A stretch of 64,000 nt of DNA from Planctomycetaceae bacterium (GTDB lineage: Bacteria; Planctomycetota; Planctomycetia; Pirellulales; UBA1268), in the NCBI GenBank assembly GCA_011523305.1, contig WTHB01000152.1, positions 35,115 to 99,114 on the forward strand, written 5' to 3'. Each line of letters starts with the position of its first letter. Position 1 is the first letter of the stretch. Made by a program: the position numbers and the translations under genes. Positions 1-64,000 of the stretch are shown here, in pieces. The notes beneath the pieces were generated by a model. That model ran no database searches. It was given only the letters and a program-made list of their open reading frames with translations, and had not been told where the DNA came from.

Positions 1-199
1 CCAGGCAGCCCAAGAGGTTCAACAGCGTGCTCTTGCCCGACCCAGAAGAACCCATGATCGCGACAAAATCACCCTTCAGAAAATCGAGTGATACACCAGC
101 AAGCGCCTTTACATCTTCGCCACCAAGCCGATAGACCTTCGTCACCTCTCGAACTGAGGCAACCAGATCGCTGGAGAGTACCGTTGGTCGGTCATTCAT
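1..199 (-). CDS. ABC transporter ATP-binding protein (MacB/LolD-type), truncated by the window edge
   Basis: Minus strand from ATG at 199 reads [66 protein letters not shown] with a Walker A motif; start overlaps the stop of the upstream permease. Confidence 0.9.
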
Positions 200-1520
200 G
201 ACGCAGCGCCTCAATCGGGTCCATGTTGGCGGCCCGACTGGCAGGATAAATACCAAAGACAATGCCAACGCCAACTGAAATCCCAAATGCCGCGATGATC
301 GACCATGGCGCCAATCGTGGCTCCAGGTTGTGAATGGTGGGCGGAAGGTTTGTCCAGACTTCGGGCAACAACGTTTTGACAAGTTCTCTGGCAGCGATCA
401 CGGTGGGCCCACAGAGAAACCCCACTACCACTCCAAGCAGCCCACCGGTGCCGGAGAGCACCACTGTTTCCCAAAGAAACTGCTGGACGATCTCACCCTT
501 TGTTGCCCCAAGCGCCCGCCGAATGCCAATTTCACGGGTACGCTCCGTCACGGTCGCCAGCATGATGTTCATGATTCCGATGCCACCCACTAGGAGCGAG
601 ATCCCGGCAATGAGCAGCAACAGAACGTTGAACATCATCCGCATTGTCTCGGCCTGCTCCAGCAGTTCCTTCGGCACCACAACGGCGTAATCGACCACTT
701 TGTGGTACCGCTGCAGCAGTTCCCGAATGACATCGGCAGAAGCATCGACCGCTTCAATGTCATCCACCACCGCTGTGATTTGATTGAGCTGGACCGTCTC
801 ATTCTGAAACGTCCCGCCCCTGACTGTGATCACCCGATCGCCAATGCGCGACCGAAAAGTGGTCAAGGGAATGTAAACATCGCTGTCATACTGCCGAGCG
901 GCAAAACTACCGCCGATTGAGGCAGACGCCGTCCGGGGCGCGACAATTCCAACGACGACATAAAACTCACTGCCGATCCGGACTGCCCGACCAATTGGGT
1001 CACGGATCGGGAACAGTGTTTCGGCCACTCGATGGGCAAGAACAACGACATTTTCCAGATCAGCCAGATCGGCATCCGTCAGAAGTCGCCCCCGCGAGAT
1101 TGCAAGACGGTTGATCGAGAAATACTCAGGGGTGCACCCAATGATCTGCCCCGCCCGGACGGCAAAATCTTCGCGGCGTACCTCACGGGTAATCTCCCGC
1201 ATCGGCATCGCTTTGGTGATAGTTGGAACATTCGTCAGGATCCGGTCATAGTCGGCTCGCAGCAAGCCGTAACTGATACCGGATCGACTGCCGCTGTCAC
1301 TGTCGGCCTCTTCGGCAGGCTTAATTGTCCGCACAATTATGCTGGTGGCGCCGAGATCCTTGATTTGCTGCTGGGCCTGAAAACTCACCCCCTCGCCCAT
1401 CGCCACCAGCCAAATCACTGCCGTTACACCAATCAGGATGCCGAGCACCGCCAGCGATGAACGGAGTTTGTGGAGCAAAAGGCTCCGCACACCCAGACGA
1501 AGTTGATGGACTACATTCAC
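192..1520 (-). CDS. MacB/FtsX-like ABC transporter permease
   Basis: 442 aa; N-terminal MacB_PCD-like periplasmic domain and C-terminal FtsX permease motif ([40 protein letters not shown]). Confidence 0.93.
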
Positions 1521-1554
1521 GCAGCCGCCTCACCGCCCAAGCAGCCTACAGCCC

Positions 1555-3105
1555 TCAGGCCCTTTCCTTTTCTGCCGCTATCTCAGGCCGGCCAGTCGGC
1601 TGCTGTCGCTCGGGAAAATCTGGTGCTTCACCCTGCTCCCGCGGAGGGCCGTCACCGAGGAGCTTACGCGGGTTCAGAAAGACCTCCTCGCCCGAGTTGA
1701 GTCCTGTCATAATTTCAACAGACTCGTCATCGCTCTGGCCCAGCGTGACGACCCGCCGACGGGCCTCATCTCCGGCCCGAACAGCACATACGTATTCATC
1801 TCCCTGTTCGATAACCGCTGCCACAGGCACCGCAAGAACGTCTTTGAGATCGGCTATCACAATCTCGGCCTCAGCGGTGAAGCCGGGCCGAAGAACCTGT
1901 GACTGGCCCTCGATCTTCACCTGCACAATGTACTTTTTCGCTGTGGAAAAATAGTTCGACTCTGGCCGATTCGCAACAGCTGTCACCTTGCCGGGAAAGG
2001 TCTCACCCTGTACCCGGACAGTCGCCGGCATGCCGATCTTGATCTCATCAACTTTTGATTCATGGACCTCAACATCGGCTCGCATCGCAGTGAGGTCGGG
2101 CAGTTTGAGGATCACCTGACGCTCCCGCACCGCAGCCCCCTCTTTGATCTCGGTCTCCTGCCGATAGCTCCGGCTGTTTGCATAAATGACCAGACCGTCC
2201 TGAGGCGCTCTGATCGTGCACTTCTTCAGTTCCCCCTCAAGCCGCTCGAGCTTGATCTTTTCCAGTTCCAAGGCGGCCCGCTCGCTTTCTAGGCGGGCCT
2301 CGGCTGCGTCACGAGTACTCTCGAGCTCTGTGATCATCTTGGGCTTGGTAAAGGTGGTCAGAACATCGAGGGCAATGTTCGCCGTCCCCAGATCAAGCTC
2401 TGCCCGGGCAACGGCCGATTTCTGGGCTTCGAGTTGCTGCGGCGTGATATACCCCTTCCGAAACATCCGCTCGCCGTACGCCAATGTGTTTTGGGTGGCT
2501 TGTAGCCGTTCGGTTGCGGCCGTCACATTCGATTCAGCCGTTCGCAGGTCCTTCTTGAAGATTCCCTCCCGGTACTCTTCAACCGCAATTTTAGCCGCCG
2601 CAAAATCCTTTTCGGCCTGAATCATCAAGGCCCGGGCTTTTTCGAATGCTATCTTTTGCGCCGTTGCATTCTCTGAGATCACCGAGTCATCCAGTTTGAC
2701 GAGTTCCATTCCCTTGGTCACAAACGCCCCGTCATCCACGATCTCAATGACCGTCGAACCGCCATCCACCTCACAGGCAATATCGACATTGTCATCACTG
2801 ACAAGGCTGCCCTCCTCGGTCACCGTGATCTGAAGATTCCGGCGGGCAACCAGATGCAGTGGCAGGCCAGAAAGATCAGCGGCTGAATCACGTCCGGGCC
2901 AGAGTGCAAGGAGATGCGGCATTACGAGCACACTACCGCCCGCCACCAAAACAAGCAGGATCAGCCAAGGCCAGATGCGACGACGGCCTGGCTGTGGTTC
3001 AGCGGCAGCTGTTGGACTGCCCAACAGATCAGCAATCGCCGCCGCATTGGATGCCGAGGCACTTGCAGAACTCGTCGCCGTTTCTGGCACTTCCGTTTCC
3101 AGCAT
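1555..3105 (-). CDS. HlyD/MacA-type periplasmic membrane fusion protein
   Basis: N-terminal TM (WPWLILLVLVAGGSVLVM), long coiled-coil, lipoyl-like half motifs and beta-barrel (VLRPGFTAEAEIVIADLKDVLAVPVAAVI); same operon as MacB-like genes. Likely start M8 of the ORF. Confidence 0.9.
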   Translation of the reverse strand: MLETEVPETATSSASASASNAAAIADLLGSPTAAAEPQPGRRRIWPWLILLVLVAGGSVLVMPHLLALWPGRDSAADLSGLPLHLVARRNLQITVTEEGSLVSDDNVDIACEVDGGSTVIEIVDDGAFVTKGMELVKLDDSVISENATAQKIAFEKARALMIQAEKDFAAAKIAVEEYREGIFKKDLRTAESNVTAATERLQATQNTLAYGERMFRKGYITPQQLEAQKSAVARAELDLGTANIALDVLTTFTKPKMITELESTRDAAEARLESERAALELEKIKLERLEGELKKCTIRAPQDGLVIYANSRSYRQETEIKEGAAVRERQVILKLPDLTAMRADVEVHESKVDEIKIGMPATVRVQGETFPGKVTAVANRPESNYFSTAKKYIVQVKIEGQSQVLRPGFTAEAEIVIADLKDVLAVPVAAVIEQGDEYVCAVRAGDEARRRVVTLGQSDDESVEIMTGLNSGEEVFLNPRKLLGDGPPREQGEAPDFPERQQPTGRPEIAAEKERA

Positions 3106-3234
3106 CGATTGCCCCGGTCTCTCCACATCCGCTCTTCTGGATTTACTTATTCTATGTCTTCATGACTCCGACTATTTCAAATTATCTGGTCCGCCAGAGC
3201 CCCGGTCCATTTTTTCCAGCGAAAAGGCCTGTCT

Positions 3235-6200
3235 TTATTCTTGCCAGAATGATGGGATCAGGCTCGCCCAGGGACGTTTGTCGGAAGCTTCTGCAGCGGC
3301 AGCCTGTACTGGTGCTCCCTCATCAGCCATCACTGGGTCGCTCGTGTCTTCCTGCTCCCGGTTCAGCGGCAACGCCTTGGCAATGATGCTCGGCAACATT
3401 CCGGGTGGGTCCTGCACCTTGATGTCGGCATCGCGGGGTAGTGGCGGTGGCGGGTCGATCTCCTCGAGGTGATCGATCCACTCCTGGGGCACCGACGGAG
3501 GAAGAGGCATTTCATCATCCTGCGATCGCTCTGCCATGGCAAATGGCTGCTCAATCCAGATGCCGTTTTCGTCGAGGTTCATGACCCCAAGCTGATAGGC
3601 CAGAGAGGCCCTAGTCGCGTAGTAGTTGACCCAGATACTTGTGAGGGCGTCCTGGGTACTCCGCAGATCATTGAAGGCATAGATCAGATTGAGAGTTGCC
3701 GTTGGAGAGAGCTGTCCGGCGGCTGCGTCAATCAGCGGAATGGTCCCGTCGGGACTCGGCGGTGGAGGCGGCGGGGCCGGCTGGCTCAGGGTCAGCCGTG
3801 TCTGATCCACTCGGCGGATCGCGATGATCACCGCTCGTCGCTGGGTTTCGAGATTTCGCTCATCAAGCTCTAGCTGGCGAAGCAGTTGGCGAATCGAAAG
3901 CTTGATCCGGTCTTCGTAGCGAATCTGCTGCCGCCGCACCTGCTGATAGTCGAGGATCGCCTGCCGGAAATTGTTTCGCTCGAGTAGCCTCGTCAGCGGC
4001 GCATCGAATCGCAGTCGCCCCCCCATCGATCCGGTTGGCGCTCGGAACCGAGCTGGGTTGACTCCGGTCGTACTGAGGTCACCGTCAATCTCAAGATCAA
4101 GCCCTGCCAGGAGTTTCATCGCGTTAAACTGAATCAGTCGCCACTGATCAACAAGTGCCGCCCTGTTGTTCATCCAGTCCAGCCGGTTCGCCCGGGCGAC
4201 TTCAAAGGCAAGGTCGGGGTCAATCCGCTCAGGCACGATATTGATTGCTTCGACCCGGGCCCTGGCCTGAATCAGAGACATCTCATCGACAGCTGCGGCA
4301 ATCTCGGCGACGAGTTCCACGACTTGGTCGGCCGTTGCACGGAGGTTCTCGACTGTAAGCCGTTCACCCAGATCTTGAATTGTTCCCTCATTTTCATCGA
4401 TCCGGCTGCGAACCCGTTCAAGGTCGTCTGCTAACAGACGGAGCTCACGATCAAAGGTTTCGCGTTCGGTATCCCGCATGCCGTCAATGCGAAAGGCCGC
4501 AGCAACCGCCACCCGCTCAAGATCTTCAGTGACAGCAGCCGCCTGCGTTTCGACCTGTTCCCGCAAGGCGTCAAGACTATCGAGAGCCTTCGTGATCAGA
4601 CTTCGATCAACTTCGGCCTCAAGCTTTTCCGTAGCCGCGGCCAGCGGCAGATCGTCATCCAGATCGGCCTCGGCCAGCGGGGCATCCTGATCAGGTTGCC
4701 CTTCATCAGTTGGCTGAAGCGGTGCTTCGGCCGCTGGCGTCGGTGACGGCAAGAGAAGGGGCTCTTTTTCCTGTGAATCCACCGCCGGGGGCACCAGGTT
4801 GCCTGCAGCAGGATCTGCGCCCGGCTTGTCCTGCCGAGGGTCTTCGACCTCCTTCAGCGGCTCTTCAGCACCGAAGGAATAGACCGCAAGAAAATCGCCG
4901 ATGTCGTTCTGCAAGGTCTGCATCTCAGGGCTGATGAATTGGAATCGTTGAATGAATTCCTCATCGAGTGCCATAGCGGTGTCAGCCGGGATATTGAGAA
5001 CATTGACCTTGAAGTTTTCAATCTGGTTCGCAAGTGATGTTTTTGCCTGGAGCAAAGTGGCCCGATTGGTCTCCACACTCTGCCGCAGCTGGTCCACTTG
5101 GTCGATGCCAACAAGCCCGGCTTCAAGGTTCGCATCAAGCTGGGCAAGCGCCCGCAGCTGGGCCGCCAAATTCTGCTCGGCATTGCGGATCTGTTGCCGG
5201 GTTTGGAGCAGGCCGATGAATCCGCCGAGCGAGCCGGCTCCTCCACCGGCAAAGCCGGCACCGCCCGTGCCACCACCGCCTGTTTGGAGACCGTTGCCCT
5301 GACCGCCAAAGAACACCCCGCCGATGTTGCCGAAGCCACCCACCCCAGTCCCGGTGAAGCCCGCAAAGCCTGTACCCCCAAAAAATCCGCCCCGACGCTG
5401 GAGCCCCTGAGGTGGTGACGACCCAAAGATCACCTGCAGATAGAACCCCTGACGATAGAACTGCAGGCGACGAAGGTTTGCCAACAGTGTCCGCTCGACA
5501 ATCGTCAGTGGCTCGAGTGCGATCGAACGGCCGGAGCTCTGGAGCAAGGGCTGCAGGAAGCTAAAGTTCAACAATGACGCATTCGTGTACTGATTTGGTC
5601 CAGCAAACTGCCAGACGACCGAATTGACCAACCCGACCGCCAGTTCACCAGCCGTGGCGAGATAGCGTTGAGCACGGAGGCTGGTGTCTGTCTGCCATCG
5701 GGTCACCTGCCCGTTGGCATTGAGTGGACCACGGTTGCGGTAGCTTGTCGCACTGTTTCCGCGTCCGTTCTCTCCATAAAACTGAACATCAAACGCAAAC
5801 CGTTCGGTACTGACATCGAGGGCCGACAGGTAGAGAGTCTGCAACTGGTCCCACCAATTGATCGAATTGAGATAGGCAAGGGTCATGGCTGACTGGACAT
5901 TGAGTTCAATCGCCCCGGCCTCAGTCAGATCAACCACTTCTCCGAGACGGGCTCGCCAGTCAGGATTGTCGAGCGTGGTTCTGTCACCATTGATATGCCA
6001 GCGGAGAAAGCCGTGCTTTCCGTCAACGCAGTGCATATAGCGATGCGATGTCGGATCATCTGGAGGCATTGGCGGAAAAATCTCGTTGTACGCGTCGTAA
6101 AACCGACTGCGTTTGTCGGAGCGAACGTCGTAGTTGATCGGAAGAGCCCAGCGAGGATCACAGGCTTTCTCTGCCAGAAGCACATTGACTTCACGGTCCG

Positions 6201-6303
6201 CCTGAACGTAATAGCGTCCGCGCGAGCAGCCGCCAGAAGTTGCGAGCAGCAACCCAAGCACAACGAAAAGCCATGAAGGCTGGCGGCAAGATGAAAGTTT
6301 CAT
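3235..6303 (-). CDS. TolC-like outer membrane efflux lipoprotein, unusually large
   Basis: ORF of 1054 aa; internal Met gives signal peptide with lipobox (LLLATSGGC); repeated coiled-coil alpha-barrel pattern; position in MacAB-type operon. Confidence 0.8.
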   Translation of the reverse strand: MKLSSCRQPSWLFVVLGLLLATSGGCSRGRYYVQADREVNVLLAEKACDPRWALPINYDVRSDKRSRFYDAYNEIFPPMPPDDPTSHRYMHCVDGKHGFLRWHINGDRTTLDNPDWRARLGEVVDLTEAGAIELNVQSAMTLAYLNSINWWDQLQTLYLSALDVSTERFAFDVQFYGENGRGNSATSYRNRGPLNANGQVTRWQTDTSLRAQRYLATAGELAVGLVNSVVWQFAGPNQYTNASLLNFSFLQPLLQSSGRSIALEPLTIVERTLLANLRRLQFYRQGFYLQVIFGSSPPQGLQRRGGFFGGTGFAGFTGTGVGGFGNIGGVFFGGQGNGLQTGGGGTGGAGFAGGGAGSLGGFIGLLQTRQQIRNAEQNLAAQLRALAQLDANLEAGLVGIDQVDQLRQSVETNRATLLQAKTSLANQIENFKVNVLNIPADTAMALDEEFIQRFQFISPEMQTLQNDIGDFLAVYSFGAEEPLKEVEDPRQDKPGADPAAGNLVPPAVDSQEKEPLLLPSPTPAAEAPLQPTDEGQPDQDAPLAEADLDDDLPLAAATEKLEAEVDRSLITKALDSLDALREQVETQAAAVTEDLERVAVAAAFRIDGMRDTERETFDRELRLLADDLERVRSRIDENEGTIQDLGERLTVENLRATADQVVELVAEIAAAVDEMSLIQARARVEAINIVPERIDPDLAFEVARANRLDWMNNRAALVDQWRLIQFNAMKLLAGLDLEIDGDLSTTGVNPARFRAPTGSMGGRLRFDAPLTRLLERNNFRQAILDYQQVRRQQIRYEDRIKLSIRQLLRQLELDERNLETQRRAVIIAIRRVDQTRLTLSQPAPPPPPPSPDGTIPLIDAAAGQLSPTATLNLIYAFNDLRSTQDALTSIWVNYYATRASLAYQLGVMNLDENGIWIEQPFAMAERSQDDEMPLPPSVPQEWIDHLEEIDPPPPLPRDADIKVQDPPGMLPSIIAKALPLNREQEDTSDPVMADEGAPVQAAAAEASDKRPWASLIPSFWQE

Positions 6304-6467
6304 CAGCTGCAGTCCGTGAGGGGAGCGGACGCGCCGGACAGGAACAAACACAAAGCAGCCACCCAGAAGACCTCGAGGAGAACCACTTCCTCCTCCCACT
6401 ATCGGAATACCGGATGCGAGGTCTTTAACGATCTTGTGTTCTAGGAAATTTGGGATGGCTTGGTTGA

Positions 6468-8120
6468 ATGGGTCCTAAAAAACCACTCAGGCGAAAAGTT
6501 CCCACTAACCGATACAGATTAACTGGTGACTGGTTACCCGCCCCACGCAGCAGGCCAAAGCGGCAAGCTGTGGAGAAACGTCTCGTGCAACGACTGTATC
6601 GCCTAGTTGTGCTGATGCTGATTTGGACCGGCTGGTTCATTTCTTCCGCACCACCTCTCCATGCCGAGGTCGGCCTGACAAGTCAGCCTGAACCACTTGG
6701 CTATCCTTCGTCGGTTGACGATGAAGCCGACGTCTCTGCCGAAAAAGCCGCCGGCAGTATCTGGCCGCCACCACTCCCGGCCAACGCTCCTCAGGTACCA
6801 GCCGGGCTCGATCCGGTCCGCAGTCCCGGCTATTCCGGTTTTGCCAGCGACTTAATCTCATGGTTTCGAGAACCAGCACCCGCCTCGTGCTGCGACCGAC
6901 AGTTGGTCGATCGCCGTTGGATGGGTCCTGGTGAGTTGGCCTATCACAAATCACCGAATCAACGCCCTTGTACCCGTGACTACACCCGGGTCTTTCGCAC
7001 CGAATTCCCTGGAAGGCTCTGGTTCTCAGCGGAATATCTCGTCTGGGCAACAACATCCCAGTCCGTTCCGGCACTTGTCACAAGCAGCCCATCGATAACA
7101 CCGACTGCCGACATCGGTGTCCTGGGAAAGCCCAACACATCAATCTTGTTCGGTGGGAATGCCTTCAACGGACCGATGCGGTCCGGGGCCAGACTGACCG
7201 CTGGCTTCTGGTTTACGCCCCAGCAGGAACGAGGAATCGAGGCCAACTGGACTGGCTTGGCAATCGCAAGGGAAAGTCTCTTGGCCACCTCTTCGGGCGG
7301 TGACCCCTGGCTTGCCCAGCCGTACTACGATGCGAAAGATAACAAACAAGCTGCCGTTGTTGTCCCGCTCAATGATCCGTTTCCCTCTGCTGATGCTGCC
7401 TTGCTGGAACAGACCATCTCCGCAGAGATGCAGACGCAGTTCGGCAGCGTCGATGTGCTCTACCGCACAAACCTAACGATTGGCGAAGACTTTCATCGCC
7501 GGTACCTCATCGGTGGCTTCCGCTATCTCATGCTTGACGATCAATTGTCAGTCAATGCGACTTCGAGCATCTGGAGCGGCAGCCCGGACACCTATCCGCT
7601 GAATGGGTATTCCACCAGCGACTCCTTCCGCACGCTCTCTCAGTTCTATGGCGGTGAGTTTGGCCTCATTGAAAAGTGGTGGCGTGATCGCTGGTCTCTG
7701 CAGCTTCTTGGCAAAGTGGGGCTCGGCGCCAGCACGATCGGCACTGCCATCGCCGGCTCAACGACCGAGACATCGACACCTAGCAGCACAGACAACCCCA
7801 GCGTTACGAACTCCTACCCCGGCGGTGTGCTCGCCCAGCCAACCAACCCAGGCACCGAACAGTCGTTCTTCGCAGCTGTCGGAGAAATTGGCGTCACCGC
7901 CGACTACGCACTCTGGTCCCAGTTTCGCCTCTCCGTCGGCTACTCTCTCATTTACTGGAGCACGGTGGGGCGGGCGGCTGCCCAGATCGACACAAATGTC
8001 AATCCGGAGCAGTTCGGCGGCGGGACAATTACGACCGGCCCAGTCGCGCCGACCTTCAATCTGTGGACCACCAGCTTCTGGGCGCAGGGTGTCAACGCCG
8101 GGCTCGAATATCAGTTCTGA
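6468..8120 (+). CDS. BBP7 family outer membrane beta-barrel protein
   Basis: Signal peptide, RLWFSAEYLVWATTSQSVPALVTSSP motif and C-terminal barrel strands ending SFWAQGVNAGLEYQF. True start may be further downstream. Confidence 0.8.
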   Translation: MGPKKPLRRKVPTNRYRLTGDWLPAPRSRPKRQAVEKRLVQRLYRLVVLMLIWTGWFISSAPPLHAEVGLTSQPEPLGYPSSVDDEADVSAEKAAGSIWPPPLPANAPQVPAGLDPVRSPGYSGFASDLISWFREPAPASCCDRQLVDRRWMGPGELAYHKSPNQRPCTRDYTRVFRTEFPGRLWFSAEYLVWATTSQSVPALVTSSPSITPTADIGVLGKPNTSILFGGNAFNGPMRSGARLTAGFWFTPQQERGIEANWTGLAIARESLLATSSGGDPWLAQPYYDAKDNKQAAVVVPLNDPFPSADAALLEQTISAEMQTQFGSVDVLYRTNLTIGEDFHRRYLIGGFRYLMLDDQLSVNATSSIWSGSPDTYPLNGYSTSDSFRTLSQFYGGEFGLIEKWWRDRWSLQLLGKVGLGASTIGTAIAGSTTETSTPSSTDNPSVTNSYPGGVLAQPTNPGTEQSFFAAVGEIGVTADYALWSQFRLSVGYSLIYWSTVGRAAAQIDTNVNPEQFGGGTITTGPVAPTFNLWTTSFWAQGVNAGLEYQF

Positions 8121-8137
8121 CGCAACCATGGCGTCAG
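8117..8137. terminator. Perfect hairpin shared by the convergent BBP7 and Popeye-like genes
   Basis: CTGACGC-aaccatg-GCGTCAG; each arm contains the stop codon of one of the two convergent genes; no U-tract. Confidence 0.45.
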
Positions 8138-8829
8138 CCTGCGGACTGCCCGTGGGCCCGTAGTTTGGCCACGACGTCACGGCCAAGAATGCCTCGCAGC
8201 TTGTGGGCCAAGGCGGCCCGTCGCTCGAGAAACTCGTTCAGGTCCGCCTGGGACCAGACCAACAGCCGGCTGGCCTCCGTTGCCACGACATCAGCGGTCG
8301 CCTTCTCCCCACTGAGAAAGCTCATCTCACCGATGAACTGCCCCGGCTGCAGCCTGGCGATCACACGATCATCAACCCGCACCTCAAGCCCACCCTGCTT
8401 CAGCACCATCATGTCGGCCACGACGCTGTCCCGCTCGACAATCATTGAGCCGGCGGGAAGATCACGCCACTGACCAACTTTCATGAGTTTGCGGAATTCA
8501 CCAGGAGCGAGATCAGCGAACACCGTGTCGTAGAGTTCCTGCTCAGCACCACCCAGCCGGCGAGGCCGCCGCTCCCGCAACAGAATGCCGATCTGTACGA
8601 GATTCACCGACACAAATACAGCGTTCCAGCCGATCGGTGCCCACAGAATGTGGTCGCTGCAGTGGCAGTAGAATGGTATGAGAGAAAGCCCGGCGGCAAT
8701 CGTCAGCACCCGCAGCCAGAGAATGTCCCGCACCAGATACGAACACAGATAGAGCACATTGGCGACATGCACCATGTCGCCCACGCAGGGACACCACATG
8801 ATCGTGTGAAACAAAACCGCTGAAGCCAT
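8134..8829 (-). CDS. Popeye (POPDC)-like protein: three TM segments plus a cyclic-nucleotide-binding fold
   Basis: N-terminal hydrophobic helices, WNAVFVSVNLVQIGILLRERRP followed by a cNMP-binding-like domain ending LLVWSQADLNEFLERRAALAHKLRGILGRDVVAKL, closely resembling the vertebrate POPDC layout as recalled. Confidence 0.75.
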   Translation of the reverse strand: MASAVLFHTIMWCPCVGDMVHVANVLYLCSYLVRDILWLRVLTIAAGLSLIPFYCHCSDHILWAPIGWNAVFVSVNLVQIGILLRERRPRRLGGAEQELYDTVFADLAPGEFRKLMKVGQWRDLPAGSMIVERDSVVADMMVLKQGGLEVRVDDRVIARLQPGQFIGEMSFLSGEKATADVVATEASRLLVWSQADLNEFLERRAALAHKLRGILGRDVVAKLRAHGQSAG

Positions 8830-8871
8830 TCCTGCCGAACCTCCACCCGGGATTACCGTCACCCAGACAAA

Positions 8872-11817
8872 TCAACTGCACCGTTTCTTGGTAATGGCTG
8901 GTTTTTCATCAGCCTCCGTGACCGGCTGTTCATCACCAGCCACCTCGAATCGCCAGCCGTCAATCACCGTGCCGTCTGTCTTCAGGTGTGACAACAAAAA
9001 CAATAAGCGGCGGCGGGCGTCACCCTCTGGGCCCTCAGGAATATCGGACAACCGGTCCCGCAGGTAGTAGGGGGCCCAGGCCTGTGAATAGAGCGTCGCC
9101 TTCAGCCGCAGCTTCTTGCAGTCAAAACACTCCGGCAACGTCACCCGGTAACTGACAATGTCGCTGCCAGCCCCATCGGCATACTGCGGGTCATCACCCA
9201 CGCCGTGCGGATGAGTCGCCGCGACAAAGGCCGACGGCATCGACGGATCAGGCCCAGACGCTGACCAGCCCCGGGGCAACAGCCGATTGTCTTTCACATC
9301 CTGAGCCCGGTGCAGAAAACTGGTGGTGAATCGGCCCTGAGCATCCTGGGTCAACTCTTCATACACCTGAACCTGATCCGGTCTTTCGATCACCCGATGG
9401 TGTGGCTGGTACGCCTGGATTTGCTGGCCGTTCTGACTGACGTCGGCGAAAAACTCCGAGGGCAACACGCGACCATCTTCGCCAACCAGAACGCCGGCAG
9501 CATTGGTCTGCCCCGAGGCCCAAATGATCCGTTCGTGGCCGTGCGTGCTGTCAATCAGCAGAAACTCAATCCAGAGCCGGCGAAAGCCGACACCACTGGG
9601 CAGCCGATGGCCCGTGAGGTTGGTCACCTTGACGTCGGCAGCAATCGTCTGGCCCGCTGTCTCAACATTCAGGATCTCAAGCGTGGCCGTATTCTTGCGG
9701 GCATTCTGCACATAATTGTCGATCGCAAAGTGAATGCCCTCCACGCCAGTCTCGTAGTCGGGCATTCGCACCCCAAGCACATCGCCAAACTGCCGAAAGG
9801 CCTCTAGCAGAAAGACGTTGAGCCCCTGGAAGGTGTGCCGCCGATAGCCGTCTTTGCGGAAGGTAACCTGGTGCTCTTCCGTCGGCAGTTTGTTATCAAC
9901 CTCTGGATATTCCTGATCCTGCAGCACTGCGATCTTGGTGGCGATCTGGTCGATGGCTACATCACCATCTGGGCTTTCATAGCCCTTGGGCATGTGGCAG
10001 TCCTGACAACTGCGGGACTGGGCTGTCCGGCCAAACTCATCCTGGAAGCTGCTGTTGAGCCATTCCAAATAGGTTGCCTGCTCAATTCGATGCATGAAGC
10101 CCTGGAAGTTGGGGTTCTTCTCCGAGGCCAGCAACTGGGCAACCTCATCCCGCGGCGGCTGCTCAGCCCCGACCGGCGGCCTTTCCAACGGCCAGTCAAC
10201 CACCGGCAGGTTGATCACATGACAGGTGCCGCACATCCGTGATGACTGAATGAACGGATTGTGCTTTGGCACCGCCCCCAGCGTCGTCTGCATCGGCTTG
10301 GTCACCACATCCTTGAAGGGGCCATAGATTTCACTGGCTGGCCCCATCGTGAACTGACCAGTGATCGTCTTGGCGAGAAACCCCGGCAGATCTTCGCCGT
10401 CATCCACCATGCCGTGGCAGACCGTGCAACTGATGCCGTCACGGGCCAGGCCACCATAGTGATGATGCGGGTCGTTGTGGTCTTTCAATTGAAACCAGTC
10501 ACGGCGGAAGGTCGCCGCGTCAGCCCAATAAGCGTCCCCCACCCCGTGGTCAAAGTCATGCTGCCGTTTGCCCATCGCCCCATGGCATCGCAGGCAGGTA
10601 TTGACCACCTGATCACCCGCGGCCGCAGCCTGACTGGCCGGCAGATCCCGGGTGAGCTGGGCAAGTTCGCTTTCCAGCTGGGCATGAAAAACCGGGTCGC
10701 GGCCGGCCAAGCCCATCGGCGACCACCGCCACTCACCATAGGGCGACACGTTCAGCCCGCCCCGCGCGGTCTCCAAAAACATCACCGGGCCAGAAGAGTG
10801 CCGGCCGGTGGCACCGCTGTGACACATCAGACATTGATCCGACGTGATGAATCGCTGAGGCCCTCGGCCATCCGGGGCAACATGGTCGTGTGACTCCGGG
10901 GGAAACTTCTCAACCTCAGGGTAGGTCACATGGCGGGCTGGGGCATAGGTATGCAGAAAGGCAAAGTTGGGCCGGGCCGGGCCCGGTGCCTGCGGGGCAA
11001 CCAGTGACGACGGCTCGGGGTCATGCCGAAAGTCATACGGCTGCAGCACCGGCGGAATCTGCCGCCAGGTGGTATCGGTGTAGAACCGGATTGGCTCCCC
11101 CGGAAAGCCGGTGATGTTTCGCAGTGACGAGAACGTGCCGCCCTCTTCCGCCACGGAATGACAGCGAACACAGGCCAGCACCACGCCCGCCTGCGGATAG
11201 GCAAACGTCTCGGGCGTGTCCTGCTCCTGGCCCGGGTAGACACTCGCCCAGAACCAGCCGCTCGGCGACCCGGCGGCATCCTTGATCATCACATCGCAGC
11301 CAGCCGACGTTGGGAGCCGCAGCAGAGCGAGCAGTTCATCTTCAGTGGCGTCTTCATACCGGGCCGCGGGTGGTGGCAGCATCTCCTTGATGATCATGCC
11401 GCCGTCCGGAATCACACCCTCTCGCGGCTGTTTCTTTGGAGCCAGCCCCGCATCCCGACCCTGGGGCCAGAAGTCTGGATCACCCGTGAGCCAGTACATC
11501 ACCTTCGGTGAATAAAAGCACCGTACTGCCGGATGGGTGCCGTAATATTTCCCTTTGACATAGGCACCGGTGTCACGCACCCGCTTGTCATGGCTCCAGC
11601 CCAAGTCGGTCGCATAGCCGCGGCTGCGGATGAACGGGAAAAGCAGCGTTTCGTAGTCGATGTGACTCATCGACGTCGGCAGCGGCAGTGGATGCTCCTG
11701 CGCCCCAAAACCAGGCGGCTCGGCCGCCACCAGCCGGGCTGCTGCCAGCATGGCCGAACAGAGCAGCAGCGTTCGCCAGCCCACGCTGCGAGACGCCATG
11801 ACGATGCGAGATGCCAT
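8872..11817 (-). CDS. Multihaem cytochrome c (at least six CxxCH motifs), secreted
   Basis: CVRCH, CLMCH, CLRCH, CTVCH, CGTCH, CQDCH motifs; signal peptide from MASRIVMASRSVGWRTLLLCSAMLAAARLVAAEPP. Confidence 0.85.
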   Translation of the reverse strand: MASRIVMASRSVGWRTLLLCSAMLAAARLVAAEPPGFGAQEHPLPLPTSMSHIDYETLLFPFIRSRGYATDLGWSHDKRVRDTGAYVKGKYYGTHPAVRCFYSPKVMYWLTGDPDFWPQGRDAGLAPKKQPREGVIPDGGMIIKEMLPPPAARYEDATEDELLALLRLPTSAGCDVMIKDAAGSPSGWFWASVYPGQEQDTPETFAYPQAGVVLACVRCHSVAEEGGTFSSLRNITGFPGEPIRFYTDTTWRQIPPVLQPYDFRHDPEPSSLVAPQAPGPARPNFAFLHTYAPARHVTYPEVEKFPPESHDHVAPDGRGPQRFITSDQCLMCHSGATGRHSSGPVMFLETARGGLNVSPYGEWRWSPMGLAGRDPVFHAQLESELAQLTRDLPASQAAAAGDQVVNTCLRCHGAMGKRQHDFDHGVGDAYWADAATFRRDWFQLKDHNDPHHHYGGLARDGISCTVCHGMVDDGEDLPGFLAKTITGQFTMGPASEIYGPFKDVVTKPMQTTLGAVPKHNPFIQSSRMCGTCHVINLPVVDWPLERPPVGAEQPPRDEVAQLLASEKNPNFQGFMHRIEQATYLEWLNSSFQDEFGRTAQSRSCQDCHMPKGYESPDGDVAIDQIATKIAVLQDQEYPEVDNKLPTEEHQVTFRKDGYRRHTFQGLNVFLLEAFRQFGDVLGVRMPDYETGVEGIHFAIDNYVQNARKNTATLEILNVETAGQTIAADVKVTNLTGHRLPSGVGFRRLWIEFLLIDSTHGHERIIWASGQTNAAGVLVGEDGRVLPSEFFADVSQNGQQIQAYQPHHRVIERPDQVQVYEELTQDAQGRFTTSFLHRAQDVKDNRLLPRGWSASGPDPSMPSAFVAATHPHGVGDDPQYADGAGSDIVSYRVTLPECFDCKKLRLKATLYSQAWAPYYLRDRLSDIPEGPEGDARRRLLFLLSHLKTDGTVIDGWRFEVAGDEQPVTEADEKPAITKKRCS

Positions 11818-11839
11818 GAAAGTGTCCTTAAGGTTTCCT

Positions 11840-12898
11840 TCAACCAGTGAGGTGCCGATCCAGAAAGCCCGCCATCTCAGCAAACACATCCTGCGACTCA
11901 TCCGCAAACGGATTGATGAAGTAGTGAAAGTGCGCCGCCCCCTCCACCAGGTGCAGCTCGGCCGGTACGCCAGCCCGCCGCAGTTTTCGGTGCACCAGAA
12001 CCGTTAGGCTCAAAAAGAGGTCGCGGGTGCCGGAAAGTAGCATCGTGGGCGGGAACCCACTCAGATCACCCCGCAAGGGTGATAGAAACGGGTCGCTCAG
12101 GTCATGACTATTCGCATAGAGCCGCGCCGCTCGCTGCGGGGCCGCCCGATAACTCACCAGAATATTGTCGAGCCATTCGTTCGTCCGAAAACTGTCGCCA
12201 ACTTCCTCCAGGTCAGCCCACGGCGTCTGAATGGCAAGCGCCGCTGGCAGCGGCACCCCCTCCTGCTTGGCCCGCAGTGTCGTCGCCAGTGCCAGGCCAC
12301 CACCGGCAGACCCTCCGCACAGTCCAACGCTTCCTGGTGAATGGCTTTCCACCACCGCCTTCCAGACCGCAAAGGCATCATCGAGAGCGGCCGGAAAGGG
12401 GTGGTCTGGTGGCATGCGGTAATCGACCGCGACCACCTTGATGCCACAGTTCGCCGCAATCACGACCGCCTCGAGCAGGCTTGCCCGCCCCGGGTTGAAG
12501 ACATAGCCACCGCCATGGGTGTTGACCAGCAGCCGCCCCTGATGCTGTTGCCGCATCGCAGCAGGTGCGACCTCAAAGACTGGCACCCCGGCCACCACGC
12601 CTTCGGTGACGGTGACTCCGAGCCGCTCCCGAATCTGCTCGACCATTCCGGCCGTGGTGACCGCCAGATCAGCCACTGCCTGCCGCCAGCCAGCGGCATC
12701 GGGTGGGTCGAGCTTCCATTCCGAATCGCGATAGGGCAGCGCAATCGTCCGGCCGAATGCCGCACTCACCGACCTGGGTACCGGAATGGTCCGGCCCGGC
12801 ACCGTACGGGGACCGGGGGACTGGTTGAGCTGCCCCACCGCCTCTTGCAGCGCCGGATAACCGGAGAGGGGCAACCCCGCGTGGTCCTCAGATGTCAT
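11840..12898 (-). CDS. Alpha/beta hydrolase, HSL-type esterase
   Basis: HGGGY oxyanion motif (NTHGGGYVFNPG), nucleophile GGSAGGG, C-terminal GAAHFHYF. Confidence 0.9.
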   Translation of the reverse strand: MTSEDHAGLPLSGYPALQEAVGQLNQSPGPRTVPGRTIPVPRSVSAAFGRTIALPYRDSEWKLDPPDAAGWRQAVADLAVTTAGMVEQIRERLGVTVTEGVVAGVPVFEVAPAAMRQQHQGRLLVNTHGGGYVFNPGRASLLEAVVIAANCGIKVVAVDYRMPPDHPFPAALDDAFAVWKAVVESHSPGSVGLCGGSAGGGLALATTLRAKQEGVPLPAALAIQTPWADLEEVGDSFRTNEWLDNILVSYRAAPQRAARLYANSHDLSDPFLSPLRGDLSGFPPTMLLSGTRDLFLSLTVLVHRKLRRAGVPAELHLVEGAAHFHYFINPFADESQDVFAEMAGFLDRHLTG

Positions 12899-13098
12899 GA
12901 ACCAGTCCTCAGAGCGTTCAACGCCGAAACACAATGGCTGCCGAGGAGGCTATCGCCTGCCGATCCTTGCGACAACTCATTCCTGCCCCCCGCTACAGCC
13001 TCAGGGTTCCTGACTGCACCAGGTCTCTCGCTTGACGCCTGCCAGAGCCAGCCCGAGAATCTCGCCAGATGTCCCGTGCCTTCCTAGGAGCCCTCCCC

Positions 13099-13614
13099 AT
13101 GAGTTTCCGCAAATCCCTCGACAACGAAGTGGCCGAAGCCCTCAACGAACAGATCTGCATCGAGGCCTCAGCCGCCTTTCTCTATTTTTCGATGGCCTCC
13201 TGGGCAAGCGTCCGCGGGCTGACCGGCATGGCAAAATGGTTCCGAGCAGAGGCCGCTGGTGAACTGACGCACATGAACCTGTTCGTCGACTACCTCAACG
13301 ACCGTGACTACCAGGCCAAGTTTGCCACGATCGAGGCCCCGGCCTGCGAATGGGACAACCCGATCGAGGCATTCGATCTGGTCCGGACGCAAGAGCACAA
13401 ACTGCTTCAGCGGATGAACGACCTGATCGACATGGCTGACAAGCACAACGATCACCTCACGCACAGTTTCCTGACGCAGTTCGTTCCGCAGCAGATTGCC
13501 GACACCGCCGGTGCCGATGACGTTCACGATCGACTGACCCTCTCCGGTGGCGACGGTCACGGTCTGATTCTGATCGACCAGGAACTCGGCCGCGAAGCTG
13601 AATCACACGGCTAG
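13099..13614 (+). CDS. Non-haem ferritin
   Basis: MSFRKSLDNEVAEALNEQICIEASAAFLYFSMASWA...WFRAEAAGELTHMNLF...VRTQEHKLLQRM...GGDGHGLILIDQEL. Confidence 0.9.
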   Translation: MSFRKSLDNEVAEALNEQICIEASAAFLYFSMASWASVRGLTGMAKWFRAEAAGELTHMNLFVDYLNDRDYQAKFATIEAPACEWDNPIEAFDLVRTQEHKLLQRMNDLIDMADKHNDHLTHSFLTQFVPQQIADTAGADDVHDRLTLSGGDGHGLILIDQELGREAESHG

Positions 13615-13687
13615 ACGAAGCTAGCTGCTCTGGTAATGCACGCTGGTGGCAAAGCACGCGAGGCCCTGTCGGCAAAGGAACCGCTCC

Positions 13688-14557
13688 ATGACCGTTCGTG
13701 ACCTGTTGGCATTCCTCGACCGCGAGCCCAGCCAGCCGATGCACTGGATGCTGCCCGATGGCTCATTCGTGCCAGCCCACTTCCACATCACCGAGGTGGG
13801 ACGGGTTCAGAAAGACTTCATCGACTGCGGTGGCACTCGCCGCTGCCAGACGTCGTGCCTGCTGCAGATCTGGGTGGCCGACGACACGGAGCACCGGCTT
13901 GTCTCGACAAAACTGGCGGACATTCTCCGGCTGGCCGGTCCGGTGCTGCAGACCGACGACCTGCCGGTCGAGGTTGAGTTCGAACAGCACAGCATCTCGC
14001 AGTACCCTCTGGCTGGGGTTGAACCGACGCCAGCCGGCCTGCTCTTCACGCTTGGCAGCAAACACACTGCCTGTCTCGCCCCCGAAACATGTGGTGTCGA
14101 CGGCAGCGACTGCTGTGGCCCAGCCGGCCCGCGACCGGTTTTGTTTGTCTGCATCCATAACAGTGCCCGCAGCCAAATGGCGAAGGCCTTTGTGAATCAG
14201 CTCTGCCCCGAGTCGTTTGTCGCTTCAAGTGCCGGGCTGGAACCGGGACAGCTCAATCCGTTGGTGGTTGAGGCCATGCAGGAAGTCGGCATCGACATCT
14301 CGGCAGCCACCACCACCAGTGTTGCCGAGGTGCTGGCTGAGGGCCGGCAGTTTGACCGGGTGATCACAGTTTGTGATGAAGCGAGCGCCGAGCGGTGTCC
14401 GACCTTCCCCGGGCCAGTCGCCCGTGAGCACTGGGGCTTTCCCGATCCGTCAGCGGCCACGGGCAGCCACGCCGAAAAACTTGCCCAGGTCCGCCAGATC
14501 CGCGACGCGATTCGGCAGCGCATCACCGACTGGTGCCGGCTGGCCTGCCTGCGATGA
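13688..14557 (+). CDS. Fusion of DUF6428-like domain with low-molecular-weight-phosphatase-type arsenate reductase (ArsC)
   Basis: N-terminus [38 protein letters not shown]...; C-terminus [24 protein letters not shown]...[18 protein letters not shown]...HWGFPDPS. Confidence 0.85.
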
Positions 14558-14680
14558 GTCACTGTGGAACAAACGCGAGGAATTTGCAGCTCTGAAGGGC
14601 CTGCCGACACCGCGTCAACGGCATGCACACTTCTTGTTGCCAGCATTGCCGGCCCTTCGTTACGGCCTTACAATGCTCTC

Positions 14681-14842
14681 GTCAGGAGAGAGTCGAGAGA
14701 CCGCCGAAGGCTGAACGCTCAGGCACAAGGACTGACACAACCACAATTCTGTTGGAGAGCGACGCCGCACCCCGGCGTCCACCGAAGGGGCAAACCTCAG
14801 GCCGACGCCTGCAGGTGAATCTCTCAGGTACCCGGACAACAG
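14681..14842 (+). ncRNA. Tandem glycine riboswitch (two aptamers, about 14681-14736 and 14749-14842)
   Basis: Aptamer 1 GGAGAGAG...ACCGCCGAAGGC...CTCAGGCACAAGGAC closed by GTCAG/CTGAC; aptamer 2 GGAGAG...CACCGAAGGGGCAAACCTCAGG...CTCTCAGGTACCCGGACA closed by CTGTT/AACAG; located directly upstream of gcvP. Confidence 0.93.
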
Positions 14843-14848
14843 GGTTCC

Positions 14849-14876
14849 CAGGCTGACTGCAACTGCAGTCAGCCTG
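14849..14876 (+). promoter_or_regulatory. Candidate expression-platform hairpin between glycine aptamer 2 and gcvP
   Basis: CAGGCTGACTGCA-ac-TGCAGTCAGCCTG, 13-bp perfect inverted repeat without U-tract. Confidence 0.5.
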
Positions 14877-14961
14877 CCCACGCCAGCTGGCGGCCCACCG
14901 GTCGTCACCTGCCATGACTAGCCCGCGATCTTCGTCGGCCTCGTCAGGAAAGGAGCCCCCC

Positions 14962-17907
14962 ATGTCTGTTGCGACAGCCCCCTCCACCACGACCACCTCT
15001 CCGACCCCAGAACATGCAGCCGCTGCATCGCCAGCAACCAGTGGACTGGCGGCCTTCCCCTCTCGACACATCGGCCTGTCACCTGACGCCGAGCACCAGA
15101 TGCTGCAGGCGATTGGAGCGACCTCGCGGGAGTCGTTGATCGACGAAATCGTGCCAGCCAGCATTGCCCGGCAGCAGCCCATGCACCTGCCCGAGCCCCT
15201 CGCCGAAGAGGCCGCGTTGGCCGAACTAAAACGCATCGCCCAGGGCAACCTGCTGCTCAAGAGTTTCATCGGGCAGGGCTACTACGGCACGCATACGCCA
15301 GCGGTGATCCAACGAAACATTCTGGAGAATCCTGCCTGGTACACCGCCTACACACCCTATCAGGCCGAGATTTCCCAGGGCCGGATGGAGGCGGTGCTGA
15401 CCTTCCAGACGATGGTCTGTGATTTGACCGGCATGGAGATTGCCAACGCCTCGCTGCTCGATGAGGCCACCGCTGCCGCTGAGGCGATGACCCTCGCCCA
15501 CCGCATGCACAAGGGCAAGGCAACCGTGTTCCTGGCCGATCACCGCTGCCACCCACAAACACTTGAGGTGCTCGCCACGCGGGCCGAGCCGCTGGGCATC
15601 GATCTGATCATCGGCGATGTTGCCGACACCCTTGATGAGGGTGACTGCTTCGGTGTACTCGTCCAGTATCCCACCACCGATGGCGATCTGCCCGACTGGC
15701 AGGCGCTGGCCGCCCGGGTGCACGACAAACAGGCGCTCCTCTGCGTGGCCGCCGATCCCCTGGCGTTGACCGTGCTAACGCCGCCGGGAGCCTGGGGGGC
15801 TGACATCGTCGTTGGCTCCACCCAACGCTTCGGCATGCCGATGGGCTGTGGCGGGCCCCATGCCGCTTACATCGCCTGCCGTGATGCCTTCAAACGCTCG
15901 CTGCCCGGCCGGCTGGTAGGCGTCAGTGTCGATACCGCAGGTCAGCCTGCCTATCGGCTGGCCCTGCAGACCCGCGAACAGCACATCCGCCGCGAGAAGG
16001 CAACTTCCAACATCTGTACCGCGCAGGTGCTGCCGGCCGTGGTGGCGGCGATGTATGGGGTCTATCACGGCCCCGACGGGCTCACCGCCATCGCCACCCG
16101 CGTCGCCGACCTGACAGCCACCCTGGCCGCCGGCCTCGAGCAGCTCGGCTGCACACTCAGGCATGAGCATGCCTTTGACACACTCGCCATCGCCACTGAC
16201 CAACAAACAGAAGCCGTACTCCAGCGGGCCCGTGACAACGGCATGAATCTGCGTGGCCTCGATGCCAGTACCGTCAGCATCAGCCTTGACGAAACCACAA
16301 CGCCAGCCGATGTGGTGGCGATCTGGCAGCTCTTTGCGACGGCGGAAAACACGCTGCCGACATTTGCCGCCTGTGCCGGGACCGCCCAGCCCCGGCTACC
16401 CGCATCGCTGCGGCGCGAGGGCGACTTCCTCACCCATCCGGTCTTTCACTCCCACCGCAGTGAAACCCAGATGCTCCGCTACCTGCGGGAACTGGCCGAC
16501 CGTGACCTCGCTCTCGACCGGACGATGATTCCGCTGGGCAGCTGCACGATGAAACTCAACGCCACCAGCGAGATGATTCCGATCAGCTGGCCAGAGTTTG
16601 CCAACGTCCATCCCTTTGCGCCAGCCGACCAGCAGACGGGCTATGCCGCCCTTGAGCAGCAGCTCTGCGACTGGCTCGGTGAAGCGACCGGCTACGCCGG
16701 CATCAGCCTGCAGCCCAATGCTGGCAGCCAGGGTGAATACGCCGGGCTGCTTGTCATCCGGGCCTGGCAGCGGGCCCGCGGCGAGGGACATCGCAACATC
16801 TGCCTGATTCCCGCCTCGGCCCACGGCACCAACCCGGCCAGCGCCCAGATGGCTGGCATGCAGGTCGTCGTGACGGGCTGCGATGCCCAGGGCAACGTCG
16901 ACCTGAAAGAACTCAAGCAGACCTGCGAGCGGTACAGTGACCGGCTGGCGGCGGTAATGATCACCTACCCAAGCACGCACGGTGTCTTTGAGGCTGACGT
17001 CAAACAGCTCTGCGAGATCGTCCACCAGCATGGTGGCCGGGTGTATATAGACGGGGCCAACATGAACGCCTTGGTCGGCACAGCCGAACCGGGCCAGTTT
17101 GGAGGTGATGTCAGCCACTTAAACCTGCACAAGACCTTCTGCATTCCCCACGGGGGTGGTGGCCCAGGGGTCGGGCCGGTCTGCGTGGTTGACGATCTGG
17201 TCCCGTTCCTGCCGGGCCATGCCACGGGCGGTGTCGCCACAGCCGGCGGGGTCGGAGCGATCTCGGCAGCAGCCCGGGGCAACGCCGGGGTTCTGCCGAT
17301 CAGCTGGATGTATATCCGCATGATGGGCGGCGACGGCCTCCGGCAGGCTACCGAGGCGGCGATTCTCTCCGCCAACTATGTCAGCACGAAACTCCGCGAC
17401 CATTACCCCACGCTCTACACCGGCAACCACGGTCGTGTTGCTCACGAATGCATTCTCGACCTGCGACCGCTGAAAGAAACCAGTGGTATCACCGCGGAAG
17501 ATGTGGCCAAGCGGCTGATTGACTACGGCTTCCATGCCCCGACCCTCAGTTTTCCGGTGCCGGGCACCCTGATGGTGGAACCGACCGAAAGCGAAGACCT
17601 GGCCGAACTCGACCGCTTCATCGAAGCGATGATCGCCATCCGCGAGGAGATTCGCCAGGTCGAAGAAGGACACTGGCCGCGGGAAGACAACCCCGTGACG
17701 CGGGCTCCGCACACGGCGACCTGCGTTGCCACGGACTCGTGGGACCGGGCCTATTCCCGCGAGATCGCCGCCTTCCCGGTACCGAGCCTGCGGCGAAGAA
17801 AGTACTGGCCGCCCGTCGCCCGCGTCGACAATGTGCATGGTGATCGCAACCTGTTCTGCAGCTGTGTGCCGACTGAGGCTTGGGACGAGGCACCGACCAC
17901 GGACTGA
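14962..17907 (+). CDS. gcvP: Glycine dehydrogenase (aminomethyl-transferring), single-chain P-protein
   Basis: [19 protein letters not shown]...[40 protein letters not shown]-like...[31 protein letters not shown] upstream of the ATG at 14962. Confidence 0.97.
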
Positions 17908-17913
17908 GCCACC

Positions 17914-18087
17914 ATGATCGAAGACCCAACCTTTTTTGTCGGCTGGGGTACCCTGTCGCTGATCAATGCCGGCCTTGCCCAGGGCAAGAGTCGCAGTGGC
18001 CTCATTTGGTGCCTATTCTCCCTGCTGCTTGGCCCCATCGCCACCTTACTGATCGTGGTGCTCGATCGGGTGCGGCCCTACGACTGA
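17914..18087 (+). CDS. Small hydrophobic protein, 57 aa
   Basis: Manual translation MIEDPTFFVGWGTLSLINAGLAQGKSRSGLIWCLFSLLLGPIATLLIVVLDRVRPYD; absent from the ORF track because it is short; starts 7 bp after the gcvP stop. Confidence 0.6.
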   Translation: MIEDPTFFVGWGTLSLINAGLAQGKSRSGLIWCLFSLLLGPIATLLIVVLDRVRPYD

Positions 18088-19418
18088 GGCCGGAGGCCAA
18101 GCGACCGCACATTCCACAGGACGGCGGTGACAATGACGATGGCCACCGTCCCGGCCAGCTGCCAGGGATCGTGCAGGCACATCAGCACAGCAAAAATGAC
18201 TGTGGCCGCCACATAGACGGCACTGGCCAGTCGGATCGGCAGCGTGAGTGGCGGTCCTGCGGCCGCCGACACCAGCCGTGGCATCCACAGCGTGGCTACC
18301 GTGAGTGCTGAACAGAGCGAAAGCGTCACGCCAAGGCCTCCGAGCAGATCTCGAATCGTTGCCAGGTGGATGAGAACTAGCGCGATGCCTGTCTGCACCA
18401 GGACCGCCCGGCTGCGGCCTGATTGGCCCGCCAGCCACCGCGGCAGGATGCCGTCATCGGCCATCGCCACAACCACTCGGGAGCCGGCCATGGTCATGCC
18501 CGCTGCCGCCGACAGCGTCGAGAGCACGATTGCCAGCCGCAGCCACCAGGCAAACGTCGCACCGCCAAGGGCTGCCGCAGCCACCGCCGCCACTTCAGGC
18601 TGCCCTGCCAGGTCGGCTGCCGGAGCCGACCGCAACATGACATCATTCAGCAGTAGATAGATCAGGGTCACTGTCAGGGTGCCCAGCAGCACGGCCACCG
18701 GCACCGTTCGCCGGGGGGACCGAGCCTCTGAGGCGATATAGACCGCCTCATTGAAGCCGGCGTAACTGAACATGATCCACATCACAGTCATCGCGAAACT
18801 GCCGATCGACACCGTGCCGCTCTCAGAGACACCCGCACCGACAGCCGACTGGCTACCCAGAGCGGCATAGCCCCAGCCCACCAGCCCCACGATGGCCAGC
18901 ATCTTCACCACCACGACCGCCGTGTTGAGTCGAGCGGCAAGCCTGCCCGCCTCAAGATGCATGAGCCCACAGACAAGTACCGCCACAGTGGCAACCGTCT
19001 GGGACGGCAGCCAGGGTGGCAGGACTATCAGTGGCTGGGCATAGGCCTGGCAGGTTAGCGCTGCAAAGGCGATTGCTCCGCTAAAGCCAGCCGAGAGCGA
19101 GACCATGCCGGCCAGAAACCCAAAGAACGGATGGAGCGACCGCGAGAGGTAAAGATATTCCCCTCCTGACTGCGGCAGCCGAAAGGCGAGGACTGCATAG
19201 GCCAAAGCACCGCAGCAGGCAATCAGCCCACCGACGGCCCAGGCTGCCAGCACCGCAGTCGGTGAGCCGACCGCCTCAAGCGCGAACCCCGAAGTTGTGA
19301 ACACCCCCGAGCCAATCATGCCGGTCACCACCAACGCCAGCAGCGTCGGCAGCCCGTAGCCACTTCGAGGCACTACACGGTTCGCCATCGCCGGCTGCTC
19401 CACCATGCTGCGGGTCAC
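18078..19418 (-). CDS. APC family amino acid permease
   Basis: Twelve-TM pattern; GMIGSGVFTTSGFALEAVGSPTAVLAAWAVGGLIACCGALAYAVLAFRLPQSGGEYLYLSR. Confidence 0.92.
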   Translation of the reverse strand: MTRSMVEQPAMANRVVPRSGYGLPTLLALVVTGMIGSGVFTTSGFALEAVGSPTAVLAAWAVGGLIACCGALAYAVLAFRLPQSGGEYLYLSRSLHPFFGFLAGMVSLSAGFSGAIAFAALTCQAYAQPLIVLPPWLPSQTVATVAVLVCGLMHLEAGRLAARLNTAVVVVKMLAIVGLVGWGYAALGSQSAVGAGVSESGTVSIGSFAMTVMWIMFSYAGFNEAVYIASEARSPRRTVPVAVLLGTLTVTLIYLLLNDVMLRSAPAADLAGQPEVAAVAAAALGGATFAWWLRLAIVLSTLSAAAGMTMAGSRVVVAMADDGILPRWLAGQSGRSRAVLVQTGIALVLIHLATIRDLLGGLGVTLSLCSALTVATLWMPRLVSAAAGPPLTLPIRLASAVYVAATVIFAVLMCLHDPWQLAGTVAIVIVTAVLWNVRSLGLRPQS

Positions 19419-19656
19419 GGCATCACCTCGTGTTGAGGGAAGCGGAAACGCCTGCCGGAATCACCCCACCAGCCGACAGAAACCTCGAGACAAACGTCTT
19501 CACAAAAAGCATGGAGCTACTCTTCACGATCTTTAGGCAGCAGCACGTGCGGAACATAAGGTATCCTACCGACCATTCATTCCCGAAAAGCCGGAGCCTT
19601 TCGCAAAGAACGCACCGGCTGTTCCCTTGACCTTGGAACCCTGACGGAGGCATTCA

Positions 19657-20721
19657 ATGCAGCCAGCACCATCGCGAACACGGAGGGGAGCTCTTCTCGC
19701 ATTCCTCGCAGCGTTTCTTGTGGTAGCACATATTCCTGCCGCTCCCCCTGCCAATGCTGCTGCTTCTTCGACCAGACCCGTTGTGGGCCAGATTGAGCGG
19801 CTTGATCCACGCCTCGATGCCCTTGTGCCGGCAGATGCCACCATTGAGGTGCTGGCAATGGGTTTCGACTGGGCAGAGGGACCGGTCTGGACAGGTGCTG
19901 GCCAGGCTGGCCTACCTGCGGACTCATTGCTTTTCAGTGATGTCCCCCAGAACCAGATTCATCGCTGGCATGCCAAAGAAGGGCTCTCGGTGTTCATGGT
20001 GCCGTCAGGCTTTACCGGTCCGGCTACCTCAAGCCGAGAGCCTGGCAGTAATGGCCTGGCGATTGATCACCTCGGCCGCCTGCTCTGCTGCGAACATGGT
20101 GACAGGCGAGTCAGCGTCCTGACCATCGGTGGAGGCAAGCGTACCCTGGCTGACAACTGGCAGGGAAAACGGTTCAACAGCCCAAACGACCTCGTGGTGC
20201 ACTCATCGGGGGCCGTCTACTTCACGGACCCCGCATACGGGCTGCCAAAGGGTTTCAATGACCCCAGTCGAGAAATTGACTGCTGTGGCGTCTACCGCAT
20301 TCAGCCAACTGGTGTCGTTGATCTCCTCTGCGACAGCATGACCCGCCCGAACGGCATTGCGTTGTCACCCGACGAGAAGAAACTCTATGTCGCTCAATCG
20401 GACCCGGGAGAGCCTGTCTGGAAGGTTTTTGACGTTCAGCCTGACGGCACCCTGGCCCGTGGTGACGTCTTTTTTGATGCCGGGGAGTTAGCCAAGTCTC
20501 GATCAGGCATGCCAGATGGACTCACCGTTGACACCGCCGGCAATCTCTTTGCGACCGGTCCAGGAGGGGTGTTGATCATCGCTCCTGATGGCACCCACCT
20601 CGGGACGGTCCTCACGGGCTACAAAACCGCCAACTGCTGTTTTGGCGAAGATGGCAAGACGCTGTTTATCACCGCCGACAGCCTGCTCTGTCGGGTCCGC
20701 CTCACAACAGCCGGATGGTGA
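19657..20721 (+). CDS. SMP-30/gluconolactonase (LRE) family protein, secreted
   Basis: Signal peptide; FDWAEGPVW, FSDVPQNQIHRW, SNGLAIDHLGRLLCCEHGDRRV, NSPNDLVVHSSGAVYFTDPAYGL, PNGIALSPDEKKLYV. Confidence 0.92.
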   Translation: MQPAPSRTRRGALLAFLAAFLVVAHIPAAPPANAAASSTRPVVGQIERLDPRLDALVPADATIEVLAMGFDWAEGPVWTGAGQAGLPADSLLFSDVPQNQIHRWHAKEGLSVFMVPSGFTGPATSSREPGSNGLAIDHLGRLLCCEHGDRRVSVLTIGGGKRTLADNWQGKRFNSPNDLVVHSSGAVYFTDPAYGLPKGFNDPSREIDCCGVYRIQPTGVVDLLCDSMTRPNGIALSPDEKKLYVAQSDPGEPVWKVFDVQPDGTLARGDVFFDAGELAKSRSGMPDGLTVDTAGNLFATGPGGVLIIAPDGTHLGTVLTGYKTANCCFGEDGKTLFITADSLLCRVRLTTAGW

Positions 20722-20743
20722 GGCCACGAATTGTGCCTGCGTC

Positions 20744-21148
20744 CTAGTGGCCGGTCGGCCAGGCGAAGAGGCGAATTCGGTTTCCGTCTGGGTCAGCCGT
20801 TACCAGTTCACGGAAGCCCTCCGGATGGGTTTTGGGGGCGACCACGTCCGCTTGATAGCTCCGCAGCCGGTGATGAGCAGCGTCGAGATCGACCACCTCG
20901 AAACCGAGACTCCAGCGGCCACTGGCATCGCCGGCGGCCTCGCGGCTGAGGATGGCCACCCGGGTATCACCCGCCTCAAACAGGGCATAGCCGTCATCGA
21001 CCACCCGGACCAGCACCCGGAGCCCCAGGACGTTGCGGTACCAGTGAATCATCTCCGGCCACTGGGCCGTGCGAAGTTCCACGCTGAAGAGTGTCGGGCG
21101 GTGATGGATGGGCAGCGACATAGATACGGTCACGGAAGCGGCGGCCAA
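20744..21148 (-). CDS. VOC superfamily (glyoxalase/bleomycin resistance-like) protein
   Basis: FSVELRTAQWPEMIHWYRNVLGLRVLVRVVDDGYALFEAGDTRVAIL...FRELVTADPDGNRIRLFA. Confidence 0.85.
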   Translation of the reverse strand: MAAASVTVSMSLPIHHRPTLFSVELRTAQWPEMIHWYRNVLGLRVLVRVVDDGYALFEAGDTRVAILSREAAGDASGRWSLGFEVVDLDAAHHRLRSYQADVVAPKTHPEGFRELVTADPDGNRIRLFAWPTGH

Positions 21149-21347
21149 CTGCTAGCACACGGGGACCGGCCCGTGGGCTCAACAGCCGTTCTCTGGGTTG
21201 TACCGGGAAGCCCCCCTGCCGACCAGTAGCCCAGTTGCAGGCTTTCCAGACCCGGCTGCCCTTTCGAAAATCGGTAGAAAAGCCGACAATTCAGCCTTCC
21301 GGCTGTCCGCCACAATCACTCCTCGCTTCCCCCGACAGAATCGACCG

Positions 21348-22850
21348 ATGTCCCCCTCTTCCCCTGCCGCTCCCGATCAGCCCTCGGCCACCGCAGCCGC
21401 CCTCCTTCAGGCCCGCCGCGACAAATTGGCGAAACTTCAGGAGTTGGGGATCGACCCGTGGGGAAGTCGGTTTGATGATGCCCAGCCGGTTGCCACCGTG
21501 CGTGGGCAGGGCGACACCCTGGACCAAGCTGCCGACGACGGACCAACCGTCCGGGTGGCCGGCCGCATCATGCTGCTGCGGAATGCCGGCCGGCTTGTCT
21601 TTCTCGATCTGGTCGATCGCACCGGACGCATTCAGGTCATGATTGGCAAAAAGCAGGTTGGCCCCGAAACCTGGCCGGTTGTTGGCTGCCTTGATCTGGG
21701 TGACATCATCGGGGTCGAGGGGCGGCTCGGCTATTCCAACTCGGGCGAGATGACCATCTTTGCCAGCAGCGTCACCTTTCTGACCAAGTCACTGGAGACC
21801 CCACCCGACAAGTACCACGGGCTTGTTGATACTGAACTGCGACAGCGGATGCGGTACCTCGATCTGATCCATGGTGAAGGGGTCCGTGACCGGTTCGTGG
21901 CCCGCAGTCGCATCATTGAGGCAATCCGCCGCGTCCTTGCCGACCGGGGCTACCTTGAGGTCGAAGGCCCAACGCTCCAGGAGACGGCCGGTGGAGCAGC
22001 AGCCCGCCCCTTCCACACGCATCACAACGCCCTTGACATTCCGCTGGTGCTGCGGATTGCCCTCGAGTTGCACCTCAAGCGACTCTTGGTCGGCGGCATG
22101 GAGCGGGTCTTTGAACTCGGTCGGGTCTACCGCAACGAAGGCATCAGCCCGCGGCACAACCCCGAGTTCACCATGCTGGAAGCCTACGAGGCCTTCGGCG
22201 ACTACGAGACCATGATGGACCTGACTGAGGCCATTCTGGTCGCAGCAGCAGCGGCGGCCGAGACCCCGGAGACGTTTTCGTGGATGGGACACGAGGTGAG
22301 CCTGAAGCCCCCCTTCCCCCGGAAACGCTATGACGATCTGCTCGCCGAGGTGACCGGCTGCGACCCGGCCGATCCCGCCAGCATCGCTACTGCCGCTGCT
22401 CAGCACGCGATTGAAACCACCGGCCGGCATCCCGATGTCATCAAGAGCGAACTCTTTGAGGCAACGGTCGAAAAGACCCTGGCCGGGCCGATCTTTGTGA
22501 TCGACTATCCCGCCTCGGTCTGCCCACTCACCAAGCGGAAAGCTGATCTGCCGCAGATTGCCGAGCGGTTCGAACTCTACGTGGCTGGCATGGAGCTGGC
22601 CAACGCCTACACCGAGTTGAACGACCCCGACCTCCAAGAAGAGCTCTTCCGGACGCAACTGGCCGGCCTGGCTGATGATGAATCAATGGCCCGGATGGAC
22701 ACCGACTTCATCCGTGCCCTCCGACATGGCATGCCTCCTGCCGGCGGCCTCGGGATCGGCATCGACCGGCTGGTGATGTTCCTGACGCAGGCCAGTTCCA
22801 TCCGCGACGTCATCCTGTTTCCGATCCATCGCCCCCACAGTGGCGGCTGA
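21348..22850 (+). CDS. lysS: Lysine--tRNA ligase (class II)
   Basis: RRDKLAKLQELGIDPWG, LVDTELRQRMRYLDLI, ELGRVYRNEGISPRHNPEFTMLEAYEAFGDY, GLGIGIDRLVMFLTQASSIRDVILFP. Confidence 0.97.
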   Translation: MSPSSPAAPDQPSATAAALLQARRDKLAKLQELGIDPWGSRFDDAQPVATVRGQGDTLDQAADDGPTVRVAGRIMLLRNAGRLVFLDLVDRTGRIQVMIGKKQVGPETWPVVGCLDLGDIIGVEGRLGYSNSGEMTIFASSVTFLTKSLETPPDKYHGLVDTELRQRMRYLDLIHGEGVRDRFVARSRIIEAIRRVLADRGYLEVEGPTLQETAGGAAARPFHTHHNALDIPLVLRIALELHLKRLLVGGMERVFELGRVYRNEGISPRHNPEFTMLEAYEAFGDYETMMDLTEAILVAAAAAAETPETFSWMGHEVSLKPPFPRKRYDDLLAEVTGCDPADPASIATAAAQHAIETTGRHPDVIKSELFEATVEKTLAGPIFVIDYPASVCPLTKRKADLPQIAERFELYVAGMELANAYTELNDPDLQEELFRTQLAGLADDESMARMDTDFIRALRHGMPPAGGLGIGIDRLVMFLTQASSIRDVILFPIHRPHSGG

Positions 22851-22862
22851 CGCCCCACCGCC

Positions 22863-24509
22863 ATGTACAAACTCCTCCTCTGCTGGCGGTATCTCCGCAC
22901 CCGCTGGATCGCCCTGGCCAGCGTCATCAGCGTGACGCTCGGCGTGGCGACGATGATCGTCGTCAATGCCGTGATGGCAGGCTTCTCCAACGAGATGCAG
23001 ACGCGGATTCATGGCATTCTTTCCGACCTCGTCTTTGAGAGCCACTCACTGTCAGGCTTTCAGGACCCGGTCTGGCACATGGAAGAGATTGAACGGGCCG
23101 CCGGCGACCAGATCGAGGGCATGACCCCGACGGTGGCCGTGCCGGCGATGTTCAGCTTTCAGGTCCGCGGTCAGTGGGTCACCCGGCAGGTGATGTTCAT
23201 AGGCATCGATCCGGCCACCCACGCCCAGGTGAGCGACTTTGGCCAGTACCTCCAGCACCCAGCCAATCGCGAGCAGCTGTCGTTCGATCTGCGGGAGGGC
23301 GGCTACGACACGACCGACAGCCAAAGCCCGACCGAGCAGCCGACGCGACCCGCTCTTGAGCATGCTGGCTGGCCGCATCGACGGATGCGGGTTGAGCGGG
23401 AGCGACTCTGGAAAGAGCGACAGGCAGCGCAGGTCGATGCCGGCCCCAGTCGATCGGTCAACCAACAAGTCGATGCCGTGCTGGCTGCAACCACGCCACC
23501 GCCGCAGGATGCGTCGCCACCACCTTCTGCTGAACCGGCTGCGGCCGGTGAAACGGTCGCCGGCGATGGTGAGCCCCCAGCCACCACGCCTCGGCAGAAT
23601 CCGTTTCAGGCGGCCCGGCCCGAACAGGGGCATGTCATGGATCCAGCGAAGGAGCAGTTCACCGGCATTGTGCCAGGCATCGGGCTGGCCAGCTTTCGGA
23701 CCCGGGACGGAATCGATCAGTTCCTCACGTTACCGGGGGATGACGTGAAGATCACCTTTCCAACCGCCGGCACACCGCCCAAGGCCGTCAGCGACACCTT
23801 CACGATCGTTGACTTCTACGAAAGCAAGATGAGCGAGTATGACTCGAATTTTGTCTTCGTGCCGATCGATGCCCTCCAGCGGATGCGGGGCATGATCGAT
23901 CCGCAGACCGGCATTCCAAGCGTCAACTCCATCCAGATCAAACTCAAGCCGGGGGCTGATCTGGCCGCCGTCCGCGATCAACTCCGGAAGGTCTTCCCGG
24001 CTGATCTCTATGCTATCGCCAGCTGGCGGGATAAGCAGGGACCGCTGCTCTCGGCAGTCGACATGGAGATGGCGGTGCTCAACATCTTGCTGTTTCTGAT
24101 CATCGCCGTGGCCGGCTTCGGCATTCTTGCAATCTTCTTCATGATCGTTGTGGAGAAGACCCGCGACATCGGCATCCTCAAGGCACTCGGCGCCACGTCC
24201 GCAGGCATCGCCGGCATCTTTCTCGGCTACGGCCTGTTCCTCGGGCTGGTGGGTGCCGGCGCCGGGCTGGCCCTCGGCCTGGGCATCACCTGGAACATCA
24301 ACCAGATCCGCCAGGCTGTCGAATGGTGCACCGGAGCCCGGGTCTTTGATCCATCGATCTACTACTTTTTCCAGATTCCAACGATCGTTGACCCGGTGAC
24401 CATCGGCTGGATCATCGTCGGTGCCGTGGCAATCGCCATCGGATCGAGTGTGCTCCCGGCGGTACGGGCGGCTCGGCTTCATGCGGTGGAGGCCCTGCGG
24501 CATGAGTAA
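22863..24509 (+). CDS. LolC/E-type ABC transporter permease (FtsX family)
   Basis: LLCWRYLRTRWIALASVISVTLGVATMIVVNAVMAGF; C-terminal ILALFF-like MIVVEKTRDIGILKALGATSAGIAGIFLGYG. Confidence 0.9.
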   Translation: MYKLLLCWRYLRTRWIALASVISVTLGVATMIVVNAVMAGFSNEMQTRIHGILSDLVFESHSLSGFQDPVWHMEEIERAAGDQIEGMTPTVAVPAMFSFQVRGQWVTRQVMFIGIDPATHAQVSDFGQYLQHPANREQLSFDLREGGYDTTDSQSPTEQPTRPALEHAGWPHRRMRVERERLWKERQAAQVDAGPSRSVNQQVDAVLAATTPPPQDASPPPSAEPAAAGETVAGDGEPPATTPRQNPFQAARPEQGHVMDPAKEQFTGIVPGIGLASFRTRDGIDQFLTLPGDDVKITFPTAGTPPKAVSDTFTIVDFYESKMSEYDSNFVFVPIDALQRMRGMIDPQTGIPSVNSIQIKLKPGADLAAVRDQLRKVFPADLYAIASWRDKQGPLLSAVDMEMAVLNILLFLIIAVAGFGILAIFFMIVVEKTRDIGILKALGATSAGIAGIFLGYGLFLGLVGAGAGLALGLGITWNINQIRQAVEWCTGARVFDPSIYYFFQIPTIVDPVTIGWIIVGAVAIAIGSSVLPAVRAARLHAVEALRHE

Positions 24510-25251
24510 CCTATCCGGCAGCCCACGAAACCCGGCCATGCTTGAGACCCGGCAGATCCGCAAGCGGTATCGCTCCGGCAACACCATGCTGGAGGTCCTG
24601 CGAGGCGTTGACTTTCGGCTCGACCCGGGCGGGTTCGTGGCCGTCGTCGGCCAGAGTGGCTCGGGCAAGAGCACGCTCTTGCACCTGATGGGCCTGCTCG
24701 ACGCCCCCGATGCCGGAGAGGTTTGGCTGGACGGCCAGCGAATCGACAGCCTACCGGCCCGTGAGCGGGATCGACTTCGCAACACCGCCATCGGCATGGT
24801 CTTCCAGGCTTACCATCTGCTGCCCGAGTTGACCGCCCTGGAAAATGTGCTCACCCCGCTGCTGATTCGGCATGGCTTCTCGGACTGGTTCCGGCGGCGA
24901 CGGGCAGCCCGGCAGGAAGCCGAAGAACTGCTCGACCGGTTCGGCCTGAGCGGACGGCTCCAGCACCGCCCCCGCCAGCTGTCAGGGGGTGAGATGCAGC
25001 GGGTGGCGATCGCCCGGGCCCTGATCACCCATCCCCGGGTGCTGCTCGCCGACGAACCCACCGGCAACCTCGATGAAGAAAGTGGCGCCGGCATCATCGA
25101 CGCCCTCTCTGAGTTGAACCGCGAGAAAGGGCTTTCTATAGTGCTCGTCACGCATGATGCCGACATAGCCAGTCAGGCCCGCAGCATCGTGCGGCTCACC
25201 GCCGGCAAGGTCGAGACGGTGGCGACTGACCCAGCCGGCTCGGCCGCCTGA
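24502..25251 (+). CDS. LolD-type ABC transporter ATP-binding protein
   Basis: Walker [19 protein letters not shown], signature LSGGEMQRVAIARAL, Walker B VLLADEPTGNLD; start overlaps permease stop (ATGAGTAA). Confidence 0.94.
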   Translation: MSNLSGSPRNPAMLETRQIRKRYRSGNTMLEVLRGVDFRLDPGGFVAVVGQSGSGKSTLLHLMGLLDAPDAGEVWLDGQRIDSLPARERDRLRNTAIGMVFQAYHLLPELTALENVLTPLLIRHGFSDWFRRRRAARQEAEELLDRFGLSGRLQHRPRQLSGGEMQRVAIARALITHPRVLLADEPTGNLDEESGAGIIDALSELNREKGLSIVLVTHDADIASQARSIVRLTAGKVETVATDPAGSAA

Positions 25252-25313
25252 GACCCCACTCGACTGTTCTGCCCGTTCCATCACGCCCGCACCGCTCGTA
25301 GGACATCTGCCCC

Positions 25314-26171
25314 ATGGCCCGCACCATCTTCATGAACGACCGGCTCGTCCCCGAGGAAGAGGCCCGGGTGAGCGTCTTCGACCATGGCCTTCTTTACGGC
25401 GATGGTGTCTTTGAGGGGCTGCGGAGTTATTCCGGCCACGTCTTCCGACTGGATGCTCACCTCGACCGGCTCTGGGACAGTGCCCGGGCGATCTGCCTCG
25501 AGATCCCGCTGACGAAAGAGGCCATGGCGCAGGCTGTCATCGACACGCTGGCTGCCAACAGCCTGACGGATGGCTACATCCGTCTGATTGTCACCCGCGG
25601 CGGCGGCACGCTCGGTCTTGACCCGAATCGCTGCAGCAACCCGCAGGTGATCATCATTGCCGACACGATCAGCCTCTACCCACGAGAGTTCTATGAGCAG
25701 GGGCTCCGCATTGTCACCGCTGCCACCCAGCGGATTCAGTCGGCAGCCCTCTCGCCGCGGATCAAGTCGCTGAACTACCTCAACAACATCATGGCCAAAC
25801 TCGAGGGGTTGCAGGCCAGCTGCGTGGAAGCCCTGATGCTCAACCACAAGGGCGAGGTCGCAGAATGCACCGGCGACAATATCTTCGTGGTCCGGTCCGG
25901 TCGCCTGCTGACGCCGCCACCAGACGCCGGCATCCTCGAAGGCATCACTCGCAACGCTGTCATGGAACTGGCGGAGACGGACGGCATTGACTGCCGTGAG
26001 GCAACACTGACGCGGCATGATCTCTACACCGCAGACGAATGCTTCCTGACTGGCACCGCTGCCGAAGTCATTCCCGTGGTTGAGATCGACGGCCGGACGA
26101 TTGGCCACGGCAACCCCGGACCAATCACCCGCAGGCTGACCGACGCCTTCCATGCCCTTGTCCGGGCCTAG
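25314..26171 (+). CDS. ilvE: Branched-chain amino acid aminotransferase (class IV PLP)
   Basis: FMNDRLVPEEEARVSVFDHGLLYGDGVFEGLRSY...IKSLNYLNNIMAKLEG...CTGDNIFVVRSG. Confidence 0.93.
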   Translation: MARTIFMNDRLVPEEEARVSVFDHGLLYGDGVFEGLRSYSGHVFRLDAHLDRLWDSARAICLEIPLTKEAMAQAVIDTLAANSLTDGYIRLIVTRGGGTLGLDPNRCSNPQVIIIADTISLYPREFYEQGLRIVTAATQRIQSAALSPRIKSLNYLNNIMAKLEGLQASCVEALMLNHKGEVAECTGDNIFVVRSGRLLTPPPDAGILEGITRNAVMELAETDGIDCREATLTRHDLYTADECFLTGTAAEVIPVVEIDGRTIGHGNPGPITRRLTDAFHALVRA

Positions 26172-26175
26172 TCTC

Positions 26176-26202
26176 GCGACGCAGCAGGTTGCTACTCGTC
26201 GC
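26176..26202. terminator. Hairpin between convergent ilvE and spoVG
   Basis: GCGACG-cagcaggttgctact-CGTCGC; spoVG stop lies inside; no U-tract. Confidence 0.4.
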
Positions 26203-26611
26203 CAAGGCCTTCGTACCGGGAGGTGTAGCCCGGTTCCTGGGCCCGGACCAGTTCGGCGTCATACTCGGTCATGACCCGCTGCTGGATCATCTCACGACAA
26301 CTCGCATTGATCGGGTGGGCAATATCGGCATAGAGCCGGACGCGGCCGTCACCATCCCGTGGTAGGGCTTTGTCACGGAGTTTTTCACCGCATTGATTGC
26401 AGAACGAAGCCTTGAGGGGGTTCTTGCAGCCGCACTTCCGACAGTGGCCACAGAGTTTGCGGCTGGGCATGGCGACAAAGGGGCCGCTGGTGCCACCGAT
26501 CAATTTCAGATCGCGGATGACAAACCAGCCGTCGATCGTGATTGAACAAAAGGCAAGCAACCGCTCGGTGGCGTTGTCGATGAGTTTGATCCGAACTTCG
26601 GTGATCTCCAT
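26192..26611 (-). CDS. spoVG: SpoVG-family protein with inserted four-cysteine zinc-ribbon-like segment
   Basis: [52 protein letters not shown] + [25 protein letters not shown] + [26 protein letters not shown]. Confidence 0.9.
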
Positions 26612-26674
26612 CCCGGCCCCCTCCCCGTCACCACGGCAGCGATCTCCCCAGATCACTCGCCGCGGGTCCATTCG

Positions 26675-27703
26675 TCAGTTGTCAACGAGTTGTGGAGCGT
26701 CCACCCGCCCGGGGAGCACGCGTCCCTGAAACACCCCCGGCCAACCGGCCGCATCGAGTCGGGCCGCCAGCCGCTGGGCCTCGGTCAGCGTGCGGCAAAG
26801 GCTAAAGCAGGCACTGCCACTGCCGGTCAGCAGCGGCCGCACCGCACCGGCCCGCCCCATCACCTCCAACAACTGATCGACGGCTGGTAACAGCCTGCGG
26901 GCAGGCGGCTCGAGCATGTTCCGCATCAACGGCAGTGCCCGACGGAGGCTGCCTTCCGTGAGCGCGGTGGCCAAGGCAGCCGCCTCACCACGGCGGCTGG
27001 CATCGGGCTGGCAGCCGGCATAGACCGCCCCGGTGGCAAGTCCTTCGGCCGGACAGGCAATCACAACCGGCAGGGGCTTGATGCCAGCCAAAGGGGTGAC
27101 CTGTTCACCCCGACCTGCGACCAGGCCAGGAGCCTGGGCAAAGAACCAGGGAATGTCACTCCCCAGTTCTGCGGCCAGATCAGCCAGCCGGTCCATCGGC
27201 CAGTCGAGGTTCCAGAGCTGCGCCGCCGCCATCAGTGTTGCTGCCGCATCGCTCGATCCCCCCGCCAGCCCGGCTCCCGAGGGAATCTCCTTTTCCAGGT
27301 CAATCGCCAGACCAGCTGTCACGCCAGCCCGCGCAGCCAACAGCCGCGCCGCTTGGATGACCAGATTGCTGTCATCGGTCGGCACATCCCGGGCCAACTG
27401 CCGACCGACACCATGCGCCAGCCGACCCTTAAATCGCACCGCCAGTGAGAACTGCCCCGCCGGCTGGACCTGCACCCGCAAGCGGTCGTGCAACGAGACC
27501 GGCACCATCAGGCTTTCAATCTCATGGAAACCGTCGGGGCGACGGTCCAGCACGGCCAGCGAGAGATTGAGCTTGGCCGGGGCCCGCACAAGCAGCCCCT
27601 GCGTTCCGTCGGTTTGTCCGTTGTTCCCGGCCACCGCTGGTTCCCTTCCGCTGCCACACGGCCGACTCAGAACCTGCCCAGCCACGGACACCTGAGCCTG
27701 CAC
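26675..27703 (-). CDS. ispE: 4-diphosphocytidyl-2-C-methyl-D-erythritol kinase
   Basis: VRAPAKLNLSLAVLDRRPDGFHEIESLMVPVSL, EKEIPSGAGLAGGSSDAAATL, LLTGSGSACFSL. Confidence 0.94.
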   Translation of the reverse strand: MQAQVSVAGQVLSRPCGSGREPAVAGNNGQTDGTQGLLVRAPAKLNLSLAVLDRRPDGFHEIESLMVPVSLHDRLRVQVQPAGQFSLAVRFKGRLAHGVGRQLARDVPTDDSNLVIQAARLLAARAGVTAGLAIDLEKEIPSGAGLAGGSSDAAATLMAAAQLWNLDWPMDRLADLAAELGSDIPWFFAQAPGLVAGRGEQVTPLAGIKPLPVVIACPAEGLATGAVYAGCQPDASRRGEAAALATALTEGSLRRALPLMRNMLEPPARRLLPAVDQLLEVMGRAGAVRPLLTGSGSACFSLCRTLTEAQRLAARLDAAGWPGVFQGRVLPGRVDAPQLVDN

Positions 27704-27824
27704 GCAGAGTGACCACCGCAGTGGCAGTCTGCTCCCCGAATGGGTTCAAAGCGTACCGCCCCGGGGAATGGCCAGTCAACGAAAACTGGAGACCGGGCAG
27801 CCCGTTGCGGCTGCCGTCGGGCTG

Positions 27825-28040
27825 TTACTGCCAGGTGGCCACAAAATTGATGGTCACGCCGGCCAAAATCAGGCCGATCGCCACCAATGCGGCCAGCAAC
27901 ACCGCAATGCTCCGGCCTGCCCAGAGATCGTCCCGGATCATCTCGGTCCGATCCGACTTCTCGAATGACTGATTCCAGACCGGAAAGGCCTGTTCGTCAT
28001 ACACCCAGGCGGTCCGTTCTTCGAATTGCTTCTGACTCAT
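27825..28040 (-). CDS. Small single-pass membrane protein
   Basis: MSQKQFEERTAWVYDEQAFPVWNQSFEKSDRTEMIRDDLWAGRSIAVLLAALVAIGLILAGVTINFVATWQ; soluble head and C-terminal TM; no competing gene. Confidence 0.5.
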   Translation of the reverse strand: MSQKQFEERTAWVYDEQAFPVWNQSFEKSDRTEMIRDDLWAGRSIAVLLAALVAIGLILAGVTINFVATWQ

Positions 28041-28207
28041 CGGCGGCAACTACTATTCTCAAAAAGGAGACAGATTGTGGCGTACAGTTGTGTAAGCAAT
28101 GTACCTCCCACAGTTCACCCGTGCCAGCGGACCTCCCCAGCCGCGCCAGACCAGCCGGCCCAGCCACAGCGGCAGCCGCTTTCCTCCCCTGCCTTTTGTC
28201 GTGACGC

Positions 28208-29356
28208 ATGACTGCACCGGACATCCCTGCCCCTAACTCCCGGCCGCACCTGCTCGATCCGGCGTTTGACCTGCCGGCTTGGCTCAAGGCCGCCGGCCAA
28301 CCGGCCTGGCGGGGAAAATCGATTCGTGGCTGGCTGCACGGGCGGCGGGCTGAATCCTTCGCCGACATGACCGATCTGCCGGCCAGCCTGCGGACGCGGC
28401 TCGAAGCTGAGACCGCCATCTGGACCACCTCGGTGGCCCGGCATCAGCAGGCAGACGACGGCACCGAGAAGTTGCTGCTGGAACTGCACGATGGCCAACG
28501 GATCGAATGCGTGCTGCTGCGGGATGGGATCCGCCGAACCGTCTGCATCTCATCGCAGGTTGGCTGCGCGATGGGCTGCGTCTTTTGTGCCAGTGGCCTC
28601 GACGGCGTTGTCCGTAACCTCACCACCGGCGAAATCATTGAGCAGTTGCTGCGGCTGGCCCGGCTACTGCCCGCTGATGAGCGACTGAGTCACATCGTGG
28701 TGATGGGTATGGGCGAACCACTGGCCAACCTCGATCGGCTTCTGCCGGCGCTGGCAGCCGCCCAAGAACCGGACGGCCTGGGCATCTCCCAGCGGCGCAT
28801 CACGATCTCGACCGTCGGCCTCCCTCAGGCCATCGACCGGCTCTCCACCGAAAACCCTGGCTACCATCTGGCGGTGTCGCTGCATGCGGCGGAAGACCCT
28901 CTGCGGACCCAGCTGGTTCCCGTGAACAAGTCGATCGGGGTTGATGCCGTGCTGGCTGCCGCCGATCGGTACTGGCAGGTTTCAGGCCGCCGACTGACGT
29001 TTGAATATGTGCTGCTTGGCAATCTCAACGATTCACCCGACCATGCTCGTGCCCTGGCAACCCTGCTGGGACGCCGGGCGGCCCTGGTCAACGTCATTCC
29101 CTACAACGCGGTGGCAGGCCTCCCGTGGGAAGAACCAAGCGACCGCTCCCGCGAGCGGTTCCTGGAAATCCTCCGCACAGCAGAGGTCAACGTGCAGGTC
29201 CGCCGCCGCAAGGGCTCGCGGATTGACGCTGCCTGCGGCCAACTCCGCCGTCTGGCTGCACAGCAACCGGTGACGATCGGCAACCGGCCTTCAGATCGCC
29301 CCAAGGATGAGCACCGCCAGCAGCACCACTCCGAGGATGCCGCCGAGCCAGGCTGA
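28208..29356 (+). CDS. rlmN: 23S rRNA (adenine2503-C2)-methyltransferase, radical SAM
   Basis: CISSQVGCAMGCVFCASGLDGVVRNLTTGEIIEQ, VVMGMGEPLANLD, ISTVGLPQAI, LAVSLHAAEDPLRTQLVPVNK. Confidence 0.93.
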   Translation: MTAPDIPAPNSRPHLLDPAFDLPAWLKAAGQPAWRGKSIRGWLHGRRAESFADMTDLPASLRTRLEAETAIWTTSVARHQQADDGTEKLLLELHDGQRIECVLLRDGIRRTVCISSQVGCAMGCVFCASGLDGVVRNLTTGEIIEQLLRLARLLPADERLSHIVVMGMGEPLANLDRLLPALAAAQEPDGLGISQRRITISTVGLPQAIDRLSTENPGYHLAVSLHAAEDPLRTQLVPVNKSIGVDAVLAAADRYWQVSGRRLTFEYVLLGNLNDSPDHARALATLLGRRAALVNVIPYNAVAGLPWEEPSDRSRERFLEILRTAEVNVQVRRRKGSRIDAACGQLRRLAAQQPVTIGNRPSDRPKDEHRQQHHSEDAAEPG

Positions 29357-29506
29357 CCACTCAATCGCAGCCCGGCTGATGGCAGTTGGCGTCTCATGGT
29401 GGGTGGCCGCAAAGACGAGGCTGGCCGCCACCACCAGTGGCAGGCTGAACAGCACCATCGGAATCTGTTCCACCAACAGAGCCAGCGGCAGGAGAGCGGG
29501 CAGCAT
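29291..29506 (-). CDS. Small two-TM membrane protein
   Basis: MLPALLPLALLVEQIPMVLFSLPLVVAASLVFAATHHETPTAISRAAIEWSAWLGGILGVVLLAVLILGAI; overlaps the rlmN 3' end by 66 bp antisense. Confidence 0.5.
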   Translation of the reverse strand: MLPALLPLALLVEQIPMVLFSLPLVVAASLVFAATHHETPTAISRAAIEWSAWLGGILGVVLLAVLILGAI

Positions 29507-29533
29507 AATGATGATTCCTCAACGCACCTGGGG

Positions 29534-30208
29534 TCACTCGGCTTGGGCGGGCGTCGCTGTGGCCTCACCGTCGTCAGCTGACACAGGGGTGCGATCGACC
29601 ACGCGCATGGGGCCTGCCCAGGCATCGTAGATGATCAGCATGTTGAACATACCAGCCAGCACCGTGTAGAGCGTACCGAGTTCAAAGAATCGTCCCAGCT
29701 CATGATGCCACATCGAAAGCTGATCGGCCCGGAACTGTTTGACAGGTGGACGATCCCAAAAATCATCGGCCTCGATGTAAGGATCAGTCTGGATCAGCCG
29801 CTCGGCATAGCGGCGGGAAACCAGCTGCCCTTCATGCAGTGGTGGCGTCATCCAGCCTGCCACCCAAAACGGCTCACGGGACGGTCCGTTGATCGCCATC
29901 GCCTGCACGACTGCCGGCAAGGCGGCCACTCCCACCCCGGCCTGACAGGCAAACCACCAGCGGGTGTCATGGGGACGCCACGACGCGTAGACGACCCGCC
30001 CATTGCCCAACCAGAGGCCGACCACGAACGTGGTCAGCACCACAGTCATGAAAAGCACCCCCTTGCGGGTTCGGCCTTGGTAGAGATGCCCCAACCCAGG
30101 CACCAACCAGGCCAGGACCGCCGCTACCTCCGGCTGCCGCAGATCGATCGCGGCGCCATCGTCCGGGGAGACAGCAACGATCCGCCGCTGGATTGAAACC
30201 GGTGTCAC
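29534..30208 (-). CDS. DUF6677-like membrane protein (start uncertain; GTG at 30208 suggested)
   Basis: AAVLAWLVPGLGHLYQGRTRKGVLFMTVVLTTFVVGLWLGNGRVVY and further TM segments. Confidence 0.65.
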   Translation of the reverse strand: MTPVSIQRRIVAVSPDDGAAIDLRQPEVAAVLAWLVPGLGHLYQGRTRKGVLFMTVVLTTFVVGLWLGNGRVVYASWRPHDTRWWFACQAGVGVAALPAVVQAMAINGPSREPFWVAGWMTPPLHEGQLVSRRYAERLIQTDPYIEADDFWDRPPVKQFRADQLSMWHHELGRFFELGTLYTVLAGMFNMLIIYDAWAGPMRVVDRTPVSADDGEATATPAQAE

Positions 30209-30314
30209 GGGTGGTGTGCGTTTTCCCACAGAGGCCTTTCCGAAACGGGAGCAAAGCAACTCCCATCTTACCGCACCATCTGGGAACACCAGAGGCGGCA
30301 GCCAGTCGGCAGTA

Positions 30315-31208
30315 TCACTCGAACAATCGCCGCACGGGACGCACCCGTGACCGCGGCGGCCCGGCCGGCAGCTGGTGCGCCGAGTCACTCCGCAGGTCTG
30401 ATGCATCCGCGTGCCCGGCCGCTGGCGTCAGTGTCAGCCAGACCCGCTCGACCGTGGCAGCGCTGACACAGGACTGCCCTTCGCCAGCCGCAGCGGCCAG
30501 GGCAAGGTGTGCCAGCCGACACACCAGCCGGGGCTGCCCGCCGGTGAAACGACTGATCGTTGCCATCGCTGCAGGTGAAAAAATGGCGGGGTCACCGCCC
30601 ACCCGAACAAGCGATGTTGCCAAGAAGTGGGCGACATCAGCCTCACTCCAGGGGTCGAGTTCGATCCGCAGAGACGTCCGGTCGCGGAGGCCGGCTGGCA
30701 GGTCAGCCGGCGGGGTCGCCGTTCCCACAACCAGCGTCCAGGCAAACCGCGGCTCTGGGCTGCCGATCAGTCGAGTGAGTCCAGCCAGGGCATCTGGTGG
30801 TGCCCGGTCGAGGTCGTCGACAACAAGCACCGTGGGCCGTTCCATCAGTCGGTTTTCCCGAAGTCGGTTCTCCAACTTCTGCCAGGCTGACAGCGGCTCA
30901 TTGCAACTAGCCCGGTCAAGCGGGAGACGCGTCAGTAGCAGATCCAGCCACTCTCCTTCCGGAACGCCTGATAGCGAGAGCAGTACCGCCTCCGCTCCCA
31001 GGCCACCGAGTCGCCGCACGGCCATCGTGGCCAAGTGACTCTTGCCAACGCCCGACGCCCCCGTGATCAGCCCAAACCGCTGGCGCTCACGGAACAGCCA
31101 CTCTAGGCGGGCCAAGACTTCTTCCTGGGGCTGGCCACAGCAGAAGGCAACTGGGGTCAGAGTGCCTTCGAAGGGGACCGCGGTGAAGTTCCAAGCATCG
31201 CGTACCAT
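30315..31208 (-). CDS. ExeA/GspA-like AAA ATPase
   Basis: WNFTAVPFEGTLTPVAFCCGQPQEEVLARLEWLFRERQRFGLITGASGVGKSHLATM; Walker B PTVLVVDDLDRA; TGGQPRLVCRLAHLAL. Confidence 0.85.
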   Translation of the reverse strand: MVRDAWNFTAVPFEGTLTPVAFCCGQPQEEVLARLEWLFRERQRFGLITGASGVGKSHLATMAVRRLGGLGAEAVLLSLSGVPEGEWLDLLLTRLPLDRASCNEPLSAWQKLENRLRENRLMERPTVLVVDDLDRAPPDALAGLTRLIGSPEPRFAWTLVVGTATPPADLPAGLRDRTSLRIELDPWSEADVAHFLATSLVRVGGDPAIFSPAAMATISRFTGGQPRLVCRLAHLALAAAAGEGQSCVSAATVERVWLTLTPAAGHADASDLRSDSAHQLPAGPPRSRVRPVRRLFE

Positions 31209-31276
31209 ACTGGAGTTGTACGGATTTGCCCCGGTCGCGTCAGGATGAATCGTCGCCGAATCCCAGCAGGTTTTCC

Positions 31277-31987
31277 ATGAGCCAGCGTTACTTTCTTGCC
31301 CAGCCTCCCGAAGGCCACACGGCCGTGCTCGACGGTGACGAGGCCCGCCATCTCAGCCGCGTGATGCGGGCCAAGCCGGGCGACAGTCTCACCCTGTTCG
31401 ATGGGGCCGGGCGGTCGTGGCCCGCTACGATCACCAGCCTCGACCGCACTCGGGTCGAACTCGCCCTCGGCGAGGTTGTCACTGAACCGACAGCCACCAG
31501 CCGGGCTGTCACGCTGGCCGTGGCACTCCCCAAGGGCGATCGTCAGAAATGGCTGATTGAAAAACTGACTGAACTCGGGGTCACCCACCTCATCCCCTTA
31601 CGGAGCACTCGGTCTGTGGCAGAGCCAACGGCCGCCGCGCTCGATCGGCTGCGGCGTGGCGTCATCGAAGCCTGCAAGCAGTGCGGTCGCAGTCGGCTGC
31701 TCGAGATTGGCCCACCTCAGTCCCTCGCCGACCTGCTGGCCAGCGAGCCCGAAACCTGCCTGCGGTTGCTGACCGACCGTGAAGGCATCCCCTTCGCCAC
31801 GATTGAAGCCACTGAAAGCCGTGATCTGCTGGCTGCGATTGGGCCCGAAGGCGGCTTCACGACGGATGAAATCGCAGCCGCCGAAGCGGCTGGATTCATC
31901 CGCGTGTCACTGAGCCAGCAGATCCTGCGAATTGAAACCGCTGCGGTCGCACTCGCGGCAGTCGCAGGCCAGGGGCATTCTGCCTAA
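31277..31987 (+). CDS. rsmE: 16S rRNA (uracil1498-N3)-methyltransferase
   Basis: MSQRYFLAQPPEGHTAVLDGDEARHLSRVMRAKPGDSLTLFDGAG, LIEKLTELGVTHLIPLRSTRS, AIGPEGGFTTDEI, LSQQILRIETAAVALAA. Confidence 0.93.
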   Translation: MSQRYFLAQPPEGHTAVLDGDEARHLSRVMRAKPGDSLTLFDGAGRSWPATITSLDRTRVELALGEVVTEPTATSRAVTLAVALPKGDRQKWLIEKLTELGVTHLIPLRSTRSVAEPTAAALDRLRRGVIEACKQCGRSRLLEIGPPQSLADLLASEPETCLRLLTDREGIPFATIEATESRDLLAAIGPEGGFTTDEIAAAEAAGFIRVSLSQQILRIETAAVALAAVAGQGHSA

Positions 31988-32009
31988 CCAATTCGTTGCC
32001 TTCAGACCG

Positions 32010-32954
32010 TCACAGGCTTACCCGATCACCGAAATTACGGGTGCCGAGTGCCTTGAACAGTTCGTAGGCGATGTCGTCGGCGACGAAGTGGGTCGAACCG
32101 TCGCAGAGGAGAAAGACTACGCCGCCCGGGTGGCTGCTGCTGAAATGCACGATGTGGTTGGTGTGGTTGGGCGTCTTGCCCGCCATCATGCCACTCTGGC
32201 CAACATGCCCCAGCACCAATGAGCCCGGCCCCTCAGTCGCCATCGGCATCATTGGCATGCCAGCATTTCGTTCCACCCCTGGCACCGCGGCATACCAGGT
32301 CGTGTTGGCGTCATAGGGGCCCTGGTCGAAGAACGCATGGACATGTTTCCGCTCACCGACGCAGATCGTTTTGGAGAGACCATCGGTGATGTCCTTGAAG
32401 CGAATCTCGCTGTTTCGATAGAAGACGCCGTTGCCCTGACCCGCTTCGGTGCTGACGTTATTCCAACCGAGGATGGCGGCATAGTTGGAACTTGGCAGCG
32501 TCGCCGGGTTGCCATTGGTCACGGCAAAGGTGGCCGGCGGTGCATCGGTCGGGCAGCGATAGACATTCAGCAACGCTGCTGCGGCGGTCGTCTCATTGGC
32601 AGTGCCGGCCGCTTCGAGTGACTGGTCGATTGCGGCGAAGACCGTGACCTCCTCTAGGTAGGGCAAGATGAACAGCCCCCAGGCATAGCCCTTTGAGGTT
32701 TCACTGGAGGAATCGGCGTCAGCCGCCACGCCCGGCGAGACATACCCCGCCGGCAGATTCTTTTTGGCATCGTGGTGGCCGTGCATGGCGAGGCCGAGTT
32801 GTTTGAGATTGTTGGTGCAGGCCATCCGCCGGGCCGCCTCGCGGGCCTGCTGCACCGCTGGCAGCAGAAAGCCGACAAGCACGCCGATGATGGCGATGAC
32901 GACAAGCAGTTCGATCAACGTAAAGGCAGAACGGGCGCGCAATATGGGCATGAG
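32010..32954 (-). CDS. DUF1559 domain protein with type IV pilin-like N-terminus
   Basis: RSAFTLIELLVVIAIIGVLVGFLLPAVQQAREAARRMACTNNLKQLGLAMHGHHDAKKNLPAG. Confidence 0.93.
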   Translation of the reverse strand, partial: LMPILRARSAFTLIELLVVIAIIGVLVGFLLPAVQQAREAARRMACTNNLKQLGLAMHGHHDAKKNLPAGYVSPGVAADADSSSETSKGYAWGLFILPYLEEVTVFAAIDQSLEAAGTANETTAAAALLNVYRCPTDAPPATFAVTNGNPATLPSSNYAAILGWNNVSTEAGQGNGVFYRNSEIRFKDITDGLSKTICVGERKHVHAFFDQGPYDANTTWYAAVPGVERNAGMPMMPMATEGPGSLVLGHVGQSGMMAGKTPNHTNHIVHFSSSHPGGVVFLLCDGSTHFVADDIAYELFKALGTRNFGDRVSL

Positions 32955-33053
32955 AATCCTCCTCAGGATTGAGCGGGGACACCCGGCCACGGCACCGACG
33001 GACGATCCCTCGGTGAGGCCGCAGACGGGCGAAGGTGTTCGAACCGAAAACCT

Positions 33054-33761
33054 TCAGCCCAGGCGGGGAGGAGGAGCAGCAGGCTCGGCCCGCTCACCAC
33101 AGTCGCGTACGCTGGACCCGACGAATCGTTCTGGCAGCGGCTGCCCGCAGGCAACGGGTACCACACCAACAGCAAGCAAGCAGGTGCCAACCGCCAGCCA
33201 CTGGCTCACCACCCCGCCGCAGGCAAGCAGTGCCTTCAGCACCACCGTCTGCCGCGAGATCGGTGCCACCTCGGGGGCCGCAGGAGGTGCTTCGCTTCCA
33301 GCCACGGTTGGCCGCTGCTCGTCAGCCGTCCCAGCCGCCGAGAGGTGCTCGTACTCAAAGCAGACATCGAAATAGTCACCATCATCGTCGCAGGGTGCCG
33401 TCGCGGCGGTGGCCACAGCACAGCACGAAGCTGTCGGCTCCTCAGGCTCGGCCACCCGTCGCCTCAGAGCCTGCAGCACATCGACCGACACTCGGTTGGC
33501 TTCTGCCCAGGCAAGGGTCTCCGCCGGCGTGTGACAGCAGCAGGTGGTGAAACACTGCTTGGCCGTCACGCAACCACAGGGGCGATCCATGCACGGAAAC
33601 GGCACGGAGCGATCCTTGGCGGCCAGCCGTTTGGCAGCAGCACCGGAGGAGTCGGCCGGAACTGCCACACCAGTCAGCGGCACCCCTGAGATCACCAGGG
33701 CATAGCCCACCACGGCACACCAGATAAGCGGGCGACAGGAGTTCCGGCGAAACCGCATCAT
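33054..33761 (-). CDS. Secreted/membrane cysteine-rich protein of unknown function
   Basis: Signal peptide, then FPCMDRPCGCVTAKQCFTTCCCHTPAETLAWAEANRV cluster and a C-terminal hydrophobic segment. Confidence 0.65.
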   Translation of the reverse strand: MMRFRRNSCRPLIWCAVVGYALVISGVPLTGVAVPADSSGAAAKRLAAKDRSVPFPCMDRPCGCVTAKQCFTTCCCHTPAETLAWAEANRVSVDVLQALRRRVAEPEEPTASCCAVATAATAPCDDDGDYFDVCFEYEHLSAAGTADEQRPTVAGSEAPPAAPEVAPISRQTVVLKALLACGGVVSQWLAVGTCLLAVGVVPVACGQPLPERFVGSSVRDCGERAEPAAPPPRLG

Positions 33762-33830
33762 GAGTATGAGTGTACCTGGGAAGACGCTCCGCTCAACGAG
33801 CCAATGCCGTACGTCGCTCGACTCTGCCCG

Positions 33831-34688
33831 TCAGCCCAGGAGCATGGCACTGGCCGCAGCGAGTTCTTCACGGGCCACAGCTGGCTCGGTGGCTGTTGCC
33901 TCCAGCCCAAGCCATCCCCGATACCCCTGCTCCTCCAGCGTCGCCAAGACGGGCGGCAGATCGACCTGCCCCGTGCCGAGGGGAACCGCCCGCCCGTGGC
34001 CAGCAAATGCGCCGGGTATGGCATCGGTGGCATGCACATATCCCGTGTGGACGGCCAACCGTTCCGCAGTGGTGGTCGGATCGTGGCCATGCACGAGCAG
34101 GGCACCAGTGACCAGATCAACCTGCAGGCTTCCCTCGGGAACAGCGGCCAGCAGCCGTTGCAGATCATCCGGGCCGGCCCGACCAGCCTCCGCACACAAC
34201 ATCGCTCCAACCTGCTGGCCCGTTCGGCCGATATCGCTGACCACATCGATCAGCATCTGCCAGGCATCGGCATCTTCGGCAGGGGGAATGTCACCGAGCC
34301 GACCAAGGAGCACCGTCGCACCGAGCCGGCGAGCTTGTCCCAGGGCCTGCTTGGTCGCCGCCACCCGTGCCTCCAGACGGTCGAGATCGGCATAGCCCCC
34401 CCGCGTCACAAAACTGACCGCGGCCACCCGCAGGCCGGCATCGTCGAGCCACTTCTTCAGTTGCCTGATACCGGTATCCGAGAGAGCCAACAGATCGATG
34501 CCGTGCCGGCCATCAATTTCGAGCCCCCTGACGCCGAGTTCATTGGCGATCGAGAATGCCCGCCTCACATCACGGGCCAACGACGCAAGCGGAACCGCAA
34601 GGCGAGAAGGATGCATCGGGGTAGAAAATCCTGTGGAAACGCAAACCGCCAGAGAGGCAGGTCGATTGACAGCCGGAGAATATTCCAC
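33831..34688 (-). CDS. Sugar phosphate isomerase/epimerase-like TIM barrel protein
   Basis: LDDAGLRVAAVSFVTRGGYAD..., VPLGTGQVDLPPVLATLEEQGYRGWLGLEATATE. Confidence 0.8.
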   Translation of the reverse strand: MEYSPAVNRPASLAVCVSTGFSTPMHPSRLAVPLASLARDVRRAFSIANELGVRGLEIDGRHGIDLLALSDTGIRQLKKWLDDAGLRVAAVSFVTRGGYADLDRLEARVAATKQALGQARRLGATVLLGRLGDIPPAEDADAWQMLIDVVSDIGRTGQQVGAMLCAEAGRAGPDDLQRLLAAVPEGSLQVDLVTGALLVHGHDPTTTAERLAVHTGYVHATDAIPGAFAGHGRAVPLGTGQVDLPPVLATLEEQGYRGWLGLEATATEPAVAREELAAASAMLLG

Positions 34689-34840
34689 CCTACCATGCTA
34701 TCGGGTCGATTCACCGCTCCTAGCAAATTGTCCACGACCGGCTTTTCCTACGGTCCTGTCACCCCGACACGGGACAGGTCACAGCCGACGCTCCCCCGTT
34801 CTGTTTCCGGGCTGGGCACGGTGTATCATGGAGGTCTCTT

Positions 34841-35641
34841 ATGCCAAACCTCAGCGATATTGTGACCGTTTTGGAGCAACTGGCCCCTCCGCATCTGGCG
34901 GCCGACTGGGACAACGTCGGCCTGCTGGTCGGCACACAGCGGCCGGAGATCAGTCGGGTGATGACCTGCCTGACCCTCACACCAGCAGTCGCCCAGGAAG
35001 CGGTTGAACACCGCGCCGACCTGATTGTCACCCACCACCCACTGCCCTTCCGACCAGTCAACCGGATCACCGCAGGCACCGCCACTGGGGGTATCCTGCT
35101 CGATCTGCTCAGCGCTGGCATTGCCGTCTGGAGTGGCCATACCGCCTGGGACTCTGCTGCTGGTGGCATCAACGCCCTGCTGGCCGAACGGCTCTCACTC
35201 ACCGAGGTGACGCCGATCAAGCCTGATGCCACCACACCCGATTTCGGCTTCGGCCGCATGGGGACGGCCCCGGCCCAGCAGACCGTGGACGACCTCGCTC
35301 GCCAGTTGGCAACCAGTCTGGCTCTTCCCGGCTGTCATCTAGCTGGTCCGGCGGATCGTGCGGCTGGTCGCGTCGGCATCGTCTGTGGCAGTGGCGGTGA
35401 GACCATCACGACGGTGGCAGTGGCGGGTTGCCAGACACTGGTGACCGGCGAGATCAAACTGCACAACGCCCTCGATGCCATCGCCCACGGACTTGCGGTT
35501 GTGGCCGTGGGCCATCATGCCAGTGAACGCTTTGCCCTCGAGGTGCTGGCCGAACGCCTCGCCGCTGGCCTGCCCGAACTGCACTGCTGGGCCAGCACCA
35601 ACGACACCGATCCGCTCCTTTGGCTGCCGACTGCTCCCTGA
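34841..35641 (+). CDS. Nif3-like dinuclear metal centre protein
   Basis: LAADWDNVGLLVG, ADLIVTHHPLPFRPVNRI, AVWSGHTAWDSAAGGINALLAERL, GEIKLHNALDAIAHGLAVVAVGHHASE. Confidence 0.93.
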   Translation: MPNLSDIVTVLEQLAPPHLAADWDNVGLLVGTQRPEISRVMTCLTLTPAVAQEAVEHRADLIVTHHPLPFRPVNRITAGTATGGILLDLLSAGIAVWSGHTAWDSAAGGINALLAERLSLTEVTPIKPDATTPDFGFGRMGTAPAQQTVDDLARQLATSLALPGCHLAGPADRAAGRVGIVCGSGGETITTVAVAGCQTLVTGEIKLHNALDAIAHGLAVVAVGHHASERFALEVLAERLAAGLPELHCWASTNDTDPLLWLPTAP

Positions 35642-35693
35642 GCACGACCACCCCTCACGGGTTTCTTCGGCAGCCTTGCCCTCGCGTCACCAC

Positions 35694-36500
35694 ATGATAA
35701 GCCGCTTTCTCACCGCCCTGCCCGTCTTCAACGAATGCGACCATGTGGCTGGCGTGCTCGACCAGGTGCTGCGGCACACCCCTGATGTGCTGGTGGTGGA
35801 CGATGGCTCGACTGATGGAACCTCAGAACTGCTCGCCGACCGGATGGCAGCCCGTGGTGACATCACGGTCATTCAGCATGAAACGAACCGGGGGTATGGG
35901 GCTGCGTTGGCAACGGCCTTCGCCGCCACCCTTGCTCCCCGGTCTGACGGCGGGCGTTGGGACGGGCTGGTCACCATCGACTGTGATGGGCAGCATCAGC
36001 CGCAGTTGATTCCGCAGTTCATCACGGCCGTTGGCGATCCAGCAGACCCAGCGGCTGACATCGTCAGTGGCAGCCGCTACCTCAAGGCCTTTCCCGGTGA
36101 CAGTCAGCCGCCTGCCGGCCGCCGCCGCATCAACATGACCATCACGGCTGAGATCAACCAGCGGTTCGGACTGGCCCTCACGGACGCCTTCTGTGGCTTC
36201 AAGGCTTACTCCCGCCGGGCGCTGGCCAGTCTGCCAGTCACGGAGACTGGCTATGCGATGCCGCTGGAAGTCTGGGTGCTGGCCGCCCGAGCGGGCCTGT
36301 CCATCGTGGAACTGCCGGTTCCGCTGGTCTATCTCGACCTGACCCGAAGTTTTGGTGGCGCCCTCGATGACGGGACGGCCCGGCTGGCCCATTACCGTGA
36401 GGTGATCGAGCGGGCAACGCGGGAAGCCTGCAGCGGTGCTGGCCCTGCTGGCGATCTCGGGTATGGTGTGGGCTCACTCCCCACAAAGGCCGACGCGTGA
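35694..36500 (+). CDS. Family 2 glycosyltransferase
   Basis: LTALPVFNECDHVAGVLDQVL, VLVVDDGSTDGTSELL, HETNRGYGAALATAF, VTIDCDGQHQPQLIP. Confidence 0.93.
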   Translation: MISRFLTALPVFNECDHVAGVLDQVLRHTPDVLVVDDGSTDGTSELLADRMAARGDITVIQHETNRGYGAALATAFAATLAPRSDGGRWDGLVTIDCDGQHQPQLIPQFITAVGDPADPAADIVSGSRYLKAFPGDSQPPAGRRRINMTITAEINQRFGLALTDAFCGFKAYSRRALASLPVTETGYAMPLEVWVLAARAGLSIVELPVPLVYLDLTRSFGGALDDGTARLAHYREVIERATREACSGAGPAGDLGYGVGSLPTKADA

Positions 36501-38176
36501 GCAGTTCCCCCCGGTTTGAACGCCGCCAGCATCGTCCGCCGCCACGTTCCGGCGGGCGGCTGTTCGATCCGCCGATCGTGCCCGATCCGAGCAATCCGGC
36601 CATTGCGATCGATCATCTTGTCGATAACAACCGGCTTCTCCGGGCAGCCTTCGACACCCGGGTGGGTGATCTCAAACTCTGGGAACTCACCGCCGCCACC
36701 CGTCGCGAACTGCTGACGGTGGCCACGGAATACACCGCCAGTTACCGGGATGTCCACCGCCCCTCCGATACCGCAGCCTGGATCGCAGCCCCGATCATCA
36801 TGGGAGGGCACCAGCCCGACCTCTTCCATCCTGGCGTCTGGCTGAAAAACTTCGCCATTGATGCCTATGCCCGCCAGCTCGGTGGCACCGCTATCAATCT
36901 GGTCGTTGACACCGACCGCTGTGCGAGCACCAGTGTCGGCGTACCGGTGGGAACGCCAGCGACAGCCCGGCTCGAAGAAGTCGCCTTCGATCAGCCCGGC
37001 CCACCCATCGCCTGGGAAGAGCGGGGTATCGTTGATGAGGAGTGCTTTCGGTCCTTCGGCCGTCGGGCCACCGATGTGCTCGCACCGCTGGTGCCCGACG
37101 CCATCCTGCGACGCTGGTGGGCACTGGCGGTGGAACGGGCAGCCGAAAGCCACCGCCTTGGTCTAGCGCTCGCTCAGGCTCGTCATCAACTGGAAGAACG
37201 CTGGGGGCTCGAGACGATCGAACTGCCAGCCAGCGAACTGATGCGACTGCCAACGGTGATGGTCTTCACCGCATGGCTCCTCGCCCGCAGCCACGAACTG
37301 CACGACGCGTACAACACGGCCTTGCATCGCTATCGCCGCCGTCACCGGCAACGGGGCCACACCCGTCCGATGCCCGACCTGATTGCGAAGTCAGGGGATG
37401 AGGAGGGCCCTTGGCTCGAAGTGCCCTGGTGGATCTGGTCAGAAGACGATCTGCGACGACGGCGGGTCTTTGCGAACACTTCGACACCAGGCGTGCTGAT
37501 CCTTTCCGACATGGAGACCCTGCGGGTTGAACTGCCGATCTCCCTCGACACTTCCCCGTCGAAATGGCTTGACGCCCTCTCCCGCATGGAAGAGCATGCC
37601 CTGCGACTGCGGCCACGAGCCATTGTGACCACGCTGATTGCCCGCCTGCTCGTCGCGGATGTTTTTGTGCATGGAATCGGCGGTGCTGCCTACGACGAGA
37701 TCACCGACGACATTGTGCGGGCACTCACCGGCTGCGACCCACCACGCCATGCCGTTGTCTCTGGCACCCTGCGGCTTCCGCTGGAGGATCGCTTTCCCGA
37801 GTTAGCCACCTACCGGCCCACCGGTGCACTTGCCGAGGTGCAACAGACGCTTCGTGACCTCGAATTTCATCCTGAACGGCATCTGTTGCCCTTGGACGAG
37901 CGGTCTGAAGCGATTCGTGACTTGGTGACCGAGAAACGGCGGTGGATCGATACCCACCCCACGCCTACCCTCGCCAAACGCCGCTGTCGGGAAATTCGGG
38001 CCAGCAATGCCCGGCTTGCCTACCACACCCAATCGATTCGACAGCAGCTTCTTGACCAGGTTGGTCCACTTGCCGCTGCCATTCGTGCAGAAAAAATTCT
38101 TGCCAACCGGGACATTCCTTGGTGTTTTTTCCCGGAAAATAAACTTCGTGAGTTCCTGCTACTGGAAATCGATTGA
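36497..38176 (+). CDS. Conserved planctomycete-type protein of unknown function, possibly BshC-like
   Basis: Long ORF in operon with the glycosyltransferase (4-bp overlap); IIMGGHQPDLFHPGVWLKNFAIDAYARQLGGTAINLVVDTD resembles the BshC TGQQ..L..GP core. Confidence 0.7.
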   Translation: MSSSPRFERRQHRPPPRSGGRLFDPPIVPDPSNPAIAIDHLVDNNRLLRAAFDTRVGDLKLWELTAATRRELLTVATEYTASYRDVHRPSDTAAWIAAPIIMGGHQPDLFHPGVWLKNFAIDAYARQLGGTAINLVVDTDRCASTSVGVPVGTPATARLEEVAFDQPGPPIAWEERGIVDEECFRSFGRRATDVLAPLVPDAILRRWWALAVERAAESHRLGLALAQARHQLEERWGLETIELPASELMRLPTVMVFTAWLLARSHELHDAYNTALHRYRRRHRQRGHTRPMPDLIAKSGDEEGPWLEVPWWIWSEDDLRRRRVFANTSTPGVLILSDMETLRVELPISLDTSPSKWLDALSRMEEHALRLRPRAIVTTLIARLLVADVFVHGIGGAAYDEITDDIVRALTGCDPPRHAVVSGTLRLPLEDRFPELATYRPTGALAEVQQTLRDLEFHPERHLLPLDERSEAIRDLVTEKRRWIDTHPTPTLAKRRCREIRASNARLAYHTQSIRQQLLDQVGPLAAAIRAEKILANRDIPWCFFPENKLREFLLLEID

Positions 38177-38237
38177 GTTTCGGCATATCGTGACGGCCAA
38201 CGGAATGAGTTTTTTCCTCCTAGGGACAGGAGACACT

Positions 38238-39932
38238 ATGCTGCCGGCCCGAACGTTTCGTACGCCTTCCCGTCCGCAGTCCTCACGACCCGCTCGGCTG
38301 AGCCGATCCTCCGCGCGTCGTTCCCCGTGTCGCACCAGCCGACCGTCTTCGAGCAAGCGGCCGCGGACTCGCGTTGCGGTGACGGAACGCTCCACCCGGG
38401 GAACCCGCCCTGCGGTCCGACCGAGCAGTGACAGCCGGGCCACCGCCGTTGCCACACCAAAAAAGAGCCCCAAAAAGAAAACCGCGACGGTCGCCCGCCG
38501 AAAGCGGTCCGCAGCTGTCAGCACGGTTGAGATCAGACCATCGGGCACGATCTTCAGTCGCCGTCCGGCACGCGATCGGCAGGCTGTGCATCACATGCCA
38601 GCACATCCGCCGGTTGACCTGACACCGCCAGCCTGGATGCAGGAAGAATGTCTTGTCACCCCCGCCCGCGCCGGTGACCAGACGGAAATCCTGCAGTTGC
38701 TCTCCGGCCTGCCGACGCCACCGACCCGAGCAGAATTTCACGCGGCGGTCGATCATCCTGAGCACGACTCTGCCAATCGGCTGGTCGCTCGGCTGGCCGG
38801 CCGGATTGTCGGCCACATCGAGATTTCACCCCGCACCATCATGGTTGGCGAGACACCGGTAAAGGCCGCCCTACTGGATCGGGTGGCGATCCTGCCCGAG
38901 TGCCGCGGTGCCGGCCATGGGCAGCGACTGGTCGCCGCAGCCGAAGAGCGGATGCGGCAACAGGGCGTCGTCGTTGCCTTCTCCCGCACCCGCATCGCAT
39001 CCTCGTTCCATGAACTCGGCTGGAGTGTGCTGGGCCGCGACTGTGTGTCCCCCGGACGCCCCACCGACATTCTGGCCCGGCTCCTCGACCTGCCCGGTCG
39101 CGACGGCCCAGCCGTGACGATGCGGCAGTGGCGGCATGTTGAACTGCCGGCGATCCTTCGCATCTACGAACAGAATGCGGGGCGGTTCGTCGGGGCCCTT
39201 GATCGCAGTGAGGTGTACGCCCGCTGGCTGATCAGCCGAGGGGCGTTTGACTCGATCATCGTCGCGTTGCAGGGCAACGACCGATACGACCTGCACGAGA
39301 CAACGGCGAAGATCGTCGGCTACTGCATTCAGTCGGGTAACCGGGTGCTGGAAGTCATGGCTGATCCGGACTACCGCGGACTCGAACGCGAGATTCTGGC
39401 GCGCGTGTGTGCCGAGGCCATCGAAAACGACCGCCAGGAACTGGTCTATGAGTCGAGCCCTAGCGACCCGCTCCACCAGGCGGTGCTCGGACCGGCAACC
39501 GCGGATCAGCCTGCCGTCGCGGCTTCACGCCTTGCCCCGCAGGATCGCATGGTGGTTGCCAAGGTCTTTGATCCACGCGAAATGCTTACCGCCCAGGCAC
39601 CCGTAATCGCCCGTCGGGTGGTCGAGGCTGGTATTCGCGATCCCATTGAACTGGGCTTCGAAAGTGAGCAGTTCCGGGGTTCGGTCACCGTGACAGGTGG
39701 GAAAGCCGACTCGCCCCGGGCAGCCCAGGTGCATTCCGGTCGGGTGGGCCGCAGTTACCTGAAACTGGCCGACGCGGAACTGGCCCGACTGCTCCTGAGC
39801 CAGTGTGATCCCATGGAGGCTGCGGTTGCGGGCCGGCTTGAGGCGTCCACCCAGATGGCCCAGAAACTTGCCGAGCAACTCTTCCCCCGGCTGCCACTCT
39901 GGCTGCCCAGCTGGGACGATCTGCCAGCCTGA
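38238..39932 (+). CDS. GNAT N-acetyltransferase with N-terminal histone-H1-like basic tail
   Basis: Start supported by AGGGACAGGAG upstream; tail rich in R/S/P/K (PKKSPKKKTATVARRKRSA); GNAT core ARLAGRIVGHIEISPRTIMVGETPVKAALLDRVAILPECRGAGHGQRLVAAAEERM. Confidence 0.8.
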   Translation: MLPARTFRTPSRPQSSRPARLSRSSARRSPCRTSRPSSSKRPRTRVAVTERSTRGTRPAVRPSSDSRATAVATPKKSPKKKTATVARRKRSAAVSTVEIRPSGTIFSRRPARDRQAVHHMPAHPPVDLTPPAWMQEECLVTPARAGDQTEILQLLSGLPTPPTRAEFHAAVDHPEHDSANRLVARLAGRIVGHIEISPRTIMVGETPVKAALLDRVAILPECRGAGHGQRLVAAAEERMRQQGVVVAFSRTRIASSFHELGWSVLGRDCVSPGRPTDILARLLDLPGRDGPAVTMRQWRHVELPAILRIYEQNAGRFVGALDRSEVYARWLISRGAFDSIIVALQGNDRYDLHETTAKIVGYCIQSGNRVLEVMADPDYRGLEREILARVCAEAIENDRQELVYESSPSDPLHQAVLGPATADQPAVAASRLAPQDRMVVAKVFDPREMLTAQAPVIARRVVEAGIRDPIELGFESEQFRGSVTVTGGKADSPRAAQVHSGRVGRSYLKLADAELARLLLSQCDPMEAAVAGRLEASTQMAQKLAEQLFPRLPLWLPSWDDLPA

Positions 39933-40022
39933 ACGGGCTGACGGAACGTGTCTCAGCTGCGGCTCTTGCCAGCAGCCAACTCGATCTGTGCAGTGGCGGC
40001 TGAGTTACCCTGCTGCCTCTCC

Positions 40023-41759
40023 TCAGGCCTGGCTGCTGGCCAGCCACTCATCAGCCCAGGTGCGTACCCCATCAAGCCCCTTGCGATGGCAGAAGTCACC
40101 AAGTGTTTCACCGGTCATCCGCTCGGCCTTGTAGCAGGCAAGCACGGCGGTGATTTCACGGGTGAGCTCATCAAAGGGGACGACGTCCTTGTACTTCTCG
40201 TTGAGCCGGTTGCCCAGCAACCGCCCACCAAGGAACATCGTGTACTTTCCGGCGGTGCGGCCAACGATGCCGATGTCAGCGTTGTAGGGACGGGCACAGG
40301 CATTGGGGCAGCCGGTCATCCGGAGGGTGAAGGCGTCCTGGTCGAGCCCTAGTTTGGCCACCTCGGGCTCAAGCTGATCAATCAGCCCAGGGAGCACCCG
40401 TTCGCTCTCAGCCACGGCCAACCCGCAGGTCGGCAGGGCAACGCAGGCCATGCTCCAGCGCCGTAGGATTGAGATCTCTTCAGAGGTCTTCACGCCATGC
40501 TCGTGCAGGATGGTGGCAATCCGCTCCCGGGCGGAGGCCTCAAGATCAGTGAAGAGGATGCTTTGGTGGGCAGTGATTCGCACCCCGGGCTTCAGTTCTG
40601 TAAGGATCTTCCGCAGAGCCGTCTTTAACTGGAAGCCATCCCGGTCGATGATGCGACCGTTTTCAACGTTCAGCCCGTAGAAGTAGTTGCCGTCACCCTG
40701 CTCAAACCAGCCGATGTGATCATCAAACCCATGCACATCCGCTGCATGGCACGGAGCCAGCGGTTTGCCGAAGTATTCCTCCACCTTCGCCCGGAACGCC
40801 TCCAGCCCCATGTTGTTGATCGTGTACTTCAGCCGGGCCACCTTGCGGTCAGACCGGTTCCCGAAGTCTCGCTGGACCTTCACGATAGCCACTGCGATGT
40901 CGATGACATCATTCGGGGGCACAAAGCCGAGGCGCTTGGCAAGCGCTGGAAAGGTCTTGGCGGCACTCGGGGTCACACCCATGCCGCCACCGGCCAGCAC
41001 GTTGTAGCCGATGATCGTGCCGTTTTCATGAATGGCCAGCAGGCCGAGGTCGTTGGCATAGACGTCTGTGCAGTTGTCCTCCGGCAGGGCAAAGGCGGTC
41101 TTGAACTTTCGTGGCAGGTAGGTCGGGCCATAGATCGGCTCAACCTCGTGACCCTTGACCCCACCGGCAGCGAGGGTCTTTTCGCCGGTCTCGTCGTCTG
41201 TCAGCCAGATCTCGTGATAGGCGGTGGTCCGGGGGGCGAGGGCTTTGGCCAATTTTTCGGCCATCGCCATCATTTCATCACGAACGGGGTTGTTACGAAT
41301 CGGCGCAGGGCAGCACATCACGTTCCGCTCGACATCGCCACAGGCCGCAAGGGTGGTCAACTGGATCGCATTGATCTTCTGAATCGTCGCCTTGAGGTCA
41401 CCCTTGATAATCCCGTGGTGCTGGATGCCCTGCCGGGTGGTCAGCCGTACGCTACCGTTGGCCAGATCGTCTCCAAGATCGATTTCGGCCAGCATTTGCT
41501 CGGCAGTCAGTTTGCCACCGGGTATCGCGGTGCGAACCATAAAGGAAATCTGCTTCTCGCTCTTCCCGCCAGGAGTCGCTTTTTTCTTGTCGCGGTCGGC
41601 CTGCTGATAGGTGCCGTGGTTCTTCAGCAGTTGGACGCTGCCTTTCCCAAAGCCATCGGTACCGTCAGCAAGTTCCTGTTCGATTTCACCGGCAAGGTAA
41701 TTGCTTTCCGTTTTGAAGACCTCAACGGCACTCGGTTTGGGGGTGGTTTCGTCAGCCAT
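40023..41759 (-). CDS. Sulfite reductase, haemoprotein subunit (CysI/Sir family)
   Basis: VRLTTRQGIQHHGIIKGDLKATIQKIN, DVERNVMCCPAPI, ALPTCGLAVAESERVLP ... MTGCPNACARPYNADIGIVG sirohaem/4Fe-4S motif. Confidence 0.95.
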   Translation of the reverse strand: MADETTPKPSAVEVFKTESNYLAGEIEQELADGTDGFGKGSVQLLKNHGTYQQADRDKKKATPGGKSEKQISFMVRTAIPGGKLTAEQMLAEIDLGDDLANGSVRLTTRQGIQHHGIIKGDLKATIQKINAIQLTTLAACGDVERNVMCCPAPIRNNPVRDEMMAMAEKLAKALAPRTTAYHEIWLTDDETGEKTLAAGGVKGHEVEPIYGPTYLPRKFKTAFALPEDNCTDVYANDLGLLAIHENGTIIGYNVLAGGGMGVTPSAAKTFPALAKRLGFVPPNDVIDIAVAIVKVQRDFGNRSDRKVARLKYTINNMGLEAFRAKVEEYFGKPLAPCHAADVHGFDDHIGWFEQGDGNYFYGLNVENGRIIDRDGFQLKTALRKILTELKPGVRITAHQSILFTDLEASARERIATILHEHGVKTSEEISILRRWSMACVALPTCGLAVAESERVLPGLIDQLEPEVAKLGLDQDAFTLRMTGCPNACARPYNADIGIVGRTAGKYTMFLGGRLLGNRLNEKYKDVVPFDELTREITAVLACYKAERMTGETLGDFCHRKGLDGVRTWADEWLASSQA

Positions 41760-41948
41760 GGCATTCCTGAAGACCAAAAGTTCCGCCGCTGATCCAATCG
41801 AGCGGCATGAGACAGGCGAGATGTAATTCTTTCTAGAATAGGCGATTTTCCCGCGGGTGGCGATACGGACCTGCCCGCTGGGAACGGCGTTCGCCGCTAC
41901 ACTTGGAGCCCGTGGGAACACAACTCCTGAATCCTCGGAGTGGAACCA

Positions 41949-43616
41949 ATGCACTCGGCGATCTTTTTTCTTGCTGCCATGGCTGCCTGCCTCTTCTGGA
42001 CCGCTGCCTCCACCGCCGCCGGGGTCCGCTGCAAACGCGGCTGGCGCCGCCGACTCCTTCTCGGATTGGGATTACTTGCCCCACTGATCTCGCTTCTCCC
42101 ATGGCTGGCTGCAACGACCATGCTGGCCTTTGTCGCCCACCTGGAAGTGAACTGGTTTGGACCCGTGCTTACGCTTTTCCTCTCGGCGGTCATTGGTGGT
42201 GCCTGGATTCAGCGTGCTGGTACCCAGCCCCGCGGTGGAGGCTGGGCCACCGTCCCCGCGGCCACCTGGCCCACGGCACATTTGGCTGCCCTATTCGTGC
42301 TGTCCAAAGCCAGTGCGGCCGCCGTGCTGCTCCTCCTTGATGGCACGGCACTGGACGAAGCCCGCCTGCTCCGGCTGGAAGCCAGCAGCCTGATGCAGGC
42401 CAATCTGCCACCGCTGGTTGCTGACACCGACAATGCCGCCAGACGATACGAGGCGGCCTTCGTGCTTCTCAAGGATGAGACCGAGGGTGGCCAGCCTGCG
42501 TCGCCCCTTTCCGAGGCGGCGACTGTCGACCCGTCCAGTCCGGCAGTGGTCGATCTGCTGCGTCGTCACCGCACCACACTCGCGATCCTACGTAATGCGG
42601 CCTCAATGGATGTCTGCCGCTTTGCTCGCGACTGGACCCGACCGTCAGTCGATATGGTGCTTCCAGAACTCAATGACTTTCGGCAGGCCGCCCGCCTGCT
42701 GCAACTGGCAGCCCGTCACGCCGCAGCGGAGGGCCAGGCCGCCGAGGCCCTTCAGGATGTCTGTCTCATGGCACGCCTCGGTCAGCATGCCGCCAACGAG
42801 CCCTTGCTCATTTCAGGGCTGGTCGGCCTCGCTATCGACTCAATGACTCTCACCACACTCACGGACCTGCTGCCCACGCTAACCTCAAACGAGTTGGCTT
42901 TGCTCGATGACTCATTGCTCCACGACACACTTATCCTCACGCCGACGCTGAAGCGGCATTTCTTTGGCGAAGAGGCCTTAGGACTGCGGACCTTTGCTTC
43001 GTTTGCCGATGCCAGCCTTGGCCTGGAAGTCCTGGCGGCCGGAGGAGCTCAGACCAGCGCTGGCATTCCCTGGACCACGCCCTCCTCATCGTTGGTTGCC
43101 AGCCCCGCGATGATGCTCTATCGCATCTTCCTCTTACCCGCTGATCTTGCCTGCTATCGCCGCACAATGCGGCTTCAGCAGCAGTTGATGGCCGAGCCGC
43201 TTTCCTACCTCGAACGGAAGGCCGCCACCGATTCTCTTGAAAATAAGCTCACGGAAACCCGGGCTGGAATTCTTTCGAGCCTGATTCTCCCGGCTTTGTC
43301 AGCCGCCATGCGGGCTGAGGTGGCCAGCCAGATGCGACACCGGGCTGCACAGGTTGCTGTTGCCGCCACCCGCATGCGGCTGGAAGAAGGCCGGCTGCCA
43401 GACAGCCTGAGTGAACTTGTTCCTCGCTCCCTGCCAGCCGTCCCACGAGATCTTTTTACCGCCGGTGAACTGCTCAGGATCACCCGAACCGCTGATGCGC
43501 TGACCATCTATTCGGTTGGCCCGAACGGCACCGACGATGGAGGACCTGACGCTGCGGCTTCTGACCCGCACAACAAGACCGATGATGTGGGGCTACGTAT
43601 GGCCCTATCGCCCTAG
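41949..43616 (+). CDS. Membrane-anchored protein of unknown function
   Basis: Several N-terminal TM segments, long soluble C-terminus ending LTIYSVGPNGTDDGG, a motif common to pseudopilin-like C-termini. Confidence 0.65.
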   Translation: MHSAIFFLAAMAACLFWTAASTAAGVRCKRGWRRRLLLGLGLLAPLISLLPWLAATTMLAFVAHLEVNWFGPVLTLFLSAVIGGAWIQRAGTQPRGGGWATVPAATWPTAHLAALFVLSKASAAAVLLLLDGTALDEARLLRLEASSLMQANLPPLVADTDNAARRYEAAFVLLKDETEGGQPASPLSEAATVDPSSPAVVDLLRRHRTTLAILRNAASMDVCRFARDWTRPSVDMVLPELNDFRQAARLLQLAARHAAAEGQAAEALQDVCLMARLGQHAANEPLLISGLVGLAIDSMTLTTLTDLLPTLTSNELALLDDSLLHDTLILTPTLKRHFFGEEALGLRTFASFADASLGLEVLAAGGAQTSAGIPWTTPSSSLVASPAMMLYRIFLLPADLACYRRTMRLQQQLMAEPLSYLERKAATDSLENKLTETRAGILSSLILPALSAAMRAEVASQMRHRAAQVAVAATRMRLEEGRLPDSLSELVPRSLPAVPRDLFTAGELLRITRTADALTIYSVGPNGTDDGGPDAAASDPHNKTDDVGLRMALSP

Positions 43617-43738
43617 AGCCTGGCATATGAAAACCGCGGCATTACTTGGGAAGTACAGAATCCCACGAGTATTCAGAGTTTCCACAGCAGGAAGAAATGT
43701 TACAAACGGCCTGCGGTAACGCTTTACAAAGCCGGGGG

Positions 43739-46063
43739 CTATTCTGCGAGAAGCACCGCCACCGGCAACGAGTTTCCAAAAACTTCAAAATTTTTGAAGG
43801 TCCAGACCACTTGTTTTTCTGGTGTGACCTCAATGATTTGAGGATTTTTGGGACCCGCATGGCAGTTGACCAATAGTGTGTTCCCGTTGGCCAGCCGGCG
43901 GACCTGGGTCACCCAGGCCAATGTGATTCCGGCTAGGTCGTGCTCATCAAGCTCCCAGATGATTTCCTTTGCCGGTGTCACTTCGAGCACACTGTGACCG
44001 TTGCCCGTACCAATCAGGGTATTGCCGTTCTCCAGCCGCACTGCTGAGTAGACCTGATTCCCAAACGCTTCCGGACCGTGGCCACCCTTCCGGGCTTTGC
44101 CAAAGAGTGGCACAGGAAAGTCCCAAATCAATTTCCCCGTAACGTCATACTCCCGAACCATCCCGTCTTTTTCATGGGCCACCAGGTATGTTCCCGCCCT
44201 CGTCTTGCAGGCATTGCGGGTATCAGAGTGGACTGAGGGATTATCAACCTGCAAGTCGATCCTCTGCGTGATGGTACCCTCGTAGTCAACTTCAATGATC
44301 CGGGCCGGACCTGATTCGACGATCATCGTGTCACCATTTGGCAACCGTTGGAACGCGTGGACCTCAACCGGACGATCGCCATTGCCATTGGTCTTTGCGT
44401 TGTATTCCCAGACCGGCCTGCAATCGGCATCGATCTCAATGATTCGGGTCCAGCCATCCTGATAGAGCAGGTGACCGTTCGGTAGCAGATGAAGATCGTG
44501 AATTGGTCCGCAGGGAAGCTTCCATTCGATTTCACCACTTGGAGCCATCACAGCGAGTGTTCGCTTTGAACTGTCGGCGGCAATCAGTCGGCGGCCGATC
44601 ACGTTGCCTGGCCCAACCTTGGCTGCCTCCATCACCTGTTGGCCAAGTGCGGCCCCATCGTCAACTGGCAGGCTCTGGTGCCAGGCCGTAACCTCCGCCG
44701 CGAGCGCTGCTGCCCGTTCCGGATAGGTTTCCGCCAGATTCCAGGTTTCACCCGGGTCGTTGGAGAGATCGAATAATTGGCGATTCCGACCGTCATAGTC
44801 GCACAACAGTTTCCATTTTTCCTGCCGAATAGCCAGATCTGGAAGCAAGGTCTTCCAAAGAGGCGGTAAGAGTTTTCGATCAGGGGGACGTCGCCAACAG
44901 AGGCTACCGGGATGGCTCACCGATTGGACGCCGAGTAGACAAGGGGAAACATCGACGCCATCAAGGGCAATCCCCCCAGGCACTGACACTCCGGCTATTG
45001 CCAAGAGAGATGGAACCAGATCGAAGGCGGCGAATACTGATTCATCGTCTGTCTTACTGGCAGTCCCAGAATGCACCAAACCTGGCCCCCAAACAATTAA
45101 CGGTGAGCGGATGCCACCTTCATAGAGCGCGGTCTTGGCACCTCGAAACGGTCCCGCCGAACCAACGCCCGGCTCGGGTCCATTGTCGGAACAGACAAGG
45201 ACCAACGTGTTGTCCCGCAGAGCAGGAGTTGCCCTGATCAAGTCAAACAGTGGCGCAAGCTGCCGGTCCATAGCCTCAAGGACAGACCGAAACTTCCCTA
45301 CCCGATCGTCCTGCCACTGTTCAATTGGTGGCCAGTAAGGCGAGTGAACATCATCCGGCCAAAGATTTACATAGAACGGTGCATCTGCGGCCACGGCATC
45401 CCGAATAAAGCCGACTGCTGCTTCTGTGAACCCGGTAGTAATCCGAGACCGCTGCATCCAGGTCACTGGGCCACCGAGCCGCTCGGCATGCTGCCAAATC
45501 CGTCCCTGCTTTCCATCTGGCGTCTCTGTCAGCGGCAGCAGCTTTGGCCCCATTCCTTCAAAGTTGGTCAGCGCTGCATCAAAACCGTAATCCGTGATCG
45601 GTGGCGCGTCGTCGACGTCCCGCTGCCCACCCATGTGCCACTTGCCGAAGTGTCCGGTGTGATAGCCGGCCTGTTTCAGGAACCTGGCAAGCGTCGGAGC
45701 GGCCGGATCGAGCCACTGGGCCATTCCCCGTTTTTCATTCTCTTTCCGGTTGTCGAGGTATGAGCCGATCTTCCAACGCTGGGGATAGTGCCCTGTTGTC
45801 AACGCCACCCGCGACGGTGAGCAGATTGGCGAATTCACATAGAACTGCGTAAACCGAATGCCTTCACTGGCAAGTCGGTCAATCGCAGGTGTTTCCACCT
45901 GATCATTCCCAAAGCAAGAAAAATCTCCCCAGCCAAGGTCGTCGATAAAGATCATAACAATATTAGGCTGGCCGGCCGACGCCTCTGCAGGATTCAAACA
46001 ACCAAAGACCATGCCAACGACTATGGAAACCTGCATGATCTTTTCAACGTATTGTCGCTGCAT
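43739..46063 (-). CDS. Sulfatase fused to a C-terminal beta-propeller-like domain
   Basis: FIDDLGWGDFSCFGNDQVETPAIDRLASEGIRFTQFYVNSPICSPSRVALTTGHYPQRW (CSPSR formylglycine motif); C-terminus has repeats such as VRRLANGNTLLVNCHAGPKNPQIIEVTPEKQVVWTF. Confidence 0.93.
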   Translation of the reverse strand: MQRQYVEKIMQVSIVVGMVFGCLNPAEASAGQPNIVMIFIDDLGWGDFSCFGNDQVETPAIDRLASEGIRFTQFYVNSPICSPSRVALTTGHYPQRWKIGSYLDNRKENEKRGMAQWLDPAAPTLARFLKQAGYHTGHFGKWHMGGQRDVDDAPPITDYGFDAALTNFEGMGPKLLPLTETPDGKQGRIWQHAERLGGPVTWMQRSRITTGFTEAAVGFIRDAVAADAPFYVNLWPDDVHSPYWPPIEQWQDDRVGKFRSVLEAMDRQLAPLFDLIRATPALRDNTLVLVCSDNGPEPGVGSAGPFRGAKTALYEGGIRSPLIVWGPGLVHSGTASKTDDESVFAAFDLVPSLLAIAGVSVPGGIALDGVDVSPCLLGVQSVSHPGSLCWRRPPDRKLLPPLWKTLLPDLAIRQEKWKLLCDYDGRNRQLFDLSNDPGETWNLAETYPERAAALAAEVTAWHQSLPVDDGAALGQQVMEAAKVGPGNVIGRRLIAADSSKRTLAVMAPSGEIEWKLPCGPIHDLHLLPNGHLLYQDGWTRIIEIDADCRPVWEYNAKTNGNGDRPVEVHAFQRLPNGDTMIVESGPARIIEVDYEGTITQRIDLQVDNPSVHSDTRNACKTRAGTYLVAHEKDGMVREYDVTGKLIWDFPVPLFGKARKGGHGPEAFGNQVYSAVRLENGNTLIGTGNGHSVLEVTPAKEIIWELDEHDLAGITLAWVTQVRRLANGNTLLVNCHAGPKNPQIIEVTPEKQVVWTFKNFEVFGNSLPVAVLLAE

Positions 46064-46114
46064 GTTCTTTCCCGTTGAATCAACTGAGCCTCGCCTTAGC
46101 TGGCTCTTGGTGGC

Positions 46115-47704
46115 CTAGCGTTTCAGAGGCTGTGGGTATGATTCCAGAATAGCCTTCAGCTTGGAAACAACCTGTGGCCTAGAAGCTGCCACATTCTCTC
46201 GCTCCAGCAGATCATCCCGATAGTCGTATAGTTCATAGTCAGCAGTCTGGGCCGGACGGCCAATGGGACGCCATTCGACTAGCCGATACCGCTGCGTCCG
46301 AACAGCGCGGCCAAGTTTACGTTTGGGGTAGACGTGATAGGCATGGTCACGGAGACGGGTCGTCGGGGCTTTCAGCACCGGAACGAGGCTCAAGCCATCG
46401 AGTGGCTGTGGCACCGCCGGCGCCGGCAGTCCGGCAAGCTCTGCAAGGGTCGGGAAGATGTCAACGCTTTCTGCCAACTGGAGAGTCGCTGAACCAGGAG
46501 AAGTCACACCAGGGGCAACAACAAGAATCGGAATCCGTGTTGCCTGCTCGTAATTTGTATGTTTCGTCCAGATGCCGAGGTCACCAAGATGAAATCCGTG
46601 ATCACCCCAGAGCACCACAATCGTGTTTTTCGCAAGATCTGTCTCCTCAAGCGCGTCGAGCAGCCGGCCGATCTGGGCATCAACAAAACTCGTACTGGCG
46701 TAATAGCCGTGAATCAGTGTTCGCTTCAGCTGGTCTGAAAATTTTTCGTGAGGATCCGTTGGCACCGGCTTGTAATTGGTGATCTCCCCCCCTCGCTTAC
46801 CGGCGATCGGCGGTGCGCCTGCAGGCAAATCTTCGACTGTTGGTAGGGGCACATCCTCCCGTCGGTAGAGATCCCAAAACTGCTTAGGGGCACTGAAGGG
46901 GAGGTGTGGCCGCACAAAACCAACCGTGATGAAAAATGGCGTGCCCTTGGCTTCACGACGCTGCTTCGCCACTCGCAGCCGACGAATTGCCTCATTTGCA
47001 ACGCGACCATCCGCATATTGGTCATCCGCAACATCAGGTGACTCGACGGCGGCACCTCGGGGCAACGTACGAATCTCTTCGAGCCGCTGGTTCGTAAAGA
47101 AGGCAACTTCTCGGGTGAGCTGCCCCCCGTCGGTGCTGCGAGGGTCGAGGTATTCGATAACCTTGTCATGAAAATGGGGGACGTCAAATGACTGGGGGTC
47201 ACCTTCATTTCCGTGCCCAATGTGAAAGACCTTTCCGAGTGATTCCGTACGATAGCCATGCCTTGAAAAAAATTGCGGCATCGTCACTGCAGAAGGGAGG
47301 ATCTGTCGAAGTTGACTCCCCAGACCGTAGAGTCCCGTCGAGGTCGAATGGGCTCCAAGCATCAATGTGAACCGTGACGGTGCACAAACAGCCTGATTAC
47401 AGTAAGCCATGTCGAATCGCATTCCCATCGCTGCAAGTCGATCAATATGTGGCGTTTTTGCGAACTTGTCGCCGTAACATCCCAGTGCGGGCTTGAGGTC
47501 ATCCACCAGAATCAGGAGCACATTCGGCTGGTCAGCAGCGGCGAGCAGTCCTCCCTGAGCGACACTGGTAACGATGCCCACCCACACCAACAGCCAAGAC
47601 CAATGCGGCTTGGCCGCGTGCAGGCAGGTCAGTATCCCCATGGTACTAGGGAGCAACCAACGACGCCGCTTTTCAGCTGCCACACCGAGTGCATCAGCTG
47701 TCAT
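46115..47704 (-). CDS. Sulfatase (iduronate-2-sulfatase-like)
   Basis: VLLILVDDLKPALGCYGDKFAKTPHIDRLAAMGMRFDMAYCNQAVCAPSRFTLMLG; VVLWGDHGFHLGDLGIWTKHTNYEQATRIPILV. Confidence 0.94.
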   Translation of the reverse strand: MTADALGVAAEKRRRWLLPSTMGILTCLHAAKPHWSWLLVWVGIVTSVAQGGLLAAADQPNVLLILVDDLKPALGCYGDKFAKTPHIDRLAAMGMRFDMAYCNQAVCAPSRFTLMLGAHSTSTGLYGLGSQLRQILPSAVTMPQFFSRHGYRTESLGKVFHIGHGNEGDPQSFDVPHFHDKVIEYLDPRSTDGGQLTREVAFFTNQRLEEIRTLPRGAAVESPDVADDQYADGRVANEAIRRLRVAKQRREAKGTPFFITVGFVRPHLPFSAPKQFWDLYRREDVPLPTVEDLPAGAPPIAGKRGGEITNYKPVPTDPHEKFSDQLKRTLIHGYYASTSFVDAQIGRLLDALEETDLAKNTIVVLWGDHGFHLGDLGIWTKHTNYEQATRIPILVVAPGVTSPGSATLQLAESVDIFPTLAELAGLPAPAVPQPLDGLSLVPVLKAPTTRLRDHAYHVYPKRKLGRAVRTQRYRLVEWRPIGRPAQTADYELYDYRDDLLERENVAASRPQVVSKLKAILESYPQPLKR

Positions 47705-49206
47705 GTGAGCAATTCCCTGATCGGTTCAACGGGCTCCACCCCAACTAACTTCTGATCGAGCCCACCGAAAAAGTAACTCAGTCGGTTTGGGTCCAGCCCC
47801 AGCAGGTGCAGCACCGTGGCATGCAGGCTCTTGACATGGTAGCCGGCCTTGTCACCATTGCCGTGGCCTGGACCGGGAGAGATCGCAGCTGAGCCAAGTT
47901 CATCGGTCTCGCCGATACTCACCCCGCCCTTCACGCCACCGCCAGCCATCCACATGGTGAAGCCGAAGGAATTGTGATCGCGGCCGGTGCCCTCGGCGTA
48001 CTCGGCCGTTGGCTGACGGCCAAACTCACCTCCCCAGATCACCAGCGTCTCATCGAGCAAGCCAGACCGTTTGAGATCGGCCAGTAGGCCGGCAATCGGC
48101 TTATCGGTGTTGCCAGCATGGAACTCATGGTTTTTGACGAGATCACCATGGGCATCCCAGTTGTCATCGTTGTGGGCCCCACCGGAATAGACCTGAATGA
48201 ATCGCACGCCTCGCTCGACCAGCCGCCGAGCCAGCAGGCACTGGCGGCCGAAATGGGCCGTGCGATCCTGATCGAGCCCATAGAGTGCTTTCGTTTCAAC
48301 CGTTTCCTGGGAAAGATCAACCGCCTCTGGGGCGTGCTCCTGCATCCGCCACGCCAACTCATAGGAGGCAATCCGAGCAGCCAATTCCGAGTTTTCGCCC
48401 CGCGACAACAGATGGGCCGTGTTGGCCTCCTGCAGCGAGTTCAGCAACACCCGCTGGGCTGCCAGCGGCATGTCATCGGGTGGGGCCAAATTCAGAATCG
48501 GATCGCCCTGACTGCGGAGCAGCGTGGCCTGGTAACTCGCTGGCATATAGCCACTCGACCAATTCTTGGCCCCTGAGATCGGCCCGCCCTTTTTATCGAG
48601 CATGACGACAAAGCCGGGCAGGTTTTCATTGACACTGCCAAGACCGTAATTGACCCACGAGCCAAGGCAGGGAGCCCCCGACTGGATCTTCCCTGAGTTC
48701 ATCTGCAGCATCGCGGAACCATGAATCGGCGAGTCCGCAGTCATCGAGTGGATGAAGGCAATGTCATCAACATGCTGACCGATGTGGGGAAACAGGTCAC
48801 TGACCCACTTGCCGCACTGGCCATATTGCTTGAACTGCCACTTGGGGCCGACCGCCCGACTCTCGCTGCGTTCACCGCCGCGGCCCTTGGTCTTCACCTT
48901 GATGATCTTGCCGTCGAGCGGATAGAGGGCTGGCTTGTAGTCGAAGGTATCGACATGGCTCGGGCCGCCATACATGAACAGGAAGATCACGCTTTTTGCC
49001 TTTGGGGCGAACATTGGCGGCTTCGCCGCCAATGGATTGGCAAAGGCCGTCACCCCATCAGCCGCACGGGTCTGCCTACCAAAGAAGCCGCCCTCAAGCA
49101 GGCCGGAGAGCGCCAGCCCTGTAAACGAGGCTCCCGCCTCCCAGAAAAATTCGCGTCGAGTCCGACGGCAGAAGGTGCCCTGAGGCTGATGGACTGCATT
49201 GTTCAT
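47701..49206 (-). CDS. DUF1501 domain-containing protein
   Basis: RRTRREFFWEAGASFTGLALSGLL Tat-like leader; SVIFLFMYGGPSHVDTFDYKP; WGGEFGRQPTAEYAEGTGRDHN; LLGLDPNRLSYFFGGLDQKLVGVEPVEPIRELL. Confidence 0.95.
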   Translation of the reverse strand: MNNAVHQPQGTFCRRTRREFFWEAGASFTGLALSGLLEGGFFGRQTRAADGVTAFANPLAAKPPMFAPKAKSVIFLFMYGGPSHVDTFDYKPALYPLDGKIIKVKTKGRGGERSESRAVGPKWQFKQYGQCGKWVSDLFPHIGQHVDDIAFIHSMTADSPIHGSAMLQMNSGKIQSGAPCLGSWVNYGLGSVNENLPGFVVMLDKKGGPISGAKNWSSGYMPASYQATLLRSQGDPILNLAPPDDMPLAAQRVLLNSLQEANTAHLLSRGENSELAARIASYELAWRMQEHAPEAVDLSQETVETKALYGLDQDRTAHFGRQCLLARRLVERGVRFIQVYSGGAHNDDNWDAHGDLVKNHEFHAGNTDKPIAGLLADLKRSGLLDETLVIWGGEFGRQPTAEYAEGTGRDHNSFGFTMWMAGGGVKGGVSIGETDELGSAAISPGPGHGNGDKAGYHVKSLHATVLHLLGLDPNRLSYFFGGLDQKLVGVEPVEPIRELLT

Positions 49207-49232
49207 GGTTGTGATCCGTTCGGCTGGCGGCA

Positions 49233-51620
49233 CTAATCGAGATAGGCAAACTCGTTGAGGTTGAGCAGCATCAGGCAGTAGAGTTCCAGGGCCCGCCCAG
49301 GGCTGATCCCCTCGGTATTTTCCAGCGTGTCGATCAGGGAGAGACCTTGGTTCACTTCGTCAGCCGCGGCCTGCCGCACCAATGCACGTTCAATCGCTCG
49401 CTCAACACAGGCCCGCGTATCAGCGGCATCGGGACCACCGGCCTCACTCCGCACTCGCTCGGCAAACACCCGAGCCTGCTGCTGAATAAAGTCGCCGTTC
49501 ATCATGCCGAGGGCCTGTGTCGGCTGCGTGGTAACAAACCGCACCGGGCAACTGGTGTCGGTATCGGCCAGATCGAAGTCAGCCAAAAGGGGCGTCAGCA
49601 GTGAACGCTTGACATGGATGTAGATGCTGCGGCGGGCTTGTTCGGCCGGTGGTGTCTTCCCCCAGCCTTTCCCCGGCTGCGACTGGGTGGCGAGGACGGC
49701 CTTGGGAATCGTCGGGTAGATGCCCGGGCCAAACATCTTTGGATTGAAGGCACCGCTGGCCACATGGATGGAATCCCGAAGTTCCTCCGCCGACAGCCGC
49801 CGCATGTCGAACCGCCAGAACGCGTCATTGAGCGGATCGGCTGCGACGGCTTCGGGCTGCGCTGCCGAACTGGCCCGGTAGGCAGCCGATAACAGAATCG
49901 TCCTATGGAGCGATTTCAGCCGCCAGCCGCCGGCGACCAGTTCCGCCGCGAGCCAGTCAAGCAGCTGCGGATGGGTGGGCGGGTCTCCGGCAAAGCCAAA
50001 GTTGCTCGGACTGCGAACCAGGCCCCGGCCAAAGTGATGCTGCCAGATGCGGTTCACAAGCACCCGGGCCGTCAGGGGATTTTCTGCTGACGCGATCCAG
50101 CGGGCGAGAGCCAGCCGGCGGCCGGTCGAGCGGCCGTGCGGCGGCGGCACAATGTGGGGTGTTGGAGCGTTCAGCACTCCAGGAAAGGCTGGCTCGACCA
50201 GCGTGGCGGGCGAAGTCGTTGCATGAGGGTTCCCGCGATAGAAGACATGCGTCTCAGGCGACGTGCTGCCATGCTCACTGATCACGAGCGCCTTCGGGAG
50301 CGAATTGGTCTGACGACGCAACTGGTTGACTTTCGCTTTCCAGGCTGCCAGGTCTTGCTTGGCCAAGTCATCGAGGGCCTGATCCCCATGTTCTTTGATG
50401 CGTTGCTGAATGGCACGGACTTCTGCCTCGGCTTCACTGAGGAGTCGCCTCTGCTCGTCAAACTGATGCTGGGCGTCAGCGAGCGTAGCCGCCCCCGTCG
50501 GTAACGCTCGCTCGATGAAAGCCGGGTTCATCGTCCGCCCCCCCATCGGCGTCGTATTCTGAAAGAAGGCGAGCAGGCTGTAGTAGTCACGCTGCGGCAG
50601 TGGATCGATCTTGTGATCATGGCAACGGGCGCAGTTGATGGTCAGCCCCAGAAACGTCTGGGCTGTCGTAGCCACGATGTCATCAAGTTGGTCATAGCGA
50701 TGCTGCAACTTGTCGGCCGGTTCATCATCCCAAATACCCAGGCGGTAGTAGCCTGTGGCAATCAGGCTGTCTGCTGTCGAGGTCGGCAGCTCATCGCCAG
50801 CAAGCTGTTCGACCACGAACTGGTCAAAGGGCTTGTCGTTGTTGAAGGCTCGAATGACATAATCGCGGTATCGCCAGACGTGGGGCTTGGTGCCGTCCCG
50901 CTCAAAGCTGTTGGTCTCGGCGTACCGAACCAGGTCGAGCCAGTGCCGAGCCCACCGTTCGCCATAGTGAGGTGACGCGAGGAGGCGATCGATCACCCGC
51001 TCCCAGGCGGCGGGTGAGGTGTCCCCGAGAAAGTCCGCCAGTTCCTGCTCTGTCGGCGGCAGCCCGGTCAGGTCATAGCTGACCCGTCGCAGAAGCGTCC
51101 GACGATCCGCTTCCACGGGCACCGGCAGGCCACGGTCCTTCAAACCCTGTTGAATAAAGGCATCGATCGGTGTCGCCGCCCCGGTCACAGCCGGCACCTG
51201 CGGTCGGCTGACCGGCCGAAAAGCCCAGTGCTCCTCCCACGCAGCTCCCGCCTCAATCCACTGCCGGATTGCTGTCACCTCTGCGTCTGAAAGCCGCTCA
51301 CCCTCCGGCGGCATCTGCAGATCGGGGTCGGTTGAGCTGATGCGGCTAAGGATTTCACTTGCGGCTGAATCGCCAGGGACGATTGCCTGCGCACCACTGT
51401 CGAGTTGACGGACAGCAAATGCGGCAGCATCAAACCGAAGCCCTGCCTCCTGCGTGTCAGGGCCGTGGCAGGCGAAGCAGCGTTTCGCCAGTAGTGGCTG
51501 GATGTCGCGTGAGAATTCGACCGTCGCCGCAGCGGCGAATGGAAGACTGGCAGCCAGGACCAGCAGGCCTGCAGACGGGCCGATGAGGCCGGCGACACGT
51601 GGCGATGAGAATGTCCGCAA
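49233..51620 (-). CDS. PSD1/planctomycete cytochrome C-like, DUF1549/DUF1553 protein (TTG start proposed)
   Basis: FSRDIQPLLAKRCFACHGPDTQEAGLRFD; NCARCHDHKIDPLPQRDYYSLLAFFQNT; ARVLVNRIWQHHFGRGLVRSPSNFGFAGDPPTHPQLLDWLA. GGAGAAGGAGG precedes TTG at 51620. Confidence 0.93.
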   Translation of the reverse strand: MRTFSSPRVAGLIGPSAGLLVLAASLPFAAAATVEFSRDIQPLLAKRCFACHGPDTQEAGLRFDAAAFAVRQLDSGAQAIVPGDSAASEILSRISSTDPDLQMPPEGERLSDAEVTAIRQWIEAGAAWEEHWAFRPVSRPQVPAVTGAATPIDAFIQQGLKDRGLPVPVEADRRTLLRRVSYDLTGLPPTEQELADFLGDTSPAAWERVIDRLLASPHYGERWARHWLDLVRYAETNSFERDGTKPHVWRYRDYVIRAFNNDKPFDQFVVEQLAGDELPTSTADSLIATGYYRLGIWDDEPADKLQHRYDQLDDIVATTAQTFLGLTINCARCHDHKIDPLPQRDYYSLLAFFQNTTPMGGRTMNPAFIERALPTGAATLADAQHQFDEQRRLLSEAEAEVRAIQQRIKEHGDQALDDLAKQDLAAWKAKVNQLRRQTNSLPKALVISEHGSTSPETHVFYRGNPHATTSPATLVEPAFPGVLNAPTPHIVPPPHGRSTGRRLALARWIASAENPLTARVLVNRIWQHHFGRGLVRSPSNFGFAGDPPTHPQLLDWLAAELVAGGWRLKSLHRTILLSAAYRASSAAQPEAVAADPLNDAFWRFDMRRLSAEELRDSIHVASGAFNPKMFGPGIYPTIPKAVLATQSQPGKGWGKTPPAEQARRSIYIHVKRSLLTPLLADFDLADTDTSCPVRFVTTQPTQALGMMNGDFIQQQARVFAERVRSEAGGPDAADTRACVERAIERALVRQAAADEVNQGLSLIDTLENTEGISPGRALELYCLMLLNLNEFAYLD

Positions 51621-51648
51621 TGGTTTGCCTCCTTCTCCAACCATGCTT

Positions 51649-51690
51649 ATTCTAAGCGTGGCTTACAAAATAGCAACGAACGCTTAGAAT
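51649..51690. promoter_or_regulatory. Candidate ROK operator / divergent promoter region
   Basis: ATTCTAAGCGT (51649-51659) and ACGCTTAGAAT (51680-51690), perfect 11-bp inverted repeat spaced 20 bp, exactly between divergent PSD1 and ROK genes. Confidence 0.7.
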
Positions 51691-51700
51691 ACCCCGGGTA

Positions 51701-52888
51701 ATGGAAGACAACACCCTGATAAGCCAGCGTCATGAGCGGGTTGAAACGGGACTGCTCCGTCGCATTAATGAGCGACGGTTGTTCGAAACGCTCCAGCGGC
51801 ATGGCCCCGCCTCGCGGGCGGACCTGACCCGTCTGACAGGCCTGACTGCGCCCACCGTGTCCAAAGCAGTTGAGTCGCTGCTTGCCCGCGGCCTCGCCGA
51901 GGAAATTGAGCCGATCGCCCACGCCCTGGGCCGCCCCGGCAAACTGGTCCGGCCAGCGACCGAGTCAGCTGTCGTCCTCGGCGTGGTGATCGACGTGAGC
52001 AGCTGTTCGGTCACAGCTACCGGCCTTGATGGCCGGGTCAGCGAGCCGCTGACCCAGCGGTTTGCCACGCCAGGAACCTATGCCGCGCTGCTCGATGCAA
52101 CCGAGCATTCCTGTCGCAACCTCGTTGACCAGACGAATCGTCAGATTCAGGGTATCGGCATCAGCGTGCCGGGGCTGATCAATGACCGGCTCGGTGAAAT
52201 CGTCTTCTCTCCCAACCTGCATTTGCTCGACAAGCGGAACCCTGCTGTCGATCTCGCTGAGCGGATCGGCTGTAAATGCCTGCTCATGCAAGAGACTGAC
52301 GCGCTCTGTCTGGGCGAACGTCTCCATGGGGCTGCCCGAGGGCTTGATGACTTTTCCCTTCTCGATGTCGAGGCAGGCCTGGGCCTGGGAGTAATGAGCG
52401 CCGGCCGGCTGCTTGCCGGCCACAGTGGCATGGCGGGTGAACTTGGCCACATCACGGTCGCACCCGATGGGCCACGGTGTGGCTGTGGCAACCGCGGCTG
52501 CCTGGAAACGCTCGCCACTGATGCCGCCCTCGTGCGGCTCCTTTCTCAAGCGGCCGAACGGCCTCTCTCTGTCGCTGAGGCAGAGCAGTTGCTGGCCGAG
52601 CGGGCCGCTGACTTTCAGCATGAAATTCGCACCGTCACCGAGCACCTCGCCATCGCCATTGCTGCGGTGATCAACATCTTCAACCCGACCGCCCTCTTCG
52701 TGCACGGCCGGCTGCTCGTCGGCAATCCGGAGCGGTTTGAGCGGGTACTCGACCGGGTGAAGCAGCGAACTCTTACCGCCTCGCTGGCTGACTGTGCAAT
52801 CCATGCAACACGATCGAGCAAACGCCAGGGGGCGGTAGCCGGTATCATTCACCAACTCACCAGCGCCTGCGCTCCGACGCTTGGCTGA
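51701..52888 (+). CDS. ROK family transcriptional regulator
   Basis: HTH NERRLFETLQRHGPASRADLTRLTGLTAPTVSKAVESLLARGL; ROK zinc motif CGCGNRGCLETLATD. Confidence 0.92.
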   Translation: MEDNTLISQRHERVETGLLRRINERRLFETLQRHGPASRADLTRLTGLTAPTVSKAVESLLARGLAEEIEPIAHALGRPGKLVRPATESAVVLGVVIDVSSCSVTATGLDGRVSEPLTQRFATPGTYAALLDATEHSCRNLVDQTNRQIQGIGISVPGLINDRLGEIVFSPNLHLLDKRNPAVDLAERIGCKCLLMQETDALCLGERLHGAARGLDDFSLLDVEAGLGLGVMSAGRLLAGHSGMAGELGHITVAPDGPRCGCGNRGCLETLATDAALVRLLSQAAERPLSVAEAEQLLAERAADFQHEIRTVTEHLAIAIAAVINIFNPTALFVHGRLLVGNPERFERVLDRVKQRTLTASLADCAIHATRSSKRQGAVAGIIHQLTSACAPTLG

Positions 52889-52923
52889 TCTGTTTCACGT
52901 GTCCCCTGCCTGGGAATTTCCTC

Positions 52924-53682
52924 ATGCCACCTTTTTCGCTCGCCAACCGCGTCGCCCTCGTCACCGGTTCCTCAACCGGCCTCGGCAAGGCCACCGCCGC
53001 CTGCCTTGGAAAGGCCGGCGCAAAAGTCGCCCTGAACTATGCGAACAACACATCCCGGGCCGATGCAACCCTTGCCGAACTGCATGATGCCGGCATCACC
53101 GCAGAACTTTTTCAGGCCGACGTCACCAACGAAGCCGAAATCAACCGCATGATCACCGCGATTGAGGGCTCACTGGGCCCAGTCGACATCGCCGTGGTCA
53201 ACGCCACGCCGGCCCAGCCGCTTAAGCCCATCGAGGAGTACGACTGGGCCTTCTACCAGCAGATGCTCGACTTCTTCATAAAAAGTCCCTACCTGCTGGC
53301 CCGGCGGCTGCTGCCGGGCATGAAGGCCCGGGGACACGGGCGGCTGATCAACATCACCAGTGAGGTATTTCTGCTGGGTGTGCAGCCATTTTCAGCCTAT
53401 GTTGCCGCCAAGGGTGGTCAGGTCGGCTGGTCGCGAAGCATGGCCAACGAATTGGCTCCAGCTGGCATCACTGTCAACATGATCGCCCCCGGGTGGGTTC
53501 CGGTGGAGCGGCATGAGAACGATCCGCAGGAAGACAAGGATGACTACCTGGCGAGCGTCCCGATGGGTCGCTGGGGCACACCCGAAGACGTCGGCTGGGC
53601 GGCGGCCTACTTTGCCAGCGACGAGGCCGCCTTTGTCACCGGCCAGACCATCGCGGTCAACGGCGGCAAGACGGTCTGGTAG
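52924..53682 (+). CDS. SDR family oxidoreductase
   Basis: NRVALVTGSSTGLGKATAACLGKAGAKVAL; FSAYVAAKGGQVGWSRSMANELAPAGITVNMIAPGWV; YFASDEAAFVTGQTIAVNGGKTVW. Catalytic Y/K spacing YVAAK. Confidence 0.94.
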   Translation: MPPFSLANRVALVTGSSTGLGKATAACLGKAGAKVALNYANNTSRADATLAELHDAGITAELFQADVTNEAEINRMITAIEGSLGPVDIAVVNATPAQPLKPIEEYDWAFYQQMLDFFIKSPYLLARRLLPGMKARGHGRLINITSEVFLLGVQPFSAYVAAKGGQVGWSRSMANELAPAGITVNMIAPGWVPVERHENDPQEDKDDYLASVPMGRWGTPEDVGWAAAYFASDEAAFVTGQTIAVNGGKTVW

Positions 53683-53700
53683 AAGATCGCACCAGTACGT

Positions 53701-53733
53701 GCACTCGAATTGTCATCGCAATTCAGTCAGTGC
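53701..53733. terminator. Hairpin between convergent SDR gene and 53713 gene
   Basis: GCACT-c-GAATTG-tcatcg-CAATTC-agtc-AGTGC; minus-strand stop sits in the loop. Confidence 0.4.
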
Positions 53734-54129
53734 TTGAACCGCGAATCGTAATCGCTGGAGAAGTAGCTGTTCACTCTGAGTGAATTGTATTCGCTTGCCT
53801 TCACTGGCTTTGCTCTCTGGCGTGTTTGTGTAGCTGGCTTGTGCCGGCTTCACTTTTCCGCAACGCTCACATGTCGGGCAACTGCACCACTTCTCCGAGT
53901 GGTTCTGTGGAGCAGTCGCAACCTGCTCTACTTCATGATCAATCAGTGGGCCGTAGAGGTCGTCCCGCCAGTCAAATGAATCCTGCAAATCAACGACAGG
54001 CTTTGTTAGGACGGCAGGGGGCTGCACTCCATCCTTCGGTCGCCACCCTGGGGTTTCCTCAGCTGGCAAGGTGCTCCCTACTCCCAGCAGAACAAAGAAA
54101 GACACTAAGCAATGACATGTGTACCGCAT
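53713..54129 (-). CDS. Secreted hypothetical protein with CxxCxxC motif
   Basis: Signal peptide MRYTCHCLVSFFVLLGVGSTLPAEE; WCSCPTCERCGKVKPAQ. Start inferred. Confidence 0.5.
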   Translation of the reverse strand: MRYTCHCLVSFFVLLGVGSTLPAEETPGWRPKDGVQPPAVLTKPVVDLQDSFDWRDDLYGPLIDHEVEQVATAPQNHSEKWCSCPTCERCGKVKPAQASYTNTPESKASEGKRIQFTQSEQLLLQRLRFAVQALTELR

Positions 54130-54326
54130 CACGAATCCTCCTCTACCCCCCTGCACCATTGAGAAGAAGCGTCTTTGTGCATGAACAATTTCGCTCAAAT
54201 CCCGATACAAACCTTTCGATCGGCGCAAGTGGTACGGTCAGGACGGAATTCCGACGGCAGGAGGCAGTGACAACTCATCTTCCCCTGCTTGCCCAAGCAG
54301 TCCAGCCACGCTCGCGTCAAGGCCCA

Positions 54327-54396
54327 CAGGCAGAGCGAACCTCGGCTTCGCCTCTGCCTGCCCAAGCATGAGCGGGCCAGGGATGGCCGCTCATGC
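54327..54396 (-). terminator. Two consecutive strong hairpins at the 3' end of glnA
   Basis: 54366-54396 GCATGAGCGG(G)CCA-ggga-TGGCCGCTCATGC containing the glnA stop; 54327-54360 CAGGCAGAG-cgaacctcggcttcgc-CTCTGCCTG. Confidence 0.55.
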
Positions 54397-55803
54397 GTCA
54401 AAATAGCAGCAAAACTCCCACGGATGGGGGCGGGAGCGGAGAGGGGTGATCTCGTTGTCCCGCTTGTGGCGAATCCAGGTGCGAATCACATCTTCCGTGA
54501 AGACATCGCCCCGCAGCAGAAAGTCGTGATCTCGCTCCAACGCATCGATCGCCTCTCCCAGTGCTGCCGGTGTCTTGGTGACGTTCGCCAGCTCTTCCGG
54601 TGGCATATCATAGATGTCCCGGTCGAGCGGTTCGCCTGGGTCAATGTGGTTCTGAATACCGTCGATGGCCGCCATCACAATGGCAGCGAACGAAAAGTAC
54701 GGGTTCCCGGTCGGGTCAGGACAGCGAAACTCAATCCGCTTGGTTGCCGGATTGTTGGAATACATCGGAATCCGACAGGCAGCCGAGCGGTTCCGCTGCG
54801 AGTACGCGAGATTGATCGGCGCCTCAAAGCCCGGCACCAGCCGCTTGTAACTGTTGGTGGTGGGGTTGGTCAGAGCGAGAAGCGCCGGGGCATGTCGCAG
54901 GATGCCACCCAGGGCGTGCAGAGCAAGATCTGAAAGTCCCGCATAGCCCGAGCCACCGAAGAGGGGCTGGCCATCTTTCCAAAGGGAAAGGTTCACATGC
55001 ATCCCCGAGCCGCTATCCCCGTAAATCGGCTTCGGCATGAAGGTTGCCGTGCGACCGTGACGGCGGGCAACATTCCTGACGATGTACTTGTAGAGGCACA
55101 TCTGATCGGCCATCCGGACCAGATCTTGATACCGCATGTCGATTTCACACTGCCCGGCTGAAGCCACTTCATGATGCTGGGCCTCAACATCGATGCCGCA
55201 CTGAATCATCGTCAGCATCATCTCGGTTCGAATGTCGAGCGTCTGATCAGTTGGAGGCACCGGGCTGTATCCCTGACGATGCCGCATCTGATAGCCAAGG
55301 TGGCCCTCACCCCCACGGCCCCGGTTCCACTCTGCCTCAACCGAATCGACTGCATAGAACCCTTGGTTGGCCGTCTGATCAAACCGGGCCGCATCAAACA
55401 CAAAGAACTCGGCCTCAGGGCCGATGTAGCAGGTGTCGGCAATACCGGTCCCCTCAAGATAACTGGCCGCCTTGCGGGCGACGTACCGTGGGTCCCGGGA
55501 ATAGTCTTCTCGCGTGATGGGATCCTGCACCATGCAAATGACTGCGAGCGTCGGCACGCTGGTGAACGGATCAACAAAGGCGGTGTCGGGCACTGGCACC
55601 AGCAGCATGTCGCTTTCGTTGATCGCCTGCCAGCCACGAATGCTGGAGCCGTCGAACCCCAGGCCGTCCTCAAAGACTTCCTCTTTGAGCTTTGCCACTG
55701 GAATCGTGAAATGCTGCCAGGTTCCCAGAAAGTCAACAAAGCGAAGATCAACCGCTTTGACTTCCTTCTCGCGACACATCGCGATGACTTCACGTGGATT
55801 CAT
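54391..55803 (-). CDS. glnA: Glutamine synthetase type I
   Basis: [60 protein letters not shown]-like; [57 protein letters not shown]. Confidence 0.96.
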   Translation of the reverse strand: [470 protein letters not shown]

Positions 55804-56157
55804 GCCAAACGCACTCTGGGTACAGAAACAGGGACGGAAACGTCGGGGCTCTCCCCCCGCACTGTACCACGAAACCTCTGGATATGACTGGCTGCCCTTC
55901 TCACGCGGGAAACAACGCTGGCAGGCGGCAGCGCTCCAACGCAGCCGCCGCCACCACCGGTTGCTGGGGGCGATCACCACACGGACTCTGGCAATCGCAC
56001 CCACTTCCATCAGGCCAAGGCACCAGTCAGCAGGACACCCTGTAAAGGCCATGGCGATCTGAGCGAAATCGGCTGCTCGCTGACTTCTTATTGACCCAGG
56101 CTTCGCTGCTGACCTGCTGCTGATTTATCGCCAACTCCTTTTGGTCTGACGATCCAG

Positions 56158-56529
56158 TCACCGCCCACTCGGCCCCGATTGCAGCCTTGCAGACACTGCG
56201 GCAATTGTCAGGAGACCACGAACGGTTTGTCCATGCAGCCGCACCTCAACCAGTTCGCTGTCAGGCTGGCCTGAGAGCACCTCGTACGTTCCTACATCGA
56301 CCCGACGGGCGAAGCCCCGCCCACCCGAAACCTCACCCTCCAGTCGTTCGAGCCACACCAGTCGGTGGGCGGGCAGCGGCGTGACTGCCACCGGCGGCCC
56401 GTCGACCCACGGAATCTCCGCTAATCGCCAGGTGCGGCAGGTGTCGACCTCTTCGAGAAGCAGGTCGAAGTGCCGGCGGGCTAGATCATCCGGGTGACCC
56501 GTATGCTCAAGCAGGACGAATCGGGGCAT
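56158..56529 (-). CDS. LigD 3'-phosphoesterase-like domain protein
   Basis: MPRFVLLEHTGHPDDLARRHFDLLLEEVDTCRTWRL...LEGEVSGGRGFARRVDVGTYEVL, resembling stand-alone PE-like proteins. Confidence 0.6.
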   Translation of the reverse strand: MPRFVLLEHTGHPDDLARRHFDLLLEEVDTCRTWRLAEIPWVDGPPVAVTPLPAHRLVWLERLEGEVSGGRGFARRVDVGTYEVLSGQPDSELVEVRLHGQTVRGLLTIAAVSARLQSGPSGR

Positions 56530-56591
56530 GGCTGACCTGCTGCTGAACATGACCGCCGGGAAGCAGATGCTGCGACCTCAGGCATCTTCTC

Positions 56592-58628
56592 TCAATAGTC
56601 GTCCGCGGCGGCCGCTTGCTTTGTGCCGCCGAGCCCCAACGGCTTGGGCTTGTGCCGCACCGCCCGCCGGGCATTCTCATCCTTGAGCCGCGCGACGGCC
56701 TCTTCCAAACTCATCGCGCCTAAGTCTCCATCGAGACGGTCCCGCAGGCTGACCGTGCCGGCAGCTTCATCCCGCGGACCACAGACGACCATCATCGGAA
56801 CAAGTTCAAGTTGGGCGTTGCGAATCTTGGCACCGAGTTTCTCTGCATCGAGGTCAAGGCCGGTCCGCAGTCCGGCCGCTTGGAAGGCCGCCTCCACTGT
56901 GCGGGCGTAGGCCTCACTCTTGGCACTCACGGGAATCACTCGCACTTGCTCAGGTGCCAGCCACAGTGGAAAGGCTCCAGCGAAGTGCTCGATCAGCACG
57001 CCAATGAATCGCTCCATGCTGCCCAGCGGCGCCCGGTGAATCATCACCGGCTTGTGCCGGGCGTTATCGGCACCGATGTATTCCAGGTCGAAACGTTCGG
57101 CACTCGGCAGGTTGTAGTCGAGCTGCACGGTGCCAAGCTGCCACTCGCGGCCGAGTGAGTCGTTGATGACAAAGTCAATCTTCGGCCCATAGAACGCCGC
57201 CTCGCCTGGCTCTGGCTCACAGCCAGGCAGGTTCATCTCGCGGGCCACCTTCTCAATCGCAGCCTCGGCCTCGTCCCAGCGCTCAGGCGGGCCAACATAC
57301 TTGTCGCTTGCTTTGTCCCGAAAGCCGAGCCGAACTCGATAGGAATCAAAGGCGAGGCTCTCGAGTACCTTGAGTGTGAAGTCGATGCAGCCAGCCACCT
57401 CTTGTTCAACCTGTTCAGGCGTGCAAAAGATGTGGGCGTCGTCCTGGGTGAAGCCCCGAACGCGGGTCATACCACCCAGTTCCCCGGACTGTTCATAGCG
57501 GTAAACCGTACCAAACTCAGCCAGCCGTAGCGGCAGCTCGCGGTAACTGCGAGGCCGGGCCTTGTAGATCATCGTGTGATGCGGACAGTTCATCGGCTTG
57601 AGGAGATACTGCTCGTCCTCGTGCATCTCGATCGGCTTGAACTGGCTGTCGGCATAGTAGGGATAGTGCCCCGAGATCTTGTACAGATCGACCTTGCCAA
57701 TATGGGGTGTGTAGACCGGCTCATACCCCCGGGCAGTGAGTTCTTCCCGAACAAAGCCCTCCAGCACACTGCGAAGAGTTGCCCCCTTGGGCATCCAAAG
57801 CACCAGGCCTGAACCGACCAGGGGGCTGATGGTGAACAGGTCGAGTTGTTTGCCAAGCACCCGGTGGTCTCGCTTGCGAGCCTCTTCCAGTGCCTCCAGG
57901 TGCCGATCGAGATCTTCCTGAGTAAACCAGGCGGTGCCATAGAGTCGCTGCAGTTGGGCGTTGTTGGCATCTCCCTTCCAGTAGGCGCCGGCTAGGCTGG
58001 TCAATTTGAAGCCACCGATGCAGCCAGGGCTGGGGATGTGGGGGCCGCGGCAGAGGTCGACAAACTCACCCTGCCGATAAAACGACAGCGTGGGATGCTC
58101 GGCCAGGCCCGTTTCGATGTGCTCGACCTTAAGAGGCTGATTGAGATCACGGACGATCTCCACCGCCCTGTCGCGTTCAACCTCGACCCGCTCGAAGGCC
58201 TCATCCTCGGCGATGATCTTTCGCATCTCGGCCTCAATTACCGGCAGATCTTCTTCGGTGATTGGCCGCTTCGCCCGCATGTCGTAATAGAAGCCGTCGC
58301 CAACCGTCGGGCCGAAGGCCAGTTCGACATCTTCAAACAGACGCAGCACCGCCCGCGCCATCACATGGGCAGCCGAATGCCGCATGACCGGCAGGGCCCG
58401 TGGATCACCGGCCTGCAGCAGTTCGACAGTGGGCTCACCCTCTTCGGGCACCAGGCTGTCGAGGCCGACCAGCTTGCCGGCAAGCAGCGCGGCGATTGGC
58501 TGGCAACTGCCGTTGGTATCGGCCCTGACCGCTTCAGCGACATCAGCCAGCCGACTCCCGGTGGTGAAAGAACGCGACTGCGGGGCAGCGGTAGGGTCGG
58601 CGGGGTCGAGGAACTGAATCGTGGGCAT
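56592..58628 (-). CDS. thrS: Threonine--tRNA ligase
   Basis: [98 protein letters not shown]. Confidence 0.97.
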
Positions 58629-58739
58629 GAACAAAAATCCTGAAGTCCGAACTGGTTCCTAGTGTTCGTGAACCAGCCGGCTGGCTGGTTTTTCAACTGG
58701 TGACAGTATCGCCGCCCCTGACAAGGGGGCAAGGCTGGC

Positions 58740-60677
58740 TCAGACCTGTCCGCCCGGCCCACGCTCAATCCCTGCCGCCCGGCGCATTTTCTCGTGTTCC
58801 AGCCGTCGCAGGTTGTAGGCTGCGATCACATCTTTTCGCGTGATGATGCCGATGAGATGCTGATAGTCATCGACTGCCACCACCGGCAGCTCATCGACAT
58901 TGGTCGCGGTGAACTTGCCGAGTGCCGTGTTGAGGTCATCCTCCGGTGTCACCGTCACGACGTTGCCATTCATCACGTCACGGGCATTGGCAATCTGCCA
59001 GATGGTGTCGTCGTAGAGATAACTCCGGACATTCTCCTCAGAGAAGATACCGACTAGTTTGCCGCTGGCATCAACCACAGGAAAATAACGCTGGGTTGAC
59101 TCGGCGAGCATGTGCACGATGTCATCAAGAGTGGTCCCCTCATGAATCAGTTTCAGACTCGGCGCCCGCTTGAAGACATTGTCGACCTTGATGCCCTCAA
59201 GAACATCGACAAAGAAATCACCGCGGTGGGCCGGTGAGTCGAGCCGGGTGGGCACCTGCTTGATATAGAGCGTCCAGCGGCGGCCCAGCAGGAATGTCAA
59301 CGTCGAGACCCAGAGGGTGGGCAGCAGCAGGCTGTAGCCACCGGTCATCTCACTGACCATCAGCACGGTCGAGAGCGGGGCCCGAGCACAACCGGAAAAG
59401 AAACCGGCCATGCCGACGATGGCAAAGGCCTGCGGGTGGCTGACCAACCCCGGCCAGAGTTCATGAAAGACCATCCCAATCGCCCCACCGAGGCAGCCGC
59501 CAATGACCATCGACGGGCCGAAGACACCGCCAGAACCACCTGATGAGATCGTCAGCGAGGTGGTCAGAATCTTGACCAAGGCCACCGTGATCAGTAACAG
59601 GGGGCCGACAGACGAGTCGGGACCGAACAGCTTTTGGAGCAAGCCGTAGCCACTGCCAAGCACCGCCAAGGCATCCCGATCATGATCGAATGCCATCCAC
59701 AAGCCGATGCCGACCAGCCCGGTGAGGGCTGCACCGATCATCGGCCTAACATGGGGTGCAATCGGCATCTTTTTGAAGAGGGCGTGAACCCCATAGAAGG
59801 TCTTGATGTAGAGCACCCCGGCGAGCGCCAGGAAGATGGCCATGGCTCCGTAGGGCAAGAGTTCCAGGGGTGAGTCGATTCCATATTGAATGTCAGCCCC
59901 GAACAGCGGCACGAATCGCAAGGATGGCGGCAGCCAGAGGCAAAAGACCGAATAGGCCACGGCTGACGAGATGGCGGCCGGCACGATGGCATCACTCTCG
60001 ATGTCGGCATCGCGATAAAGAATTTCACCGGCAAAAACGGCCCCTGCCAGTGGGGCCCGGAAGATGGCCCCCACTCCGGCTCCCATGCCGGCTGCCAGCA
60101 TAATGCGGCGATCGCGAGCGGGCAGGTTGAGCAAGCCACCAAGGAACGAACCGAAGCCCGCGCCAATCTGCGCGATTGGTCCTTCACGGCCGGCTGAGCC
60201 ACCGGTGCCGAGCGTGATGGCCGAGGCGATGGTTTTGATAACGGGAATCCGTCCGCGGATCTCACCCCGCTTATTGTGGAAGGCATCAATGGCCGCATCG
60301 GTGCCGTGACCTTCCGCCTCGGGCGCGAAAGTGTAGACCAACAGGCCTGACGCCAGCCCGCCTCCGGCCATCACCGCCACCAGCAGCCACGGTTGAAATC
60401 CATCATGATCGGCCGCTTCCACGGCGGCAGCTTCTCCATCGGACTGGGCAGGAAGCTGCTCGAACAGGGCCCCTTCAGCGGCAGCTTCCCCGGCATGAAA
60501 GCCGGCCACCTGATGCAGTGCCGTGAATTGCACGGCCTGCCCGATCACATGGAAGCCGATCGCCCCAACGCCTGCAACGACGCCAATAATTGCAGAGAGC
60601 AGGAACCACTTTCCGGTAGACCGCAGTTCGAAGCGCTGGAGGGCGGACAGGAGGTGATTCACTCGAGGCGAGTCCAA
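58740..60677 (-). CDS. ClC-type chloride channel/antiporter with C-terminal CBS domain pair
   Basis: GTGGSAGREGPIAQIGAGFGS, GAIFRAPLAGAVFAGEILYRD, GGSGGVFGPSMVIGGCLGGAIG; two CBS repeats at C-terminus. Confidence 0.95.
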   Translation of the reverse strand: MDSPRVNHLLSALQRFELRSTGKWFLLSAIIGVVAGVGAIGFHVIGQAVQFTALHQVAGFHAGEAAAEGALFEQLPAQSDGEAAAVEAADHDGFQPWLLVAVMAGGGLASGLLVYTFAPEAEGHGTDAAIDAFHNKRGEIRGRIPVIKTIASAITLGTGGSAGREGPIAQIGAGFGSFLGGLLNLPARDRRIMLAAGMGAGVGAIFRAPLAGAVFAGEILYRDADIESDAIVPAAISSAVAYSVFCLWLPPSLRFVPLFGADIQYGIDSPLELLPYGAMAIFLALAGVLYIKTFYGVHALFKKMPIAPHVRPMIGAALTGLVGIGLWMAFDHDRDALAVLGSGYGLLQKLFGPDSSVGPLLLITVALVKILTTSLTISSGGSGGVFGPSMVIGGCLGGAIGMVFHELWPGLVSHPQAFAIVGMAGFFSGCARAPLSTVLMVSEMTGGYSLLLPTLWVSTLTFLLGRRWTLYIKQVPTRLDSPAHRGDFFVDVLEGIKVDNVFKRAPSLKLIHEGTTLDDIVHMLAESTQRYFPVVDASGKLVGIFSEENVRSYLYDDTIWQIANARDVMNGNVVTVTPEDDLNTALGKFTATNVDELPVVAVDDYQHLIGIITRKDVIAAYNLRRLEHEKMRRAAGIERGPGGQV

Positions 60678-60806
60678 ACGGGCATCCGTGGCGGTGCCGA
60701 GGCCGTCACGGCACTACCGAAACTTCATTGTACCACACCATTTTTGAGGTGAATCACCGGGCGACTTGACTGCCGCCGCCTGGCGGGCAGAATTGAGGAT
60801 CGAGCC

Positions 60807-60880
60807 GGGCGATTAGCTCAGTTGGTTAGAGCACCAGCTCGACAAGCTGGGGGTCAAAGGTTCGAGTCCTTTATCGCCCA
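60807..60880 (+). tRNA. tRNA-Val (anticodon GAC)
   Basis: GGGCGAT-TA-GCTC-AGTTGGTTA-GAGC-A-CCAGC-TCGACAA-GCTGG-GGGTC-AAAGG-TTCGAGT-CCTTT-ATCGCCC-A; full cloverleaf, no encoded CCA. Confidence 0.97.
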
Positions 60881-60896
60881 CTAGACCCACTTCAGA

Positions 60897-60929
60897 AGCC
60901 TCGGAAAGCAACGCCTTTCTGGGGCTTTT
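60897..60929 (+). terminator. Intrinsic terminator candidate downstream of tRNA-Val
   Basis: AGCCTCGGAAAG-caacgc-CTTTCTGGGGCT followed by TTT; 12-bp stem including two G-U pairs. Confidence 0.6.
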
Positions 60930-61592
60930 GTCGTTTCGGCCGAGACGTAGTGCGACTTGTTGAGGCTGGCCGAATGGAACTGATGCTTGTTGAGGAGTCC
61001 GAAAAAGAGTCCCTGAAAAAAAGTAATCCAAAATGGCGCACTCACGTAGTGACGCAAAAGCGTGTGAACGACTGCCCGCAGAAATATCCACCAACCATCG
61101 AGAAGCACAAATGAATCGCCGTGGCAATGGATACCTCGATGAAGCGACTGAGCGGCTCCGCGAGGAACAGGAGAAAGAAAAAGACCCCAAGACGGTCTAC
61201 GAAGATCAGATGCTCGAGAGACGAGACGAGGACGAGTAAGGCGATCTGAGTCCGAAATCACTCCGCCAAAAAGCAATTGGGGGGATTCTTTTCCTGGCAA
61301 ATGGGGCAGGATTCCAACGCCTTAAAATTGAGTTGTCGGCTTCATCCCTCTCGAAAGAGTGCGTAAACGCTGGGGAATATCAATTCGCAAACCGTCTCCG
61401 CTGCTCTTCATTCAACCCATTTCCCAATGAAGAGGGGCTGATTGAGCGTGGCACCTGCAGCACCACAGCAGCGGCCACACCGGACTGGAGGCACCTGCAA
61501 AAACAACGGCTATTCGTGATTAAAAGTCCAATTCAGCTTCGAATCTTTATATTTAGAGAGTCTGGATAAGCACTCATACGCGCCGCAAGGAG

Positions 61593-63932
61593 TTGATTTT
61601 GAACGATTGTCTTCAAGCCTTCCGAAGAACAAGCATCTTTTGCATTACGGTTGCGACGACTCTGGGCGTCATTGCTGCTGAACCCACCAATCCCGTCGAC
61701 TACATCAATCCAGTGATTGGGAATAGCGCGCAGAAGCGTTGCGGCCGAACGATTCCTGGTCCTCATATTCCTTTTGGACTTGTCCAGCTGAGTCCGGACA
61801 CTGTCACAGGGAAGGGGAAGACCAGCGGCTACAACTGGTACGACAAAACCATTGAAGGGTTTAGCGTCAACCGCATGCCGGGTGTTGGCTACCATGGATC
61901 ACTCGGGAATTTCCAGGTGATGCCAACCACGGGAAAACTCCTGTTTCACAGTGGCTCGAACACACTTGACCAACACAAGCACGAAGGACCGGGTTGGAAA
62001 TCACCGTTTAGCCATGACGATGTTATTGCGAAGCCAGGCTACTACAGCGTCTTACTGAAACAATATGGGATCAAGGCCGAGCTAACTGCAACTCAACGCG
62101 TCGGCATGATGCGGTTCACATTCCCAGCGTCTCATTCCAGCCACATCCAGATTGATCTCGCTCGTAAGATCGGCGGTTATTCAGGGCGGCAGCATAATAT
62201 CGTCGTGGCCAACGGTACAATAAAAGGAAAAATCCGTTGCTGGGGCGAAGGTGCTGGCTTTGCCAAGGGGACAAAATACAACCTCTACTACTACGCCCAG
62301 TTTGACAAAAAGTGGGATTCATACGGACTCTGGAATCGGGGCGACGACCTCGGTGAAAGGCCAGATGTCGAGAACGACGACCTCGGCTTCCATGCCGACT
62401 TCACCACCACATCTGGCGAGCAAATCACACTCAAGATCGGCGTTTCCTACGTCAGCATGGAAGGCGCACAAGCCAATCTTGAACAAGAGCTCGACCACTG
62501 GGACTTTGACGCAGTCAAAACTGCCGCTCGCCAAACCTGGAAAGACGAAATCGACGGCATGCTCACCACCAGAGGTGGAACCGAAGATCAGAAGATGATC
62601 TTCTACAGCGCTCTCTACCGAACGATGATGTATCCGCTCGATTTCACGGATGTTGACGGCAAATACTGGGGAGCCGACAAAAAAGTTCACGGTGGCAAAA
62701 ACTACACAACGCGGATGGGATTCAGCGGCTGGGATGTTTACAAACATGAGTTCCCACTTCTAACCATCATTCGCCCCGACATCGTCAACGATCAAGTCAA
62801 CACATTCCTCGACATCTGCAACCTGACCGGAAAAACCTATCCGCTCTGGCAGATGATGGGCGATTACACCGGCGCTGGGCTTGGGGACCCTGGTCTTTCA
62901 GTGACTGTCGATGCCTACATGAAAGGCATCCAAAATTTTGACATCGATCGCGCCTACGCAATTGCCCTGCAGACTGCCCGGGGGCCTGATTCTGTTCGTA
63001 AAGAATACGAAAAGATGAATGAGTGTGGTTACGTGTACGACCACACCATTGGTGTCACACTCACACTTGAAAATACCTACGGAGATTGGTGCATAAGCCG
63101 TTTTGCTGAGGCGCTCGGCAAAGAGGGCGATGCCACCTTCTACCGCAAACGAGCAGCAGAAAATTACAAGCACCACTACGACGCTGAGGTCGGCTGGATG
63201 CGCCCCAAAGACGCCAAAGGCAACTGGAGCAAGCCCTGGACTGACAAGTTTTCGGCCGAGGGTGTCAAAGAGGGCAACACCTACCAGTGGAGTTGGTTCG
63301 TGCCCCACGATGTTCAGGGGCTCATTGATCTCATGGGCGAAGAGCGGTTCACGTCTGAACTTGATGCGTTTTTTGCTGGGGCTCCAGCCGATTTTTCACC
63401 CGGCAACAAGTACTACAACCATTCCAACGAGCCAGTGCATCAGATCATTTCCTACTTCAACTTTGCAGGCAAACCGTGGCGGACTCAGTACTGGACTCGC
63501 ACGGTACTCGACGGTGCTTACGGAATCGATCACAACGGCTTGGCCCACAACGACGATTTCGGCCAGCTTTCTGCCTGGTATGTCCTCAATGCGATGGGCT
63601 TCAACCCTGTCGCTCCTGGTGAAACCGTCTGGCACATCGGCAGTCCGATCTTTGATGAAGTCGAGATCAAACTAAATAAGGAGTACCATCTCTGCACACA
63701 ATCAACCAGCTTTCGGGTCGTCGCGAGAAACAATGCGCCGCAAAACTTCTATGTCCAGTCGGCAAGCCTGAATGGCAAGCCGCTTAGCCGTCCATGGATC
63801 AAACATAAAGAAATGATCTCTGGCGGCGTCCTTGAACTCCTCATGGGACCAAAAGAAAGCCGCTGGGGCAGTGCCAAAGAAGACCGCCCCCCTTCACTGA
63901 GCAACGGAACATTCCCGAAAGCAGTGAAATAG
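61593..63932 (+). CDS. GH92 family glycoside hydrolase (alpha-mannosidase-like), TTG start
   Basis: Signal peptide; PVDYINPVIGNSAQKRCGRTIPGPHIPFGLVQLSPDT; GYNWYDKTIEGFSVNRMPGVGYHGSLGNFQVMPTTG; FSGWDVYKHEFPLLTIIRPDIVND; GLAHNDDFGQLSAWYVLNAMGFNPVAPG. AAGGAG precedes TTG. Confidence 0.93.
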   Translation: MILNDCLQAFRRTSIFCITVATTLGVIAAEPTNPVDYINPVIGNSAQKRCGRTIPGPHIPFGLVQLSPDTVTGKGKTSGYNWYDKTIEGFSVNRMPGVGYHGSLGNFQVMPTTGKLLFHSGSNTLDQHKHEGPGWKSPFSHDDVIAKPGYYSVLLKQYGIKAELTATQRVGMMRFTFPASHSSHIQIDLARKIGGYSGRQHNIVVANGTIKGKIRCWGEGAGFAKGTKYNLYYYAQFDKKWDSYGLWNRGDDLGERPDVENDDLGFHADFTTTSGEQITLKIGVSYVSMEGAQANLEQELDHWDFDAVKTAARQTWKDEIDGMLTTRGGTEDQKMIFYSALYRTMMYPLDFTDVDGKYWGADKKVHGGKNYTTRMGFSGWDVYKHEFPLLTIIRPDIVNDQVNTFLDICNLTGKTYPLWQMMGDYTGAGLGDPGLSVTVDAYMKGIQNFDIDRAYAIALQTARGPDSVRKEYEKMNECGYVYDHTIGVTLTLENTYGDWCISRFAEALGKEGDATFYRKRAAENYKHHYDAEVGWMRPKDAKGNWSKPWTDKFSAEGVKEGNTYQWSWFVPHDVQGLIDLMGEERFTSELDAFFAGAPADFSPGNKYYNHSNEPVHQIISYFNFAGKPWRTQYWTRTVLDGAYGIDHNGLAHNDDFGQLSAWYVLNAMGFNPVAPGETVWHIGSPIFDEVEIKLNKEYHLCTQSTSFRVVARNNAPQNFYVQSASLNGKPLSRPWIKHKEMISGGVLELLMGPKESRWGSAKEDRPPSLSNGTFPKAVK

Positions 63933-64000
63933 TGTTCGGGAGACTGTGCGGCTTGGTTGACCTGGGCCCTTCAAAAAAGTCCACATAAGAGCCTCGCAGG

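Follow-up and report, generated by a model that had tools for sequence, protein, structure and literature searches.

A planctomycete gene related to animal POPDC proteins and its bacterial and marine-phage relatives, with a conserved pocket that lacks the phosphate-binding arginine

The window, a stretch of 64,000 nucleotides from a planctomycete contig, encodes on its minus strand a 231-residue membrane protein with a C-terminal cyclic-nucleotide-binding-type domain (CNBD; 8134..8829). Judged from sequence and Pfam, this gene is a genuine relative of the POPDC proteins of animal heart and muscle, with homology running along the whole protein, and it appears to belong to a sister family of animal POPDC that is found in bacteria and phages. 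The pocket of this family has lost the Arg that binds the cyclic phosphate in ordinary CNBDs and is otherwise constrained and strongly conserved in the alignments. We give about an even chance to the reading that the protein is a membrane-anchored ligand switch, with a conserved but retuned CNBD pocket, acting on a membrane partner.

The open reading frame starts with an ATG at 8829 and ends with a stop at 8134-8136, with coordinates and translation exact, and a GGAGG about 10 nt before the ATG (8840..8844, minus strand) is a probable ribosome-binding site. In the Pfam comparison that the preliminary description had proposed, the protein scored above the cut-off for both PF04831 (POPDC1-3; 54.6 bits, cut-off 28.1, residues 19-225) and PF00027 (cNMP_binding; 56.7 bits, cut-off 27.5). 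Both profiles were also matched by all 26 relatives tested, PF04831 at E values up to 0.001, and PF04831 had no match in the 14 control genomes. Contamination is unlikely because its closest relatives (79% identity) come from planctomycetes and a BBP7 barrel of planctomycete type adjoins the gene.

The window protein is about 24% identical to POPDC1, and a profile-profile comparison of 17 bacterial members with POPDC1-3 aligned residues 19-229 with an E value of 8.5e-19. The POPDC1, POPDC2 and POPDC3 sequences used here are reconstructions whose PF04831 scores (157, 171 and 162 bits) identify them as POPDC and are not a letter-by-letter check. Fusion of a generic CNBD with unrelated membrane helices, leaving a superficial likeness to POPDC, would account for the strong matches of the CNBD alone to many ordinary CNBDs, but PF04831 was above the cut-off in every member tested, and in hhalign the membrane part alone scored 56.3 against POPDC, far more than any of 60 column-shuffled controls, which reached at most 15.8. 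The remainder of the protein scored 65.0 against a shuffled maximum of 18.1. We ruled out such a fusion by the membrane-only match above shuffles and leave it next to no probability. The proposed POPDC homology, including the membrane region, is thus upheld: what was found is not a generic CAP-family domain lacking a Popeye transmembrane region, and neither of the contrary outcomes accessible to sequence that the preliminary description had named was seen. Single-sequence support for homology of the membrane part was uneven, because the bacterial membrane-only HMM matched POPDC1 clearly (33.8 bits), POPDC3 weakly (just 12.9 bits) and POPDC2 not at all.

AlphaFold2 models of the window protein (mean pLDDT 82.5-84.6) contained three helices, the CNBD and C-terminal helices, and together with hydropathy they agreed with the layout suggested earlier, a short N-terminus, about three transmembrane (TM) helices and a cNMP-binding-like fold. 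With a pTM of only ~0.6, the models do not establish how the membrane part packs against the CNBD. According to AlphaFold2, hydropathy and alignment, TM helix 1 comprises residues 16-32 (8734..8784) and has an HVAN motif common with POPDC, TM helix 2 comprises residues 36-56 (8662..8724), and TM helix 3 comprises residues 63-87 (8569..8643) with WN...F..VN...ERRP common with POPDC1. The CNBD core follows at residues 120-203 (8221..8472; Pfam, AlphaFold2 and Foldseek), and the C-terminal helices at residues 194-230 (8140..8250; alignment and AlphaFold2) include LGRDVVAKL, comparable to IGKDITNKL of POPDC1; all these segments are on the minus strand. Foldseek with the model returned CNBDs, the best PDB match being 3mdp with a TM-score of 0.85 by target length, and a sequence search of the PDB found no POPDC or Popeye structure. 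Because RERRPRR follows TM helix 3, we infer that the CNBD lies on the cytoplasmic side and the N-terminus outside.

In the window protein (8605-8830) and its relatives, Cys residues were seen before TM helix 1 and in the loop between TM helices 2 and 3, on the predicted periplasmic side. The N-terminal Cys, as CPC or PC, and the loop Cys co-occur in the cytochrome-linked members L001, L007 and L010-L013, and L005 has the loop Cys only, in the ORF as read. POPDC1-3 have Cys at comparable positions, possibly by coincidence. In another relative (L040:7429-8310, genome G361; also L008), a POPDC-like membrane part is followed by a repeated tail that is not a CNBD.

In a canonical CNBD, the Arg of the phosphate-binding cassette neutralises the cyclic phosphate and a Glu contacts the ribose. 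The cassette of the window protein, GQFIGEMSFLSGEKATADV (residues 163-181; 8287..8343, minus strand, by alignment), is near-canonical, of the form GQFIGEMSFL...ATA.V, with one residue swapped: Ala177 (8299..8301, minus strand) aligns with the phosphate-binding Arg. The motif quoted in the preliminary description is present, and the Arg loss noticed earlier (SGEKATADV for GEPRTATV) was real and proved to be family-wide, as Arg was present in 0 of 89 family proteins (28 bacterial and 61 phage). The bacterial residues in this column were Ala in 18, Thr in 8, Asn in 1 and Ile in 1, with two of the 28 sequences (L006 and L020) truncated or frame-broken, and all 61 phage proteins had Ala. Among the best hits listed for five of the same genomes, 24 of 31 distinct other CNBDs had the Arg; therefore, the loss is specific to the family.

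The rest of the pocket is kept. In the joint alignment, the ribose Glu (E168) was retained in 27 of 28 bacterial and all 61 distinct phage proteins, and the Ser two residues past it in 25 of 28 and 61 of 61, respectively; G163, Q164, F165, G167, E168, M169, S170 and F171 were invariant in 26 diverse members. That the pocket is near-invariant down to ~30% identity within the family suggests a working pocket rather than decay. The parallel drawn earlier with the divergent Popeye pocket did not survive, since the cassette is otherwise canonical and both POPDC motifs are absent: GEMS stands at the positions aligned with DSPE, and in place of FQVT the window protein has ATADV and its relatives have ATATC and similar sequences. 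By alignment, Glu203 of POPDC would correspond to Ser170, and L003, L004 and the trypanosomatid PKA would have Glu there. L003 and L004, both planctomycete, are the only members with a Glu that would thus share the position of POPDC Glu203 and of the nucleoside-binding Glu of the trypanosomatid protein.

The missing phosphate Arg speaks against cNMP binding of the ordinary kind, and the label of cyclic-nucleotide receptor that the gene had been given is a guess. A true receptor like POPDC, in which cAMP, cGMP or a cyclic pyrimidine would be held by other pocket residues, is possible, though we lean against it. Such a receptor would fit the retained ribose Glu and the class III cyclases (PF00211) detected in 25 of 25 gene-carrying genomes tested compared with 5 of 14 control genomes, although these cyclases may simply be common in the phyla concerned. 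It fits less well with the Arg loss in 89 of 89 proteins when other CNBDs of the same genomes usually retain the residue, with the absence of DSPE and FQVT, the proposed substitutes in POPDC, and with the absence of a cyclase adjoining the gene in the window or among the neighbour genes examined. The single PF00211 gene of the source genome is on a different contig, C70. POPDC1 has been reported to bind cAMP at ~118 nM without a canonical cassette (PMC6562197), and cAMP keeps some probability as the ligand because of this binding and the cyclases encoded by all 25 genomes.

In the membrane-anchored switch that we favour, computation supports the homology and architecture, the loss of the Arg throughout the family, the conserved pocket and the linkage of the genes; the topology, the ligand, the switching step and the partner are inferred. 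The protein would be anchored by its three TM helices, its N-terminus lying outside, and the CNBD would bind a small ligand able to do without the Arg, such as a nucleoside or a cNMP gripped in another way. Binding would shift the C-terminal helices, and the shift would pass through the membrane helices to a partner in the membrane or periplasm. In the Pirellulales lineage this partner probably has a link to the neighbouring six-haem cytochrome c, and in phages it may belong to the lysis apparatus. An Arg-less CNBD that binds nucleosides is known from the trypanosomatid PKA (PMC10959531). A nucleoside site of exactly the trypanosomatid type is weakened as a direct model, because most of the family has Ser in place of its second Glu.

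The cytochrome gene lies 42 nt upstream of the POPDC-like gene in the same direction (8872..11907, minus strand; N-terminal start uncertain) and encodes ~1000 residues with six CXXCH motifs, and it and the BBP7 barrel are the neighbours of the POPDC-like gene in the window. A relative of the cytochrome adjoins the gene in the same orientation in L010-L013 and divergently in L037, L039 and L009. The long form of the cytochrome, a class defined after viewing the match list, occurs in 7 of 392 Planctomycetota genomes, and PF04831 was found in 5 of these 7 versus 4 of the 385 without it (Fisher p 3e-8, with genomes that are not independent). Gene and long cytochrome adjoin in four of the five genomes that carry both. 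G100 and G103 carry the long cytochrome and lack the gene, which rules out an obligate cytochrome partner, and the gene is often found without the cytochrome; the linkage is therefore lineage-specific. No POPDC-like ORF was found beside the long cytochrome in G100, G103 or G361, and the relative with the non-CNBD tail in G361 is away from it. The search of the PDB for a relative of the window cytochrome found none. Its N-terminus has a weak P460-like match, with the homologue L086 the only one above the cut-off, which suggests a distant P460-like N-terminus.

Elsewhere, the neighbours of the POPDC-like gene vary between clades, and some other loci have an unassigned cluster there. An AhpC/TSA-type (SelL-related) redox gene is directly upstream in a Nitrospinota-labelled MAG (L015:415-1044) and in a planctomycete (L038:8319-8936), and a gene with paired CBS domains is directly upstream in the Bacteriovoracaceae-type loci L018, L019, L044 and L046.

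Low-copy neighbourhoods that differ between clades, together with the lost Arg and the relative whose membrane part leads into a non-CNBD tail, would also be compatible with a CNBD that binds no ligand and serves as a membrane-anchored scaffold for dimerisation or docking, a role that several CNBD-like domains have been proposed to play. However, few parts of the family vary as little as the cassette and a scaffold has no obvious need for such constancy, and we think this explanation unlikely.

PF04831 was found in 9 of 392 Planctomycetota genomes; in the phylum of L016, on the Bdellovibrionota side, 14 of 291 genomes had it, and in the phylum of L014 1 of 297. In a contig scan, the carriers were labelled Pirellulales, Planctomycetia, Deltaproteobacteria, Nitrospinota and Bacteriovoracaceae, the labels of MAGs being as deposited. 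A tree of the CNBD region split POPDC and the bacterial family from 29 other CNBDs of the same genomes with support of 100/99; POPDC is represented in it by three vertebrate sequences on a very long branch (3.15 to 3.6 changes per column), and its rows contain a short linker exclusive to the family that may help this split. The sparse and patchy distribution among Planctomycetota and Bdellovibrionota is what acquisition of an animal or protist POPDC gene by bacteria might leave behind. Against such acquisition, the bacterial pocket is near the canonical CNBD cassette whereas the POPDC pocket is derived, and the bacterial and phage members are diverse (to ~30% identity) and form several supported clades, whereas POPDC is a long branch. 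We therefore regard it as very unlikely. The bacterial pocket is probably nearer to the ancestral state.

A scan of IMG/VR detected full-length relatives with 33-40% identity on 92 encoding contigs, of which 80 were kept (L087-L166); these are mostly marine, judged from the IMG/VR contig names. Their 61 distinct proteins form one clade (100/100), the nearest bacterial members being Bacteriovoracaceae with weaker support (94/75). Some of the contigs are clearly T4-type phage: four, of 66 to 132 kb, have a T4-type portal (E below 1e-70) together with a terminase. Neither was seen on 24 of 28 contigs tested, which is expected of fragments and is not proof. Coding is nearly all on one strand (143,981 versus 5,444 aa). 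Directly upstream of the gene in 35 of the 80 contigs is a cluster with an SLT transglycosylase representative matching phage endolysins, directly downstream in 8 of the 80 is a holin-family cluster, and a late-sigma-factor-like gene is nearby in one large contig group; each of these clusters was identified from one or two annotated representatives. The one phage member searched against the 50,697 deposited phage genomes of INPHARED had no match, PHROGs has no family for the POPDC-like protein, and the matches in BFVD and on plasmids were at the level of the CNBD part only.

Reviews describe POPDC as having originated with animals. A wider scenario would have POPDC not arise with animals, its three TM helices and CNBD being bacterial with a retuned pocket, and would have T4-type marine phages carry a small-molecule-responsive lysis regulator in the lysis region; taken as a whole, we hold it to be speculative and quite improbable. 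In the open-access literature that we searched, no paper described a Popeye protein from bacteria, planctomycetes or phages, and none gave an account of this family, of its pocket or of the phage members; automatic annotation may already flag the bacterial PF04831 matches. The sister family offers a route to the origin of POPDC, small proteins with a convenient soluble domain for structural studies, and a natural test case for CNBD function once the phosphate Arg is gone, and the phage copies beside lysis genes pose a separate, testable question.

Among known systems, the Pycsar effectors PycTM and PycTIR also bear a CNBD, in PycTM combined with membrane helices (PMC11224242), and the PycTIR models of PADLOC match the CNBD part of the family. 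Unlike in Pycsar, the CNBD segment alone matches, the Arg is lost and no cyclase adjoins the gene; a Pycsar effector was ruled out on the CNBD-level matches and the lack of an adjoining pyrimidine cyclase next to a gene flanked by cytochrome c and the BBP7 barrel. With CRP/CAP, PKA-R, PKG, the CNG/HCN channels and MloK1, the family has in common the CNBD fold and a cassette with the ribose Glu; it differs from canonical CNBD proteins in the family-wide absence of the phosphate Arg, and among the matches listed its membrane part is unrelated to channels or DNA-binding domains. The trypanosomatid PKA regulatory subunit likewise has the cassette Arg replaced and the ribose Glu retained, and an extra Glu there contacts the ribose 3' and 5' hydroxyls where most family members have Ser (PMC10959531). 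Compared with animal POPDC, the family has a near-canonical cassette in place of DSPE and FQVT, a shorter N-terminus and no variable C-terminal tail. Like POPDC1/2/3, it has three TM helices followed by a CNBD-type domain, presumably cytoplasmic here, and matches the profile over its whole length, and it shares with them HVAN, WN..F..VN, (K/E)RRP, LY..F, the W before the C-terminal helix and the IG/LG-x-D-x-x-x-KL ending.
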